A stretch of DNA of 64,000 nucleotides. It comes from Pseudobacteriovorax antillogorgiicola (GTDB taxonomy: Bacteria; Bdellovibrionota_B; Oligoflexia; Oligoflexales; RGVZ01). Shown in pieces: positions 1 through 64,000 of the stretch. A model generated the notes under the pieces. It saw nothing but the letters and a program-made list of their open reading frames with translations, did no database searches and had not been told where the DNA came from. The position numbers and the translations under genes are program-made. The stretch is taken from NCBI GenBank assembly GCA_945898195.1, contig CAMDHM010000002.1:96874-160873 (forward strand). The letters run 5' to 3'. The stretch's first letter is position 1, and each line of letters starts with the position of its first letter.

Positions 1-24
1 GGCGGTGGAGCCGACGAGGGTACC

Positions 25-612
25 ATGGAGAAAGAGTCGAGCGTTTTAGAAAATCTAGTCCGAGAAAAACTATTCCCTTCCAGGGCGGCCCTCTCTTTAG
101 ATGTGCATTCCGGGTTCGGCACAGTCGACCGCCTTTGGTTTCCTTATGCGAAATCGCGGGAGCCGTTCCCATCGCTGGCGGAAGTCTATCAGTTAAGTGC
201 GTTGCTCGACCGAACCTATCCAAACCATATCTACAAGGTGGAGCCGCAATCGCTTAATTATACAACCCACGGAGATCTATGGGACTATTTCTATGACGAG
301 CATAGTTCCAGCGGCCCTGGTCGCGGCACCTATCTGCCCCTTGCGCTGGAGCTTGGTTCGTGGCTTTGGGTAAAAAAGAATCCGCGGCAGATCCTTTCGC
401 TCCTTGGAGCATTTAATCCGGTCATTCGCCACCGCTACCAAAGAATCCTGAGGCGGCACTTGGCGCTGCTTGATTTCATGGCGAGGGCTGCGGCTAGTCA
501 CCAGACGTGGAGCCGAATTCCAAAAGTAGAGCGCAAAGAAATAACTGAAAAAGCCCACGATCGCTGGTATTCGGGGTTCAGCGGCGAGCTGCCATCCCAT
601 GCTGGAAAATAA
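25..612 (+). CDS. hypothetical protein (195 aa)
   Basis: Intact ORF upstream of the S10 operon; no family recognised. Confidence 0.6.
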   Translation: MEKESSVLENLVREKLFPSRAALSLDVHSGFGTVDRLWFPYAKSREPFPSLAEVYQLSALLDRTYPNHIYKVEPQSLNYTTHGDLWDYFYDEHSSSGPGRGTYLPLALELGSWLWVKKNPRQILSLLGAFNPVIRHRYQRILRRHLALLDFMARAAASHQTWSRIPKVERKEITEKAHDRWYSGFSGELPSHAGK

Positions 613-627
613 TTTCCCTCATTTCGC

Positions 628-656
628 TTGACAGGTTCAGCCATCAGAGTTTAGAA
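628..656 (+). promoter_or_regulatory. candidate sigma70-like promoter for the S10 operon
   Basis: TTGACA at 628-633, 17-nt spacer, weak -10-like TTAGAA at 651-656; about 190 nt before rpsJ ATG. Confidence 0.35.
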
Positions 657-843
657 CCTCGCGACTCGGGTAAGCCTGCTTAACAGCAAGCCAATGCCGT
701 CGATCAGAGAGAAGCTCTGCGTATATCGGTGACAAACACGTCACAAATTTCCGCAAAAGACCCCTCCGGCCGTGGCGCGATTTACCCAAGCAAGTTGTTT
801 CAGAAGTGATGAACGAACAACGAATGCAGTAGGTTGCGAGAGT

Positions 844-1155
844 ATGCAAAGCCAAAAAATTAGAATTCGTTTGAGAGGCTACGACTACCGTCTGTTGGAC
901 CAAGCCGCCGCAGACATCGTCGAACGCGCCAAGCGCACCGGCGCCCGCGTGGCTGGCCCGATTCCACTGCCGACCTCGATCAACCGTTACACGGTTCTTC
1001 GCAGTCCACACGTGGACAAGAAGTCTCGAGAGCAATTCGAAGTCCGCACGCACAAGCGTGTTCTCGATATACTCGAGCCCAAGCAACAAACCATCGACGC
1101 GCTCATGAAGCTAGACCTGGCATCCGGTGTGGATGTTGAGATCAAGTTGTACTGA
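844..1155 (+). CDS. rpsJ: 30S ribosomal protein S10
   Basis: [20 protein letters not shown]...; start at internal ATG 844 of the longer track ORF. Confidence 0.97.
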
Positions 1156-1233
1156 ATGAGCCTCCGTCCATAGATCAGTCACTGAGAATCCTTTTAAAGA
1201 CTCCAGTCACGAACTGAACAGCAGGTTGCGAGA

Positions 1234-1872
1234 ATGAACGTGAAAGCATTGGTAGCAAAAAAAATCGGAATGACGAGGATGATGGATCCCGAAGGCCACA
1301 TGGTCGCGGTAACCCTTCTCCAAATCGAAGAGCAAAAGATCACCAAGATCCTAACGCCGGGTCGTGATGGTTACAGCGCAGTGCAAGTTGGGTATTTCAC
1401 GAAAAGAGATACCCGCTTGACCAAGGCTGACCATGCCCGCCTACGTAAGGTAAACGTGGCTGAAAACTTTGCTCGCTTTAAAGAATTCCGCTCTGAGAAG
1501 CCAGTTGAAGGCCTCGAAGCCGGAGCCAGCCTAACGGCGGCGATCCTCGAGGGTGTGAAAGCTGTTGACGTAACTGGTTTCACTAAGGGCCGTGGATTCA
1601 CGGGTTCGGTGAAGCGTTGGAGTGTCGCCTGTGGTCGTATGACGCACGGTTCACGTTTCCACCGTCGCCCAGGTTCGCTCGGTACCCGCACAACTCCGGG
1701 ACGAGTATTCAAGGGAAAACCACAGCCGGGTCAGTATGGCGATGAGCAGCGCACGATACAAAATCTTAGGCTGCTGGACGTCGACACGAAAAACAATGTG
1801 ATAGCGGTTTACGGATCCGTCCCGGGTCACCAGAACAATTATCTGTTCGTTAAGCCTTCGATTAAGGCCTAG
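1234..1872 (+). CDS. rplC: 50S ribosomal protein L3
   Basis: L3 motifs (VTGFTKGRGFTGSVKRW, TPGRVFKGKPQPGQYG), operon position. Confidence 0.97.
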   Translation: MNVKALVAKKIGMTRMMDPEGHMVAVTLLQIEEQKITKILTPGRDGYSAVQVGYFTKRDTRLTKADHARLRKVNVAENFARFKEFRSEKPVEGLEAGASLTAAILEGVKAVDVTGFTKGRGFTGSVKRWSVACGRMTHGSRFHRRPGSLGTRTTPGRVFKGKPQPGQYGDEQRTIQNLRLLDVDTKNNVIAVYGSVPGHQNNYLFVKPSIKA

Positions 1873-1883
1873 AGGTACAGACC

Positions 1884-2522
1884 ATGGAAATCCAAATAAA
1901 AGACATCAAGGGCAAGGCAATAAAGTCAGTTAAGCTGCCTGAAGCCATTTACGGCGTTCCGATGAACGAACACGTGCTTCATCTGGTAGTAAAAAGCTAC
2001 CAGGCTGCCCGTCGCCAAGGGACGCATTGCACAAAGACCAGGGCATACGTGTCCGGCGGTGGAAAAAAGCCCTTCAAACAAAAAGGCACTGGCGGTGCCC
2101 GTCAGGGTACGAGCCGTTCCCCACTTATGCCGGGTGGAGCAGTGATTTTTGGCCCACGTCCACGGGATTACCGTGAAAAGACGAACCAAAAACTTCGTCA
2201 GTTGGCCCTTAGGGTTGCCTTGTCGGACAAAGTCCGTCACGGAAAACTTGTTGTGGTCAACGACTTTGCACTCAGCAAGTACAGCACTAAACATCTTTTG
2301 GGTGCGTTAAGTGCCTTGGGTGTTGCGAAGGCTCTGTTTTCGGACGAGCGCAAAGATGATTTGCTCTACAAATCGGCACGAAACATTCATGGTGCAACAT
2401 CGGTTGCCCCAGCCGAGCTGAACGCTGAGCATGTGCTTCGTTACGAGTCACTTGTGATCAGTGAAACCGCTCTCAACTCGCTGCAGCAGCGTTTCGAGGA
2501 GAACCACAGTGAATCTGTATAG
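1884..2522 (+). CDS. rplD: 50S ribosomal protein L4
   Basis: KPFKQKGTGGARQGTSRSPLMPGGAVIFGPRPRDY. Confidence 0.97.
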   Translation: MEIQIKDIKGKAIKSVKLPEAIYGVPMNEHVLHLVVKSYQAARRQGTHCTKTRAYVSGGGKKPFKQKGTGGARQGTSRSPLMPGGAVIFGPRPRDYREKTNQKLRQLALRVALSDKVRHGKLVVVNDFALSKYSTKHLLGALSALGVAKALFSDERKDDLLYKSARNIHGATSVAPAELNAEHVLRYESLVISETALNSLQQRFEENHSESV

Positions 2523-2796
2523 TGTATTGGTCAGGCCTGTTCTCTCTGAGAAGAGCAATGACGCACGTGAGCATGGTGGAAAGTACACTTTCGAAGTGGC
2601 TCTGAAGTCGACTAAGGAAGATGTGCAGCGGGCGATCGAAAAGATATACAACGTTAAAGTTGCTGGTGTTCAGACGATGGTAACCCGCGGCAAGACTCGT
2701 CGGCGCGGGGTGCATCTCTCTCTTGAGAGCACATGCAAGAAGGCCATTGTGACTCTGGCGGCTGGAGCCAAGCTCCCACTGTTTGAAGAACAGTAA
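2509..2796 (+). CDS. rplW: 50S ribosomal protein L23
   Basis: VNLYSVLVRPVLSEKS...; GTG start overlapping the rplD end. Confidence 0.94.
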   Translation: MNLYSVLVRPVLSEKSNDAREHGGKYTFEVALKSTKEDVQRAIEKIYNVKVAGVQTMVTRGKTRRRGVHLSLESTCKKAIVTLAAGAKLPLFEEQ

Positions 2797-2845
2797 TCGT
2801 TGAAACGATGTTCCGCGCGGGCGGAATGAAGAGGGAAGAATAGTT

Positions 2846-3673
2846 ATGGCAGTCAAGATCCTCAAGCCAACAACACCAGGTCGCCGCGGCGCGTCGGTTG
2901 TTGACTACAGTTCGATCGACAAGGTTGAGCCGTGCGCGGCCCTGCTGGTCGCATTGAAGAAGCACTCTGGCCGCAACAACACGGGCCGGATCATGGTTCG
3001 TCACCAGGGCGGTGGTGTTCGCCGGCACTACCGGATCATCGACTGGCGTCGTGACAAGCGCGGTATCCCGGGTAAAGTTGAATACATCGAATACGATCCA
3101 AACCGTACGGCATTCATTGCCCGCGTGGTTTATTCGGACGGCGAGCGTCGTTATATCCTCGCTCCCGAAGGTTTGAAGAAGGGTGCGAGCGTCGTTGCAG
3201 CTGAAACGGCTGACGTAAAAGTCGGTAACGCGATGCCGCTTCGTTCGATTCCACTTGGTACTTTTGTGCATAATATCGAGATGCGTCCAGGTAAAGGCGG
3301 CCAAATGGCGCGCAGTGCAGGGACCTACGCACAGCTGATCGGCCGTCTTGATGGCTATGCTCAGTTGCGGATGCCGAGCGGTGAAATGCGTCGGATTAAC
3401 GATAGCTGCTTTGCCGTCATCGGTCAGGTCAGCAATCCAGATAATTTCAACGTTACGATCGGTAAGGCCGGGCGGAGTCGTTGGATGGGTATTCGGCCTA
3501 CCGTTCGCGGTATGACGATGAACCCGTGTGACCACCCTCATGGTGGTGGTGAAGGTCGTGCAAAGGGTGGTCGTCACCCGGTAAGTCCTTGGGCTCAGCC
3601 AGCCAAGGGTTATAAGACGCGTAAGAACAAGCGGACCGCGAAAGACATCATTCGCGATCGTCGTCAAAAATAG
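2846..3673 (+). CDS. rplB: 50S ribosomal protein L2
   Basis: [21 protein letters not shown]-terminal [23 protein letters not shown]. Confidence 0.98.
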
Positions 3674-3698
3674 TTGAACGTATAGGAGAATGCCCCAG

Positions 3699-3983
3699 AT
3701 GGCGCGTTCTATTAAAAAAGGTCCTTTTGTAGACGGTTACCTCTTCGGTAAAGTTGAAAAGGCACGTCAGGATCGCAAACCAATTAAGACCTGGAGCCGC
3801 CGCTCTACGATCTTGCCTGATTTTGTTGGGCTTACGTTTGCGGTTCATAACGGCAATAAGTTTATTCCGGTATTCGTCACCGAGAACATGGTTGGTCACA
3901 AGCTGGGTGAATTTTCCCAGACGCGTACCTTCCACGGCCACGGCAGTGAGAAAAAAGGCGCCAAGCCCGGCGCAGGCGCATAA
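3699..3983 (+). CDS. rpsS: 30S ribosomal protein S19
   Basis: [15 protein letters not shown]...; SD AGGAG upstream; alternative ATG at 3690. Confidence 0.96.
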
Positions 3984-3995
3984 GGTTGACAGGAC

Positions 3996-4334
3996 ATGTC
4001 TGAACAATACAAAGCAGTTCTGAAAAATGTTCGCATTTCCCCGAGAAAAGTTCGTCTGGTGGCGGATTTAGTTCGTGGTAAGCAGGTCCAAGATGCCTTG
4101 GACCTTCTGAAGCTTACGACCAAGCGGTCGGCTCCGGTGGTGTCAGGTCTTCTGACATCCGCGATTGCCAACGCAACGTCAAAAGCAACGGTGGATGTGG
4201 ATCGGTTAGTAATTAGTGAGCTGATGGTAGATGGCGGAACAGTGCTGAAGCGCTTCATGCCTCGCGCTCAGGGTCGTGCTACCCCGATCCGTAAGCGCAC
4301 GTCGCATATCACGATGAAGCTCAAAGAAATCTAA
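3996..4334 (+). CDS. rplV: 50S ribosomal protein L22
   Basis: [18 protein letters not shown]-terminal [16 protein letters not shown]. Confidence 0.97.
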
Positions 4335-4349
4335 AGGAAGGATTACTTC

Positions 4350-5012
4350 GTGGGACAGAAAGTACACCCAATCGGTTTCCGTCTCGGTGTGATCAAGAGC
4401 TGGAGCTCGCGCTGGTACTCGAAAAACGAGTATGCAAAGTTTCTCCAGGAAGACATCCGGATTCGCGGATACATCGAAAAAAAGTTTAAGGCTGCCGGCG
4501 TGGCTTTGGTCGAAATCGAGCGCGCTGCCAAGAACCTAAAGATCAACATCCATAGTAGCCGCCCGGGCATCATTATCGGGAAAAAAGGCGCTGGGGCGGA
4601 GACTCTGAAGGATGAATTGGTTCGTCACTGCAAGATTACTTCTGGCGAGCCAACGCTGAATGTTTTCGAAGTGAAAAAGCCAGATATGGATGCAAAGCTC
4701 GTTGCGGAGAGTATCCGTGAGCAGCTTGAGCGTCGGGTTTCATTCCGTCGGGCGATGAAGAAGTCGATCGGCCAGACGATGAAGGCTGGGGCGAAGGGCA
4801 TCAAGGTACAGTTGTGCGGCCGCCTCGGTGGCGCCGATATGTCCCGGATGGAGCGCTACATGGAAGGCCGTGTTCCGCTGCACACATTGCGTGCCGATAT
4901 TGATTATGGAACAGCAGAAGCCTTGACGACCTTTGGTCTGATTGGCGTGAAAATCTGGATCTTTAAGGGAGAAGTTCTTTCCCGTGATGATTCTAGTAGC
5001 AAGCAGAACTAA
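4350..5012 (+). CDS. rpsC: 30S ribosomal protein S3
   Basis: [25 protein letters not shown] motif [16 protein letters not shown] start. Confidence 0.97.
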
Positions 5013-5045
5013 CACCTGCAGAGACTGACGAGCGAGGACTGAGAT

Positions 5046-5468
5046 ATGCTGGCTCCAAAAAGAATGAAATACCGTAAGGCCCACAAGGGCCGGGTCAAAG
5101 GCAAAGCCAAGGCCGGCACTGAGCTGACCAAGGGTGAATTTGGCCTGATGGCTATGGAAAGTGGAAAGATCACGGCGCGCCAAATCGAGGCCGCCCGAAT
5201 CGCCATGACCCGTCACTGTAAAAGGGGCGGATTTGTGTGGATTAAGATCTTTCCAGCCAAGCCAATTACCAAAAAGCCGGCCGAAACCCGGATGGGTAGC
5301 GGAAAAGGTGGCGTAGAGTACTATGTTGCGGTTGTAAAACCGGGCAGAATCCTTTATGAGATGCAGGGCGTGGAGAAAGCTGTTGCTGAAGAGGCTCTGA
5401 CGCTTGCTGCTTCCAAGCTCCCGATCAAAACCAAATTAATCCTCCGGTCAGAAGACCCTTGGGCATAA
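5046..5468 (+). CDS. rplP: 50S ribosomal protein L16
   Basis: [41 protein letters not shown]. Confidence 0.97.
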
Positions 5469-5477
5469 GGTTGAGTC

Positions 5478-5702
5478 ATGGATTTGCATAAACTGAAATC
5501 TGAAGAAATTCGCGGGTTTGATGTGTCACGTTCGGTTGAGCTTGAGGTTCAAGTTCGCCGGGCACTGCATGATGCGCGGATGGACATTTATAATCCGGCA
5601 GCTCGCGCTGCCGGTCGGATCCGCGGCTTAAAGCGAAGCCTGGCCCGTTTGTTGACCCTGCGGGCTCCGGCGGCGATTAAACCGTTAGCGAAACGCAAGT
5701 AA
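5478..5702 (+). CDS. rpmC: 50S ribosomal protein L29
   Basis: Position and L29-like sequence. Confidence 0.9.
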   Translation: MDLHKLKSEEIRGFDVSRSVELEVQVRRALHDARMDIYNPAARAAGRIRGLKRSLARLLTLRAPAAIKPLAKRK

Positions 5703-5738
5703 TTGGATTTGCAACGTTCTTAGTAGAGAGAGCGAACT

Positions 5739-6014
5739 GTGAGTGAAGTAATTAAAAATCAAGACAGCGTAAGTCGCACAATCCGGTGCACCGTGACCAG
5801 CGACAAGATGGAGAAATCCCGCGTCGCCGTTGTGGAGCGCTTGGTAAAGCACCCGACTTTTGGCAAGTACATCCGCCGGCGTACCAAGCTGATGTTCCAT
5901 GATGCCAATAATGTGACCAGGGCTGGAGACGAGGTTCTCGTCCGCCAGACCAGACCGTTGAGTGCGCGCAAAAAATTTGAATTGGTGAAAGTTGTCCGGG
6001 AAGCGCGTCGCTAA
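5739..6014 (+). CDS. rpsQ: 30S ribosomal protein S17
   Basis: [36 protein letters not shown] start. Confidence 0.95.
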
Positions 6015-6052
6015 GCGGCCTTCTCTTAAGACGTCTTGATACAGGTGACATC

Positions 6053-6424
6053 ATGATCCAGATGGAAACAGTACTGAAAAGCGGTGACAATTCCGGCGCA
6101 AAGCGTCTGAAGTGTTTCAAGGTCCTTGGTGGAAGTCGTAAGCGTTTTGCGACTGTGGGCGACATCATTGTCGTTTCAATCAAAGAGGCTTTGCCGAATA
6201 GCAAGGTTGAAAAAGGAACCGTCCACAAGGCGGTTGTGGTTCGCACTGCAAAGGAAATCAAGCGTGCTGATGGGTCGACCATCCGCTTCGATGAAAATGC
6301 TGCTGTGCTGATCAAGGGTAAGGAAAACGAACCAGTCGGCACCCGTATCTTCGGACCGGTGGCGCGTGAGGTGAGGCAAAAAGGCTTCTCCCGCATCGCA
6401 TCATTGGCTCCAGAAGTTCTGTAG
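6053..6424 (+). CDS. rplN: 50S ribosomal protein L14
   Basis: [28 protein letters not shown]...[24 protein letters not shown]. Confidence 0.97.
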
Positions 6425-6505
6425 GCTTCGCCCACAAGGCGGGGCCCGGCGAACTTCCGGAAGGGAAGGAAGCGGGTCCATTATGAAGGAAGAAAGAAAG
6501 TAACG

Positions 6506-7075
6506 ATGGCTACCAAGACACCAAAAACCAAAAGCGAAATGCCGCGGCTCCAAGCTCAGTACGCTGAATTTCGTGTGCAACTGCAAAAAGAGCTGGGTCT
6601 CGCGAATCCCATGCAGGTTCCACAGATAACCAAGATCGTAGTTAATATCGGTGAAGGTGACGCCGTCGAAAATCGCAAAGCCCTCGAAGGCGCGGTTTCG
6701 GATATGACGCTGATTACGGGTCAGAAGCCAATCACGACTCGGGCCAAAAAAAGCATCGCGACGTTTAAGTTGCGCCAAGGTATGCCAATTGGTTGCGCGG
6801 TTACCCTCCGTCGCCAACGGATGTATGAGTTCCTCGATCGCTTTATCAATGTTGCTGTTCCCCGTATTCGTGACTTCCGCGGTTTCTCGCCGAAGGCATT
6901 TGACGGACGTGGATGCTACACACTGGGCGTCAAGGAACAGATCATTTTCCCGGAAATCGATTATGACAAAGTGGACAAGATCCGCGGCATGGGCATCACA
7001 ATTGTGACGTCGGCCCGGACAGACGTTGAAGCGAAAGCGCTTCTCGAGAAGTTCAACTTTCCATTCCGGAAATAA
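6506..7075 (+). CDS. rplE: 50S ribosomal protein L5
   Basis: [18 protein letters not shown]...; [24 protein letters not shown]. Confidence 0.97.
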
Positions 7076-7114
7076 AGAAAGAAATCAGCGAAAGCTGAAA
7101 GGAGCATAGAGACA

Positions 7115-7300
7115 ATGGCCAAGAAAGCCATGATTGAAAAGTGTAACCGCGAACCTAAGTTCAGCGTACGGGCTTACACCCGCTGTACGAAGTGCGGTCG
7201 CCCGAAGGCTGTGTACCGGAAGTTCGGCATCTGCCGTATTTGCTTCCGCACGATGGCGCTCAAGGGTCAACTGCCCGGAGTCCTTAAGGCTTCCTGGTAA
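7115..7300 (+). CDS. rpsN: 30S ribosomal protein S14, zinc-type
   Basis: 61 aa, [22 protein letters not shown] (CxxC...CxxC). Confidence 0.97.
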
Positions 7301-7337
7301 TTCAGCACATGAGAAGGCTCTGCCTTAGGAGATATCG

Positions 7338-7736
7338 ATGAACGTTTGTGACCCAATTTCTGATTTGCTCGCGAGGATCCGTAACGGCCAAAAAGCCGGA
7401 CACGAAGTCGTGTCGGTCCCTGCTTCGGCAATGAAGATTGCTATCACGCACCTTCTTAAAGAAGAAGGTTTTGTCCGGAATTACAAGTGCATCCGGGATC
7501 GGAAGCAAGGCATGATCAAGATTGCTTTGAGCTACCGTGAAGACGGTGACGGCGTAATTCTTGGAATCAAGCGCGTCAGCCGCCCTAGCCACCGTATTTA
7601 CGTTGGAACAGACAAAATTCCGTTCGTAAAGAACGGGTTTGGAACGGCGATTCTTTCGACTTCGCGGGGCGTTATGACGTGCCGTGAAGCTCGCAAGCAG
7701 CGTCTTGGTGGTGAGCATCTCTGCTCTGTATTCTAA
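7338..7736 (+). CDS. rpsH: 30S ribosomal protein S8
   Basis: MNVCDPISDLLARIRNG; ILSTSRGVMTCREARK. Confidence 0.97.
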   Translation: MNVCDPISDLLARIRNGQKAGHEVVSVPASAMKIAITHLLKEEGFVRNYKCIRDRKQGMIKIALSYREDGDGVILGIKRVSRPSHRIYVGTDKIPFVKNGFGTAILSTSRGVMTCREARKQRLGGEHLCSVF

Positions 7737-7792
7737 AGTTGGCCCCAGGCGTGTGACCCGGGGTTTGAGTAAAGTTTGAAGGGAACTTCAAA

Positions 7793-8335
7793 ATGTCTCG
7801 TATCGGTAAAAAGCCAATCACCCTGCCGAAGGGTGTTGAAGTTAAAATTGAGGGCAGCATGGTCCACGTCAAAGGTCCGAAAGGACAGTTGGCACATAAG
7901 GTTCATGACACGATGTCGATTGCGATCGATGGTGGAGTTGTCACTGTTGTGCCAAAAAGTGGGCGCAACGATATTGGGCAGTTTCATGGGTTGACGCGGA
8001 CCCTGGTCACCAACATGGTGACCGGCGTATCCGATGGTTTTTCTAAGACTTTGACGCTTGTTGGTGTTGGTTACCGGGCGGCTGTGAAGGGCAAGGGGAT
8101 TACCCTGAACCTGGGCCATAGTCACCCCATCGAATTCGAAGCACCACAGGGCATTGAGATTAAGGTTGATAAATTGACGACGATCGTCGTATCTGGGGCC
8201 GACAAAGAGTTGGTTGGTCGGGTGTCGGCGACCCTTCGAGGCCTGCGTGCCCCGGAGCCATATCATGGTAAGGGCGCTCGGTATTCGGACGAAGTTATTG
8301 CTACGAAGGTTGGTAAGGCTGCTGGTAAGAAGTAA
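7793..8335 (+). CDS. rplF: 50S ribosomal protein L6
   Basis: MSRIGKKPITLPKGVEV; PEPYHGKGARYSDE. Confidence 0.97.
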   Translation: MSRIGKKPITLPKGVEVKIEGSMVHVKGPKGQLAHKVHDTMSIAIDGGVVTVVPKSGRNDIGQFHGLTRTLVTNMVTGVSDGFSKTLTLVGVGYRAAVKGKGITLNLGHSHPIEFEAPQGIEIKVDKLTTIVVSGADKELVGRVSATLRGLRAPEPYHGKGARYSDEVIATKVGKAAGKK

Positions 8336-8376
8336 CCAGTCTCGGATCCAGCGGCGGTCACGATAAGGAAGTATCT

Positions 8377-8733
8377 ATGAGTTCGGTCAATGTTAAGTCT
8401 GCAATGCGCGTCCGTCGGAAGCTCCGTGGCCGCAAGAAAATTTCGGGCACACCAGAGCGTCCGCGGATGTCTGTATTCCGTTCCGCGCGCCATGTGTTCG
8501 TCCAGGTTGTCGATGACAAAACTGGTAAAACACTGGTTTCCGTTGGTACTTTTGCTAAGGGCAAAGCCGAACGTGCCAATAAAGAAGTTTGTGCAGAAGT
8601 CGGCAAAGCTGTTGCGGCTAAGTGTAAAGAAAAGAATATAACCAAAGTCGTCTTTGACAAGAACGGTTACACCTACCACGGCCGCATTAAGGCTTTGGCA
8701 GATGGTGCCCGTGAAGCTGGTCTGGATTTCTAA
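8377..8733 (+). CDS. rplR: 50S ribosomal protein L18
   Basis: RRKLRGRKKISGTPERPRMSVFRSARHVFVQVVDD; FDKNGYTYHGRIKALADGAREAGLDF. Confidence 0.97.
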   Translation: MSSVNVKSAMRVRRKLRGRKKISGTPERPRMSVFRSARHVFVQVVDDKTGKTLVSVGTFAKGKAERANKEVCAEVGKAVAAKCKEKNITKVVFDKNGYTYHGRIKALADGAREAGLDF

Positions 8734-8754
8734 AGGTCTCCCGAGAGGTACCCT

Positions 8755-9357
8755 GTGTCAAAAGAAACCAAAGAGCTGAGAAAAATGGATGAACGGGACA
8801 ACGACGGTCTTCAGGATCGTGTTGTACACATCGCCCGCGTCGCTAAAGTTGTAAAAGGCGGTCGCCGCTTCAGCTTCAGTGCGTTGGTTGTTGTCGGTGA
8901 CGGACGCGAAAAGGTCGGATTCGGACTTGGTAAAGCAAGCGAAGTTCCGGATGCTATTCGCAAGGCGTCCGAGCAGGCCAAGAAGAACATGACTAAGATC
9001 CCTATGGTCGATGGAACAATTCCATTTGACGTGACGGGTAAGTTTGGTTCAGCGCGGGTCATTATGTTCCCAGCCAAAAAAGGTAAGGGGATCATCGCCG
9101 GCGGCGCAGTTCGTATCCTTGTTGAACTGGGTGGTGTTCAAGACATCATTTGCAAGGTTCACGGTACGAAGAATCATCAGAATGTTGTGCGAGCTGCGAT
9201 GGACGGCTTGAAACAACTGATGCTTCCGGAGCAGTATGCGGCGTATCGGGGCAAGCTAGCGGAAGAAACAAGGCAGATTCGCCATAGTAAGGCTGAAATC
9301 CGCCGTGCAACCAAGGCTGCAGCGACAAAGTCCGATGCAACCAAGGCGAAGAAGTAA
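8755..9357 (+). CDS. rpsE: 30S ribosomal protein S5
   Basis: [30 protein letters not shown] start. Confidence 0.97.
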
Positions 9358-9378
9358 GGTCTGAAGGGGAACTGGGAA

Positions 9379-9561
9379 ATGTCTGAGATTGTCGTTAAGC
9401 AACATCGCAGCCTGATTGGTCAGTCGGAAGCCAACAGGAAAGTTGTCAAAGCTCTGGGTCTGGGCCGCATTGGTCGGACCAAGATTCACAAGGACAACAA
9501 CTGCATCCGTGGAATGATCAACAAGATTAAGCACCTTGTTACGTATGAGCTTAAGGGTTGA
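9379..9561 (+). CDS. rpmD: 50S ribosomal protein L30
   Basis: 60 aa, VKQHRSLIGQSEANRKVVKALGLGRIG. Confidence 0.94.
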   Translation: MSEIVVKQHRSLIGQSEANRKVVKALGLGRIGRTKIHKDNNCIRGMINKIKHLVTYELKG

Positions 9562-9563
9562 AC

Positions 9564-10037
9564 ATGCCAACCAAAAAACCTGAAACAGCAGTGATGAAGA
9601 CCCTTGGGAACGTGGCGCCAGCAAAAGGCTCCAATATCAAGGTAAAGCGTATTGGTCGCGGTATCGGTAGCGGGATGGGAAAAACCTCCGCCCGCGGTGG
9701 CAAAGGACAAACTGCCCGCGCCGGTGGCGGAATTCGCGCTGGTTTTGAAGGGGGCCAAATGCCTCTTTACCGGCGCCTTCCCAAGCGCGGATTCACCAAC
9801 TTGTTCACCAAGCGTTTTAACGCGATCAATGTCTCGGACTTGAATCGTTTTGAAGCAGGTGCCCACGTCGATCGTGAAGCATTAGCTAAGGCTGGACTTG
9901 TTCGTCATGATGATCTTCCGATGAAGCTTCTCGCTAAGGGGACGCTTGAGAAGAAGATTACGGTTGTTGTTAATAAAGCTAGTGCAGCGGCCAAGCAGGC
10001 CGTTGAAAAATTGGGTGGTAAAGTCGAGGAGATCTAA
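9564..10037 (+). CDS. rplO: 50S ribosomal protein L15
   Basis: RIGRGIGSGMGKTSARGGKGQTARAGGGIRAGFEGGQMPLYRRLPKRGF. Confidence 0.97.
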   Translation: MPTKKPETAVMKTLGNVAPAKGSNIKVKRIGRGIGSGMGKTSARGGKGQTARAGGGIRAGFEGGQMPLYRRLPKRGFTNLFTKRFNAINVSDLNRFEAGAHVDREALAKAGLVRHDDLPMKLLAKGTLEKKITVVVNKASAAAKQAVEKLGGKVEEI

Positions 10038-10039
10038 GA

Positions 10040-11362
10040 GTGGCCCAGGCTATTTCGAAGCTACCGGAAGGCACGCTGAACCACCTACAGAAGAAGATCC
10101 TATATACATTAGGATTTCTTGCCATCTACCGGATTGGGGTACATGTCCCAATTCCGGGTGTAGACACGGAAGCCCTCAGCGAATTCTTCAAGACCCAAGG
10201 CGCGAACCTGTTCGGCATGTTTAACATGTTCTCAGGCGGCGCTCTTGAAAGATTCTCTGTGTTCGCTCTTGGAGTGATGCCTTATATTTCTGCGTCTATC
10301 ATCGCTCAGTTACTGACGGTGGTGGTTCCTCACCTCGAGGCTCTTTCTAAAGAAGGTGAGGCTGGGCGACGCAAGATCACGCAGTACACTCGTTATGGAA
10401 CGGTCGTGCTGGCTTTCGTTCAAGGCTACATGATTGCTAACACGTTAGAAGCCGCACCGTTTCAGGGCGGTTCCTTAGTCCTCACCGGTGGGTTTGGTTG
10501 GCGGATTTTGACGACGCTGTCTTTGACGGCTGGAACTGCATTCGTGATGTGGTTGGGTGAGCAAATCACGGAGCGCGGTGTTGGAAACGGTATGTCTCTG
10601 ATTATTTTTGCTGGCATCGTCGCTGGCTTGCCTCAGGTCATCGGTAATACTTACAGTCAGTTCGCCCATGCGCAGCTTGATTTGGCGCGTATTGCCTTGT
10701 TGGGTGGCGTGATAATCGCGGTGATCGCTGGTGTTGTGTTTTTGGAAAACGGCGTTCGTCAGGTGCCGATCCAATATGCCAAGAGGCAAGTGGGTGGGCG
10801 TATCTATGGCGGTCAGAATTCCCATCTTCCTATTCGTATCAACGCTGCAGGCGTGATCCCGCCGATCTTTGCGAGTTCCCTACTACAGTTCCCCCTAACC
10901 ATCTCGGCAGTGGCTCCAAACACGAGAATTGCAGCCTTTATCTCCGCCAATCTGCATCCGGGTGGATGGCTGTACAACAGCATGTACGTCGCGATGATTA
11001 TTTTCTTTGCCTACTTTTATACGTCCATCACTTTCAAGCCGGACGAAATTGCAGAGAATCTGAAAAAGCATGGTGGATTCGTCCCTGGAATTCGGCCTGG
11101 TGCCAAAACTGCTGAGTTTATGGAACGTATTGTCAGTCGTCTGACCTTGTCCGGTGCCCTTTATTTATCAGCGATCTGTGTTTTGCCAACGATCCTGACC
11201 GGCAATTTTAACGTTCAGTTTTATTTCGGTGGAACTAGCCTTTTGATCGTTGTGGGCACGGCTCTTGAGACGTTCCGGCAGATTGAGGCTCACCGACAGA
11301 GTTTGCGGTATGACTCTTTCTTGAAGCGCGGCACGATTCGTCCTCGGAGAGGAACGGTATGA
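10040..11362 (+). CDS. secY: preprotein translocase subunit SecY
   Basis: 440 aa multi-TM protein with SecY motifs; GTG start. Confidence 0.98.
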   Translation: MAQAISKLPEGTLNHLQKKILYTLGFLAIYRIGVHVPIPGVDTEALSEFFKTQGANLFGMFNMFSGGALERFSVFALGVMPYISASIIAQLLTVVVPHLEALSKEGEAGRRKITQYTRYGTVVLAFVQGYMIANTLEAAPFQGGSLVLTGGFGWRILTTLSLTAGTAFVMWLGEQITERGVGNGMSLIIFAGIVAGLPQVIGNTYSQFAHAQLDLARIALLGGVIIAVIAGVVFLENGVRQVPIQYAKRQVGGRIYGGQNSHLPIRINAAGVIPPIFASSLLQFPLTISAVAPNTRIAAFISANLHPGGWLYNSMYVAMIIFFAYFYTSITFKPDEIAENLKKHGGFVPGIRPGAKTAEFMERIVSRLTLSGALYLSAICVLPTILTGNFNVQFYFGGTSLLIVVGTALETFRQIEAHRQSLRYDSFLKRGTIRPRRGTV

Positions 11363-12006
11363 TCGTCGTTCTGACGGGGGCTCCCGGTGCCGGTAAAGGC
11401 ACTCAGGCGGATTTGCTGGCATCTCAGGGTGGGTACCGTAAGGTTTCAACCGGCGATGCACTTAGGAAGCATGTTCGGACAAAATCCCCGATTGGACTTC
11501 AAGCCGAGGCCGTTATGGCGCGGGGCGAATTGGTGTCTGACGAGATTCTTTTTCAGATTCTCCGTGAAGAGCTTGGGCCGGATTCGCAGGAGAAGATTCT
11601 TTTGGACGGCTATCCAAGAAATGTGGCTCAGGCCCAGACGTTGGACTCCCTTAAAGAAATGCACCCAGTTGTGGTGGCGATCCATCTCGACGTAGATTCT
11701 GTGGAGTTAGTGACCCGGTTGAGTGGACGGAGGGTCTGTTCGAGTTGTGGTGCGACCTATCATGTGTCCATGACGCCATCTAAGATCTCGGGCATTTGTG
11801 ATAAATGCGGCGGAGCCCTGCAGCAGCGTACAGACGATCGTGAAGAGAGTGTCCGTACAAGGCTGTCGGTTTACGAGTCAATGACAAAGCCAGTCCTCGA
11901 ATATTATAGGGGAAAAGGGCTTTATCATCGGGTCGATGGTAAGGGAAGTACGCAAGATGTGTTTCGTAAATTGGTGGGCAGCCTTGATGGGCTGAGTCTC
12001 TCGTGA
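11359..12006 (+). CDS. adk: adenylate kinase (zinc-lid type)
   Basis: TGAPGAGKGTQADLLA; DGYPRN; CSSCGATYH...CDKCGG lid; 4-nt overlap with secY. Confidence 0.97.
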   Translation: MIVVLTGAPGAGKGTQADLLASQGGYRKVSTGDALRKHVRTKSPIGLQAEAVMARGELVSDEILFQILREELGPDSQEKILLDGYPRNVAQAQTLDSLKEMHPVVVAIHLDVDSVELVTRLSGRRVCSSCGATYHVSMTPSKISGICDKCGGALQQRTDDREESVRTRLSVYESMTKPVLEYYRGKGLYHRVDGKGSTQDVFRKLVGSLDGLSLS

Positions 12007-12058
12007 GTCTGAAAGCCTAAAAAGCTTGCAGGTGAAGTTGCTTTAGGTTAGTTTGCCG

Positions 12059-12089
12059 CACCTTTGTGTCCACAGGGGTGTGCCTTTTT
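12059..12089 (+). terminator. hairpin plus T5 between adk and infA (terminator or attenuator candidate)
   Basis: CACCTTTGTG-TC-CACAGGGGTG (10 complementary positions, two G-U; innermost must open) then TGCCTTTTT. Confidence 0.45.
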
Positions 12090-12100
12090 GAAAGAGCGGA

Positions 12101-12319
12101 ATGCCAAAAGAAGAAGTCATTGAAGTCGAAGGCGTTGTTAAAGAACCGCTCCCAAATGCGATGTTCAGGGTTCGGCTAGAGAACGGACACGAGGTTCTCG
12201 CCCATATTAGTGGAAAGATGAGGATGCACTTCATCAAGATCCTTCCAGGGGATAAGGTGAAGTTGGAAATATCGCCCTACGATTTAACGCGTGGGCGGAT
12301 TACATACCGCGCAAAGTAG
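12101..12319 (+). CDS. infA: translation initiation factor IF-1
   Basis: 72 aa, [39 protein letters not shown]. Confidence 0.97.
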
Positions 12320-12357
12320 CACCGGATTTCGCCAGTTTTAAAAGGGAATGGTGGGTT

Positions 12358-12471
12358 ATGAAAGTCAGAGCAAGCGTGAAGCCAATTTGTGAGAAGTGCA
12401 AGGTTATCCGCCGCAAGAACGTCGTGCGGGTGATTTGCTCAGTTGGCAAGCATAAGCAGAAGCAGGGGTAA
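12358..12471 (+). CDS. rpmJ: 50S ribosomal protein L36 (zinc-binding form)
   Basis: Read by eye (below ORF-track cutoff): [37 protein letters not shown]. Confidence 0.95.
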
Positions 12472-12478
12472 GGGATCC

Positions 12479-12856
12479 ATGGCACGTATTGCAGGTGTAG
12501 ACCTTCCAGGTCAAAAACGTATCGAAATCGCTCTTACGAGCATCTTTGGAATTGGTCGCAGAACTGCGCAGCAGGTTGTTCGCGAGGCTGGGCTTAAGCC
12601 TGAAGTTCGCGCGGCAGACCTTGATTCCAATGAAGTCAACGCACTCCGCAAGGTGATCGACAGCAAGTTGGTTGTCGAAGGTGATCTGCGTCGTGAAATC
12701 GCTTTGGCGGTAAAGCGGCTCATGGACCTAAACTGCACGCGTGGCATCCGCCATCGCAAAGGTTTACCAGTCCGTGGACAGCGCACCAAGACGAATGCTC
12801 GTACCCGTAAAGGTCCGCGCAAGACGATCGCTGGCAAGAAAAAAGCTCCTACTTGA
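12479..12856 (+). CDS. rpsM: 30S ribosomal protein S13
   Basis: [26 protein letters not shown]; start at internal ATG 12479. Confidence 0.97.
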
Positions 12857-12876
12857 TAGAAAGGTAGCAAATAGTC

Positions 12877-13275
12877 ATGGCAACTAAACCAGCAGCAACT
12901 GGTCTTAAGAAGAAGAAAGTCAAACGCAACGTCCCAGCAGGGGTGGTGCACATAAAGGCTAGCTTCAACAACACACTCATTACATTCACCGACGTCAATG
13001 GCGATGTGGTGGCTTGGTCGAGTTCGGGTAGCAAGGGTTTTAAAGGGTCGCGTAAAAGCACACCATTTGCAGCGCAAATGGCGGCTGAGGAAGCGTCTCG
13101 CAAGGCAATGGATTCCGGCATGCGTACAGTTTCTGTTCTCGTTAGCGGTCCCGGTTCGGGCCGTGAGAGTGCAGTTCGTGCGATCGCAGCAGCTGGAATG
13201 CGCGTGGCCATGATTAAGGATGTAACCCCGATCCCGCACAACGGCTGCCGTCCATCGAAGCGCCGTCGGGTTTAA
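12877..13275 (+). CDS. rpsK: 30S ribosomal protein S11
   Basis: [46 protein letters not shown]. Confidence 0.97.
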
Positions 13276-13303
13276 TCAACAGTATTGAAGAAGGGGATAT
13301 CCA

Positions 13304-13930
13304 GTGGCCCGTTATACCGGTCCAGTTTGCAGGCTCTGTCGTCGTGAAGGCGAGAAGCTCTTTTTGAAGGGCGACCGTTGCTTCACCGACCGTTGTTCGT
13401 TTGAGCGTCGTGGTTACGCGCCTGGTCAGCATGGCCAGCGTCGTACGAAGCTCTCCGAATTTGGCGTGCAGATGCGTGAAAAGCAAAAAGTGAAGCGTGT
13501 TTACGGTCTTCTTGAACGTCCTCTTCGCAACTTGTTTGCTAAGTCGGACAAAGAGCGCGGTGTGACGTCTGAGACGTTCTTCCGTAATCTTGAGCTTCGT
13601 TTGGACAACGTCGTGTACCGCATGGGCTTTGCCCGTAGCCGTAACGAAGCGAAACAGATCGTTCGTCATAATCATATCCTTGTTAATGGCAAGCGCTGCA
13701 ACATTCCTAGTGCACGCATGAGCGTTGGTAGTGAAGTCAGCTTGGAAGCCGTTAGTCAGAAACAAGCGCGTTTTACGCTTGCGACCGACTTGTTTTCAAA
13801 GCGCGCGGCACTTCCGTGGTTCCAAGTGGATCATACGAAGTACACTGGAAAAGTGACTGCCGAACCGACGCGTGCTGACATTCATATGAATGTGAAAGAG
13901 CGTCTCATCGTTGAATTGTACAACAAGTAA
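13304..13930 (+). CDS. rpsD: 30S ribosomal protein S4
   Basis: MARYTGPVCRLCRREGEKLFLKG; GTG start; S4 domain. Confidence 0.97.
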   Translation: MARYTGPVCRLCRREGEKLFLKGDRCFTDRCSFERRGYAPGQHGQRRTKLSEFGVQMREKQKVKRVYGLLERPLRNLFAKSDKERGVTSETFFRNLELRLDNVVYRMGFARSRNEAKQIVRHNHILVNGKRCNIPSARMSVGSEVSLEAVSQKQARFTLATDLFSKRAALPWFQVDHTKYTGKVTAEPTRADIHMNVKERLIVELYNK

Positions 13931-13965
13931 TTTTGTTGTCCTGATATGGTCGGGGGAAAAACGCC

Positions 13966-14976
13966 ATGCATCGTAACTGGCAAGGTTTGATCAAGCCAAA
14001 GAATATTGAAACGGAAGCGCTTACGGAAACGTACGGCAAATTCGTGGCGAAGCCCTTGGAGCGAGGCTACGGCTTAACTCTAGGTAACTCATTGCGCCGT
14101 GCCCTTCTCGCAAGCCTCAATGGCGCTGCGATTGTGGCTGTGCGCATTGCAGGGGTCGATCACGAATTTTCGACGATCCAGGGCGTGAAAGAGGATGTCA
14201 CGGACATCATTCTTAACCTCAAGCAAGTCAATCTTCGTTACCTTGGTGAGAAAGACAGCAGTATTTCTATCAAGGCCTCGTCGGCGGGTATTGTTCGGGC
14301 AAAAGATATCATCACTAGCGGTGATGTCGAGATTCTGAACCCGGAGCAAATTATTGCGACGGTCGGAGCTGACGGATCCTTGGATATGGAGATGGTCGTT
14401 CGCCACGGGCGCGGCTATGTTTCAGCTGAAAACAACCGCTCGGAAGATCTTCCAGCCGAGTTTATTGCAATTGATTCGATTTTTGCTCCCGTTCGTCGCG
14501 TATCCTACAATGTATCGAATGCGCGCGTTGGTCAGATGACGGATTACGATAAACTGACCCTCGAAATTTGGACGAACGGTGCTGTGCGCCCTGATGATGC
14601 CCTTGCCTACTCGGCTAAGATCATCAAGGAACAATTGACCATTTTCGTGAACTTCGATGAAGACGAAGAAGAAGAGCAGCGCCGGTCCGAAGAGACCAAG
14701 CCAGTTAACGCGTCCTTGAACGACAATTTGTTTAAGACGGTTGACTCGCTGGAGCTGAGTGTTCGCGCGGCCAATTGTCTCGAGAACGCGAATATCAAGT
14801 TCATTGGTGAGCTCGTGACCAAGTCTGAGGGCGAGATGCTGAAGACGAAAAACTTCGGTCGCAAGTCCTTGAATGAGATCAAGGACATTTTGGCTGAAAT
14901 GGGTCTGTCGCTGGGAATGAAGATCGATGGTTTCGATCCATCGACCCTGCGTTCAAAAGACCAGGAACACAATTAG
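13966..14976 (+). CDS. rpoA: RNA polymerase subunit alpha
   Basis: 336 aa; GNSLRRALLASLNGAA; alpha-CTD ANCLENANIKFIGELVTKSEGEMLKTKNFGRKSLNEI. Confidence 0.98.
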   Translation: MHRNWQGLIKPKNIETEALTETYGKFVAKPLERGYGLTLGNSLRRALLASLNGAAIVAVRIAGVDHEFSTIQGVKEDVTDIILNLKQVNLRYLGEKDSSISIKASSAGIVRAKDIITSGDVEILNPEQIIATVGADGSLDMEMVVRHGRGYVSAENNRSEDLPAEFIAIDSIFAPVRRVSYNVSNARVGQMTDYDKLTLEIWTNGAVRPDDALAYSAKIIKEQLTIFVNFDEDEEEEQRRSEETKPVNASLNDNLFKTVDSLELSVRAANCLENANIKFIGELVTKSEGEMLKTKNFGRKSLNEIKDILAEMGLSLGMKIDGFDPSTLRSKDQEHN

Positions 14977-14994
14977 GATCACGGAGCACGTGTT

Positions 14995-15372
14995 ATGAAC
15001 CACGGTTTTGGATATCGTAAACTTGGCCGCAAAACGGCTCATCGTAAGGCGCTTTTGCGCAACATGGCAACCTCGATGGTTCTTCATGAACGCATTGAAA
15101 CCACGCTGCACAAGGCAAAAGAACTTAGTAGTGTTGTAGAAAAGCTGATCACCTTGGGAAAAAGAGGTGATCTTCATGCGCGCCGGCAGGCGGCTAGCTT
15201 TTTCTTTGATGATGCGGCTGTCGCGAAGGTCTTTGCTGACCTAGGACCGCGTTTCAGGGAACGTTCGGGTGGTTATACCCGGATTTTACGCCGGGGCCAT
15301 CGGGCCGGTGACAATGCTGAACTTGCTACGATTGAATTCGTAGACTTCAAGTTTGTCGCTGCAGCGAAGTAA
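14995..15372 (+). CDS. rplQ: 50S ribosomal protein L17
   Basis: [25 protein letters not shown]. Confidence 0.97.
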
Positions 15373-15410
15373 TTAGGGGTTATTACACCCTTATTCCTCT
15401 GTTTCATAAG

Positions 15411-15443
15411 CCTTCCCTGGAATTTCCAGGGGAGGTTTTTTTT
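15411..15443 (+). terminator. intrinsic terminator after rplQ
   Basis: CCTTCCCTGG-AATTT-CCAGGGGAGG followed by T8. Confidence 0.9.
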
Positions 15444-15503
15444 ATCGGCTAAGATTTGATAGATTAGATACGGATCCAATTCTTACTGGTTGCGGGGTGG
15501 CGG

Positions 15504-15938
15504 ATGAGAATATTGAAACCTTTCCTTGTTTTACTTTTAGGGACGCTTTTGGTTTCCTGTATCGGGGACGAATCCCTGATAAACACGCTGGATCGCGCTG
15601 TCTTCAGTCGATCTGGTAGTTTTATTTTTTCTTCCTATTCCCCAATTACTTTAAAAGAGATCCACTTGGATCTCGAGGAACTCCGCGGGAAGAAGGTTTT
15701 AATCGAGGGCCGGGTCGTTGAAACAGGTAAGCATCATACTTTTTTCATTATGGAAGATGATTCTGCGCGCATGCTCGTTGTTCTGACGCGTTACCCAAAT
15801 ATCCTTCCCGACCTTGGGACGCGGAATGGCAAGATTGTTCGCGTGCTCGGAATCGTTGGGAATGGTAAAAAAGGCCTTCCAGTGGTGATGGCTTCAGCCA
15901 TCAGGACGTCACCTGAAGTTAAATCAGACAAGTCCTGA
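15504..15938 (+). CDS. putative lipoprotein, possible OB-fold-like domain
   Basis: Signal peptide with lipobox LVSC; ELRGKKVLIEGRVVETGKHHTFFIMEDDSARMLVVL resembles an OB-type barrel. Confidence 0.6.
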   Translation: MRILKPFLVLLLGTLLVSCIGDESLINTLDRAVFSRSGSFIFSSYSPITLKEIHLDLEELRGKKVLIEGRVVETGKHHTFFIMEDDSARMLVVLTRYPNILPDLGTRNGKIVRVLGIVGNGKKGLPVVMASAIRTSPEVKSDKS

Positions 15939-15967
15939 CTGATCATTTTAATTCGTTAGGCCATTGC

Positions 15968-17062
15968 TTGCGTCTTTTTTATTACATTCTCAAAGATTTT
16001 TTCAAGTTTGTCGTAAGCGCAATGTTTTTGACGCTGTTCTTATTCCTTCTTTTTGACTTCATTCATAAAACGACGCGTTATTTTCCTCGGTATAAGCCAT
16101 CGGCTGCACTTGTTTTCAAAATGTATCTTTATCAGTTGCCCAGCCATATTTTGCAGGCCATGCCAATTGCATCCTTATTGGCATCGGTCATTTGCATGGT
16201 CCTTCTAGGTCGAACCAATGAATTGACGGCGATGCGGGCTGCTGGAATGGGTCCGCTTCGTATTGGGGCTCCCCTATTTGCCGGAGGTATCATCCTGGCG
16301 ATTACGGGATGGATCCTCAATGAGCACATCATTCCCGTTAGCTCCGAGCGAATGCATTACATTCAGGAGGTTCAGATTGAGGGTACGCCCTCGTTTGAGA
16401 TCGCCCAGGGTGTGAGCTGGCTGAGGCAGGGCAACAAGATTTATAATTTTGGTAAATATGATCCCGAATTGAGGTCCTTTCAGCAGCTTAGGATTTCTAT
16501 CATTCGCTCTGATTTTACTGCTGATCAGGCTATTGAGGCGGTTTCGGCGAAAAGTATCGGCAAGGATCAAGGCTGGTTGTTATCGAATGTGTCGATCATG
16601 AAATTTGATGATCAAGGCAACGTCATACAACATCGAAAACAGGATTCAATGCTCATTGATTTCCCAATTGATGTTCAAAAACTTCAAAAAGAACGCCGGA
16701 TGCCAAGTGAGATGAGCCGAAGAGAATTGCGATCGCAACTCAAAGGTGAAGAGAATTCTGGGCGGGACATCCTACCGCTGAAGGTGGATTACCACGTAAA
16801 GCTGGCCTTCCCCTTTGCAGCACTTGTGGTCAGCCTGCTTGGCTTGAAGTTTATGTACAGCTCAGAGCGCTCTCCGGAGACGGCCAAAAGCATCCTCATT
16901 GCCCTCGGAATTGGAATGAGCTACTGGGTCCTGCTCAATTCTTTTTTGGCGTTGGGAAGGCGCGGAAACGTCTCTCCCCTGGTAAGTGCCTGGGCAGCCA
17001 ACGTTATTTTGCTAGTCATTGTCCTTTGGGACGGCTGGCGCGCCAGGGTTATTTCACGATAA
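15968..17062 (+). CDS. LptF/LptG family (YjgP/YjgQ) permease
   Basis: TM pattern plus NELTAMRAAGMGPLRIGAPL; C-terminal TM block. Confidence 0.85.
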   Translation: MRLFYYILKDFFKFVVSAMFLTLFLFLLFDFIHKTTRYFPRYKPSAALVFKMYLYQLPSHILQAMPIASLLASVICMVLLGRTNELTAMRAAGMGPLRIGAPLFAGGIILAITGWILNEHIIPVSSERMHYIQEVQIEGTPSFEIAQGVSWLRQGNKIYNFGKYDPELRSFQQLRISIIRSDFTADQAIEAVSAKSIGKDQGWLLSNVSIMKFDDQGNVIQHRKQDSMLIDFPIDVQKLQKERRMPSEMSRRELRSQLKGEENSGRDILPLKVDYHVKLAFPFAALVVSLLGLKFMYSSERSPETAKSILIALGIGMSYWVLLNSFLALGRRGNVSPLVSAWAANVILLVIVLWDGWRARVISR

Positions 17063-18041
17063 TTTCAATTTTTGACCGAAGCCGTTGTTCAGATAGCCAA
17101 CGGCGCGTTTGATTAGCGAGTTCGGCATTACGTATCTCAGCCTCAAGCTCAGCTTTCTTCTTTTGCATGTCCTTACCGAGCGAAACCTTACGACTCTCAA
17201 CCTTGAAGATCAGAATGCTGGAACCAATCTCAATCGGTGGTGTCACGCCTCCGACGTCGAGGCGTTCAATCTCCTTACGGATTGCTGGGGCAAGATCTTT
17301 GAGGCGTACGCCCTCCAAAAGACCCCCGTTGGCAGCTTTTTGGCGGTCGTCGGAATACAGTTTTACGGCGTCATCAAATGGGGCGCCAGCCTCGATTTTA
17401 CTGCGAGCTTCCCGTGCGAGAGACCGCTTTGCCTCGGAGATTACTTCACCAGACCCGTCTGGGATTACGATTGAAATCTGGCGCAATACGATCTCAACAA
17501 GGTCTGAGGCGGAACCCGATCGCTTCATATAAGCCGTTTCCAGGTCCCTGTCCGTGACCTTAATCAGGGGTGCGATAACCCTTCGCTGAAATCGCCCAAG
17601 GATAATCTGGTGGCGAAAGTCCTGCTTATAGTCTTCGTAGGACTTATTTTCTTTGGCAAGAAATGACTGCAGCCCATGCTTATCCAGCCCTTTGCCGCTT
17701 AAAAAATCAGAGATCTCGGTCTCGAGCTCGTCATCTGAAACGTCAAGTTCGAGCTCTTTGGCTTTTTGTTGGATCAATTGAAAGTTAATGAGGTCTTGGG
17801 TCGCCTTTTCAAATGGTGGCGATTGCTCCGTTGCAGGAAACTCCGACACCGTAACCAAAGGTCCGGTTTCAACTTTGGTGGCAACATCACTGTAAAGGAA
17901 GGGTTGCCCGTTGACGGAACCAAGAACTCTATCCACTAAAATTTCGGCTGCCATCGCCGGAAAGCCCAGTCCGACCGATAAGGCAGCAATCAGGATCGTG
18001 GCGAGGTAATTGGGATTGAGTTGAGCGCGGCCTCGAGCCAT
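17049..18041 (-). CDS. SurA-like periplasmic peptidyl-prolyl isomerase/chaperone
   Basis: Signal peptide; VLGSVNGQPFLYSDV N-domain; parvulin-like C-terminal region. Confidence 0.8.
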   Translation of the reverse strand: MARGRAQLNPNYLATILIAALSVGLGFPAMAAEILVDRVLGSVNGQPFLYSDVATKVETGPLVTVSEFPATEQSPPFEKATQDLINFQLIQQKAKELELDVSDDELETEISDFLSGKGLDKHGLQSFLAKENKSYEDYKQDFRHQIILGRFQRRVIAPLIKVTDRDLETAYMKRSGSASDLVEIVLRQISIVIPDGSGEVISEAKRSLAREARSKIEAGAPFDDAVKLYSDDRQKAANGGLLEGVRLKDLAPAIRKEIERLDVGGVTPPIEIGSSILIFKVESRKVSLGKDMQKKKAELEAEIRNAELANQTRRWLSEQRLRSKIEIIVK

Positions 18042-19000
18042 TTTCGGTATTCCTCTTCTTTTCGTTTAGCAAACAAGGCGACCCGGATCTTTGGCGTGGC
18101 TTCTTTTAAACTAAGCACACGTTTGGGTCGCTTCTCCTGGAGCATAATTATGTGGAAACCGTATGTCGACTTGAGAATCTCACTGATTTGACCTGGCTGC
18201 ATCTCAAAGGACACGTCAAAAACGGCAGGAACATCGCCCTTGGCAAAAGGACCAACCTTCCCTCCATCGGCCTCCCCCTCTGGAGTGATCGAATGCTGGC
18301 GGGCCATATCCTGAAAGTTGTGCTGATTTATTTCCTGCTTAATTTTTTTTGCTTGGGGCTCATCAACTAAAACAACCTGACGAACGATGGCCGTGGGGGG
18401 GATCCTAAATTCAGGTTGATGGTTTTTGTAGTACTCCGTGATCTGTCCATCGGTCGGAGTGGCCAAGGGAAAAATTCTAGATTCAGTATATTGAAGGACG
18501 ATGGAGCGCTCGCAAAGGCGATTCTTAAGCAGTTCCTTGGAGCGGTTGCTCTGAAATTGTTCCGGATTTAATTCTATAGCCGTCTGCCATTCCTTTAGGC
18601 ACGACGTGAAACGTGATGGATCCTCAATATCGAATTTTTTGTCCAACTGAAGGTACTTAAAGAGCAGTTTTCGCTCGATCATACCCGACAATAAGCTCTG
18701 TTTGAGTGGGCTTAATTCACGCTCCAACTTGCCTCCCAAGTCAGGGATTGGCGTCATTTCACCAGTTCCCGTCATACCCTTTACGTGCAAATTGTACTCC
18801 CACTCAAGGTCCTCGCTGTCAATCGGTGTGCCGGCAACTTCGACCAGTGTGGAGCCACGATTCAAGTTATCGAAGGATGGGATATCGCGCTCACGAACTT
18901 CAGTGATTTTGTGTCCATTGATGGCAAGCCACAACGCAACGCCCAGCGTAAAGCAAGTGCTGCCGAGGATCAGGCGCCGTTTCATGTTTTTCGAAATCAT
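17990..19000 (-). CDS. PpiC-type parvulin peptidyl-prolyl isomerase
   Basis: GKVGPFAKGDVPAVFDVSFEMQPGQISEILKSTYGFHIIMLQEKRP. Confidence 0.85.
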   Translation of the reverse strand: MISKNMKRRLILGSTCFTLGVALWLAINGHKITEVRERDIPSFDNLNRGSTLVEVAGTPIDSEDLEWEYNLHVKGMTGTGEMTPIPDLGGKLERELSPLKQSLLSGMIERKLLFKYLQLDKKFDIEDPSRFTSCLKEWQTAIELNPEQFQSNRSKELLKNRLCERSIVLQYTESRIFPLATPTDGQITEYYKNHQPEFRIPPTAIVRQVVLVDEPQAKKIKQEINQHNFQDMARQHSITPEGEADGGKVGPFAKGDVPAVFDVSFEMQPGQISEILKSTYGFHIIMLQEKRPKRVLSLKEATPKIRVALFAKRKEEEYRKWLEAALNSIPITSPRS

Positions 19001-19003
19001 GGC

Positions 19004-22000
19004 TTAACTCCTTTGCGAGATCGATTCCGCCAGGGGATCGACCAATGTTACCAGTTCCGTAATCATTTGGTCCTGCTCGGCAGGCCCTGGCTGCGAAAAG
19101 GTTTGCGCGTAAAGGAATAGTTTTCCATCGGGAGTCAGGCGGTACTTGTCGGGATGACCACGGACGGCATCTAAAATCACGTCAATCTGGGCTTCGTTTA
19201 AGGAGCCGAATTTAAGTTCATAAAAATTGCGACCTCCCACAGCCAAGGAGGTCATTTTCGCCTGAGAAAGGCATCGTTTCAAGGTGGCGATGCGAAATAG
19301 GCGGGATAAATCATCGGGTAGCGGTCCGAACCGATCGACCGTTTCTCGCTTTAAGCGAAGCAGGTCTTCTTCAGCCCCGGCCGAGAAAAGGGACTTATAA
19401 AGTTGGAGTCGGAGGTTTTCAGCTTCGATATAAGTAGCCGGAATTAAAGCGGTAACTGGGAGTCTGATTTCCGTGTCAATCTTTTCTATGACCTCTTGTC
19501 CACGCAGTTCGGCAATGGCAGCTTCAAGCATATCGGTGTATAGCTCGAGCCCTATCTCACTTATTTTACCGGATTGATCTCCGCCCAGGAGATTTCCTGC
19601 ACCCCGAATTTCCAGGTCGTAACTGGCAATCTGGAAGCCAGCGCCTAGCTCCTGATGCGCGCTTAAAACCTCGAGGCGTTTTTTTGCATCGTCCGTCAGA
19701 GTGTCTTCGGCTGCAGTCAAAAAGTAGGCGTAGGCCTGCATGGAAGAACGACCAACCCGTCCGCGGATTTGGTAGAGCTGCGCTAGACCAAAGTTTTCCG
19801 CACGATTTACAAACAAGGTATTCACGTTAGGCATGTCGATGCCTGATTCGATGATCGTTGTGCAAAGCAAAACTGGAAATTTTTGTTCCATGAAGTCGAC
19901 AATGACTTCCTCGAGCTGGTGTTCCTTCATTTGACCGTGTGCCGTGCGAACGTCGATCCCTGGCACAAGGCTTTTGATGAAGAGGCGCATTTCTTCGATG
20001 TCTTCGACGCGGTTGTGGAGGAAGAAGACCTGTCCTCCGCGCGCGACTTCGTTCAAGATCGCGTCTCGGATCAGGCTCTCGTCAAAACGGCAGATGTAAG
20101 TTTTTACCGACAGACGCTCTTGTGGCGGCGTCGCAATGATCGAGATGTCACGAAGCCCGAGCATGGACATGTGAAGTGTGCGCGGAATTGGCGTCGCCGT
20201 AAGCGTTAGGACGTGGGCATTGGACCGCATCTCTTTGAGTTTTTCTTTGTGAATAACGCCAAAGCGCTGTTCCTCGTCAATCACCAAGAGGCCAAGGCGT
20301 TTAGGCTTAATATCTTTGGATAGCAGACGGTGTGTTCCAACGAGAATGTCGAGGTCACCCCGGGTTAGAGCGTCAAGATTCGCTCGGATCGTCTTGGCAT
20401 CCACAAAACGGTTAACCTGACCAACCTTCACACCGTGCCGCGACAAGCGATCAGAAAATGTGCGGTAGTGCTGATAGCAAAGCACGGTTGTTGGGACGAG
20501 GACCAAAACTTGATCACCCTCAAGGACCGCCCTCATGGCGGCGCGTAGGGCAACCTCAGTTTTTCCAAAACCAACATCGCCGCAAACCAACCGATCCATT
20601 GGCTTTTCGCCAACGATGTCAGCAAAGACATCATCAATTGCTTTTTGCTGATCTTCCGTTTCTTCATAGGGGAACTCGGCTTCGAGCTTGAAGTAGTCAT
20701 CCCCGGGCGGATTGTAACGATGGGCACCGGCAATTTCTCGGGCCGCCTGTATCTTTAGAAGGGACTCCGCCATGTCTTTGATTTCAGACTTGATGCGAGA
20801 TTTTTTCTTTTCCCATACTTGCCCGCCAAGGCGGTCCACCATGCCACGTCCACCCTCCCCCCCAGAACTATAGCGCTGCAGGAGGTTCAGACGGTCAACC
20901 GGCATGTAAATCTTGTCGTTGCCGGAGTATTCAATGACGAGAAAGTCATTGGTGAGGCCCGCCACGTTCATCGTCATCATTCCCGTGTAGCGACCAATGC
21001 CGTGCTGAACGTGGACCACCAAGTCACCAGGCTTTAAATCCCGAAACGAGCTCAGATAGTTCTGGAGTTTTGCCGAGGGCGGCTTCGGGCGCCGTTTTTT
21101 TACCCCGAACAGGGCATGTTCCGGCAGGACAAGGGTGTTGGTGTCGTGCAACCAGACGTGAGACTGAATGTCACCCAGTCCTAGCGTGATGGTCCCCGCC
21201 TGCATCTTGCCGGCAAGGATATCGCGAAGCAGAGATTCACGCCGCTGGGGAGCAAACCCGCGGTGGCTCAGTAAATTTGAAATGCGATCCAACTGCTCTT
21301 CATGGTGTGCAAGGATGGCAACCGTTCCCTCCTCTTTTTTCAAAAGAGAGCGAATGGCATCCATCCACTGATCAAAAAGTTCTGCTGGGTTTTCTTTTGA
21401 AAAAACCGGCGAACCCTCAAGCACCATGCGAGCCTCAAAGCGAAGGCTGGTGGCAGCCGGGTTTGAAAATGGATTTCCAAACTCAATTAAGGAGGAATTT
21501 TCAAAAGACAATTTTTCAAGTGGCGCAAAATGATTCTCTGGGACCATGGATGGTCGTTTGGCTTCAAAATCGCGTCGTGAAGATTCCTGGATTTCTTCGA
21601 GAAACTCGTTGTAGGAGGCCGTGCAATTGCTGCGTGGCCTTGGAAAGATAATTAGATCGTTAGGCTGCAAATAATCCAAGGCAGTTGCACGACGATTGCG
21701 CCGCATGAGTGGCGCAAACATGTCAAAGCCTGAGGGCCTGATGCCGAGTGCAAAGCTTTGCATGATGCCGTCGCGATCGCTGCTCTCCACCGATTGATCG
21801 ATCAAGCAATTGTAAAGGTCTTGAGTCTGTTCACGCTTTTTATTTTCCGGAGTGGTGAACTCAGCCTTCGGACGAATGGTGAGGCTGGTTATGGAAGCCG
21901 TAGATTTTTGATCTTTCGCATCAAAGTGGCGCATGGAAACAATCGTGTCGCCGAGAAATTCGAGGCGTGCCGGGTGATCTTCATTGGGAGGGTAAATATC

Positions 22001-22609
22001 AACAATCGCCCCCCGTGGAGCGTACGTACCCTCTTCCTCCACGGTATGAACCTTGCGATAACCAAGGTCCTCGAGCTTAACGAAAAGTTCGTCTTGGTCG
22101 ACTTCTTCATTAAGCTTTAACTCAACCGTGGCTTCTCGAAACTCGCCAGGGGAGATTGTTGCCTGAGCAAGAGCCTGAAGCGTTGTGACGAGGATGGATG
22201 GAGCCTCTGGTCGCGCAAGCAGATCCATGGCGTAGACCCTTTGGCGGCGCGATAGATCTGGATTGATGTAGCGGTCAGCACCCCAGCCGGAGAAGAACGG
22301 TAGGATGGCTGCCCGGAGCCTGGCCGGCTGATCGCCGGCAGCTTTCGCATTCAGAGCAGTCACGGCCTGATCTAGAAATTGTGACCACTGGCTCACGTCC
22401 TTCGATTCCGGGAGAACGACGATCAGCCGGCGATTTTTGGGACGATCACAAATGAGACCAAGCACGGCCAGTTGAATCAAACTGTCGGAGGCGCCGGTGA
22501 CTTGGATGATTGGCGCATGTCCTGCCACGGCCCGCTCTTCAGAGGCAGGCGCAAGAAGTCCTTTTTCTGCTTCTGTTAGAAACGAGCGAAGGCCGTAGAC
22601 TGCAGTCAA
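19004..22609 (-). CDS. mfd: transcription-repair coupling factor Mfd
   Basis: 1201 aa; RNA polymerase-interaction region and helicase motifs ([42 protein letters not shown]). Confidence 0.97.
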
Positions 22610-23787
22610 ACGTAATGTCCCTTATTGATTTTCTCGAGGATGATCTTCTCTGCCATTTGCGGATCGCGAGGATCAACTGAATAGAAAGCCTGCTGTTCGC
22701 AGCGGCGTTTATTGTTGATTAGCCAGTGCAGGATTTCAGACAGTCCCTTGTTCTTCTTGTCTTTGAAGAAGGGATCGTTTGACAAGGCGTCGCGGGCTTT
22801 TTTAAGGGCGCGAATTTCCTGCGGGTCTCTTTCGTTCACCGGGTAATCGTTGAGGTCATACTTTTTGATGTCTTCGGGTAGAACACCTAGAAAACGAACG
22901 TCTGGGGCCGAAAAGTCGGAGTTTCGAATCAGGGATGCAGCGGAGCCGGCCTTCAATGTCCGAAAGATGTTTTGCATCGTGTAGGCGTCAAGGTCTCCGA
23001 AAAAGTAAATAGGAACGGCCAACTGATCTTGGATACGTTTGACCCATCCCCGTACGGCGTTTGAAGGTACGCCTTGGGCGCCGACGACAATCGAATTATG
23101 TCGCTTCACAAAGCCATTGGCCACCAGCGTGTTGGCGGTACCTTCCGATTCTACGACGAGGCAGAAATCGATTTTTTTCTTTGCCTTCAAAGTCAAGTTC
23201 TGAGGCCTGTTTTTTGGCTGAAATGGAGATGTTCCGAGTTGTGACAGGTCGATGACGGCTTCGGTTCCGTCGGGCATACGCTCCGTCACGATAAGATTTT
23301 GGCTATATGTTTGTCCGCCACGGTCGTTGGCAAAACAGTTCATTTCTTCCCGGTAGCACTCGAGCATTTCACAAATGAAATCCACCACAGAATCGGATTC
23401 GTCCTGGTCGCCAAAATCCAAGGCCTTGAGGTTTTTGCTGTGTTTTACTTCACCCTTGCTGATGTAGTAGAGCTCGCGTTTGGTGTTGACGTTGCCGGTT
23501 TCGATGTTGCGCAGAAGGATCTCCAGCATAAATACGGCGCGCGACATTTTTTTAACCGAACTGACGTTGAGCTCGGTTGAAACGCGCTTTGATCCGGGCG
23601 TTAAAAAGCCGACTTTGCTGTTATAAATCGAATTGTCGAGGGCACATTTAGTCGCCGTCAGCTTGGGACGCTTTCCGTTTTCGAGATCTTTCAGCATCTT
23701 TTCGCACAGCTCAAGGCTGTGTTCGAGAATGACTTTGTCTTCTTTGCTTTTGCGGTGTGGGTTGCCGCCGGGTGTGCGTGTTGCCAT
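22606..23787 (-). CDS. top6A: DNA topoisomerase VI subunit A (Spo11/Top6A family)
   Basis: TKRELYYIS catalytic-Tyr region; Toprim FCLVVESEGTANTLVANGF and YFFGDLDAYTM; adjacent Top6B. Confidence 0.92.
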   Translation of the reverse strand: MATRTPGGNPHRKSKEDKVILEHSLELCEKMLKDLENGKRPKLTATKCALDNSIYNSKVGFLTPGSKRVSTELNVSSVKKMSRAVFMLEILLRNIETGNVNTKRELYYISKGEVKHSKNLKALDFGDQDESDSVVDFICEMLECYREEMNCFANDRGGQTYSQNLIVTERMPDGTEAVIDLSQLGTSPFQPKNRPQNLTLKAKKKIDFCLVVESEGTANTLVANGFVKRHNSIVVGAQGVPSNAVRGWVKRIQDQLAVPIYFFGDLDAYTMQNIFRTLKAGSAASLIRNSDFSAPDVRFLGVLPEDIKKYDLNDYPVNERDPQEIRALKKARDALSNDPFFKDKKNKGLSEILHWLINNKRRCEQQAFYSVDPRDPQMAEKIILEKINKGHYV

Positions 23788-23800
23788 GGATGACTCCTAC

Positions 23801-25636
23801 TTACTTTTTGGCGGTTTTTTTAATGGTCTTGGCGGTGGTTTTCTTTTTGGTCGTCGATTTTGCCTTGGAAGCTACCACGGCAACGTCACCATCGCTGTCT
23901 TCGGCGCTTGACTCATTGGCAGCTTCGGACTCTGCGGCGGCAAGCTTTTGTGCCTCGCGCGATTCCATTTCTTGATCTTCTTCTCGGAACATTTTAATGC
24001 GATGACGCTTTGCGTCCAAGGCCTCGCTTTGTTCCTTGGCGACCTTAAGGGCTTTTTCGCTTTCAAAGGCATCACGCCCCAAGAGTTTGCGTAGCCCCTC
24101 CGTAGCGTTCTCGCGGCGCTTCTCATCGGCCTTGGTCATACGGACTAAGCCATCGATCAGGATTGGGCCAAATTGTTCGATGTGGGCGATCTTGGTTTCG
24201 TGGTCGTTTGCGCGGCTTTCCTTGTTGATGTGACGGGACAGTTTTTGTCCAGCCTGCATCAAGGCGCGGCGAATCTCATCGACAAGTTCATCGGAGGCAT
24301 CGATGGTTTCTTTTGAAGCATTCTTAAACTTGATGAATGGCGAAACCATGCTGACGGCAACGATATAAGGGCCTTGGGGTAGAGCGTCGCGTGGCTGTTT
24401 GATTCCATAGGAGCGCCAGTTTACGGTCGTGATCGCTTTCACGATGGCACAGGCGGCCTTGTCAAACTGCAGTGGGACACGGTTGGCGAAGCGCAAGACT
24501 TGGACTGGTTCGTCGTGACTTTCGCCGCGGCGATCTTTAAGTCGCGCGACAGCAACTTCGATCTGAACGGGCTTGAAATCGCAGATGCAAGGCTTGCGGC
24601 TGATGACGGAAAAAAAGTCGACGTCACCCAGACGTTGGATGCTAAGCGAAAGGGCTTCTTCGCCAATCGACATGACCGATTGGGTGGATGGTGGCATTAG
24701 CTGAGCGTTTTGAATCGCTGCATACATCGCGCTCAATTCTTTTTCGTTCAAGCCGTCGGCGCTTTTATCGAGCAGGGCCTTTGGCAGTTTCTGGCTCTTC
24801 CAGATTTCTGCAATCACTTTATCGTTGAGGCGAGAGAAGCCTTGCTTCAGCCAGTTTCCCGATTTAATTTTCCCAAATAGTCGTGCATGGGAAATGAATT
24901 CACCAAGTTTCATCGTGTGTGGATGCGGTTCGATGGCTTCTGGGATTTCTGGAACGTCTTTTGTAACACGCTCGATCTTGGTCGTCCCATTGTCGGGTAG
25001 CGTATAGGTGATGCTCATGTGCGGGTTCACCAGAACATTGCCCCGCAGATAGTTGACCAAGCCGGCCTCACCGTTCAGCTGAACCCGACCATCAATCAAG
25101 AATTCGACGGTAGTCCCCGAAGGACGGTCCCAGTCGATGGTTTCTTTTTCCCGGATAATGCCCTTGTTGTGTTTAATGTCGACTTCAACCAAGCACTTAA
25201 CGGCCTTTTTTTGGCCCATTGTTTTAGTGGTGACAGTGACACCTTTGGCGGTGGTTTGGATGGCCCACGTGGTGGCAGCAGAAATGCCGATACCCTGCTG
25301 GCCGCGCGAGCATCTTCCGCGACCAAATTTGGACGACGCCAAATATTCGCCGAAAACTTTCGCGATGTCAGCGGGGTCGATTCCAGGCCCGTTGTCCTCG
25401 ACCCGGATCTTGATCCGGTCGGTGTTTTTTAGCGATCCGTTGCCAATTTTTTCAACGGAAACATTTATTTCCGGGGCGATGCTGTGATCTTCACAGGCAT
25501 CGAGGGCGTTATCGAGCGCCTCTTTGACGGTGGTCAAGACGGCTTTGGTCGGCGATGAAAAGCCGACCTGTTGCAGGTTCTTGGAAAAATATTCAGCCGT
25601 GCTGCTGGTGGTTATTTGTCTTGTTGGCTTAGCCAT
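23801..25636 (-). CDS. top6B: DNA topoisomerase VI subunit B (GHKL ATPase)
   Basis: VKEALDNALDACEDH; VEDNGPGIDPADIAKVFGEYLASSKF...RGQQGIGISAATTWA; 611 aa. Confidence 0.95.
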   Translation of the reverse strand: MAKPTRQITTSSTAEYFSKNLQQVGFSSPTKAVLTTVKEALDNALDACEDHSIAPEINVSVEKIGNGSLKNTDRIKIRVEDNGPGIDPADIAKVFGEYLASSKFGRGRCSRGQQGIGISAATTWAIQTTAKGVTVTTKTMGQKKAVKCLVEVDIKHNKGIIREKETIDWDRPSGTTVEFLIDGRVQLNGEAGLVNYLRGNVLVNPHMSITYTLPDNGTTKIERVTKDVPEIPEAIEPHPHTMKLGEFISHARLFGKIKSGNWLKQGFSRLNDKVIAEIWKSQKLPKALLDKSADGLNEKELSAMYAAIQNAQLMPPSTQSVMSIGEEALSLSIQRLGDVDFFSVISRKPCICDFKPVQIEVAVARLKDRRGESHDEPVQVLRFANRVPLQFDKAACAIVKAITTVNWRSYGIKQPRDALPQGPYIVAVSMVSPFIKFKNASKETIDASDELVDEIRRALMQAGQKLSRHINKESRANDHETKIAHIEQFGPILIDGLVRMTKADEKRRENATEGLRKLLGRDAFESEKALKVAKEQSEALDAKRHRIKMFREEDQEMESREAQKLAAAESEAANESSAEDSDGDVAVVASKAKSTTKKKTTAKTIKKTAKK

Positions 25637-25741
25637 TAAATTCCTCGTACTCGTAAAATGCTTCCGACCCGGTACACTAGATCAGGTGTGGCGCGATGAC
25701 GCCGCCAGCTTCAAGGGCCGGGGACGGGAGACTATCAGACC

Positions 25742-26740
25742 ATGTTTGACCAAAAAACGACTAATCTTGAAACGAATTTCACTCGGGATGCAAGGATAGC
25801 CTACCCGATTATTTGCGGGGCCATGTATCCCTGCAGCAATCCAGAGCTCGTGGCCGCGGCCTCAGAAGCCGGCGGGATGGGCATTATCCAGCCGATATCA
25901 TTGGTATATGTTCATGGTTTTGATTTTCGAGAGGGGGTTCGTCACATTCGTTCCCTGACCTCGAAGCCGGTTGGATTTAACCTCTTGGTGGAAAAATCGT
26001 CCAAGCGATATGAGGACCGGATGAAGGCCTGGCTCGACATTGCCTTAGAGGAGGGTGTTCGTTTTTTCATCACAGCCCTTGGCAATCCCCGTTGGGTGGT
26101 CGACCGGGTAAAGCCCCTGGGAGGAGTTGTCTATCACGATGTGGTGAACCGAAAATGGGCTGAAAAGGCCCTTGAGTCTGATGTCGACGGGCTGATTTGC
26201 GTAAACAACCGGGCCGGCGGGCACCTCGGTGCAGAGACCCCTGAGCGGCTCGTGGAGACGCTGCGCGATTTCGGCAAGCCGCTCATCTGTGCGGGCGGCA
26301 TTGGTAACGAACAGGACTTCGTTAGGGCCCTTAAAATGGGCTACGCCGGGGTTCAGATGGGAACCCGCTTTATTGCCGCAACCGAATGCAAGACCCATCA
26401 GGACTATAAGGACGCCATCCTCAAGGCCGTCTCTTCCGACATTGTGGCCACCGACAAGATCAGTGGCGTGCCCGTATCGGTGATCAACACGCCATTTATT
26501 GCGCGCATGGGCCTTCGTGCCGGACCGGTTGCGCGGTGGTTGCTCAAAAACTCGCGCACCAAACACTGGATGCGGATGTTTTATACTTTAAAATCGATCT
26601 GGCAGTTGAAGCGCTCGTTGCAAAGAGGTTCGGCCTACAAGGATTTTTGGCAGGCAGGGAAAAGCGTCGACGGTATCGATAAAATCGAGCCGGCCGGCGG
26701 CATCATTGCGCGTTTCGTGGAGTTTGCCAAAAAGGGTTAG
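25742..26740 (+). CDS. nitronate monooxygenase / 2-nitropropane dioxygenase family
   Basis: PIICGAMYPCSNPELVAAASEAGGMGII; CAGGIGNEQDFVRALKMGYAGVQMGTRFIAATEC. Confidence 0.9.
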   Translation: MFDQKTTNLETNFTRDARIAYPIICGAMYPCSNPELVAAASEAGGMGIIQPISLVYVHGFDFREGVRHIRSLTSKPVGFNLLVEKSSKRYEDRMKAWLDIALEEGVRFFITALGNPRWVVDRVKPLGGVVYHDVVNRKWAEKALESDVDGLICVNNRAGGHLGAETPERLVETLRDFGKPLICAGGIGNEQDFVRALKMGYAGVQMGTRFIAATECKTHQDYKDAILKAVSSDIVATDKISGVPVSVINTPFIARMGLRAGPVARWLLKNSRTKHWMRMFYTLKSIWQLKRSLQRGSAYKDFWQAGKSVDGIDKIEPAGGIIARFVEFAKKG

Positions 26741-26845
26741 CCAATGTTGCCGACCTTTCCTCAAACATTCCCGAGTATTACTTTTTGGATTCAGGTTCAG
26801 CCCTGAAAAATCCGATAGCGGGGAAACTTTCGGAAGGGTCATTCC

Positions 26846-27394
26846 ATGTCGAAATTTAACGACAAGTTACTGGCATGCGCGTGTTTTATCCTAATTGCTG
26901 GCGCAGAGGGCTGCAACAGTGTGAAGAGCCCAGCCTCCAGATTGAACGGCGAGGAGGAAGCGGCGGACTTCCGCGAGGAAAGCCCTGGTCCACGCTACAA
27001 TCAGGCGCCAGATATGAATATGCCATCTGCGCGCATCAAGCCTTCTCAAATCGTGCGTTTTGACCTGGCCCATCTGCATTGTGGCATTGCATCCACGGCC
27101 TATAATCCGTTTGCGAATGTTCTTGGTGTGGGCGTTACCTACGATCAGGCTTTATCCTGGGCCACCAAGGATTGTGAGAGGCCGCCCACCACATTTATCC
27201 GCAGATGCGAGGCTTCCGGCGGATTTTACAGTCCGGCGGCAAGCGGCGGATGTGACTTTGTCGGAAAGGCGGACACGTCCATTGTCACTTCGGGCTTAGA
27301 GAGCAGAAACTATGGCGGTGGGGTGGAGTCTGAAACGATCGATATCTGTCGCACGGTATACTGCAGTCCAAAACCCAGTAGTGGGACGGATTGA
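26846..27394 (+). CDS. putative secreted lipoprotein, hypothetical
   Basis: N-terminal hydrophobic segment ending AGAEGC; several Cys; no family recognised. Confidence 0.6.
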   Translation: MSKFNDKLLACACFILIAGAEGCNSVKSPASRLNGEEEAADFREESPGPRYNQAPDMNMPSARIKPSQIVRFDLAHLHCGIASTAYNPFANVLGVGVTYDQALSWATKDCERPPTTFIRRCEASGGFYSPAASGGCDFVGKADTSIVTSGLESRNYGGGVESETIDICRTVYCSPKPSSGTD

Positions 27395-27462
27395 CCGGTT
27401 AAAAACGTCGTCGGAGTCCTTCTAAGACTTCTAAGTCTGAGAAAGTCACCGCCGAAAACCCG

Positions 27463-28263
27463 TCAGTCCCCGACGGGCACGGTGCCGAGGGGTGTCTCAA
27501 TGGCCATTTCGATGGCCGTTTCAGTCAGCGTCTCGTCGATGGCCCGCCGCTGGTCAAAGACAAAGCAACTGCCCTGATAGCGGGATTCGCCACGTGGGCT
27601 CGCCTCTTGATTTTTGTGATGCTCGAGGTATTTGATGATGCCGCCATCGATCTGAAACACGTTTTTAAAACCGCGGGCATTTGCCCAAGGTACAGCCTTT
27701 TCACAACGGATTCCGCCGGTGCAGAAAAAAACGTAGGTCTGGTCCTGCTCCTTGCCAAAGCGGTTCAGAAAAGCCTCGGGAAAATCTTTAAAACGTTTGA
27801 GTTTAAGGTCGACAGACCCTTCGAAGTGGCCACACTCGTATTCGTAGTCGTTGCGGGTATCGACCAAGACAACATTTTTGCCCTTCTCAGCCATGAGAAG
27901 ATCAAATTGGGCGGGACTGAGGCGCGGAGCGGCGAGGATCGCATCGATGTCGGGGTCTTCCTCGCCAGCGAACGTCACAACTGATTTTTTTACTTTAACC
28001 TCCAGCCACTTATAGGGGAGGCTCTCGCCTGTGGTCCATTTTGCGTCGAGGTTGTTCAGGCCTGGATGGATCGTTCCCAGGGACAAAATAAACTTGGCTA
28101 GAGTTTCGGGGCAGGTTCCAGCCAAGCCAGCGTTGATGCCTTCATGCCCGAGCAAAATGGTGCCGCTCAGCCCGATGGCGCTGGCTCCGGCCTCAACGGC
28201 GTTTTTGACCTCGGCCGGGTTTTCCAAGCGGACAAAACGGTAAAAATTAGCGATAGCAAACAC
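27463..28263 (-). CDS. trhO: tRNA uridine hydroxylase TrhO (YceA, rhodanese fold)
   Basis: VDTRNDYEYECGHFEGSVDL; FFCTGGIRCEKAVPWANARGFKNVFQIDGGIIKYLE. Confidence 0.92.
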   Translation of the reverse strand: MFAIANFYRFVRLENPAEVKNAVEAGASAIGLSGTILLGHEGINAGLAGTCPETLAKFILSLGTIHPGLNNLDAKWTTGESLPYKWLEVKVKKSVVTFAGEEDPDIDAILAAPRLSPAQFDLLMAEKGKNVVLVDTRNDYEYECGHFEGSVDLKLKRFKDFPEAFLNRFGKEQDQTYVFFCTGGIRCEKAVPWANARGFKNVFQIDGGIIKYLEHHKNQEASPRGESRYQGSCFVFDQRRAIDETLTETAIEMAIETPLGTVPVGD

Positions 28264-28390
28264 GAGCTAAATCCCCCTTCAGAGGCCGATCGGGGGGTAA
28301 ACTCCCCGTTAGGCGCCACATACCGCGGTTGCGCCAATAGTTCTACTCCGTTATGACATTAGGGTCGTCGTTCGCGCCTGGCCATCAAAG

Positions 28391-29146
28391 ATGGCGGGCG
28401 GGGCTGAGTCCACACCGCTGTTGCAGGAGTCCCTTGTGAATTTGTCGATTTTCGGAAACGTCGGAATTTATTATCTGGTCAAATGGTTCCATTTTATTTT
28501 CGGGATCATTTGGATCGGTCATCTTTACTACTTTAATTTCACGCAGATGCCGTCTTTTGCCGAGATGGATGGACCGACCAAGTCCAATAACATTCAGAAG
28601 CTCGTTCCCCGCGCCCTCTGGTGGTTTCGTTGGGGCGCTATGTTTACCTTCATCACTGGTGTGATCATGCTCGGCATGTACGGCCACATGAACGGCCATG
28701 AGGTCTACAAGACTTCTTGGGGCGTAAATATCATGACCGGATCAGCCTTGGGTACGTTGATGTTTCTTAACGTCTGGTTGGTAATCTGGCCGGCGCAGCA
28801 AATCGTTATTGCTTCCACGACGGCCGTGGCCAAGGGTCAGCCATCATTACCGGCTGCCGCAGCCGCCGGTGCTCGCGCCATGCTGGCATCCCGCACAAAC
28901 ACTCTTTTTTCGATTCCCATGTTGTTTTTCATGGGTGCGGCGTCGCATTTGCCCCTGCAAGTTGGCCCTGATGCGAACCTCGGTTTGCTGACGTTGGTCT
29001 TGGCCCTAGTTCTTGGCGCGATTGAGTGGAACGCGGTCAAGGGTTCAAAACTTGGCCCATTGGCGACCGTCAAAGGTGTGATCCACGCCGGCATCGGTTT
29101 AGCTGTGGTTCTTTACCTGCTCGTCGAGGTCATGGTGCGTGTTTGA
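28391..29146 (+). CDS. PuuD-like urate hydroxylase membrane domain (Urate_ox_N-like)
   Basis: YYLVKWFHFIFGIIWIGHLYYFNFTQ; WWFRWGAMFTFITGV; WLVIWPAQQIVI. Confidence 0.75.
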   Translation: MAGGAESTPLLQESLVNLSIFGNVGIYYLVKWFHFIFGIIWIGHLYYFNFTQMPSFAEMDGPTKSNNIQKLVPRALWWFRWGAMFTFITGVIMLGMYGHMNGHEVYKTSWGVNIMTGSALGTLMFLNVWLVIWPAQQIVIASTTAVAKGQPSLPAAAAAGARAMLASRTNTLFSIPMLFFMGAASHLPLQVGPDANLGLLTLVLALVLGAIEWNAVKGSKLGPLATVKGVIHAGIGLAVVLYLLVEVMVRV

Positions 29147-29483
29147 ACGAAAGTTTATTTTAGCGATTTTTACAGCGGTAGTTGGCCTTGCGGCTGGCTG
29201 CCGCTGTTCCTCGTCGAGTTTGACGGCCACTCCGCCTTTAATTTTACGTGGAAAATCAGTTTATGCCGGAAATTGCATCGCTTGCCACAATCCAAATCCA
29301 AGATTAGCTGGCACGGTCGGCCCAGAAATATACGGAAGTTCCATCGAGCTTCTGGAGGCACGACTGCTTAAAGGGACCTACCCTGAGGGCTACAAACCCA
29401 AGCGCCCTGGTGCGGGAATGCCTGTTTTTCCACATCTCGCCGGCGATATTGCGGCCCTTCACGAGTTCTTGAACACGCCTTGA
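29139..29483 (+). CDS. lipoprotein cytochrome c
   Basis: Lipobox LAAGC; heme motif CIACH; downstream Met in GAGMPVFPHLAG. Confidence 0.85.
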   Translation: MFERKFILAIFTAVVGLAAGCRCSSSSLTATPPLILRGKSVYAGNCIACHNPNPRLAGTVGPEIYGSSIELLEARLLKGTYPEGYKPKRPGAGMPVFPHLAGDIAALHEFLNTP

Positions 29484-29570
29484 TGCCGACTCGGTTTTTT
29501 GCGGCGTTTTTAGCCTTCGAATGGAGATGATGTGGCGGATCGTTGTTGGTTAATGCAGAGCAAAAATTTT

Positions 29571-30719
29571 TTATAAGCGATCGTTTAAATCAATCAGAAC
29601 ACGCTCGGCGAGAACAAGGCGGGTCCTATTTATTTGTAGCGCGTCGCTGGCCGCGGGGAGTTGATCCGATGAAAACGTGCGGTCGATCGACTTGCCTTGA
29701 AACGTTAGGGTCATAGTCGGCACGCCAGCCTCGTTGCGCAAAAAGATATGAAGGCTATCTTTGCAAGAGGCGAGAGGATCCTTCGGCTGAGTCTCACGAG
29801 AAATGAAATCAGACGTCAAAGAAAATGGAATTTCCAAAGGACGGAGCAAATCGGCAAGGCGCGAGGCAAGGATCCCGGCCGTGATGGAATCAGTCAATCT
29901 GAAGTTTAGTGTTGTGCGGTTGGAAAAAAGATTCTGTTTAAGATTTTTGAGAGGATCAGCGCCGTCGCGTGCGATGCAGATGGGATCCAGAATCTTGTCC
30001 AAGTGATTCAGAAAAGGATGCGCTTTTTTTTCGAGCCCTTTCGGTACCCAAACTTTTACATGAACAATTGGTGCAGAGGCGCGGTAGCCAAGCTGCAGGT
30101 CGCTGCCTTTCATGATGGTTTCAACCTGTTCAGCGAGGGAAGATTCCGGAACTCCCAAACACGCCCATGTGTGTAGTCGCGGCTTGTCACTTTCCGAGGA
30201 TAGACTTTGGAATTGCTTTTGAAGGTGGTCGTTCCATATCGCATGAAGTTCACGTGGAGGTCCCGGAAGGACCGTAATCTGGACATCGTGGGCAGTTATG
30301 GAGAATCCGTTGGCCGAACCTTGCGAATTGAAAAGGATGCTGGAGCCTTCGGGAAAAAAACACTGTCGACGATTTGATTCGGGGGCTGCACGCCCCATTT
30401 TTTGAAACCTCTCTGCAAGGCGGTCCCACGAGGGAGGATCAAAGAAGGTCTTTACTCCGGCCCATTCTGTGATCACGTCACGAGTAAAATCGTCGGTTGT
30501 TGGCCCAAGGCCACCAATGGTCAGAATAAAATTGGCACGGCTTGCCGCAAAGCTGAGGGCATCCAAGATGGCCGTACGGTCGTCGGGGACGGCAAGGTGG
30601 ACGGGAACTTCAATGCCCGAGGCGTCAAGATTTTCTGCGAGCCAAGAGGCGTTGGTGTTGAGGATTTCGCCGCTGACGACTTCGCTGCCGATGGCGATAA
30701 TGGCTGCTTTTAGGTTCAT
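29571..30719 (-). CDS. CinA-like protein (molybdopterin-binding domain)
   Basis: AIIAIGSEVVSGEILNTNASWLAENL; TIGGLGPTTDDFTRDV. Confidence 0.85.
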   Translation of the reverse strand: MNLKAAIIAIGSEVVSGEILNTNASWLAENLDASGIEVPVHLAVPDDRTAILDALSFAASRANFILTIGGLGPTTDDFTRDVITEWAGVKTFFDPPSWDRLAERFQKMGRAAPESNRRQCFFPEGSSILFNSQGSANGFSITAHDVQITVLPGPPRELHAIWNDHLQKQFQSLSSESDKPRLHTWACLGVPESSLAEQVETIMKGSDLQLGYRASAPIVHVKVWVPKGLEKKAHPFLNHLDKILDPICIARDGADPLKNLKQNLFSNRTTLNFRLTDSITAGILASRLADLLRPLEIPFSLTSDFISRETQPKDPLASCKDSLHIFLRNEAGVPTMTLTFQGKSIDRTFSSDQLPAASDALQINRTRLVLAERVLIDLNDRL

Positions 30720-31753
30720 TTGGGAGTGTCGAGCTCCGGTTTCGCGTCGCGGGTCAAAAGGCCCATGACGGCCTGTGCGATGGGACGGGATTCATAGAGG
30801 ACCTGGTGGGCGGCCTCGGTGATCGGAGCGTCGATGCCAAGCTTATAGGCAAGGTCGCGGGCCGCCAGGGTCGTGGCGTAGCCCTCGCAGACGGAACCAA
30901 GGCTTTCAAGAATTGCTTGGATCCTCTCGCCGCGGCCAAGGCGCAGGCCCACCTGGAAATTTCGGCTTTTTTCTGATGTGCAAGTTAGGAACAGATCGCC
31001 AACCCCGGCAAGGCCCTCAAAGGTCATCGGGTTTGCCCCCATGGCGACACCGATGCGGCGCATTTCGGCGAGGCCTCGGGTGATGAGTGCGGCGCGGGAA
31101 TTCATTTGAAATCCAAGCCCAACAGCGGCCCCAGCGGCAATCGCGATGACGTTTTTGAGGGCGCCGGCGATTTCAACGCCGATGGCATCGTCGCTGGTGT
31201 AGACGCGAAATTGCGGCGCATGGAACAAAGCCTGCACAAGTTGCGCACGCGCCGCATCGTGACTGGCGGCGACGACGGCCGTTGGCTGGTGGGCGGCAAC
31301 TTCAGAAGCAAAACTTGGTCCAGAAAGGAACACGGCTTTTCTGCCGGCATCGGCGCCTAGCAGTTCCGAGATGATGGCGCCGGGAAGGCGCATCGTAGAG
31401 ATTTCGATTCCCTTAGCGGCGCAAATGATAACGTGATCTTGGGAGAGGCCGTGTTCTGCTACTTTATTAAGCACCGGAGTCAGGGCCTGGGCAGCCGTCG
31501 CCAGAACCAAGACGCGATGTTCACGGAGCAAATCGTCAGTGATGTTGTTGATCGCACGAATTCGCGGTGATAAGGTAAGCGCGTTCAAGTATTTGGGATT
31601 TTTCCGGTTTTGGTTGATGCTGTCGGCAATTTCAGGGGATCTTGCCCATAGCGTTACGTGATGGCCTTTTTCAGCAAGGTGCTGGGCCAAACACGTTCCG
31701 AAGTTGCCTGCGCCCAAGACCAAAATGCGGTCGCCGGTTACAGAAGTAGTCAT
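30716..31753 (-). CDS. gpsA: glycerol-3-phosphate dehydrogenase [NAD(P)+]
   Basis: VLGAGNFGTCLAQHLAEKGH; AGALKNVIAIAAG; start at ATG 31753 with GGAGG upstream. Confidence 0.95.
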   Translation of the reverse strand: MTTSVTGDRILVLGAGNFGTCLAQHLAEKGHHVTLWARSPEIADSINQNRKNPKYLNALTLSPRIRAINNITDDLLREHRVLVLATAAQALTPVLNKVAEHGLSQDHVIICAAKGIEISTMRLPGAIISELLGADAGRKAVFLSGPSFASEVAAHQPTAVVAASHDAARAQLVQALFHAPQFRVYTSDDAIGVEIAGALKNVIAIAAGAAVGLGFQMNSRAALITRGLAEMRRIGVAMGANPMTFEGLAGVGDLFLTCTSEKSRNFQVGLRLGRGERIQAILESLGSVCEGYATTLAARDLAYKLGIDAPITEAAHQVLYESRPIAQAVMGLLTRDAKPELDTPK

Positions 31754-31779
31754 CAGGTCCTCCTTCAAGGTAGAAGGTT

Positions 31780-32133
31780 ATGAATCCATATATACCAGTA
31801 ATAATCGTTTTAATCTTTGGTGTTGTTCTTGGTGGAATTCTTTCCGGCCTGGCCGCATTTTTAGGTCCGAAAAAGTATTCCAAAGAAAAGATGGATCCCT
31901 ACGAGTGTGGTGTGCCGAAGGTCACGGGCGGCTCGGAAAAAATGAGCGTCAAGTTTTACCTGACAGGCCTCCTTTTTATCCTCTTTGATGTTGAAACCGT
32001 ATTCCTCTATCTATGGGCTCGGACCTTCGATCAGCTTGGGTGGTTCGGGATCGTAGAAGTTGCCGTGTTCGTTTTGATCCTGGTGGTGGGGTATATCTAC
32101 GTTGTCAGGCGCGGTGCGCTGGAGTGGGATTGA
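31780..32133 (+). CDS. nuoA: NADH-quinone oxidoreductase subunit A
   Basis: MDPYECGVPK; FYLTGLLFILFDVETVFLYLWA. Confidence 0.95.
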   Translation: MNPYIPVIIVLIFGVVLGGILSGLAAFLGPKKYSKEKMDPYECGVPKVTGGSEKMSVKFYLTGLLFILFDVETVFLYLWARTFDQLGWFGIVEVAVFVLILVVGYIYVVRRGALEWD

Positions 32134-32137
32134 TCCG

Positions 32138-33262
32138 ATGGGAATGAATCTGGGCATTGATCTTGGCGCTAATTTTTCGTCACTTTTGCAGTGGAACGAT
32201 TTCACTGTTGATCTTGTGGCGTTCGCTGTGAAGTTCGCAATCCTTGTCGGTGGTTTGCTCCAATTGCCGCCGATCCTAGTTTGGATCGAGCGTCGGGTGC
32301 CAGCCATGATGCAACGGCGCAAGGGCCCAAATCGAGTTGGGATTTTCAAGTGGCGCCTTTATGGTTTGATGCAGTCATTGGCCGATACGGTGAAGTTGAT
32401 TTTTAAGGAAGAAGTCGTTCCTGAGGGGGCGCACAAGGTTTTTTACCATCTTGCTCCAATCTTCTGCGTGTTTCCGGCCTTTCTTGTCGCGTGCGCCATT
32501 CCCTACGGTCCCGATCTGGCTGTATATGGTTATAAGATCCCGCTGAGCGTGATTCGCATGGATGTGGGTTTTCTCTTTATTTTTGCAATTTCGAGTCTAG
32601 CCGTTTACGGCGTGACCCTTGCGGGTTGGGCCAGCAACAATAAATACTCGCTGATGGGTTCCTTGCGGGCTTCGGCTCAAATGATTAGCTACGAAATTCC
32701 TTTGGGAATGTCCCTCATTCCAATCGTATTGATTTATCGGACGTTAGACCTCGGTAAGATTGTCGAGGCCCAGTCTTCGATTTTGAATTGGGGCGTGTTT
32801 ACGGCGCCATTTTCGCTACTGATTTTTGTGATTTGCATGTTCGCCGAAACCAACCGTGCGCCCTTCGACCTTGCAGAGGCCGAGGGTGAACTGGTGGCCG
32901 GTTTCCACACGGAATACAATTCGGCGAAGTTCGCGGCATTTTTCTTAGGTGAATATGTCTCCATGTTCGTCCTGTCTTGCCTTGCGGCGACAGTATTCTT
33001 CGGCGGCTGGCAGGTCCCCTTCCTGCCTTACGACACGTTGGTGACCCTACTTGGCTCGCCTAACTTGGTAGCTCCGATTGGCATATTAATGCTGCTCTTG
33101 AAGGCTAGTTTTTTCATGTGGGTCTACATCTGGGTTCGCTGGACGTTGCCACGGTTCCGGTACGATCAACTTATGTCTCTCGGTTGGAAATTCATGTTGC
33201 CGATCGGCCTGGCCAATGTGGTTGGGACCGCGATTGTGCTCGCAGTATTGAGGTTTAAATAG
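32138..33262 (+). CDS. nuoH: NADH-quinone oxidoreductase subunit H
   Basis: WIERRVPAMMQRRKGPNRVG; ETNRAPFDLAEAEGELVAGFHTEY. Confidence 0.97.
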   Translation: MGMNLGIDLGANFSSLLQWNDFTVDLVAFAVKFAILVGGLLQLPPILVWIERRVPAMMQRRKGPNRVGIFKWRLYGLMQSLADTVKLIFKEEVVPEGAHKVFYHLAPIFCVFPAFLVACAIPYGPDLAVYGYKIPLSVIRMDVGFLFIFAISSLAVYGVTLAGWASNNKYSLMGSLRASAQMISYEIPLGMSLIPIVLIYRTLDLGKIVEAQSSILNWGVFTAPFSLLIFVICMFAETNRAPFDLAEAEGELVAGFHTEYNSAKFAAFFLGEYVSMFVLSCLAATVFFGGWQVPFLPYDTLVTLLGSPNLVAPIGILMLLLKASFFMWVYIWVRWTLPRFRYDQLMSLGWKFMLPIGLANVVGTAIVLAVLRFK

Positions 33263-33810
33263 TGGAAGCGCTTTATTTGGTTCCGGAGATGCTCTTTTAC
33301 GTCCTGGCTGGACTGATTCTTTTGTCGTCGGTCATGGTCGTTGCGGCTCGCAACCCGGTCACTAGCGCCATCTTTTTGGTGGTCGATCTATTTTTTATTG
33401 CAGCCTTATACGCCCAGCTGGATGCGCATTTTACCGCGGCCATCCAAGTTTTGGTCTACGCCGGGGCAATTGTTGTTTTGTTTGTCTTTGTGATCATGAT
33501 CCTTAATCTGAAGCCAGAGGCCGTTCGCGGTATCCGGTTTTCCGTCGGCGAGGCGGTCGTCTTTTTAATTACACTGGCGGGTTTTGTCATTGTTGGTTCA
33601 GAGTTGGCGCATACGGCGCCTGACGTTACAACCTCTGGAAATCTTGGGGTTGCGGCGATTGAATTGGCGGGCGGAAATACTTATGTCGTTGCAATGCGCA
33701 TGTTCACGGCATTTCTCTGGCCGTTCGAAATGGCTTCTGTTCTGATCCTTCTCGCAATCGTTGCTTGTGTCATGGTTGCCAAAAAGGACAAGAGGGTTAC
33801 TAAAGTATGA
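33262..33810 (+). CDS. nuoJ: NADH-quinone oxidoreductase subunit J
   Basis: NuoJ-type sequence (AAIQVLVYAGAIVVLFVFVIMILNL). Confidence 0.95.
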   Translation: MEALYLVPEMLFYVLAGLILLSSVMVVAARNPVTSAIFLVVDLFFIAALYAQLDAHFTAAIQVLVYAGAIVVLFVFVIMILNLKPEAVRGIRFSVGEAVVFLITLAGFVIVGSELAHTAPDVTTSGNLGVAAIELAGGNTYVVAMRMFTAFLWPFEMASVLILLAIVACVMVAKKDKRVTKV

Positions 33811-34109
33811 TCCCTGTTGAAAATTATTTTATCCTTTCGTCGCTCGTGTTCCTGTGTGGTCTGGCTGGCGTTATGTTTCGTCGAAACCTGATCATGGTGC
33901 TCATGTCGATCGAACTAATGCTCAACGCCGTAAATATCATTTTTGTTGCGGCGTCACGCCATTTAGCGCAGGTAGACGGGCAGATCATGGTCCTTTTTGT
34001 GATTACGGTGGCCGCCTGTGAGGCTGCCGTCGGATTAGCCATGGTGATCGCCTTGTATCGTCGATATGGCACGGTAAACACTGAATTCCTGCGCCTGTTG
34101 CGCGGCTGA
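33807..34109 (+). CDS. nuoK: NADH-quinone oxidoreductase subunit K
   Basis: 100 aa, LMSIELMLNAVNIIF; VAACEAAVGLAMVIALYRR. Confidence 0.96.
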   Translation: MIPVENYFILSSLVFLCGLAGVMFRRNLIMVLMSIELMLNAVNIIFVAASRHLAQVDGQIMVLFVITVAACEAAVGLAMVIALYRRYGTVNTEFLRLLRG

Positions 34110-34124
34110 AACGGCCCCGAGGAG

Positions 34125-36056
34125 ATGCTGCACATGATTTGGCTGATGATTCTTTTTCCGCTGCTTGGCGCCTTTATTAATGGGCTCGTTCTACGCAAGG
34201 CTTCAAAAACGGTTTCTCATGCGATTGCTGTTGGAGCCATGCTGGTATCGTTTGCATGTGCCGTGGCCGTATTCTGGCAGATGATGGCGTCGGGTGGTGA
34301 GGCCCGGGTGATCATTGGATTCCCGTGGATTTCTGCCGGCGGATTTTCAGCACCTTTTAATTTAATCCTGGACCGTCTCTCGGGGTTAATGATTCTGATC
34401 GTGACGGGGATTGGTTCCCTGATTCACATCTACGCCGGTGGTTATATGCATGAGGAGCAACGCACGAGCCGTTTCTTCTCCTACCTAAACCTTTTTGTCT
34501 TTATGATGCTGCTGCTCGTTCTGGGCGATAACATGCTCGTCATGTTTGTCGGTTGGGAGGGTGTGGGACTGTGCAGCTATCTGCTGATTGGATACTGGTT
34601 TGAAGATGATGCCAACGCTGCCGCCGGGATGAAGGCATTTATTGTTAACCGGATCGGTGACATTGGTTTTCTTATTGGAATATTTCTAACCTTTAAACAC
34701 TTCGGTACGGTTTCGTTCAGCGAACTGCGCGACATGATCGGCAGTGGAACCTTGGACGCTGTTAAACTCGGTGCCGTTGGTTGGATTACGATTTGCCTGT
34801 TTATTGGGGCTTGCGGCAAATCGGCTCAGTTACCGCTATTTGTTTGGCTGCCGGATGCCATGGCTGGTCCAACACCTGTATCGGCCCTGATCCACGCTGC
34901 GACGATGGTTACAGCTGGGATTTACATGATGACTCGGGTTAATTTCCTTTACTATCTGGCCCCGTCAACCATGACCGTCGTTGCGATCATCGGTGCCCTC
35001 ACGGCCTTTTTTGCGGCGACGATTGCCATCGTCCAAAATGATATCAAAAAGGTTCTCGCCTACTCTACCGTCAGCCAACTCGGTTATATGGTGATGGCCT
35101 GTGGTGTCGGCGCCTTCGATGCCGGTGTCTTTCACTTGCTGACCCACGCTTGTTTCAAGGCTTTATTGTTTCTTGGTGCGGGCAGTGTCATTGTTGCCAT
35201 GCATCACAAGCAGGACATGCGTGAAATGGGCGGCCTGTCAAAATATATGCCCATTACCCACACGGTATTTTTGGTCGGTGTTCTCGCCATTATTGGATTT
35301 CCAGGTTTGGCAGGGTTTTTCTCCAAAGATGAAATTCTATGGAAGGCCTTCACTGGTGGCGGGCCGGTATTGTGGGCAGTCGGGACACTGACCGCCGGCC
35401 TTACTTCATTCTATATGGTTCGCTTACTATGCATGACCTTCTACGGCCCAAATCGCAGTGACCATCACACTCGCGAGCACCTCCACGAGACTTCAGCAAT
35501 GATGTGGGCGCCGCTCGTGGTCCTTGCGATTCTTAGTGCGACGATTGGATACCTCGGTGTTCCTGAGGTTCTTGGCGGCAGCAATATATTTCATCACTAT
35601 CTTGACCCTGTATTGATGATACCGGCTCAGGCTGCGGAACATTGGGCGTCCTTGACGGCACACCATGAACACACGCTTGAATTAGGTCTGATGGCCGCAT
35701 CCGTCGGTGTCATGTTTGTTGCGGCTGGTTTTGCCGTAACCCTCTATGCAAAGGGCCCAGCGCCCATCTTGGCAACGTGGGCAAGTACCTTCCGTCGCAC
35801 CTATGAAACGCTCTCTAATAAATACTATGTCGACGAGTTTTATGATGCATGGATTGTCCAACCGTTGCGCGAGATGTCGGAGTTCCTGTGGGCGATTTTT
35901 GACGTCGTGATCATCGATGGAATTGTTAATGGCGTTGGGCAGTTATGTGCTCTCGCCGGCGGGCTGGCGAGCTTCCGGATGACCGGCAGCGTTCACCGTC
36001 ACAGCATGGTTTTAGTGTTGGGTTTAGTAGTGTTGCTAGTTGTTCTGGTGGTTTAA
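34125..36056 (+). CDS. nuoL: NADH-quinone oxidoreductase subunit L
   Basis: GWEGVGLCSYLLIGYWF; LPLFVWLPDAMAGPTPVSALIHAATMVTAG. Confidence 0.97.
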   Translation: MLHMIWLMILFPLLGAFINGLVLRKASKTVSHAIAVGAMLVSFACAVAVFWQMMASGGEARVIIGFPWISAGGFSAPFNLILDRLSGLMILIVTGIGSLIHIYAGGYMHEEQRTSRFFSYLNLFVFMMLLLVLGDNMLVMFVGWEGVGLCSYLLIGYWFEDDANAAAGMKAFIVNRIGDIGFLIGIFLTFKHFGTVSFSELRDMIGSGTLDAVKLGAVGWITICLFIGACGKSAQLPLFVWLPDAMAGPTPVSALIHAATMVTAGIYMMTRVNFLYYLAPSTMTVVAIIGALTAFFAATIAIVQNDIKKVLAYSTVSQLGYMVMACGVGAFDAGVFHLLTHACFKALLFLGAGSVIVAMHHKQDMREMGGLSKYMPITHTVFLVGVLAIIGFPGLAGFFSKDEILWKAFTGGGPVLWAVGTLTAGLTSFYMVRLLCMTFYGPNRSDHHTREHLHETSAMMWAPLVVLAILSATIGYLGVPEVLGGSNIFHHYLDPVLMIPAQAAEHWASLTAHHEHTLELGLMAASVGVMFVAAGFAVTLYAKGPAPILATWASTFRRTYETLSNKYYVDEFYDAWIVQPLREMSEFLWAIFDVVIIDGIVNGVGQLCALAGGLASFRMTGSVHRHSMVLVLGLVVLLVVLVV

Positions 36057-36099
36057 CGCGATTGCACACCGTGATTGCATATTTGGCGCAGGTCTTTAG

Positions 36100-37626
36100 A
36101 TGGAATTTTTTAACTCGCATGTTTTGAGCATCATGACGTTTCTTCCGCTGTTGGTTGCGGCGGTTATTTTCATCGTCCCCGATGAAAAATTTGCCCGCGT
36201 TGCAGCCCTTGCTGGCTCCGCGCTGACTTTTTTTGTCAGCCTGCACGTGTGGCATTATTTCAATGTTGGATCGGCGAAGATTCAGTTTGTTGAAAGCTAT
36301 GTCTGGATGCCGGAGTTTGGGATTCGAGCCATTTTTGGTGTTGATGGCATCAGCATTCTGCTGGTGATGTTGACCACGATGCTCACGCCACTGGTGATCC
36401 TTAGCCTTTGGCACAGCCATGTGGCACATGTGCGCTATTTTTTCGGCGCACTGTTGGCCTTACAAACTGGGATGCTCGGTGCATTGGTTGCCCTTGATCT
36501 GGTTTTCTTTTATGTGTTTTGGGAAGTGATGCTGATCCCGATGTATTTTATCATCGGAGTGTGGGGCGGGGCGCGCCGGATTTACGCAACGACCAAGTTC
36601 ATACTTTACACGGTTGTGGGATCGTTGCTCATGCTTGCCGCGGCAATCGTTCTTTACATTAGCTACCACAGACAGACCGGCATTTATTCCACAAGCATTT
36701 TGGACCTTTACAGCGCAGCCATCGATCCAAGCACCCAATTGTGGTTGTTTGGTTGTTTCGCACTGGCCTTTGCCATCAAGGTTCCGATGTGGCCGTTTCA
36801 CACGTGGTTGCCTGACGCCCACGTGGAGGCACCGACGGCTGGTTCCGTGATCCTTGCGGGAGTTTTGCTGAAAATGGGAACCTACGGTTTCCTTCGCTTT
36901 GCGATCCCAATGTTTCCCCTTGCTGTGAAGTCCTTTGCGCCAATTCTGGTATTTCTTGGTGTGGTCGGAATTATTTACGGGGCATTGACGGCATGGGTGC
37001 AAAAAGACGCTAAGAAACTGGTGGCATACTCCTCCGTTTCCCATCTTGGGTTTGTCGTGGTCGGCTCGCTTGCTTTGTTGGCGGACGGTAGCCTTTCCGC
37101 AGAGGCACTAACCGGAGCGATCTACCAGATGATCAACCACGGGGTTTCTACGGGTGCATTGTTCTTCCTAGTGGGGGTGATCTATGAACGCCGTCATACC
37201 CGTATGCTTTCCGATTTCGGTGGTCTTGCCTCCGTGATGCCCTGGTATGCCGTGATGTTGATTATCGCAACGCTCGGTTCTGTCGGATTGCCTGGCACGG
37301 GTGGGTTTGTCGGTGAATTTCTGATCCTTCTTGGAACCTATCAGTCATCTCCCGTGGCGGCGATCATGAGTGCAACAGGCGTACTTCTTGGCGCAATCTA
37401 TATGTTGACCCTGTGCCGAAAGCTTTTATTTGGTCCGGTCACCCATGAAGAGAATAAAAATCTAAAGGATTTGTCCCCGCTGGAATTTGCCTACCTCGTA
37501 CCACTAGCTTTTTTGGTCGTGGTCATGGGTGTGTTCCCAGATTTTTTCTTGGCCAAGTCCAGGGCATCGATTGAACACCTGGCAAAGAATTATCGCAGCT
37601 ACAGTCTAGCGATTGATTCCCACTGA
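36100..37626 (+). CDS. nuoM: NADH-quinone oxidoreductase subunit M
   Basis: FYVFWEVMLIPMYFIIGVWGG; PFHTWLPDAHVEAPTAGSVILAGVLLKMGTYGFLRF. Confidence 0.97.
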   Translation: MEFFNSHVLSIMTFLPLLVAAVIFIVPDEKFARVAALAGSALTFFVSLHVWHYFNVGSAKIQFVESYVWMPEFGIRAIFGVDGISILLVMLTTMLTPLVILSLWHSHVAHVRYFFGALLALQTGMLGALVALDLVFFYVFWEVMLIPMYFIIGVWGGARRIYATTKFILYTVVGSLLMLAAAIVLYISYHRQTGIYSTSILDLYSAAIDPSTQLWLFGCFALAFAIKVPMWPFHTWLPDAHVEAPTAGSVILAGVLLKMGTYGFLRFAIPMFPLAVKSFAPILVFLGVVGIIYGALTAWVQKDAKKLVAYSSVSHLGFVVVGSLALLADGSLSAEALTGAIYQMINHGVSTGALFFLVGVIYERRHTRMLSDFGGLASVMPWYAVMLIIATLGSVGLPGTGGFVGEFLILLGTYQSSPVAAIMSATGVLLGAIYMLTLCRKLLFGPVTHEENKNLKDLSPLEFAYLVPLAFLVVVMGVFPDFFLAKSRASIEHLAKNYRSYSLAIDSH

Positions 37627-37634
37627 TTTTCGAA

Positions 37635-39134
37635 GTGAGGTTCCCCGTGTTCAGTTTTCCAGAAATCACATCTTCATTTTATTACACCGCAGCGCCGGTT
37701 TTAATCCTCGTCGCCGGCAGTATGGTGGCCTTGCTGCAGGGAGTCTCCCAAGGCTTTGCCTCCCGGCGGTCCATTGAGGTTACTGCTTGGCTAACCATTT
37801 TCGCTGCAATTGTTGCCGCCGCGGTCATTCCGGGCGAGCAGGCGGAATTTTTAGCTGGCGGGCTGTTGAGTGGAAATCTGGCTCGCACAGGTCAATTTGC
37901 GATCCTTGCGATTGCCGCCTGCGTAATGATGATGATGCGCGAGCATCACACTGGAGCTAGTTTTTTTCGTGGTGAGGTTGCCAGCATTTTCCTGATGTTG
38001 GTGTCCGGTATGTTGGTCATGGTGTCTAGCGATGATCTGGTCACTTTGTTCGTTGGTCTGGAATTGGCGTCCATTGGACTATATGTGATTCTTGGTTACG
38101 TTCAGCCAAACCGTCGTAGCCAAGAGGGCGCGATTAAGTATTTCATTCTTGGTTCCGTCGCGGCAGCGATACTGCTTTTTGGCTTTGCCCTTCTTTATGC
38201 CGCAACCGGTACCATGCGCCTTAGTGGAATTGTTGCAGCGCTGCCTTCGATCGCCAATCATGGCTGGGTGCGCCTTGGAGCTTTGTTAACTTTGGTTGGG
38301 CTGGGATTCAAATTGGCCCTAGTCCCATTTCACATGTGGGCTCCAGATGCGTATGAGTCTGCCCCGACGGGCATAACAGCCTTCATGGCAACAACGGTCA
38401 AGGTCATGATCCTCACGGTTGCCCTGCGTTTGTTTTCCGGGGCTTTTTCCACGATGAGCGAGGTCTGGTATCCAGCGATGCTGATACTGGCTGTCCTTTC
38501 CATGGTTGTGGGCAATATCATGGCCCTAGTTCAAACGAACCTGAAGCGCATGCTTGCGTACTCTTCGATAGCTCACAGTGGATATATGGCGGTTGCGATT
38601 TGTGCCCTCTCAACCACGGCGACCGGATTGCCCATTCGAGCAATCCTTTTCTACCTGTTGACCTATGTGCTTGTATCACTCGGTGCCTTTGCCGTGGTCA
38701 TGTCACTTGAGACCGCGGAGAACGACCAGCTAACCATTGACGATTTGTCTGGGCTGGCAAAGAAGCGCCCTTGGTTGGCTTTGTCGATGACTGTTTTTAT
38801 GTTTAGCTTTGGGGGAATGCCACCAACGGCTGGTTTCATCGGAAAATTCTTTGTCTTCAATGCGGCTCTGACCAATCATCTATACGGCTTGGTGTTTATT
38901 GGAATTATTGGCAGCGCGATTTCGTTGTTTTATTATCTGCGCCTAGTCGTGCGTATGTATATGGCTGAGCCAGTGGCGCCTTTCGGCGCGCTTAAGCCGG
39001 CATCGGGAGGCTTCACTCTGACGGCGGCCGTACTTGCGATTGCCGTGGTGACCACAGTGCTTCTCGGTACGATCCTGCCTGGTGAGGTCATGGAACGCTT
39101 GGTGGACACGGCGACTGAGGTTGCTCGAAAATAA
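37635..39134 (+). CDS. nuoN: NADH-quinone oxidoreductase subunit N
   Basis: LELASIGLYVILGY; PFHMWAPDAYESAPTGITAFMATTVK. Confidence 0.96.
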   Translation: MRFPVFSFPEITSSFYYTAAPVLILVAGSMVALLQGVSQGFASRRSIEVTAWLTIFAAIVAAAVIPGEQAEFLAGGLLSGNLARTGQFAILAIAACVMMMMREHHTGASFFRGEVASIFLMLVSGMLVMVSSDDLVTLFVGLELASIGLYVILGYVQPNRRSQEGAIKYFILGSVAAAILLFGFALLYAATGTMRLSGIVAALPSIANHGWVRLGALLTLVGLGFKLALVPFHMWAPDAYESAPTGITAFMATTVKVMILTVALRLFSGAFSTMSEVWYPAMLILAVLSMVVGNIMALVQTNLKRMLAYSSIAHSGYMAVAICALSTTATGLPIRAILFYLLTYVLVSLGAFAVVMSLETAENDQLTIDDLSGLAKKRPWLALSMTVFMFSFGGMPPTAGFIGKFFVFNAALTNHLYGLVFIGIIGSAISLFYYLRLVVRMYMAEPVAPFGALKPASGGFTLTAAVLAIAVVTTVLLGTILPGEVMERLVDTATEVARK

Positions 39135-39148
39135 ACTTCGGAGGAAGT

Positions 39149-39934
39149 GTGAGGCCTGTCCTGTTTCACTTCCTAGGTATAGCCGTTCCGGCATGGCATT
39201 TTTTCTTTGCGGCCGCCGCCTTGGCGGCTTTTTTTGCCTTCAGCATGTTTATCTCCCAGTTGAATTTAGAAATTCCGGCGCAGACGGCTTGCGTCATTTT
39301 TGCGGCGGCCTATGTGGGAGTTCTTGGCGGAGCCATCACTTGGTCCAGCCTGGTGGAAGGGCTTGGTGCTCAAACTTCCGGATTTGAGCCATCGCTTCTA
39401 GCGATGGGATCATTCGGTGGAATTATTGGCGGCATGGTCTGCGGCATATTAGCGGCTAGATTTATTGGCGTACCACTTTTGGTGGCTGGTGATGGTGCGG
39501 CGGTAGCAGTGTTGCTTGGCTTTGCTGTTGGGCGAATCGGGTGTTTTTTGAATGGCGATGATTATGGTGCCCCTGTGGCTCCCGCCCTCCAGGGGTTAGG
39601 GGTCGTGTTTCCTAATTTGCGCGATGGCGGAACTTTGCGTTACCCGGTGCAATTGTACGAATCCGGTGTATGCATTGCTGGCATCCTAATGATTCATGCT
39701 CTGAGGGCTGCGGCGGGTTCCCAGGGGCGAGGCCTTAAGGCCGGGGTCATCGCATCAATTTCCCTTGTGTGGTACTCGTTCGCGCGTGTTGTGCTAGAGA
39801 ATTTGAGGGGTGATTGGCGCGGGCCGCCGATCGAATTTTTTGGAACCAATCAACTCTCTTTAACGCAGGTGGTGGCTATGCTTATGTGCGGAGCCGGAGG
39901 TCTACTTTTGTTGAGGCTAAGATTTAATGAATAG
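39149..39934 (+). CDS. prolipoprotein diacylglyceryl transferase (Lgt) family paralog
   Basis: AVGRIGCFLNGDDYG; RYPVQLYESG; multi-TM. Confidence 0.75.
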   Translation: MRPVLFHFLGIAVPAWHFFFAAAALAAFFAFSMFISQLNLEIPAQTACVIFAAAYVGVLGGAITWSSLVEGLGAQTSGFEPSLLAMGSFGGIIGGMVCGILAARFIGVPLLVAGDGAAVAVLLGFAVGRIGCFLNGDDYGAPVAPALQGLGVVFPNLRDGGTLRYPVQLYESGVCIAGILMIHALRAAAGSQGRGLKAGVIASISLVWYSFARVVLENLRGDWRGPPIEFFGTNQLSLTQVVAMLMCGAGGLLLLRLRFNE

Positions 39935-40862
39935 CGGGTTGGTTCTAAGTTTAACCACGGCTCTTATGTGGGGGGTCCTTCCCGTTGCATTAAAGCAGGT
40001 GCTACAACACCTGGACCCGCTCACCATCACTTGGGTACGCCTTGTTTTTGCCACCATCTTGGTCGGTGGCTACTACGTCTGGTCAGGAAAGTGGCCGGCC
40101 TCGGCCAGGTTTACCAGGCGCAACATTATTTTGCTTTTCTGTGTGGCCATAGCCATGGCCGCAAATTATTGGCTATTTCTGGCCGGCCTTCTGATGGTTT
40201 CTCCGTCCGTCGCACAATTGACCATACAAACAGGACCACTTTTTTTGGCCTTTGGCGGTTGGTATTTCTTTGCCGAAAAATTACACCGTCGGCAGCTCGC
40301 TGGATTTGCACTTATGCTGGGCGGCTTTTGGCTATTTTATTCAGATATGGTTCGATTGGGATCAGGTACAGCCCAATCTGATGGAGGCCTAACCGGGGTT
40401 GTTCTGGTTATTTTTGCTGCGATTGCCTGGACGATTTACGCGCTGATTCAAAAACTATTGGCCGAGCAGTTTCCTAGTTCCTTTATCCTGTTGGCCGGAT
40501 ATGCGGGTGCCGGCGTTTTACTTGGGCCAGTATCGTCTCCAGGGGCTGCAATGAGTTTAACTTCTGCTCAGGGATGGTATCTCGTCTTTTGCTGCGTAAA
40601 CACAGTGGTTGCCTACGGTTGTTTTGCAGAGGCTGTTCGTCGCTGGGAAGCTCCGCGAGTTAGCGCCATCCTTGCGTTGACTCCAATTATAACGTTCCTG
40701 GCAACGATGGCGGAGGCAAAAATTTTTCATGACGAGATTCCAGCAGCATTGTTTGCCAATCCCGATCAATTGCTGGGCGCAGGTCTTGTGGTTGTTGGTT
40801 CAATGATCGCCGCACTGAGTTTGACGGGTAGGGCTGCACGAAGAAAGAAGGGGGCGAGTTGA
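39927..40862 (+). CDS. EamA/DMT family transporter
   Basis: Two internal EamA-like repeats, 10-TM-like hydrophobicity. Confidence 0.85.
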   Translation: MNSGLVLSLTTALMWGVLPVALKQVLQHLDPLTITWVRLVFATILVGGYYVWSGKWPASARFTRRNIILLFCVAIAMAANYWLFLAGLLMVSPSVAQLTIQTGPLFLAFGGWYFFAEKLHRRQLAGFALMLGGFWLFYSDMVRLGSGTAQSDGGLTGVVLVIFAAIAWTIYALIQKLLAEQFPSSFILLAGYAGAGVLLGPVSSPGAAMSLTSAQGWYLVFCCVNTVVAYGCFAEAVRRWEAPRVSAILALTPIITFLATMAEAKIFHDEIPAALFANPDQLLGAGLVVVGSMIAALSLTGRAARRKKGAS

Positions 40863-40875
40863 TTTCCTCGCCCCC
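40850..40875. terminator. GC-rich hairpin between convergent genes (possible bidirectional terminator)
   Basis: GGGGGCGAG-TTGATTTC-CTCGCCCCC; no T-tract. Confidence 0.4.
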
Positions 40876-40887
40876 TGACGAGATGGG

Positions 40888-42252
40888 TCAGTCGTGGCCA
40901 AGGGCCGGAGTTGACAGCGTCTGCTTGGTCGCTTCCATTGCAGAAAGCGAAGCTTTGCCGATGACATAAGCAGTTTTGGAAGCCTTCACGTCGGAGTGAG
41001 TGAGCAGCCAAGACTCGGGCGTTCCCTTCTTTTCCCAGACGGTGATCTCTAGGGGCGGGGTGCCGCCGTCAAAAGAGATCTTTATCGAGTGCGATGCGGC
41101 TGCGGCCCGGGAATCAATGGCGGCCTTGTCTTTGCTACCAAGGATTTCGGTGGCCTTAGCAAATTCCAGATCCACAAGAAGCGAGCGAATTTGCGGGACA
41201 GCCTTAGTGGAATCTTCGGCGGTGTACCATTCACCATTTTTCTTCTGGTAAATTTTGCCATCAAGCACCACTTCGGTGGCTTTATCCCCAGCAAAGCTGA
41301 AGATTTTGCGGTCACGGAAATCCGTGGCGGATTTAGCCAACTTGCCTCTGATGTCGTCGTTTAACTGAGCAACAGGTTCACTGGTGCCAAGCCAGGCGAG
41401 GATCTTTTTGTCTTTTTCGATGAATCTGAGAACGGTCGATTTACCATCGGCCATTTTCAGCTGAACTACGGCAAGTCCGGGGCCCCCGAAAGACTTCTGA
41501 AGCTTGGAATCAGGTCCGTCGAAAAACGCTGAGGCATTGGCTTTTGTTATGTCTTCAAGAAAGCTACGGACGGCTGCCTGGTCGGCAGGGTGAACCTCTG
41601 GGCGGACAATTGAAAAAGATCCAGCCTGCTTCTCAATCTTTAATGGTGGATGGCCTGGGCGGAGAAGCTCGATTTGGCTAACCTGAGCAAAATCAAGTGG
41701 CAGCAAGGCTTTGTCGCGGAAATCATGAAGCGATTTTCCGGTAGATACAGCCAGGTGTTGGCTGCCAACATAAACCTTTCCCGAGCCCTCGACCGTCGCG
41801 TAAACGGAATACCCCACGGGAGCATTCGACCCTACGAGAAGTGTCGTTGGCCCTTTTTCCGTCTTTATTTGGATGATCCGCTTTGGTTTATCGAGGCCAA
41901 ATGAGGCGAGATTTGCCCCGGACTCTGTAACGATTTTTTCGTACTTATAGTCCTTCAGAGTTGTTAACAGGTTATCCACAGCCTGTTGGTCGGCTAAAAC
42001 ACTGACAGGAGTAATAATCGACCACTTGCCATTCTTTTTTTCAATCGAGATATCAACAGGGTCCTTAGATTCTCTGTTCGAGAATTCGAGGCCCGTAACC
42101 TTCTCAATCTCGAGCGTAAGAAGAAGATTTTCCGTGTCTTTTTTCTTGTCGTCACGTTTGGTCTGCCACTCATCCCACGTGGCGAGGCCTCCGAGGACGA
42201 CCAGTACCGTGGCCAGGATCCCTGCCGTTTTCAATTGATTCCTAGTAGTCAC
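40888..42252 (-). CDS. DUF4340-like protein
   Basis: N-terminal TM then repeated FGLDKPKRIIQIKT / GKVYVGSQHLAVSTGKSLHDFRDKALLPL motifs; GTG start overlapping the upstream gene. Confidence 0.75.
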   Translation of the reverse strand: MTTRNQLKTAGILATVLVVLGGLATWDEWQTKRDDKKKDTENLLLTLEIEKVTGLEFSNRESKDPVDISIEKKNGKWSIITPVSVLADQQAVDNLLTTLKDYKYEKIVTESGANLASFGLDKPKRIIQIKTEKGPTTLLVGSNAPVGYSVYATVEGSGKVYVGSQHLAVSTGKSLHDFRDKALLPLDFAQVSQIELLRPGHPPLKIEKQAGSFSIVRPEVHPADQAAVRSFLEDITKANASAFFDGPDSKLQKSFGGPGLAVVQLKMADGKSTVLRFIEKDKKILAWLGTSEPVAQLNDDIRGKLAKSATDFRDRKIFSFAGDKATEVVLDGKIYQKKNGEWYTAEDSTKAVPQIRSLLVDLEFAKATEILGSKDKAAIDSRAAAASHSIKISFDGGTPPLEITVWEKKGTPESWLLTHSDVKASKTAYVIGKASLSAMEATKQTLSTPALGHD

Positions 42253-43883
42253 GCCTGACGCCTCCTCATCCAGATGAATAGGCCGCCAGCAAGGAATATG
42301 AACGGGTAAATCCATGAGAGTCCCAAGAGCACCAGCTGGCTGAAACCAGAGGTTATATTAAGGGCGCTCTTCGCAACGTCCTTGGGTCGGATTGAAAGGA
42401 AGTCTTCATCCTGAAGCAGATAACTCACAGCATTTAGGAAGAGGTCGCGATTTTCTTGACCGCTGACCGACTGATTTGTCGCAAACTGGGAAGAACCAAC
42501 CACAACTAGTCGGATTTCCTTGCCGCCAGAGGCCATCGGCTCTTTCGCATCTTTGTTGTCTGGTTTTTCAGCGTTCGCCGTCTCGGGAGCTGTTGATTTG
42601 CCTGTGGCAACTGCCATCACAGGAAAGGTTCCCGTTTCAATCCTGTCAGCGCCAATGTTGCCGCCAACATCACCGCGCCCGTTGACGTTTTTAACCTTGA
42701 TGATGACTGGAGCTGTTTTTGCCACCAAAGAAACCTTCATCGAAGCGGCATTGTTTGCCACTTCTGTGACGGATCTGGTGCCAGGCATGATCACGGCGAC
42801 CTTAGATTGCTTTGCAAAATCCTTCGTAACCGGACTCAAATCGTCAAAATCACTGACAATGGCATTGTTTTGCCCAAGGAAGACTGTTCTTGGGTCATCT
42901 GGTCGGAGGATCAGGAGGTCATTGGATAATTTGATGCCGTATTTCTCGAGTAGTCCGTTCAGCGTTGGGACTGGGACCATGGCTTCCACCATCACCATCA
43001 GTCCACCGCCACGTTTCAGATGATCTTCAAGGAGACGGGTTTCCTCTATCTTGAAGTCGTACTTGGGTCCGGCAATGAGTACAAGGTCTGCGGTCTCAGG
43101 AACTTTTGCCTCCTCGAGGAGGGAGAGTTCCTTCAATTCATACTTATTGCCTTCGAGTTCAACCGCCATGGCATTCAGGCCTGCAGCGTCGGTGCCGCGC
43201 AGGGCGCTTTCACCGTGACCCTTGGTGAAAAAGATTTGTTTGGATTTGTCCTTAAGAACCTTCACCAGGGCATTGGTGATTTTTTCTTCGTTGAAGGTTG
43301 TGATTCTGGCTTCTTGCTTAGTCGCACCGGAATCAAGTTTAAAGATGACCGTATTTCCCGACGTCAATTTCTCACCGATCGCCTTCGTCGGCTCCCGGTT
43401 TGGGTCGATATAATCAATCTTGAGGTTGGCGCCTTTGCTCGTATAGAGGCCGATCATGTCGTGAAATTGTTTCTTGGTTTCTTGATCTTGAAAAAAGGCG
43501 AGAACCTCAACTTCGGCATGCCGTTTTTCAATGGTCTCAACAACCTTAATAGACTGTTCCGCAAGCGTATTAGTTTGGGAGTGGGTTAGGTCCAGGTTCT
43601 TGTCAAACCGTGGACGCGATGTCACCACAGCGATCGCAGCAATGACGGCCACCGTCATCAGTACAACGGCTCCGGAACTGGCGCCGTATTTGGCACCTTT
43701 GCGAGCGAACATCGCTTTGAAGTTCGCGATGTCTAACACAATCCATAGGCCAATTAATGCGAGGGCTGAGAGCCAGCCACCGTATTTGATCCAGGTTATA
43801 GCTGGGAATGCCTTGGCGACAGCCGTCGAAATCGCGGCCACCAAGACGGATGCAAATGGAATTAAAAGTAGATCAGGTCTCAT
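42249..43883 (-). CDS. GldG-like ABC-associated substrate-binding/membrane protein
   Basis: DLTHSQTNTLAEQSIKVVETI; GHGESAL; LEDHLKRGGGLMVMV; C-terminal TM. Confidence 0.85.
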   Translation of the reverse strand: MRPDLLLIPFASVLVAAISTAVAKAFPAITWIKYGGWLSALALIGLWIVLDIANFKAMFARKGAKYGASSGAVVLMTVAVIAAIAVVTSRPRFDKNLDLTHSQTNTLAEQSIKVVETIEKRHAEVEVLAFFQDQETKKQFHDMIGLYTSKGANLKIDYIDPNREPTKAIGEKLTSGNTVIFKLDSGATKQEARITTFNEEKITNALVKVLKDKSKQIFFTKGHGESALRGTDAAGLNAMAVELEGNKYELKELSLLEEAKVPETADLVLIAGPKYDFKIEETRLLEDHLKRGGGLMVMVEAMVPVPTLNGLLEKYGIKLSNDLLILRPDDPRTVFLGQNNAIVSDFDDLSPVTKDFAKQSKVAVIMPGTRSVTEVANNAASMKVSLVAKTAPVIIKVKNVNGRGDVGGNIGADRIETGTFPVMAVATGKSTAPETANAEKPDNKDAKEPMASGGKEIRLVVVGSSQFATNQSVSGQENRDLFLNAVSYLLQDEDFLSIRPKDVAKSALNITSGFSQLVLLGLSWIYPFIFLAGGLFIWMRRRQA

Positions 43884-43889
43884 GGATGA

Positions 43890-44654
43890 TTACCTCCACC
43901 GCTCAGAATCAAGTGAAACATTCGTAAGGAATAAGAAGAGTGCCGTGAAACACAGGAAATAAGCCAGGTTGCTAACCGAAATCATACCCTTGAGAAACAC
44001 ATCGAGATGGTCCGTCGAGGCGATGTATTTGATGACCTTTTCGGCCAGTCCGCCGCCACTCAGTGTTGGCGCCAGCCAATTAAGAACGAGCAAGAGAAAA
44101 AGACCAAACATGGTGAACAGAAAGGCCATGAACTGGTTGTTGGTCATGGATGAGATCCAAAGTCCAAAGGCCAACTGTGAGCACATCAGCAGAAACATTC
44201 CCAGCATTGAGGCGACAATGACTCCGCTATCTGGATTGCCGTATTTCACCAAGAAAAGTGGATAAACCGATGATGCGAGCAAGACAATTCCCATGACTCC
44301 GGCCGTCGCTAGGAATTTGCCCATCACAATTTCGATGGCTTTGACGGGGGCCGTCTGGAGGAGCCTAAGAGACGAGTTTCGTTTCTCCTCAGAGAACGAA
44401 GCCATCGTCACAGCCGGGACAATCAAAACGAGAATGAAATTTAAATTGTAGAAAAATGCTCTCAAGAGTTGTTCCAATGTCGGGGCCTGACCGCCCATGC
44501 TTGAAGCACGTTGTTCGTACTCAACGTAACTCACGACAAAGTTTTGGAAGAACGATCCCATCAGGATCAGGAAAAAGAATAGGATCGCTCCGCCTTTCGG
44601 CGAGGCGAAGTATGATTTTAGGTCTCTCTTGGCGATGGTAAATACGGCGCTCAT
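43890..44654 (-). CDS. GldF-like ABC-2 permease
   Basis: AKRDLKSYFASPKGGAILFFFLILMGSFFQNFV; TMASFSEEKRNSSLRLLQTAPV. Confidence 0.88.
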   Translation of the reverse strand: MSAVFTIAKRDLKSYFASPKGGAILFFFLILMGSFFQNFVVSYVEYEQRASSMGGQAPTLEQLLRAFFYNLNFILVLIVPAVTMASFSEEKRNSSLRLLQTAPVKAIEIVMGKFLATAGVMGIVLLASSVYPLFLVKYGNPDSGVIVASMLGMFLLMCSQLAFGLWISSMTNNQFMAFLFTMFGLFLLLVLNWLAPTLSGGGLAEKVIKYIASTDHLDVFLKGMISVSNLAYFLCFTALFLFLTNVSLDSERWR

Positions 44655-44671
44655 TGTATCCCCTGCCTCCC

Positions 44672-45601
44672 TTATCTGGTGACCTGGAAGAATACTTCTT
44701 CCAGCGATTTTGTTTTTTGACGGAGCTCGCGGAATCCGAAGCCGCCATCCATGACAGCACGGGCGACATCTTCCGGAGCATTTTCACTGGCCGACTTTTC
44801 AATCCCAAACTCGATGGTGTCTTCCCCGTGATCATCTTCGATCTTAGCGTGGACGACTCCAGGTAAGCCTTTCAGGCGCGCAAGGGCATCCTTTGCAGAA
44901 CGTGCAACCCGCAAGCGGAATACTTTACCTTCAGACAAATCGCGGGTGAGCTCTTCATAAGTCCCCTGAGTTACGATTCGACCTTTATTGATAATGACAA
45001 TCCGGTCACAAGTATTTTGCACTTCTGAAAGAATGTGCGAACTCAAAAGGATGGTGTGTTTTCCACCAAGTGAGCGGATCAGTTCCCGTATTTGAACAAT
45101 CTGCCCTGGGTCGAGACCTTCAGTGGGTTCGTCAAGGACCAGCACTTCGGGGTCATGAACAATCGCTTGGGCCATGGCCACGCGTTGGCGAAAGCCCTTG
45201 GAAAGGTTGCCGACCAAACGATGGCGAACTTCGGTCAAAGATAAACGCTGCAGCGTGTCATTGACTCGCGTGTTCAAGGCATTGAAGGGAACTCGGTGTA
45301 GTTTTGCCGCGTAGGTTATGAAATCTTCCACGGACATTTCGCCGTGAAGCGGCGGAACATCTGGAAGATAGCCCAATCTTTTTTTGGCTTCGATTGGCTG
45401 TTCTGTGATGTCATACCCAGCAATGATTGCAGAGCCACTGTCGGCGCCGCTGCATCCGCAAAGGATGTCCATCGTGGTTGTTTTCCCGGCACCATTGGCA
45501 CCGAGAAATCCGACGATTTGACCTCTTTCGACCGTAAACGAGACATCGTTCAGAGCCTGGAGCTGTCCATATCGTTTAGACAGACCTTTCACCTCAATCA
45601 T
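44672..45601 (-). CDS. ABC transporter ATP-binding protein (GldA-like)
   Basis: Walker A GANGAGKTTT, LVGNLSKGFRQRVAMAQA, LVLDEPTEGLDP; start ATG 45601. Confidence 0.93.
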   Translation of the reverse strand: MIEVKGLSKRYGQLQALNDVSFTVERGQIVGFLGANGAGKTTTMDILCGCSGADSGSAIIAGYDITEQPIEAKKRLGYLPDVPPLHGEMSVEDFITYAAKLHRVPFNALNTRVNDTLQRLSLTEVRHRLVGNLSKGFRQRVAMAQAIVHDPEVLVLDEPTEGLDPGQIVQIRELIRSLGGKHTILLSSHILSEVQNTCDRIVIINKGRIVTQGTYEELTRDLSEGKVFRLRVARSAKDALARLKGLPGVVHAKIEDDHGEDTIEFGIEKSASENAPEDVARAVMDGGFGFRELRQKTKSLEEVFFQVTR

Positions 45602-45671
45602 GAGTTTCCTCCCAACGGTTTCCATCTGTTTCTGATGGCATTATAAACATGCAGCCGTGCTCGGCAACAAA

Positions 45672-47972
45672 CTAAAAATTTTTGGGCATAATTTTCATCA
45701 TTGCTCCCTCGGCCCACTTATTCTGAAGGTCCGAGTAGTGATTAGAACCTATGTGACCTGATTGCCCAACGGGAAACATCCAGGTACTTTCCTCGGGTCG
45801 TCCGAGATTCCAAATCATCCGCACAGAGGGCCCGTGGTCCCGTTTTTCAGCGCGGACGAGATCGCCGTATCCAAATTGCGGATAACTTTTTACCCGAAAA
45901 AACCAACCAAAAATGGGTACATTTTTGACAAACGGATGTTGACCGTTCCATTCGTTGCGTTCTTGATAGGGGATTTTCTCCGGGTGTGCCGCGATGTGCT
46001 TGAGGACCGCAGTGCCCAGGTCTTGGTCCATCACACCAAAGCTTTTGAAACTGCCCTTTTCTGACATCAACGCCACCAGCCAAGCCCTTTCAAGCTTCCA
46101 ATTATACCTTTCGCCCTCAGCCAAAGCAGGCTTGTAGTGTTCTCTAAGCCTTCCCAGCAAAACCTTGTACATCAGGCGTTCTGCGGCAATGCTTTGGTCG
46201 AAAATCACCGGATCTTTTTGGCCCGACCCATCCCACTGCAGCCACTTCTGTTGAAGGGCCCTTTCCGTTTCATTTGAAGACACCGAATTCAAGGTAACCC
46301 ACCGCATCAGTTCGCGACGAAATCGCGAGGTCACGTCCAGTTGAAGTTCGAGCATTTGTTCTTGAGATTGGGTATTTCGACTCTCCAAAACGGAGGTGAT
46401 TCGCTCCTGGCGGTCCTCGCCGTACCAGCCGTGACCAAATGGATCGACCCACATCCGCTGGTTAGCCGTCGCCATGGAGGTGGGATGCTGCCCCTTTTCA
46501 GCTGGAATCCATAACCGCGGACGCTCTGCCGGCGGGAAAAGCCCCTTCCATTCACCGATCGTCGCCGCTTGAGGAATCAGCCCGGAAACAGCTCTGACAA
46601 CCCCAGTGCCACTTGCCCGGTAACCGATATTCCCCATCCGATCCATGATCAGCATATTCTGGGCCGGTGCCGTGAAGCAATCCGCTGCGGCGTTGAGGTC
46701 CGTCCAGTTCTGGGCCCTGTTCAAATCCAAAGTCGGAAGCCCAATGCGGCCCGCTTTAAGGGGTAACCATTGCCTGGTGTAGAATTTACCGCTGTTGGCT
46801 GGTAATTCGAAAAGGGGCCCGCGATGGGTCTTTCGAACCTTGAGCTCGTGAGCCTGGGCTCCTTTGACGGGTATATAAACGGTTGTCGTTTCGATATCCC
46901 TCCAATGCTTTCCTGATTTTCCGATGCCTGCCGCATACTTTGTGCCGGTCGGATCAAGTTCCTCTTCCAATAGATCATCGACATCTTCGCCAACATTGGT
47001 GAAGGCCCAGGCTAAATAAGGATTCATGCCTAAGATCACACCGGGAAGTCCCGGAAGGGCTACCCCTGCCGCCCATTCGTTGTCTTTTGTCTTGAGCCTC
47101 AATGCGTACCAGAGTTGTGGAGTACTCTGGCCAAGGTGTGGATCGTTAACAAGGTATGAACCGGCGGGACCATGCCATGCCCAAGAGTTGCTGCCGATGG
47201 CATAGGGTTCCGTATTCAAAGTTTCGTTTGAGGCCAATTCTTCAGAGCGAAGCGCTTGTCTGGGGAGGGCATCATTGCCCTGCGGAATGATTAAATGTTT
47301 GCGCTGGCGAGGATTGAAGAAGGGGCGATTCCATGGATGCTCCATGGTGTAGATGAAATTCTCCCAAACTGGGGGCAGCACTTTGCGCCACTTAGCCTGC
47401 ACGAATTCATTCATGCTGCTGGCCGAGAGGTCTTCGGCCATTGCCAGCACGACGAGAAGAGTGTCTTCGCAGCGCCAGGGTTCAGGCTTTTGCCCTGTTA
47501 CAGTGTATTCAATGCCCCATCGCCCGGGAAATTTTTCGATGAATTGGTTGACGCCGCTTGCATAGGCATCGCAAAACTTGCGCTGTTCGGCGGGCAAGAG
47601 CATGCCTGATTCCTTCATGATGGCATCGCGCCCCTCTCGTTGGGCGCGGATATCTAAGTCAAGGGCCTTCGGGCCAAACCACTCTGCCAAGTGGCCACCT
47701 GCCTTGCGTCGGATTAAGTCCATTTGCCACATGCGCTCGCTTGCAATCACAAAGCCCTGCGCCTTGGCGAGTTCAGTCCAGCTTCCTGCAGAGATGGTGG
47801 GAATGGCGGCTTCGTCAAAGGTAAGGACGACGCCGGGAAGTTGTGCGGCATATTCGCCTACGGATAAGCCTTGCCGCTTGACGGTCCAGGTGATCAGCGC
47901 GCCGCCCACTAGGCACAATACAACAACAACTGCAGCCGTGACTTTTCTCAAAGTCCATTGATGAGAACCCAT
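45672..47972 (-). CDS. penicillin acylase family protein (Ntn hydrolase)
   Basis: GSNSWAWHGPAGSYLVNDPHLGQSTPQLWYALRL; start at ATG 47972 with TM/signal. Confidence 0.92.
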   Translation of the reverse strand: MGSHQWTLRKVTAAVVVVLCLVGGALITWTVKRQGLSVGEYAAQLPGVVLTFDEAAIPTISAGSWTELAKAQGFVIASERMWQMDLIRRKAGGHLAEWFGPKALDLDIRAQREGRDAIMKESGMLLPAEQRKFCDAYASGVNQFIEKFPGRWGIEYTVTGQKPEPWRCEDTLLVVLAMAEDLSASSMNEFVQAKWRKVLPPVWENFIYTMEHPWNRPFFNPRQRKHLIIPQGNDALPRQALRSEELASNETLNTEPYAIGSNSWAWHGPAGSYLVNDPHLGQSTPQLWYALRLKTKDNEWAAGVALPGLPGVILGMNPYLAWAFTNVGEDVDDLLEEELDPTGTKYAAGIGKSGKHWRDIETTTVYIPVKGAQAHELKVRKTHRGPLFELPANSGKFYTRQWLPLKAGRIGLPTLDLNRAQNWTDLNAAADCFTAPAQNMLIMDRMGNIGYRASGTGVVRAVSGLIPQAATIGEWKGLFPPAERPRLWIPAEKGQHPTSMATANQRMWVDPFGHGWYGEDRQERITSVLESRNTQSQEQMLELQLDVTSRFRRELMRWVTLNSVSSNETERALQQKWLQWDGSGQKDPVIFDQSIAAERLMYKVLLGRLREHYKPALAEGERYNWKLERAWLVALMSEKGSFKSFGVMDQDLGTAVLKHIAAHPEKIPYQERNEWNGQHPFVKNVPIFGWFFRVKSYPQFGYGDLVRAEKRDHGPSVRMIWNLGRPEESTWMFPVGQSGHIGSNHYSDLQNKWAEGAMMKIMPKNF

Positions 47973-48018
47973 ACTTTGCCTCCATGCAAACGGATGGAAT
48001 TTTTTTGCACTCAAATTT

Positions 48019-49011
48019 TTAAAACGGACGCCCGATGAGCCCAATCCGCTCTTGGATGGCATTCAACTTCTCGGCGGCAAGATGCCGGGCCTTGCGTGAC
48101 CCCTCGTGCAAGAGATTTCGCAAATCTTGCTGACGGCCCATCCAATGATTATAGTCATCCCGCATCGGTCCAAATGTCGCTTGGATTTTTTCGAGTAGTT
48201 CCATCTTGGCATGACCGTAGCCGTAGCCGCCGGCAAGGTATTTTTCCCTCATGGCACGGACTTCATCCGGTGTTCCAAGCAGCGAGAAAATTTTCACAAT
48301 ATTGCAGTTGTCGGGGTCCTTCGGTTCTGCAAGGCCTTTGGCATCGGTCACAATGCTCAGCACTTGTTTTTTCCACTCTTTATCGTCCGCAAAAAGCGCA
48401 ATGGTGTTGTTTTTGGACTTACTCATTTTTTCGCCGTCAGTCCCAGGGACAACCGCGACCGTTTCTGAAATCATTGGCTCCGGGATGACCAGCGTTTCAC
48501 TAAAGTGATGATTAAAACGCTGTGCCATGTCTCGTGCCATTTCAAGGTGCTGCTTTTGATCCTGTCCAACGGGGACAAGGTTGGCGTCAAACAGCAGGAT
48601 GTCGGCCGCCATCAGGATTGGATAATTGAAAACTCCCATGTTGATGTCGAGGCCCTTTGCCTGGGCATCTTTGAAGGAATGGGCACGGGCCATGACACCA
48701 AACGGAACCTGGCAGCTCAAAATCCATGCAAGTTCATTGACCTCGGGTACCGCCGATTGAGCGTACAGCATGCTTTTCGAAGGATTTAGTCCGCAGGCCA
48801 TAAACGACGCCACCATCCGGTAGCTGTTCAGCCGATTTTCTGCCGGCGAGTGGTGTTCGTTGAGGGCATGGAAATCTGCTAAAAAAAGGAAGAGTTCGTA
48901 TTGATGTTGGAGGTCTATGGCCGGTTTATAGGCGCCAAAGTAATTGCCGAGATGGGGCATACCTGTCGCTCGGGACCCGGTGAGGACGCGTTTTTTTGTG
49001 CTGTTGGTCAT
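48019..49011 (-). CDS. trpS: tryptophanyl-tRNA synthetase
   Basis: SRATGMPHLGNYFGA (HIGH-like); GEKMSKSKNN (KMSKS). Confidence 0.96.
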   Translation of the reverse strand: MTNSTKKRVLTGSRATGMPHLGNYFGAYKPAIDLQHQYELFLFLADFHALNEHHSPAENRLNSYRMVASFMACGLNPSKSMLYAQSAVPEVNELAWILSCQVPFGVMARAHSFKDAQAKGLDINMGVFNYPILMAADILLFDANLVPVGQDQKQHLEMARDMAQRFNHHFSETLVIPEPMISETVAVVPGTDGEKMSKSKNNTIALFADDKEWKKQVLSIVTDAKGLAEPKDPDNCNIVKIFSLLGTPDEVRAMREKYLAGGYGYGHAKMELLEKIQATFGPMRDDYNHWMGRQQDLRNLLHEGSRKARHLAAEKLNAIQERIGLIGRPF

Positions 49012-49199
49012 TAAGCCGGGTCTCCCCAGGTCTGGGTCATAATTTTTTGTGCTGCCGGGGTCGGTTTCTTTCCGTCCGCGCAGGAACTTGGTAATATATT
49101 TTAGGCAGTTAGAGATTCATAGGCCTAAAGTTACTTCAAAGATGTGCGCTCCGGCGTGTTAATGATTTTTGAGAAGCGTTTGCCAGTCAAGGAGTTCTT

Positions 49200-49529
49200 A
49201 TGACGCTGACCAAGGACACCCTAATCGAGATGATTCGTGACAAAGTTGGTTTTCCTGTGAAGGAGGCCAAGGACATCCTTGAGACCGTCCTTGAGGAGAT
49301 CAAACAGAAGCTTGAAGACGGTCGCGAAGTAAAAATTTCGGGATTCGGCAAGTGGAACGTCAAAGAAAAGCGGTCACGCCCAGGGCGCAATCCGCACACT
49401 GGACAACGCATTGAGATCACGGCGCGCCGCGTGGTGACCTTTCACCCATCCGACAAATTGCGTGAATCCGTGAACCGCCAGGAGCGGGTGACGGACACTG
49501 GCACGTCCGGCGACGACGAATTCGAATAA
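49200..49529 (+). CDS. ihfA: integration host factor alpha-like / HU family
   Basis: TKDTLIEMIRDKVGFPVKEAKDILETV; VKISGFGKWNVKEKRSRPGRNPHTGQRI. Confidence 0.88.
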   Translation: MTLTKDTLIEMIRDKVGFPVKEAKDILETVLEEIKQKLEDGREVKISGFGKWNVKEKRSRPGRNPHTGQRIEITARRVVTFHPSDKLRESVNRQERVTDTGTSGDDEFE

Positions 49530-49558
49530 GTTCCAGGTGTTTTGATCGGTTATTGAAT

Positions 49559-49597
49559 AAACCGCCCCCAGCGAGACAATTGCTGGCAGGCGGTTTT
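49559..49597 (+). terminator. intrinsic terminator after ihfA-like gene
   Basis: AAACCGCC...CCAGC-loop-GCTGG...GGCGGTTTT. Confidence 0.8.
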
Positions 49598-49657
49598 CCT
49601 GTTTCTGGAGCATGCAAGAGCCGGTAAGGTGTCGATACCTAAGGGGGAGAATAAACG

Positions 49658-50266
49658 GTGCGATTAACCAAGATTTATACGAAGGTCGGAGACAAGGGAC
49701 TTACCAGCCTTGCCAATGGCGTCAAAGTTCCTAAATATCACGTTCGCATTGAAGCCTACGGCACGGTCGATGAACTGAACTCCTTCACGGGGATGTTGCG
49801 GGATCAGTTGCACTTGCTGGAACAGCACAAGGGCATGCCGCGCATCATGGAGCTGATGGTTCGCCTGCGCCAGATTCAAAATGAATTGTTTGATGTCGGT
49901 GGAGAGCTTGCCACTCCTGCAGAGGTTCTGGACATTGCGCGTCAGCAGGTGGTGACACATGAATCTGTTTTACGACTTGAAAGGGAGATCGACGAATTCA
50001 ATGGCCTTCTTGAACCACTTGCCAACTTTGTTTTACCGGGCGGGCACCCAGCTAACTCATTGGCCCACGTTGTTCGGACGGTTTGTCGCAGGGCCGAGCG
50101 CGCAATTTTTGCGTTGGCCAACGAGGAATCTGTTCGTGAAGAGGTATTGATTTATCTCAACCGGCTGAGCGACTGGTTTTTCGTCGTCAGTCGAGTGATC
50201 TCTCAAGAGGTGGGCGTTCCGGAATTGCAGTGGCACCAAAAAGGCAAAAATGTCGCGAAGGTTTAA
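49658..50266 (+). CDS. PduO-type cob(I)alamin adenosyltransferase
   Basis: RLTKIYTKVGDKGLTSL; EAYGTVDELNSF; LPGGHPANSLAHVVRTVCRRAER. Confidence 0.95.
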   Translation: MRLTKIYTKVGDKGLTSLANGVKVPKYHVRIEAYGTVDELNSFTGMLRDQLHLLEQHKGMPRIMELMVRLRQIQNELFDVGGELATPAEVLDIARQQVVTHESVLRLEREIDEFNGLLEPLANFVLPGGHPANSLAHVVRTVCRRAERAIFALANEESVREEVLIYLNRLSDWFFVVSRVISQEVGVPELQWHQKGKNVAKV

Positions 50267-50621
50267 ATGTCCGTGGGCCCATCTTGTTCTGGCAGCTTTG
50301 TCGGCTGCGTTCATGCTGGCGGCAACGGCACAAGTCTTTGCCGGGGCTGGACGGGTATTTTGGGCATCAAGAGTGGCTCGTGAGGCCATTGCACGCGATC
50401 AAAATAAGTTAGTTAAACTTGATGAGGTCAATTTAAAAAGAGCGGTCCAAGCAGCCTTTCGCGAAGGCGGCTTATATGTTCCCCTTGAAGATGTTATCCT
50501 CACTGGCCGTAAGGCGTCCGTGTGGCTTGCAGTGCCTTTTCGAATGCCTTGGGCTGGTACTTATGTGTACGGGATTTCGCGAGAATATTTCATTAAGTCA
50601 TCCGACGGACGTGAGCCATGA
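50250..50621 (+). CDS. hypothetical secreted protein (123 aa)
   Basis: Signal peptide-like N-terminus; 17-nt overlap with upstream CDS. Confidence 0.6.
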   Translation: MSRRFKCPWAHLVLAALSAAFMLAATAQVFAGAGRVFWASRVAREAIARDQNKLVKLDEVNLKRAVQAAFREGGLYVPLEDVILTGRKASVWLAVPFRMPWAGTYVYGISREYFIKSSDGREP

Positions 50622-51280
50622 TTGCAGCAGTGTCAGCACAAAACACGACAGACCAAGTTCTTGAAGCCATAGTCTCCGACGCAGAGGTATCTTATGGAAA
50701 GAACGCCTTTGTGGTGGCCAAGGAAGAGTTTTATTCTCGTTTCGGAAAAGTTTTTCCGGAAGATCTTTTTTACGAATCTAGGATGAGTTATTTTCTCGAT
50801 TTTTTTGTTTTGCTTCGTCCGGTTCCCGGAGAGGCCTACACGCCATTTATGAAGTTCGCGAAATTTAATACATCCCAGCCTACACTTTTGGTTTCTGCGC
50901 TGGAGGCCTTTCGTCATTCTATATTTGAGGTGGAAGCCCTGGCGGGATTAAGTGGGATGCTGGTCAAAGACCTTCGTACGGGGGCGACCTATAAAGTAAG
51001 GCCTAAGGGCAACGAATCGTTTCGAGGGTTCACTAAGGGTGCAGTTTTTCAGGGGTTTATTTTTCCTGGCGACGATTTTGCGTTTTTGGGTAATGGCCTC
51101 GTGATGCATCCACCGCAGGTTTTGAGTGTTATCAAAAAATATCTAAAACATGCTGCTAAATCGCTGGATTTTGACGAACAGGCGGCGCTTGCCCGGCTGG
51201 CGTTCGTTCAGTTGAAGGCACTGAGGCATAGCCACGCTGGCGCAAAGCGTATCTATGGGAATGAACTGACCATTGCCTGA
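50618..51280 (+). CDS. hypothetical protein (220 aa)
   Basis: 4-nt overlap with upstream CDS; no family recognised. Confidence 0.6.
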   Translation: MIAAVSAQNTTDQVLEAIVSDAEVSYGKNAFVVAKEEFYSRFGKVFPEDLFYESRMSYFLDFFVLLRPVPGEAYTPFMKFAKFNTSQPTLLVSALEAFRHSIFEVEALAGLSGMLVKDLRTGATYKVRPKGNESFRGFTKGAVFQGFIFPGDDFAFLGNGLVMHPPQVLSVIKKYLKHAAKSLDFDEQAALARLAFVQLKALRHSHAGAKRIYGNELTIA

Positions 51281-51407
51281 TTTGTTCTGTATTTTTGAAT
51301 GGCCTGGTCCATTTGTTACCAATTTCTCCTTGGCCTCATAAATATCTCGTTTTTGCCGACCTTGTAAAAGTAGTCCGGATTTTTTCGGCTCATGCAAGAA
51401 GGCGCCA

Positions 51408-53135
51408 ATGGTTGCATACAGAGACATTGTCAAAAAAGCTCTGGGCCTTTCAGAGGAGCAAATGCAGCAGGCCGAAGCGCATGCTGCACACGCCGATATC
51501 AATTTGACTCACGCAATCGAATTGCTTGAATTTATTCCCATCGAACAATTTCTCGATGCCATGTCTCAAGTCTATCGCGTCCCTAAAATAAGGCTCGATG
51601 AAATCGATATTCCAAGAACGATTATAGAACTCATCCCCCGCGAGTTGGCGATGAAGTTCAAGGTAATTCCCATCTCGCAGACGGCCAATGAGATGACTGT
51701 GGCCATGGCCGACCCTCGCGCATTGGAGACCATTAATGCGGTCCGGTTTAGAACCGGGGTTTTTGCCAGACCTGTGTTGGCAGCAGAAAGCCACCTGATA
51801 GACGCATTGGCAAAGTATTACGGTCGGACCAGCACCGATTTATCCGAACTCGAAAAGCAAGGTAAAGATCTTGAAACGGCGATTGACGTTATTGGCGTCA
51901 AACGTCAGCAAATTGGTGCAGGCAACCAGGAGAGCGACGGGCCAATCATTAAACTGGTGAACTATATTCTTTTGGAGGCCCAGTCCCGTGGGGCATCCGA
52001 TATTCACATTGAGCCGTACGAAACCTACGTAAGGGTTCGCCTGAGGGTTGATGGCGTATTGCATGAGTTGACGCGTCCCCCATCCAATATGAAGGCGGCA
52101 CTTATTTCGCGAATCAAAATCATGTCCCGCCTGGACATTGCGGAAAGCCGTTTACCTCAAGACGGTGCCATTAACATTCTCATGGGTTCAAACCCGGTCG
52201 ACTATCGTGTCAGCTCCTTGCCAACGGTTTATGGCGAGAAAATTGTAATGCGTATTCTCGACAAATCTGCCCTGAAGGTAGATATGACCCAGCTTGGTCT
52301 GGAGCAAGACCAATTGGATAAATTTATGGCCTCAATCGAGAGCCCCTATGGGATGGTCCTTGTGACGGGGCCAACTGGTTCCGGAAAAACCACAACACTT
52401 TATTCTGCGTTGACCGAGCTAAATCAGGAATCCGACAATATTATGACTGCCGAAGATCCGGTGGAATACAATATCGAAGGCATCAATCAGATGCAGACCA
52501 AGGCTGAAATTGGTCTGACTTTCGCAGAGGCTTTGAAATCATTTTTGCGTCAAGATCCGGACGTGATCATGGTGGGCGAAATCCGGGATCTCGAAACGGC
52601 TGAGATTGCCGTAAAAGCAGCGTTGACGGGCCATATGGTGCTCTCAACCCTGCACACCAACAGTGCCCCAGACACAATTCGCCGGTTGTTGAACATGGGC
52701 GTGGAGTCGTTCAATCTTGTTTCTGCGCTCAACTGCATCACGGCACAGCGGCTGGTTCGCAAGATCTGCATGAAATGCAAGACAACGGACGATACGATTA
52801 GCACGGACATGTTGATCAAATCTGGGATTGCGGCGCAATTTGCTTCGCGCATTAAGCCAATGAAAGGAACTGGCTGCGCCCTTTGTGGCAATAGTGGCAA
52901 TAAGGGGCGCGTCGCCGTCCATGAGATACTTAAAGTTAATGACGCAATTCGTGAATCTATCATGAGTGGATCGGCTTCCATGGATTTGAAGAAGGTGGCT
53001 ATGGCAAACGGGATGCGCACATTGCGCCAGTCGGCTTTGATGAAAATGGCGAGTGGGCAGATTTCATTCAGTGAGGTTTTGACTAATACCGCAGCCGACG
53101 ACGATGGGGACCTTGGAGTTATTGCTGCAGCATAA
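51408..53135 (+). CDS. pilB: type IV pilus assembly ATPase PilB / GspE family
   Basis: Walker A GPTGSGKTTT; ASDIHIEP; ALTGHMVLSTLHTNSAPDTIRRL; zinc motif CMKC...CALCG. Confidence 0.93.
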   Translation: MVAYRDIVKKALGLSEEQMQQAEAHAAHADINLTHAIELLEFIPIEQFLDAMSQVYRVPKIRLDEIDIPRTIIELIPRELAMKFKVIPISQTANEMTVAMADPRALETINAVRFRTGVFARPVLAAESHLIDALAKYYGRTSTDLSELEKQGKDLETAIDVIGVKRQQIGAGNQESDGPIIKLVNYILLEAQSRGASDIHIEPYETYVRVRLRVDGVLHELTRPPSNMKAALISRIKIMSRLDIAESRLPQDGAINILMGSNPVDYRVSSLPTVYGEKIVMRILDKSALKVDMTQLGLEQDQLDKFMASIESPYGMVLVTGPTGSGKTTTLYSALTELNQESDNIMTAEDPVEYNIEGINQMQTKAEIGLTFAEALKSFLRQDPDVIMVGEIRDLETAEIAVKAALTGHMVLSTLHTNSAPDTIRRLLNMGVESFNLVSALNCITAQRLVRKICMKCKTTDDTISTDMLIKSGIAAQFASRIKPMKGTGCALCGNSGNKGRVAVHEILKVNDAIRESIMSGSASMDLKKVAMANGMRTLRQSALMKMASGQISFSEVLTNTAADDDGDLGVIAAA

Positions 53136-54439
53136 TGGGAGAACATAATCTGATGGTTGATTTTGCTTTTAAGGCCAAAAGTAAGGACGGCAAGCTGACG
53201 GAAGGCGTCATGAGCGGGCCGTCCGATGCTATTGTACGCAGTCGCTTGACGCGGCAAGGCCTTAAGGTTGTCTCCATCAGTAAAAAGAAAGCTGGCAAGG
53301 CTGCCTCAAGCGGCGGGGGCGACGATAGCGTCACCAATTTTGGTCCCATAAAAATAGTTCGCGATGGCAAGGGCGGCTCCCAAATCGTCATTGGTAGCTC
53401 GGCGCCTAGTACGCGCGATCTTGTTATTTTCACCAAGCAGTTTGCCACCATGCTTTCGAGTGGTGTCCCGCTGATTCAGACCATCAATGTTCTGAGCTCC
53501 CAACAAAAAAACGTCGCGTTCGGTGGTGTGTTGAGAAAAGTACAGAATGACGTAGAGAATGGGAAAACCCTTAGTGAAGCGATGCGAATGCATAAAGGTG
53601 TTTTCGATTCACTTTACATTGCGATGGTTCGTGCTGGCGAAACCAGCGGTAGTATTGATCAGATCCTTCTGCGCCTGACCACCTATATTGAAAAGGCCGC
53701 AAAAATAAAATCCCAGGTTAAATCTGCGATGGTTTATCCCGCAATAGTAGTGATTGCTGCCATCGCCGTCATTTCGGCCCTACTTGCATTTGTTGTGCCT
53801 ACGTTTGCAAAGCAGTTTCAAGATGCTGGTCGTGAACTGCCAGCTTTGACTCAAATTGTGGTCGATATCTCAGATTTTTTTCGGGTTAATATTTTGTTTG
53901 TGATTGGTGGCGCGATTGGGGTGATTGTTGGCTTGAACCTTTATAGGAAGACGGAAGTTGGTAATGCCCAATTTGATCGCGCGATTCTCTATGTTCCGGT
54001 CCTTGGCGATTTGATTCGTAAGGTCTCGGTGGGTCGATTCTGCTCAACCCTTTCAACGATGCTAAAGGCAGGCGTCAACCTGCTGGAGGCCCTCACGATT
54101 TGTGCGGCTTCGGCGGGTAATAAACGGGTCGAAGTGTTTATTCTTTATGTTCGTGCCGAGATCGAACAGGGGGTCAAATTCAGCACACCGCTGTCTAAAG
54201 ACGGCTTATTTCCGCCGATGGTCGTGTCCATGGTCGAAGTTGGTGAGGCGACGGGGGCGCTGGATGAGATGCTCCAAAAAGTCGCGGATTTTTATGAGGA
54301 AGAGGTCGATCTGGCCGTTAAAACTCTTTTGTCGATGATCGAGCCAATCATGATTGTCAGCATCGGATCCGTGGTCGGTTTCATTGTTATTGCCATGTAC
54401 TTGCCAGTGTTTGATATGGCTGGAACCGTGGGCGGATAA
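53135..54439 (+). CDS. pilC: type IV pilus inner-membrane protein PilC / GspF family
   Basis: T2SSF repeats (FTKQFATMLSSGVPLIQTINVLSSQ; GRFCSTLSTMLKAGVNLLEALTICA); alternative start 53153. Confidence 0.93.
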   Translation: MGEHNLMVDFAFKAKSKDGKLTEGVMSGPSDAIVRSRLTRQGLKVVSISKKKAGKAASSGGGDDSVTNFGPIKIVRDGKGGSQIVIGSSAPSTRDLVIFTKQFATMLSSGVPLIQTINVLSSQQKNVAFGGVLRKVQNDVENGKTLSEAMRMHKGVFDSLYIAMVRAGETSGSIDQILLRLTTYIEKAAKIKSQVKSAMVYPAIVVIAAIAVISALLAFVVPTFAKQFQDAGRELPALTQIVVDISDFFRVNILFVIGGAIGVIVGLNLYRKTEVGNAQFDRAILYVPVLGDLIRKVSVGRFCSTLSTMLKAGVNLLEALTICAASAGNKRVEVFILYVRAEIEQGVKFSTPLSKDGLFPPMVVSMVEVGEATGALDEMLQKVADFYEEEVDLAVKTLLSMIEPIMIVSIGSVVGFIVIAMYLPVFDMAGTVGG

Positions 54440-54452
54440 TGGATCGAAGGCT

Positions 54453-54716
54453 CTATTCCCAAACGTGTTCGCAGTCGGCGCAGGTGTATTGGTGGGATTC
54501 CGAGTCCTTCTTGCGCCGTACGTCGCCAATCGATTCAGAGCCGCATCGCGGGCACTTTTTTGCGCTATGGTTCTGAATACATAAGGAGTTCCGGCAACGG
54601 ATTTCCTCAGGTTTGTCGTCAAAAATGAAAGCCGGACCTTGGCAAATGGGACATCGGGCGGCTTTTCTACGGTCTGTGTTATCCACCATGGGTTCCTCGG
54701 CGGCTGCATTTCTCAT
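54453..54716 (-). CDS. small zinc-ribbon protein
   Basis: CPIC...CRNSLC...CPRC...CADC within 87 aa. Confidence 0.65.
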   Translation of the reverse strand: MRNAAAEEPMVDNTDRRKAARCPICQGPAFIFDDKPEEIRCRNSLCIQNHSAKKCPRCGSESIGDVRRKKDSESHQYTCADCEHVWE

Positions 54717-54778
54717 CGGTCACAGGTTGCGAATCCCGTCTGTTTGAGGGATGTTACCCCGACCTAGGAGGACATGTC

Positions 54779-56344
54779 ATGTATAAGAACCGCAAGCTTG
54801 CCGCTTACATCGATGGTCGCTGGATCGAGTCCCCACACGGGACCGATTTTCCGAGCATCAATCCGGCCAACAAAAAAGACGTTGTTGGCATTTTCACTGA
54901 GTCTGACAAAGATCAAGTCCGTGAGGCGGCGCACGCTGCTCGCAAGGCTTATAAAACCTGGTCGCAAACTCCGGCTCCGGTTCGGGCCAGCGTGATCGGA
55001 AATTTTGGGCGACTGATCGAGGCCAACAAGGAAGAACTAGCCAAAGTTTTGGCCCGCGAAATTGGCAAGCCCTTGCGCGAGGCCATCGGCGAAATCCAGG
55101 AAGCTGTGGATACCTGCAACTTTTTCGTTTCCGAGGGGCGACGCCTTTACGGCCAGACGGTCCCCTCAGAGATGCCGAACAAGGAATTGTTCACCTACCG
55201 CCGCTCGATTGGCGTCTTTGGTTGCATGACAGCCTGTAATTTTCCTTTTGCGGTTCCAGCCTGGTATTTCATTCCAGCGCTAATTGCGGGTAACACATGC
55301 GTCTGGAAACCGAGCGAAGATGCGCCTGCGACCAGTTATTGGTTCACCGACTTGTTGCACCACGCGGGTGTTCCCAAGGGTGTTTTTAACACCGTGTTTG
55401 GTACGGGTCCAAAAACCGGCGCCGCGATGGTTGATCTGATCGACGAAGGCATTTTCGATAAAATTGGATTTACTGGATCCACGGAAGTCGGTCGCCGTAT
55501 TGGTGAAATTTGCGGGCGTAACCTGCAAGTTCCCTGTTTGGAGTTGGGCGGAAAAAATCCGATGATCGTCTGCCGCGATGCAGATATTGATCTTGCCCTT
55601 GAGGGTGCTTTATTCAGCGGATTTGGCACCGCAGGCCAACGCTGTACATCGTTGGGTAATCTTATCGTGGATGCTTCAATTCACGATCAATTTGTTCAGA
55701 AACTGGTCGAACGCGCTTCAAAAATGGTGATCGGTGATCCGATGCAACCAGGAATCATGTACGGACCTTTGATTAGCGAGCGTTTTCTCAAGGGCCACTT
55801 GGGTCACCTGGAAACGTTGATTGAAAAACACCATGAAATGCCCCTTGGCAAAGGCGGTTGGATTGGGCACGGCGTGGGTTGGGATCATTTGAAGGGCGAC
55901 GCTGAAAATGGCTTCTATGCCCGTCCTAATATTGCTCTTAATGTGAAGATGACGGATCGCATCTACCGGACGGAGACTTTTGGCCCATTGTTCAACGTCA
56001 TGAAGTTTCATGATTTTGAAGAGGCGATGGCGATGGCAAATGATCATGGCTATGGCCTGTCATCCGCGATTTATACGAACAATCCAATGCTTGTTTACCA
56101 ATTCAAAACAGGCATCACGGCCGGCATGTCGAGCATCAACAATTCCACGACTGGTGCCGAAGCTCACCTACCCTTTGGTGGTAACGGTAAGAGTGGAAAC
56201 GGTGGGCGACAGTCAGGAATTTGGGTCATCGACCAGTTTACCAAGTGGCATGCCGTCAATTGGGACATGTCGGGTAAGCTCCAATTAGCCCAGATGGATA
56301 CCGCCTATGTTGAACCGGACTTGAACTACAAAATCAAAATTTAA
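54779..56344 (+). CDS. aldehyde dehydrogenase family protein
   Basis: CLELGGKNPMIV; FGTAGQRCTSLGN; 521 aa. Confidence 0.95.
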   Translation: MYKNRKLAAYIDGRWIESPHGTDFPSINPANKKDVVGIFTESDKDQVREAAHAARKAYKTWSQTPAPVRASVIGNFGRLIEANKEELAKVLAREIGKPLREAIGEIQEAVDTCNFFVSEGRRLYGQTVPSEMPNKELFTYRRSIGVFGCMTACNFPFAVPAWYFIPALIAGNTCVWKPSEDAPATSYWFTDLLHHAGVPKGVFNTVFGTGPKTGAAMVDLIDEGIFDKIGFTGSTEVGRRIGEICGRNLQVPCLELGGKNPMIVCRDADIDLALEGALFSGFGTAGQRCTSLGNLIVDASIHDQFVQKLVERASKMVIGDPMQPGIMYGPLISERFLKGHLGHLETLIEKHHEMPLGKGGWIGHGVGWDHLKGDAENGFYARPNIALNVKMTDRIYRTETFGPLFNVMKFHDFEEAMAMANDHGYGLSSAIYTNNPMLVYQFKTGITAGMSSINNSTTGAEAHLPFGGNGKSGNGGRQSGIWVIDQFTKWHAVNWDMSGKLQLAQMDTAYVEPDLNYKIKI

Positions 56345-56371
56345 TTTCGCCTTAACCCGCTGGTTAAATTG

Positions 56372-56408
56372 ATGAAATCCGCCGCTTAAATGGCGGATTT
56401 CATTTTTT
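56372..56408 (+). terminator. intrinsic terminator after aldehyde dehydrogenase
   Basis: ATGAAATCCGCC-GCTTAAAT-GGCGGATTTCAT + T5 (12-bp perfect stem). Confidence 0.9.
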
Positions 56409-56469
56409 CAAGAGATATCCGCAAAGTATTATAGGGGAGTGGGTCCTGAGGGGGATCGCTCCCCGCTTT

Positions 56470-57633
56470 ATGATGCGGAAAAAAAATTCCATTTTTACGT
56501 TCGCCCGTTGGGTTCTTGCTTCTAGCCTAATTTTTGGTGCCTACATTTTCTGTACGCACTTGATTGTGACGGCCCATAGCTTGGTCGACCTTAAGCTGGC
56601 GGGGAGCCTTAATGCCAAATCCCTGGTCACTAATTTTCGTGAAACAGTCGAAGGCAAGACGTTGCTCAGGCGTGCTCGTATCTATGCGGACTTGAGCCAA
56701 AAAACCCATCTCTTGGACGGCATGGTTGTCGACCGTGATTCAGCGGGAGGTTTCATCAATCAATGTGATTCATTGTTGTTTTCATCTCTCCGCTATGTGG
56801 CCTTGGCTAAACTTGGATTTATGGATCTTGCCCGTCCAGCCTGGGCAGCCATCAAGCAAAGTCGGACCCCCGTCGGTGGCTGGATTCGCCATCCTCGCTG
56901 TAGCGATGCGCCCCTTTCCAGAGATATGACCTTGGGACTTCTGGTGGCACTTTCGCAAAATCCGCCTGATGCCAAGCAGGTGCTTGCCCTAACCCGCAAC
57001 GACTTGAAGCGGTTTGATGGCTATATTTCGAACGGTCCATTTTACATCAGTTTTTTTAGTCCTGGATTTCGTGCCGCGTTTGACGAAATTGCTTTGGTGC
57101 AGGGTGAGCCGTCTTCCGGGTTGGCGTGGAGTTTCTGGACCACTGAATTTGATGCATGGACGGCAAACGGTGACTACCGGTCCCATCTGGTTGGGCTTAC
57201 GGTTTGGCTGGAATACGAAATTGAACGCATGGCTAAGTGGGAATACCGATCGGGAGCCACCATCGATCCTGTGGGCCTAATCATCGATCCGTTTATGGAT
57301 GTCCACCTTCGCGATTTGCGTTTAACCTGGTCGGCGCAATCGTTGCTTCGTACCGATCCAGACAATCTTTTTTTTCGGTGGTTGGCGCTCAACTCCCTTG
57401 GCGCATTAACCCCGGAGCGTCGCTTGGTTTTAGCGAAGCAGCTGCTTTCAATGCGAGCCTTTCCTGAACAGCGTCTGCCTTCTAATTGTGACCGGCGTGC
57501 TGATTATGTTTGGCAGCGTCCTTCTGAGCAAACCCGCGAGCGTAGCGAATCCTGCTCCGAAACCTTTTCCGGAACAGATTTTTTGTGGTTGAGTGCCTTG
57601 TTGCTAGATAATGGTGTAACATTACCAAAATAA
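56470..57633 (+). CDS. hypothetical membrane-anchored protein (387 aa); 3' end apparently altered by the downstream insertion
   Basis: N-terminal TM; in-frame SALLL codons lie within direct repeat copy 1. Confidence 0.7.
   Translation: MMRKKNSIFTFARWVLASSLIFGAYIFCTHLIVTAHSLVDLKLAGSLNAKSLVTNFRETVEGKTLLRRARIYADLSQKTHLLDGMVVDRDSAGGFINQCDSLLFSSLRYVALAKLGFMDLARPAWAAIKQSRTPVGGWIRHPRCSDAPLSRDMTLGLLVALSQNPPDAKQVLALTRNDLKRFDGYISNGPFYISFFSPGFRAAFDEIALVQGEPSSGLAWSFWTTEFDAWTANGDYRSHLVGLTVWLEYEIERMAKWEYRSGATIDPVGLIIDPFMDVHLRDLRLTWSAQSLLRTDPDNLFFRWLALNSLGALTPERRLVLAKQLLSMRAFPEQRLPSNCDRRADYVWQRPSEQTRERSESCSETFSGTDFLWLSALLLDNGVTLPK
57591..57608 (+). repeat. direct repeat copy 1 (GAGTGCCTTGTTGCTAGA)
   Basis: 18/18 identical to 59059-59076. 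Confidence 0.95.
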
Positions 57634-57644
57634 CCTTGTATAAT
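57616..57644 (+). promoter_or_regulatory. sigma70-like promoter for the ATPase cassette
   Basis: GTAACA (4/6) - 17 nt - TATAAT (6/6). Confidence 0.5.
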
Positions 57645-57682
57645 TGGAATAGGATTTCAATTTTTCGTAAAGTGAACCCCCT

Positions 57683-59014
57683 ATGTCGCTTAACAAGCTG
57701 TATTTAAAGAGAAATATTGACGACACCTTATGGGCCTGGGCACAGGCTCCTTCGCGTAAACCGTTGATTGTGCGTGGGGCGCGTCAGGTGGGGAAAACCG
57801 CCGCCATCAAACACTTGGGTGCGGCCGCATTTCAAAACACGTTAGCAATCAACTTTGATCGTCAGCCTCTTTTCAAGAAAGTATTTGAGTCTGATCTTGA
57901 TCCTCGACGCATCGTTTCTCAACTCGAAGCATTGATGGAAATGAAACTACGGCCTGGCAAGACGTTACTTTTTTTCGATGAAATCCAAGAATGCGAGAAT
58001 GCGATAAAAGCTCTGCGCTATTTTCACGAAGAGATGCCCGATGTGCACGTGGTGGCAGCGGGTAGCTTGCTGGAATTTGTTTGGGAGAAGTTATCTGTGC
58101 CGGTTGGCAGAGTATCCTATGCCTATCTGTTCCCCTTAACTTTCGACGAATTTTTAGCCGCATCGGGGCAGTCCAAACTTGCCGATCATCGTCCTAGATG
58201 GTCCGCCAGTGCCCCTACGACGGCATTGCTGGGTGAGGCAATGGCCCATTCCTTGTGGGCTTCTCTTAGAGACTATTTCATTGTCGGGGGAATGCCAGAA
58301 GCTGTTCTATCTTTTGTCGAACGACGCTCATACCTCGACGTCGGAACGATTCAAGACGATCTTTTACAAACCTACCGGGATGATTTTCATAAGTATGCAA
58401 AGGGCAATAAACAACTGGATAACCTCAGTGCCGTATTTTCGCGGGTCTTTGGCTTGGTCGGGAGACAACTCAAATATAGTTCATTGGGCGACGGCGATGA
58501 TACCAAACGTACAAAGGCGTCATTAGAACTTCTGGAGAGAGCGGGAATAGTGCACCGCGTTCACTGTACCTCAGCTAGGGGACTACCTTTGTCTGCAGGG
58601 ACAAAAGATTCTCAGTTTAAATGTATATTTCTGGACATTGGACTGGGACAGCGGTGCAGTGGAATGAAACCAGCAGATTTTATAAAGGCTGAAAATATAG
58701 CAACCTTTCACCAGGGGCTAATCGCCGAACAATTCGTTGGACAAGAGCTATTGGCTGAGGCAGATCCACGCAGCCACGAGCCTCTATATTATTGGGCGCG
58801 CCAAGAAAAAAGCTCCACGGCCGAGATAGATTATTTGGTGGTGCGTGACGGTGCGATCCTACCAGTAGAAATAAAAAGCGGAACATCCGGAGCGTTAAAA
58901 AGTCTGCATTTATATTTAAAAGATCGAGGCGGCGTAGGGATTTGCATGCAGCAAATAAACAACTGCCGGCTGTTAGACCAAGTGTATTTTATTCCGCTTT
59001 TTGCAAAACTATAG
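57683..59014 (+). CDS. AAA_14/DUF4143 family ATPase with PD-(D/E)XK-like C-terminal region
   Basis: Walker A VRGARQVGKTAAIKHL; Walker B LLFFDEIQ; sensor VVAAGSLLEF; C-terminal AEIDYLVVRDGAILPVEIKSG. Confidence 0.9.
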   Translation: MSLNKLYLKRNIDDTLWAWAQAPSRKPLIVRGARQVGKTAAIKHLGAAAFQNTLAINFDRQPLFKKVFESDLDPRRIVSQLEALMEMKLRPGKTLLFFDEIQECENAIKALRYFHEEMPDVHVVAAGSLLEFVWEKLSVPVGRVSYAYLFPLTFDEFLAASGQSKLADHRPRWSASAPTTALLGEAMAHSLWASLRDYFIVGGMPEAVLSFVERRSYLDVGTIQDDLLQTYRDDFHKYAKGNKQLDNLSAVFSRVFGLVGRQLKYSSLGDGDDTKRTKASLELLERAGIVHRVHCTSARGLPLSAGTKDSQFKCIFLDIGLGQRCSGMKPADFIKAENIATFHQGLIAEQFVGQELLAEADPRSHEPLYYWARQEKSSTAEIDYLVVRDGAILPVEIKSGTSGALKSLHLYLKDRGGVGICMQQINNCRLLDQVYFIPLFAKL

Positions 59015-59058
59015 CAGAGATATAGAGACGTCTCGGGTCGCTCACCCATTTCGAATTG

Positions 59059-59076
59059 GAGTGCCTTGTTGCTAGA
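59059..59076 (+). repeat. direct repeat copy 2 (GAGTGCCTTGTTGCTAGA)
   Basis: 18/18 identical to 57591-57608. Confidence 0.95.
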
Positions 59077-59097
59077 AAATCATTAAGGCCATAACCG

Positions 59098-61722
59098 TCA
59101 CAACTCTGCTTGCAGAAGGTTGCGCGCCTTTGTTCGAAGGGCCATCCTGGAGGTCGCCATGGTGATAAAGATCGTTAGGGCGACAATAAGGAGGGCCGGG
59201 ATAACGGCAGCCTTGGCGGCAAAAACCCATGCGCCGTCAAACAAGAAAACAGACAGAACCCAGGCAATGCCAAAGCTGATGGCAAGGCCAGTGGCTGCCG
59301 CAAAAAAAGCGACGATTGCCGCCTCTCCAAGAACGCGAACGTAGACTTCGCGAAAGGATGCCCCAAGAACTTTGAGGATCGCCGTTTCGTAAGAGCGTGC
59401 TCGGGATTGTTGTAGGGTAATAGCTGTCAGGACGCCCATTCCGGCCACCAGGCAAAGCATTGCCATGGCGGTGATGGCTAGGGCCACCTGTTCTGAAATG
59501 GACAGGATCCGCGCGACGGAGGCCTTCACATCCACGATGGATATATTTGAGAAAGATTGGGCGAGCTCGCGCTGAAGCTTTTGTGTCGTATCAAAATCTG
59601 TTTCTGTGACTGTGCCCAAGTAGGTCCTGGGGGCATCGTCAATGACCCCTTTTTGAAATTGAACAAAAAAGTTGGGCTGAAAACTCGCCCAACGGACGCG
59701 ACGCAAGTTGACCACCCTACCCTTGACGGGGACGCCTTGAACGTTAAATTCAAGGACATCGTCGAGCCTTATACCGGTGCGTTCCGCGAAACGTTTTTCA
59801 AGAGAAATTTCCGGCAGGTCTTGTTTTGTTCGATCAAATGTTACCGTTTGAAACTCTCTGCCAGCGGCCAAAGCCTCGCTGCCAGTGAGGCGACCGCGGA
59901 CTGAAAGATTATAAGTCCGGTTTTTGAACTGCTCTTCGCTTTGTCTCTCCCGCGTGCCAGGAATATTGTCGAAAGTTTCTCCGATCCCCTTGTCGTTGAT
60001 GCGGTCTAGTCGCGCACGTATGAGGGGCGAAAATGATCCTGATGAAAGATTTCTTGATTCAAGAAAATTTCGCAGCGGAGCTTCCTGCTCCGGCTGAATG
60101 TCGAACAGAAAAAGTCCAGGCAAGGCCGTCTTTTCTGACGAGGTCAATTCGGAAGTCAAAATGGCCTGTATTTGAGGAACGGCACTGATCAAGGCCGCAC
60201 AAAGCCCCAAGGTAACAAAAGAGACTATTAGATTTTGGCTGGAACGCCTTGTATGACGCAAAGCCATTAACAACGGCCAAGATCTCCAGCGGGTTTGCTG
60301 CTTGATCATCCGAGATACCGGGGCAAGTGCACGGAGCAAGATGGTTCCCGATGCCGCTAGAATCAAGATTGAAATGCCAGTGATCACTAAAAAAAGAATG
60401 CCAGCCTTTGGGCTTCGTGCCTGCCATGAGGCCAATCCAAAGATAATTGCAATGGATGGGGCCGCGGCTAAAAGCCAGCGCGAGTTTTTAATTTTCGATG
60501 GGTCTTCGTGTTCACGGAAAAGGGTCGCTGCGCTCATGCCGTCAAGGTGCATGAAAACCGGCAGGCCAGCGATCGGAGTACCCAGGGTTCCCATGATCAA
60601 AGCCATGATCACGGAATCTTTTTGAATGGAGACTTTGATGCCTGTTCCCAAAAAAGGCGCGAGAATTTCTCGAATGGCGGGCAATAGCATTGCAGCAATG
60701 GCGACGGCACATATGGCCCCACCAAACCCAAGCAGGATCATTTGCCATCCGATGATCCATCTGGCAGACGAGGGCCTCGCCCCGATGGACTGCAGGATGG
60801 CGAGATCGCGAATTTTACTGCGAACGTGAGCAAGAATTAAAAAATTTCCGCCGATCCCCGATAGGATGATGGCCACGAGAGCTATGATGCCAAGATAATC
60901 CCCGAGAAATTTTAAGATGCGTCCAAGCTCATCTGTGGCAGAGGTGTGGCTTCTGATACGCAGGTCGCTACGGGTTTTAGCGAAGGCTTTAAATTTTGCC
61001 TCAAGTGCTTCAGCATCTGACGGTGCCTGAGCTTCAGAAAATTGAGCGGGCAAAGCGTATTGGCGCGTACGGGTTATCCTGCTGCCTAACTGGATTAAAC
61101 CAGTTTGATGCGCCCACTTTCGGCCGATGTAAATCCTTGGGGCAATCGAAAAACTTGCCGACGAAGTGGACGGATCGCTGGCGATAGTTCCCCGTAGGCG
61201 GAAAACTTGATCGCCGATCTTCACGGACTGTCCTGGTTTTAAGTCCAATTGAAAATAAAGCTCTGGTGCCGCCAAGGCGAGCGGCTCAACTTCCATTTGG
61301 CGGAATATCGGGTCCGTGGAGGGTTTGCCGTCTTCGCCCGTGAAGGCGACCTCCCCGTAAAAGGGAAAGGTTGGATCAACGGCGCGAATTTCCATCAGTC
61401 TCGCCGGTGGCGCGCCATGGGAGCTTTCAGTAACGGCTGCGACCATGCTGACCCAACCCGATTCTTCAGCAATGCGGGTTCCACGGGGGACCAGTGCGTC
61501 AAAGGCGGTGATCTCGTCGAAGGTGATTGGACGAAAGGCAGAAACGGCTATGTCGGCGCCCAAGATTTCCCGTGATTTTCCCGACAGGCTTTGGTCGATA
61601 GAGGACTTCAGGGCGGTGACCGTGATGAAGCCAGTCAAGCCAAGGGCAATGTTTAAAATAAAGAACAGAGAAAATTTCGGCGTGTTGATGATCTCGCGCC
61701 AGGCCAGGCGCCTCCAAATCAT
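59098..61722 (-). CDS. ABC transporter permease, FtsX/YbbP-like
   Basis: 874 aa; FtsX-type TM blocks; neighbours YbbA-like and TesA-like. Confidence 0.9.
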   Translation of the reverse strand: MIWRRLAWREIINTPKFSLFFILNIALGLTGFITVTALKSSIDQSLSGKSREILGADIAVSAFRPITFDEITAFDALVPRGTRIAEESGWVSMVAAVTESSHGAPPARLMEIRAVDPTFPFYGEVAFTGEDGKPSTDPIFRQMEVEPLALAAPELYFQLDLKPGQSVKIGDQVFRLRGTIASDPSTSSASFSIAPRIYIGRKWAHQTGLIQLGSRITRTRQYALPAQFSEAQAPSDAEALEAKFKAFAKTRSDLRIRSHTSATDELGRILKFLGDYLGIIALVAIILSGIGGNFLILAHVRSKIRDLAILQSIGARPSSARWIIGWQMILLGFGGAICAVAIAAMLLPAIREILAPFLGTGIKVSIQKDSVIMALIMGTLGTPIAGLPVFMHLDGMSAATLFREHEDPSKIKNSRWLLAAAPSIAIIFGLASWQARSPKAGILFLVITGISILILAASGTILLRALAPVSRMIKQQTRWRSWPLLMALRHTRRSSQNLIVSFVTLGLCAALISAVPQIQAILTSELTSSEKTALPGLFLFDIQPEQEAPLRNFLESRNLSSGSFSPLIRARLDRINDKGIGETFDNIPGTRERQSEEQFKNRTYNLSVRGRLTGSEALAAGREFQTVTFDRTKQDLPEISLEKRFAERTGIRLDDVLEFNVQGVPVKGRVVNLRRVRWASFQPNFFVQFQKGVIDDAPRTYLGTVTETDFDTTQKLQRELAQSFSNISIVDVKASVARILSISEQVALAITAMAMLCLVAGMGVLTAITLQQSRARSYETAILKVLGASFREVYVRVLGEAAIVAFFAAATGLAISFGIAWVLSVFLFDGAWVFAAKAAVIPALLIVALTIFITMATSRMALRTKARNLLQAEL

Positions 61723-62408
61723 TATGGCACCCTGTGCAACTGACCGTCGCGCAGCTGGTAGCGGTGGTCGCAGCGTTTGGCCAGTTCTTCGTTATGGGTG
61801 ACCAAGATCAGGGTGGTGCCTTCCTTACGCACCAAATCAAAGAGCAGGTCGGTGACGCGTTCCCCGGTTTTCGTGTCGAGGTTTCCGCTCGGTTCATCGG
61901 CCAGCAAAATTTTTGGCCTGACAACGAGGGCTCTGGCGATAGCCACGCGCTGGGATTCTCCGCCACTAAGTTGTGACGGAAGATGGCTGGAGCGAGATCC
62001 TAAGCCGACGGCTTCAAGGCGAGAAAGCGCCGCGGCCTCGGCGCTTTTGTTGCCTGCAATTTCTAGGGGGAGTGAGACGTTTTCTAGGGCAGTTAGGGTT
62101 TGGAGCAAATGAAATTGCTGAAAAACAATGCCAACCGTTTTGGCTCGAAATAAGGCAAGGTCGGCCTGAGACATATGGGTGATATCAATGCCGTCCATGG
62201 TGATGGTGCCCTGGTCGGGCTGGTCCAAGCCAGCGAGAAGGCCAAGCAGCGTTGACTTGCCGCTGCCAGAAGGTCCCGTGATGGCAATCGTTTGGGCGGA
62301 TAATGCCTCGAAATTTAGATCGGCTAAAACCGAAACTTTCTGACCGCTTCGGCTATAGGATTTTCCGACCTTTGCGACGGAGATGACAGGGCTTTGCGGA
62401 TTGCTCAC
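61722..62408 (-). CDS. ABC transporter ATP-binding protein, YbbA/LolD-like
   Basis: GPSGSGKSTLLGLLAGLD; QLSGGESQRVAIARALV; LLADEPSGNLD. Confidence 0.94.
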   Translation of the reverse strand: MSNPQSPVISVAKVGKSYSRSGQKVSVLADLNFEALSAQTIAITGPSGSGKSTLLGLLAGLDQPDQGTITMDGIDITHMSQADLALFRAKTVGIVFQQFHLLQTLTALENVSLPLEIAGNKSAEAAALSRLEAVGLGSRSSHLPSQLSGGESQRVAIARALVVRPKILLADEPSGNLDTKTGERVTDLLFDLVRKEGTTLILVTHNEELAKRCDHRYQLRDGQLHRVP

Positions 62409-63019
62409 AGCAGTGGCTCCAGATTTTTCCAGACGGTTTCAGTGATGATCCGGTGGCCTTGCGGGTTTGGGTGTAGGCCGTCGGGAAGGTTGAACTCAGG
62501 GTGGGCGGCGACCCCTTCGAGAAAAAACGGAATCAGGGCGACCTTTTGTTCGCGGGCAACAAGTTTGAAAGCCTCTTCAAAGGATTTGGCATAAGCGGGG
62601 CCATAGCTGGGAGGCATTTTCATTCCAGCCAGTAGAACCTTAATTTTATTTTCTTTGGCAATTTTGATCGTGTCTTCAAGATTTTTTTTCATTGCAGTGA
62701 CGGGTAGTCCGCGCAAGGCATCATTGGTGCCAAGTTCCAGGATCATATGGGTCGGTTTTTTAGGGGAACCCAAATGAAATTTCAGACGGGATGGCCCACT
62801 GGCTGATGTCGAGCCTGAGATACCTGCATTGAGGGCTTCGGCGGTCGGTCCAAGCTTTTTTTTGAGGCGTTTGTCGAGGAGTGCTGGAAACGCGGCGTCA
62901 GGGCTGATTTCTAAGCCTTCGGTCAGTGAATCTCCAAGGCAAAGGACCACGACGGGAGTCACTGCAAGGGCAGTTGAATTTAAAGAAAGGAAAGAAAGGA
63001 AAGATAAAATCCACTTCAT
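62405..63019 (-). CDS. SGNH/GDSL arylesterase, TesA-like
   Basis: VLCLGDSLTEG; ILELGTNDALRG; DGLHPNPQGHRI; start ATG 63019 with signal peptide. Confidence 0.9.
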   Translation of the reverse strand: MKWILSFLSFLSLNSTALAVTPVVVLCLGDSLTEGLEISPDAAFPALLDKRLKKKLGPTAEALNAGISGSTSASGPSRLKFHLGSPKKPTHMILELGTNDALRGLPVTAMKKNLEDTIKIAKENKIKVLLAGMKMPPSYGPAYAKSFEEAFKLVAREQKVALIPFFLEGVAAHPEFNLPDGLHPNPQGHRIITETVWKNLEPLL

Positions 63020-63096
63020 CGTGTTGCCTCGGTAGTTACGGAGGCAAGGATACACTAAGTGGTGCACCGTCATACACGAATATCGAACCGCAATCC

Positions 63097-63447
63097 TTGA
63101 GCTTGTTGCGTAAGCATCTGTATTTGTTTGACGCAAGAAAATCAAGAGATACCCCGGATAGGCGATTCTCGAACAATGAACATGTAAAGCAAGACATCCG
63201 TGGTCGCTTCGTAATGGAGATCAAAGTCTGGCGCATTGAGGACGGGAGGTATCCGCACAGCCTCAAATACTCTCTGGTTTTTATTGAACGTCAGACAAAG
63301 CGCAAAGTTTTGATGGACAATCACTTCCCTAAAAAGCCTCATTTGCATTTGGACGACACTGAAATCCCGTACGAACTTACCAGCATGTCGAAACTTCTTG
63401 ATGATTTTAGAAACCACATCTTTCAGCATTTTGGAGAAAAAATATGA
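63097..63447 (+). CDS. TumE-like toxin (DUF6516 family), start uncertain
   Basis: RFVMEIKVWRIEDGRYPHSLKYSLVFIE...GERVLMDNH-like core (here RKVLMDNHFPKKPHLHL); no ATG in suitable place, in-frame TTGs at 63097/63103/63106. Confidence 0.65.
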   Translation: MSLLRKHLYLFDARKSRDTPDRRFSNNEHVKQDIRGRFVMEIKVWRIEDGRYPHSLKYSLVFIERQTKRKVLMDNHFPKKPHLHLDDTEIPYELTSMSKLLDDFRNHIFQHFGEKI

Positions 63448-63812
63448 AGAAGCTGATCATTTCAATTAAGTCGCCAGCCCAGGCTCTCGATGAAGTCAGG
63501 ACTAGGTTAGAAACAGCTCAAAAGAAGCGCGGGAAGGTCACGCCGCATTATGAAATATCTTTTTCTGATATGAAGCAGTTCAAGAAATTTATTGGCAATA
63601 TAGATATGCTGACCAGTATTCAACTATTTAAGCCTAATAGTATCTATGAACTGGCAAGTGTCATGCAGAAAGATGTGGGTAACCTCAATCGACTGATCAC
63701 CTTCTTTGAAGAGATCGGCGCAATCAGGATTGAAGAAAAAGTTGTTGGCAGCAGGAATGTGAAGACTCCACTGGTGGACTACGATAAAATTGAGTTTGAT
63801 TTGGTGGCGTAG
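63444..63812 (+). CDS. TumA-like antitoxin, winged-HTH (MarR/HVO_A0114-like)
   Basis: ISFSDMKQFKKFIGN..IYELASVMQKDVGNLNRLITFFEEIGAIRIEE; 4-nt overlap with toxin-like ORF. Confidence 0.7.
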   Translation: MKKLIISIKSPAQALDEVRTRLETAQKKRGKVTPHYEISFSDMKQFKKFIGNIDMLTSIQLFKPNSIYELASVMQKDVGNLNRLITFFEEIGAIRIEEKVVGSRNVKTPLVDYDKIEFDLVA

Positions 63813-63929
63813 TTGGAGGTTAGTATTAAATCCGGACTCGTTCATTTTTTACGGGAGTGTAAGAAGTTTTGTGTAACCGGTCCTTTACGGGGGTAGACTA
63901 CGCGTCTATCTCTATGGAAGGAGCGGAAA

Positions 63930-64000
63930 ATGGAAATGACCTCATCATCGGAGCTGTCGTCCTTCGACCTGAGCAAGGTCGAAGCGAAGCTCAGAACCGT
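63930..64000 (+). CDS. possible start of a CDS running off the window
   Basis: GGAAGGAG upstream of ATG; MEMTSSSELSSFDLSKVEAKLRT; open to window end. Confidence 0.4.
   Translation, partial: MEMTSSSELSSFDLSKVEAKLRT

What the first reader, a model, noticed from the sequence alone, without database searches (positions are those of the whole stretch)
57591..59076. Single-gene AAA_14/DUF4143 ATPase cassette inserted at the 3' end of another gene, bounded by perfect 18-bp direct repeats
Seen: GAGTGCCTTGTTGCTAGA occurs at 57591-57608 and 59059-59076 (next 4 nt TAAT/AAAT, so 21/22). The 1,468-bp unit contains one complete ORF and no recognisable transposase, integrase or recombinase. Copy 1 is the in-frame 3' end of the 387-aa host ORF (...LWLSALLL|DNGVTLPK*). 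Reading copy 2 in that same frame gives SALLL|ENH*, so collapsing the repeats restores a slightly shorter intact host gene. That geometry (insertion in a gene 3' end, duplication of the end, host frame preserved) resembles att-site integration or a long target-site duplication. Established: the AAA_14+DUF4143 family pairs a STAND/ORC-like ATPase with a PD-(D/E)XK-like domain (here EIDYLV...PVEIKSG) and is of poorly known function. Inference: the gene may be a minimal mobile or cargo unit, possibly encoding its own nuclease or mobilised in trans.
Basis: partly seen in the sequence, partly recalled or inferred. Interest (0 to 1): 0.8.

Follow-up and report, generated by a model that had tools for sequence, protein, structure and literature searches.

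The report
Candidate defence gene inserted with duplication
A single candidate anti-phage defence gene has been inserted cleanly into the 3' end of another bacterial gene, leaving an 18-22 bp copy of the target on each side; relatives still have the empty site, and other genes of this family (and some Fic genes) show the same pattern, which suggests that solitary defence genes can move one at a time without an obvious recombinase.

Summary
GAGTGCCTTGTTGCTAGA lies at 57591-57608 and 59059-59076 (21/22 if extended) and bounds a 1,450-bp segment with one intact gene: AAA_14+DUF4143, a strong match to PADLOC's single-gene defence candidate PDC-S01. Two congeneric Oligoflexales genomes keep the empty site (host gene ends ...LLEND*), collinear for about 1.2 kb across the collapsed repeat, so this is a real insertion with target duplication.

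It is not unique. Of 194 AAA_14 genes, 28 (18 after hand trimming) have tight flanking direct repeats, against 6 of 376 control ORFs. Lengths run from 15 to over 300 bp with no common core, often at gene 3' ends. Two further empty sites were found. Close homologues at different loci share only the gene plus about 50-220 bp upstream and 0-60 bp downstream.

In several cases the repeat copies differ mainly at third codon positions, as if one came from a donor orthologue. I favour single-crossover integration of a small donor DNA carrying the gene plus a host-gene 3' end, resembling the 'insertion with long target duplication' reported for restriction-modification genes. Fic genes show it too, so the ATPase probably does not drive it. 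An integrase or transposase acting in trans is not excluded.

The parts
56470..57633 (+). Host gene, 387 aa, no Pfam or NCBIfam family; orthologues in 27 of 56 related genomes. Its native end was replaced by an element-supplied tail (DNGVTLPK*)
57591..57608 (+). Direct repeat copy 1 (18 bp exact; 21/22 to 57612), in-frame part of the host gene 3' end
57609..57633 (+). Element-supplied host-gene tail after the exact repeat (TAATGGTGTAACATTACCAAAATAA; with the last bases of copy 1 reads ...DNGVTLPK*)
   Evidence: sequence; congeners G001/G002 end LLEND* instead
57609..59058 (.). Inserted unit, 1,450 bp, G+C 46.7% against 51.4% in the flanks; absent from the orthologous site in G001 and G002
57616..57644 (+). 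Promoter-like site inside the unit (GTAACA-17-TATAAT, 10 of 12); not more than shuffles give, so only suggestive
57683..59014 (+). AAA_14 + DUF4143 gene, 443 aa, PADLOC PDC-S01; Walker A GARQVGK, Walker B-like LLFFDEIQ and the PD-(D/E)XK-type motif AEIDYLV...PVEIKSG conserved
59059..59076 (+). Direct repeat copy 2 (18 bp exact; 21/22 to 59080)
59059..59086 (+). Orphaned native end of the host gene (SALLLENH*)
59098..61722 (-). Convergent neighbour, FtsX-type 874-aa ORF; right flank shared with the empty sites in G001/G002
   Evidence: FtsX-type is my reading of the sequence, not a family search

Best explanation
A one-gene DNA segment carrying a PDC-S01-type gene (AAA_14 ATPase fused to DUF4143) entered an Oligoflexales chromosome at the 3' end of the 387-aa gene by a single crossover, duplicating 18-22 bp of the target and leaving the host gene with a new, in-frame tail. 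Shown: the insertion, its precision, the empty site in relatives, the single-gene content, and recurrence in other members of the family. Inferred: the incoming DNA was a small (probably circular) molecule that already carried a fragment of the 3' end of an orthologous host gene, so that short homology at that end sufficed for a Campbell-type crossover by the cell's own recombination; repeat length then reflects how much homology the molecule carried. Why the family spreads this way is also inferred: the gene is a selectable or selfish defence-type gene that is kept when it lands harmlessly at a gene end.
For: Empty sites: window locus in G001/G002; L111 in G002 against the intact site in G001 at 92-94% identity; L244 in G027 against G023 at 90-94%. 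Enrichment of flanking repeats (score at least 15): 28/194 AAA_14 genes against 6/376 other ORFs, Fisher 3e-9; conservative count 18/194, p 3e-5. Lengths 15 to over 300 bp, no common core. At least ten pairs of AAA_14 genes 79-99% identical at different loci share only the gene plus about 50-220 bp upstream and 0-60 bp downstream. Donor-like ends: L177 copies differ at 4 positions, all synonymous; the Fic case L363 differs only synonymously over PEVVGRMFGL*; over the coding-end AAA_14 repeats 12 of 18 differences are at third positions, p 0.004; in L111 homology continues at 20/30 beyond the exact repeat on the element side, shuffle p 0.001; L098 carries a 59-bp 3'-end fragment of the gene that stands whole beside the homologous unit L097.
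Against: No circle, junction or transfer was observed. 15-20 bp of identity is short for RecA-dependent recombination. In the window itself the element-side sequence shows no significant extra homology to the host end, so the donor-orthologue part rests on other loci. About 85% of AAA_14 genes have no detectable repeat. The third-position counts are small and were collected after the pattern was seen.
Confidence: 0.5

Rival explanations
1. Site-specific integration in trans: the unit is a satellite whose ends (attL/attR) are recognised by a tyrosine recombinase encoded elsewhere in the cell; the gene 3' end is the attB site and the unit carries a surrogate 3' end, as many integrative elements do.
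For: Gene 3' ends as targets, restored host frame, synonymous differences between copies and partial homology beyond the core are the classical geometry of such elements (my own knowledge). Three repeats (L211, L217, Fic L363) end exactly at the stop codon.
Against: No integrase in any unit; no shared core between the repeats; repeat lengths from 15 to over 300 bp; different host genes each time; the same pattern around unrelated Fic genes. Recombinases elsewhere in the genome were not surveyed.
Confidence: 0.25
2. Transposition in trans with an unusually long target-site duplication made by a staggered cut; no homology with the target is needed.
For: Clean empty sites and 15-22 bp repeats at the three verified loci look like target-site duplications.
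Against: Duplication length is far too variable for a known transposase; no transposase in the unit; no matching inverted ends seen by eye in the window unit; differences between copies biased to third codon positions and, in L111, homology running past the repeat.
Confidence: 0.13
3. Remnant of a larger integrative element or prophage whose other genes were deleted, leaving the defence gene between the old attachment sites.
For: Single-gene remnants between attachment-like repeats would look like this; the family also occurs on plasmids and in phage records.
Against: The AAA_14 gene is the only substantial gene between the repeats at most of the repeat-bearing loci examined, and close homologues at different loci share the same compact unit; repeated independent trimming to the same unit is unlikely.
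Confidence: 0.07
4. The AAA_14/DUF4143 protein mobilises its own gene by cutting the target.
For: ATPase plus conserved PD-(D/E)XK-type residues; strong association with the repeats.
Against: Fic genes of the same order show the same repeats; the intact target sequence remains on both sides of the insert, unlike homing; no activity is known.
Confidence: 0.05

Closest known systems
Insertion with long target duplication of restriction-modification genes (Nobusato et al. 2000, Gene 259:99; described in PMC3031569, PMC1643837, PMC4978471)
   Same: One or a few accessory, defence-type genes inserted without a transposase, flanked by long and variable direct repeats of a target that is single in a related strain.
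   Different: Here the gene is a solitary AAA_14/DUF4143 ATPase, not an R-M system; the window repeat is short (18-22 bp); targets are often gene 3' ends and the element-side copy can look like a diverged orthologous end. The 2000 paper itself was not held; I rely on later papers that describe it.
PADLOC PDC-S01 (COG1373-type AAA_14 + DUF4143 ATPases)
   Same: The window protein and its relatives match the PDC-S01 models over their full length. [quoted passage not shown]
   Different: None in the protein. What is added is a physical mode of insertion; in the papers found here I saw no description of one for this family.
Tyrosine-recombinase integrative elements inserted at gene 3' ends
   Same: Target at a gene 3' end, duplicated end, surrogate tail that keeps the host frame.
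   Different: No integrase, no shared core, only one gene, very variable repeat length.

Membership tests
PDC-S01 / AAA_14 + DUF4143 family | AAA_14 domain (PF13173) and DUF4143 domain (PF13635) in one protein | tested here: met
   88.1 and 90.7 bits, cut-offs 27 and 28.1
PDC-S01 / AAA_14 + DUF4143 family | Match to the PADLOC PDC-S01 models | tested here: met
   PDLC04788 E 2.7e-130, PDLC04786 E 6.3e-124
PDC-S01 / AAA_14 + DUF4143 family | Conserved Walker motifs and PD-(D/E)XK-type residues | tested here: met
   Invariant G32 A33 R34 Q35 G37 K38, D99 E100, E381, E396, K398 in 14 homologues; D383 nearly invariant
PDC-S01 / AAA_14 + DUF4143 family | Anti-phage activity | not testable with these tools
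   Candidate status only; [quoted passage not shown]
Insertion with long target duplication | Accessory gene bounded by direct repeats of the target; target single in relatives | tested here: met
   Three loci with empty sites
Insertion with long target duplication | Duplications long and variable in length | tested here: met
   15 to over 300 bp across the family; 18-22 bp in the window, at the short end
Insertion with long target duplication | Inserted genes are restriction-modification genes (the class in which it was described) | tested here: not met
   AAA_14/DUF4143 gene, no R-M domain. I therefore say it works like this, not that it is one of those elements
Tyrosine-recombinase integrative element | Integrase gene in the element | tested here: not met
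   Only one substantial ORF in the unit, AAA_14/DUF4143
Tyrosine-recombinase integrative element | Common attachment core | tested here: not met
   Repeats of different units share no core by inspection
Tyrosine-recombinase integrative element | Insertion at a gene 3' end with the gene end duplicated | tested here: met
   Window and L111; Fic L363
DDE-transposon or IS | Transposase and fixed-length target-site duplication | tested here: not met
   No transposase ORF; lengths vary 15 to over 300 bp
Integron cassette | attC site and integron integrase | not tested
   Repeats match host-gene DNA; no attC search was run

The most novel reading that the evidence does not exclude
Solitary defence genes (PDC-S01, Fic and perhaps others) form a widespread class of recombinase-free one-gene mobile units that travel as small DNA molecules carrying a fragment of the 3' end of a host gene and re-enter the orthologous gene end in new species by short-homology crossover.
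Probability: 0.3. Interest if true: 0.8.

Novelty: new variant of a known kind. Interest (0 to 1): 0.6.

Why it matters
PDC-S01 is described as the fourth most common defence across prokaryotes (PMC12988326), spreads between phyla and domains, and in the literature searched here had no described means of movement. Verified empty and occupied sites at strain-like distance turn the open question of how solitary defence genes travel into something that can be assayed, and give a boundary rule (gene plus about 50-220 bp upstream, repeats of the target) for recognising recent acquisitions.

Tried and rejected
Self-mobilisation by the ATPase: set aside because Fic genes share the pattern. tRNA or tmRNA att site: none within 50-64 kb. 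Conserved ends of the window unit: its intergenic pieces match nothing else in hand except at chance level. The genus repeat inside L111: not in the window. Plasmid empty sites: Vibrio and Acinetobacter plasmids showed no tight repeats and the near searches gave no clean empty site; the Glaesserella plasmid with a 75-bp repeat had no relative with an empty site. E. coli genomes: no DNA match. Prevotella L202 (100-bp repeat): 150 genomes gave homologous units but no empty flank. Sites L229 and L231: flanks fell on separate contigs or gave no clean join. L097 site: the orthologous region in relatives is too rearranged to call empty. Some repeat-bearing loci are AAA_14 arrays or simple repeats (L187, L168, L101, L130/L143, L099); they were dropped by hand, after the results were seen, from the conservative count of 18.

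Full report
What is there. The 18-bp repeat GAGTGCCTTGTTGCTAGA occurs at 57591-57608 and 59059-59076 and nowhere else in the window, even with three mismatches; 0.04 matches are expected by chance. Between the copies lie 1,450 bp with one substantial ORF, 57683-59014, 443 aa. It carries AAA_14 and DUF4143 and matches the PADLOC models of PDC-S01 over its length. The Walker motifs and the AEIDYLV...PVEIKSG residues are conserved in 14 homologues. An AlphaFold2 model (mean pLDDT 87) gives Orc1/Cdc6 and RuvB-type AAA+ ATPases among its best PDB matches, with low overall TM-scores of about 0.3, so the fold search supports only the ATPase half. The unit is poorer in G+C than its flanks (46.7% against 51.4%).

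It is an insertion. The host gene (56470-57633, no known family) has orthologues in 27 of 56 related genomes. In congeners G001 and G002 it ends ...MLLEND* and the DNA runs on into the FtsX-type neighbour without the ATPase; the collapsed window sequence aligns with theirs for about 1,230 bp at 77%. Of the 25 orthologue loci scanned, none except the window's own has a detected AAA_14 gene downstream. The genome is an Oligoflexales MAG: its congener G003 has a contig of the same length as a record titled Oligoflexales bacterium CH-Jul18-22.

It recurs. I scanned flanks of AAA_14 genes from this genome, 43 genomes of the order and 80 loci from other phyla. With a repeat score of at least 15 (match +1, mismatch -2; windows -600..+50 and -20..+500), 28 of 194 AAA_14 genes qualify against 6 of 376 other ORFs from the same loci (Fisher 3e-9); within Oligoflexales 12 of 110 against 2 of 202 (p 1e-4). 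The count entered in my notebook (27) was one short. Removing by hand arrays and simple repeats leaves 18 of 194 (p 3e-5), and 7 of 110 against 2 of 202 within the order (p 0.01). The trimming was done after seeing the results, so these two figures are rough. Two short-repeat cases besides the window were tested and each has an empty site: L111 (G002, 20-bp repeat at the 3' end of a 236-aa gene) against G001, and L244 (G027, 15-bp repeat just after a stop codon) against G023. Other tested loci gave no clean answer.

The unit is one gene. At least ten pairs of AAA_14 genes 79-99% identical at different loci share the gene, about 50-220 bp upstream and 0-60 bp downstream, and then diverge. L097 (G003) and L098 (G002) share 1,453 bp at 93%, while L098 also carries, 75 bp further up, a 59-bp piece matching the 3' end of the 500-aa gene that stands whole beside L097.

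What the repeats look like. Their lengths run from 15 to over 300 bp and I see no common core. Several overlap a gene 3' end; three end exactly at a stop codon (L211, L217, Fic L363). Neighbouring genes more often face the AAA_14 gene with their 3' end: 97 of 151 upstream, 94 of 154 downstream. The expected share is not exactly one half, because operons favour co-directional neighbours, so the downstream figure is the more telling. Where the repeat is coding, differences between copies favour third positions: 12 of 18 for AAA_14 loci (p 0.004), including 4 of 4 synonymous in L177, and only synonymous changes over PEVVGRMFGL* in the Fic case. In L111 the element side continues to resemble the host end for 30 nt (20/30; shuffle p 0.001); L265 and L205 also show extra homology, while the window, L244 and L083 do not. 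Together this suggests that in some units one copy came from an orthologous gene end of another species.

Mechanism. I favour a single crossover between a small incoming molecule, carrying the gene and a host-gene 3' end, and the resident gene end. Shown: insertion, duplication, single-gene content, recurrence. Inferred: a circular molecule, a donor orthologue in the window case, and use of the cell's own recombination. A recombinase or transposase acting in trans would leave similar traces and is not excluded. The ATPase itself is unlikely to be the driver, because 2 of 25 Fic genes of the same order have the same tight repeats.

Relation to known work. Papers describe R-M systems inserting with long and variable target duplications in the absence of a known transposase (PMC3031569; PMC1643837; PMC4978471). 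The original 2000 paper and the 2010 survey were not held. PMC12988326 reports PDC-S01 as the fourth most common defence across prokaryotes, with transfers between domains; full-text searches for DUF4143, COG1373 and PDC-S01 gave 1, 7 and 3 papers, none with a title or passage on its mode of insertion among those I opened. The open library misses most subscription papers, so novelty of the link is likely but not proven.

Limits. The genomes are draft MAGs, so contig ends hide some sites. The statistics were developed on the same data that suggested the pattern. Relatives are one genome per species, so strain-level polymorphism was not seen.

Noticed in passing
L373 and L363 (G037 and G020, Fic genes): Two Fic genes of the order have tight flanking repeats (66 bp perfect; 24 bp ending at the stop codon of an upstream gene, copies differing only synonymously).
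   Followed up: partly
L111:4282-4320; L292-L296: A roughly 30-40 bp repeat (CTTCGGTAACACTTATTGTGGCGCTACTCG) lies inside the L111 unit and at several places in G000 and G003; nature unknown.
   Followed up: no
L083:3602-3618 and 5023-5039 (G000:C13): A second AAA_14 gene of this genome, of another PDC-S01 subfamily, is bounded by a perfect 17-bp repeat, next to transposase-like fragments; no empty site was sought.
   Followed up: partly
L231 and L283 (G032, G029): Different AAA_14 genes sit beside the 3' end of the same neighbouring gene (92% identical) in two congeners, in opposite orientations; possible hotspot.
   Followed up: no
L309 (Glaesserella parasuis plasmid NZ_CP071488): A PDC-S01-type gene beside a type III R-M system, bounded by a 75-bp imperfect direct repeat.
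   Followed up: partly
G000: 16 AAA_14 genes above the cut-off in 2.44 Mb, a high number for a small genome.
   Followed up: no
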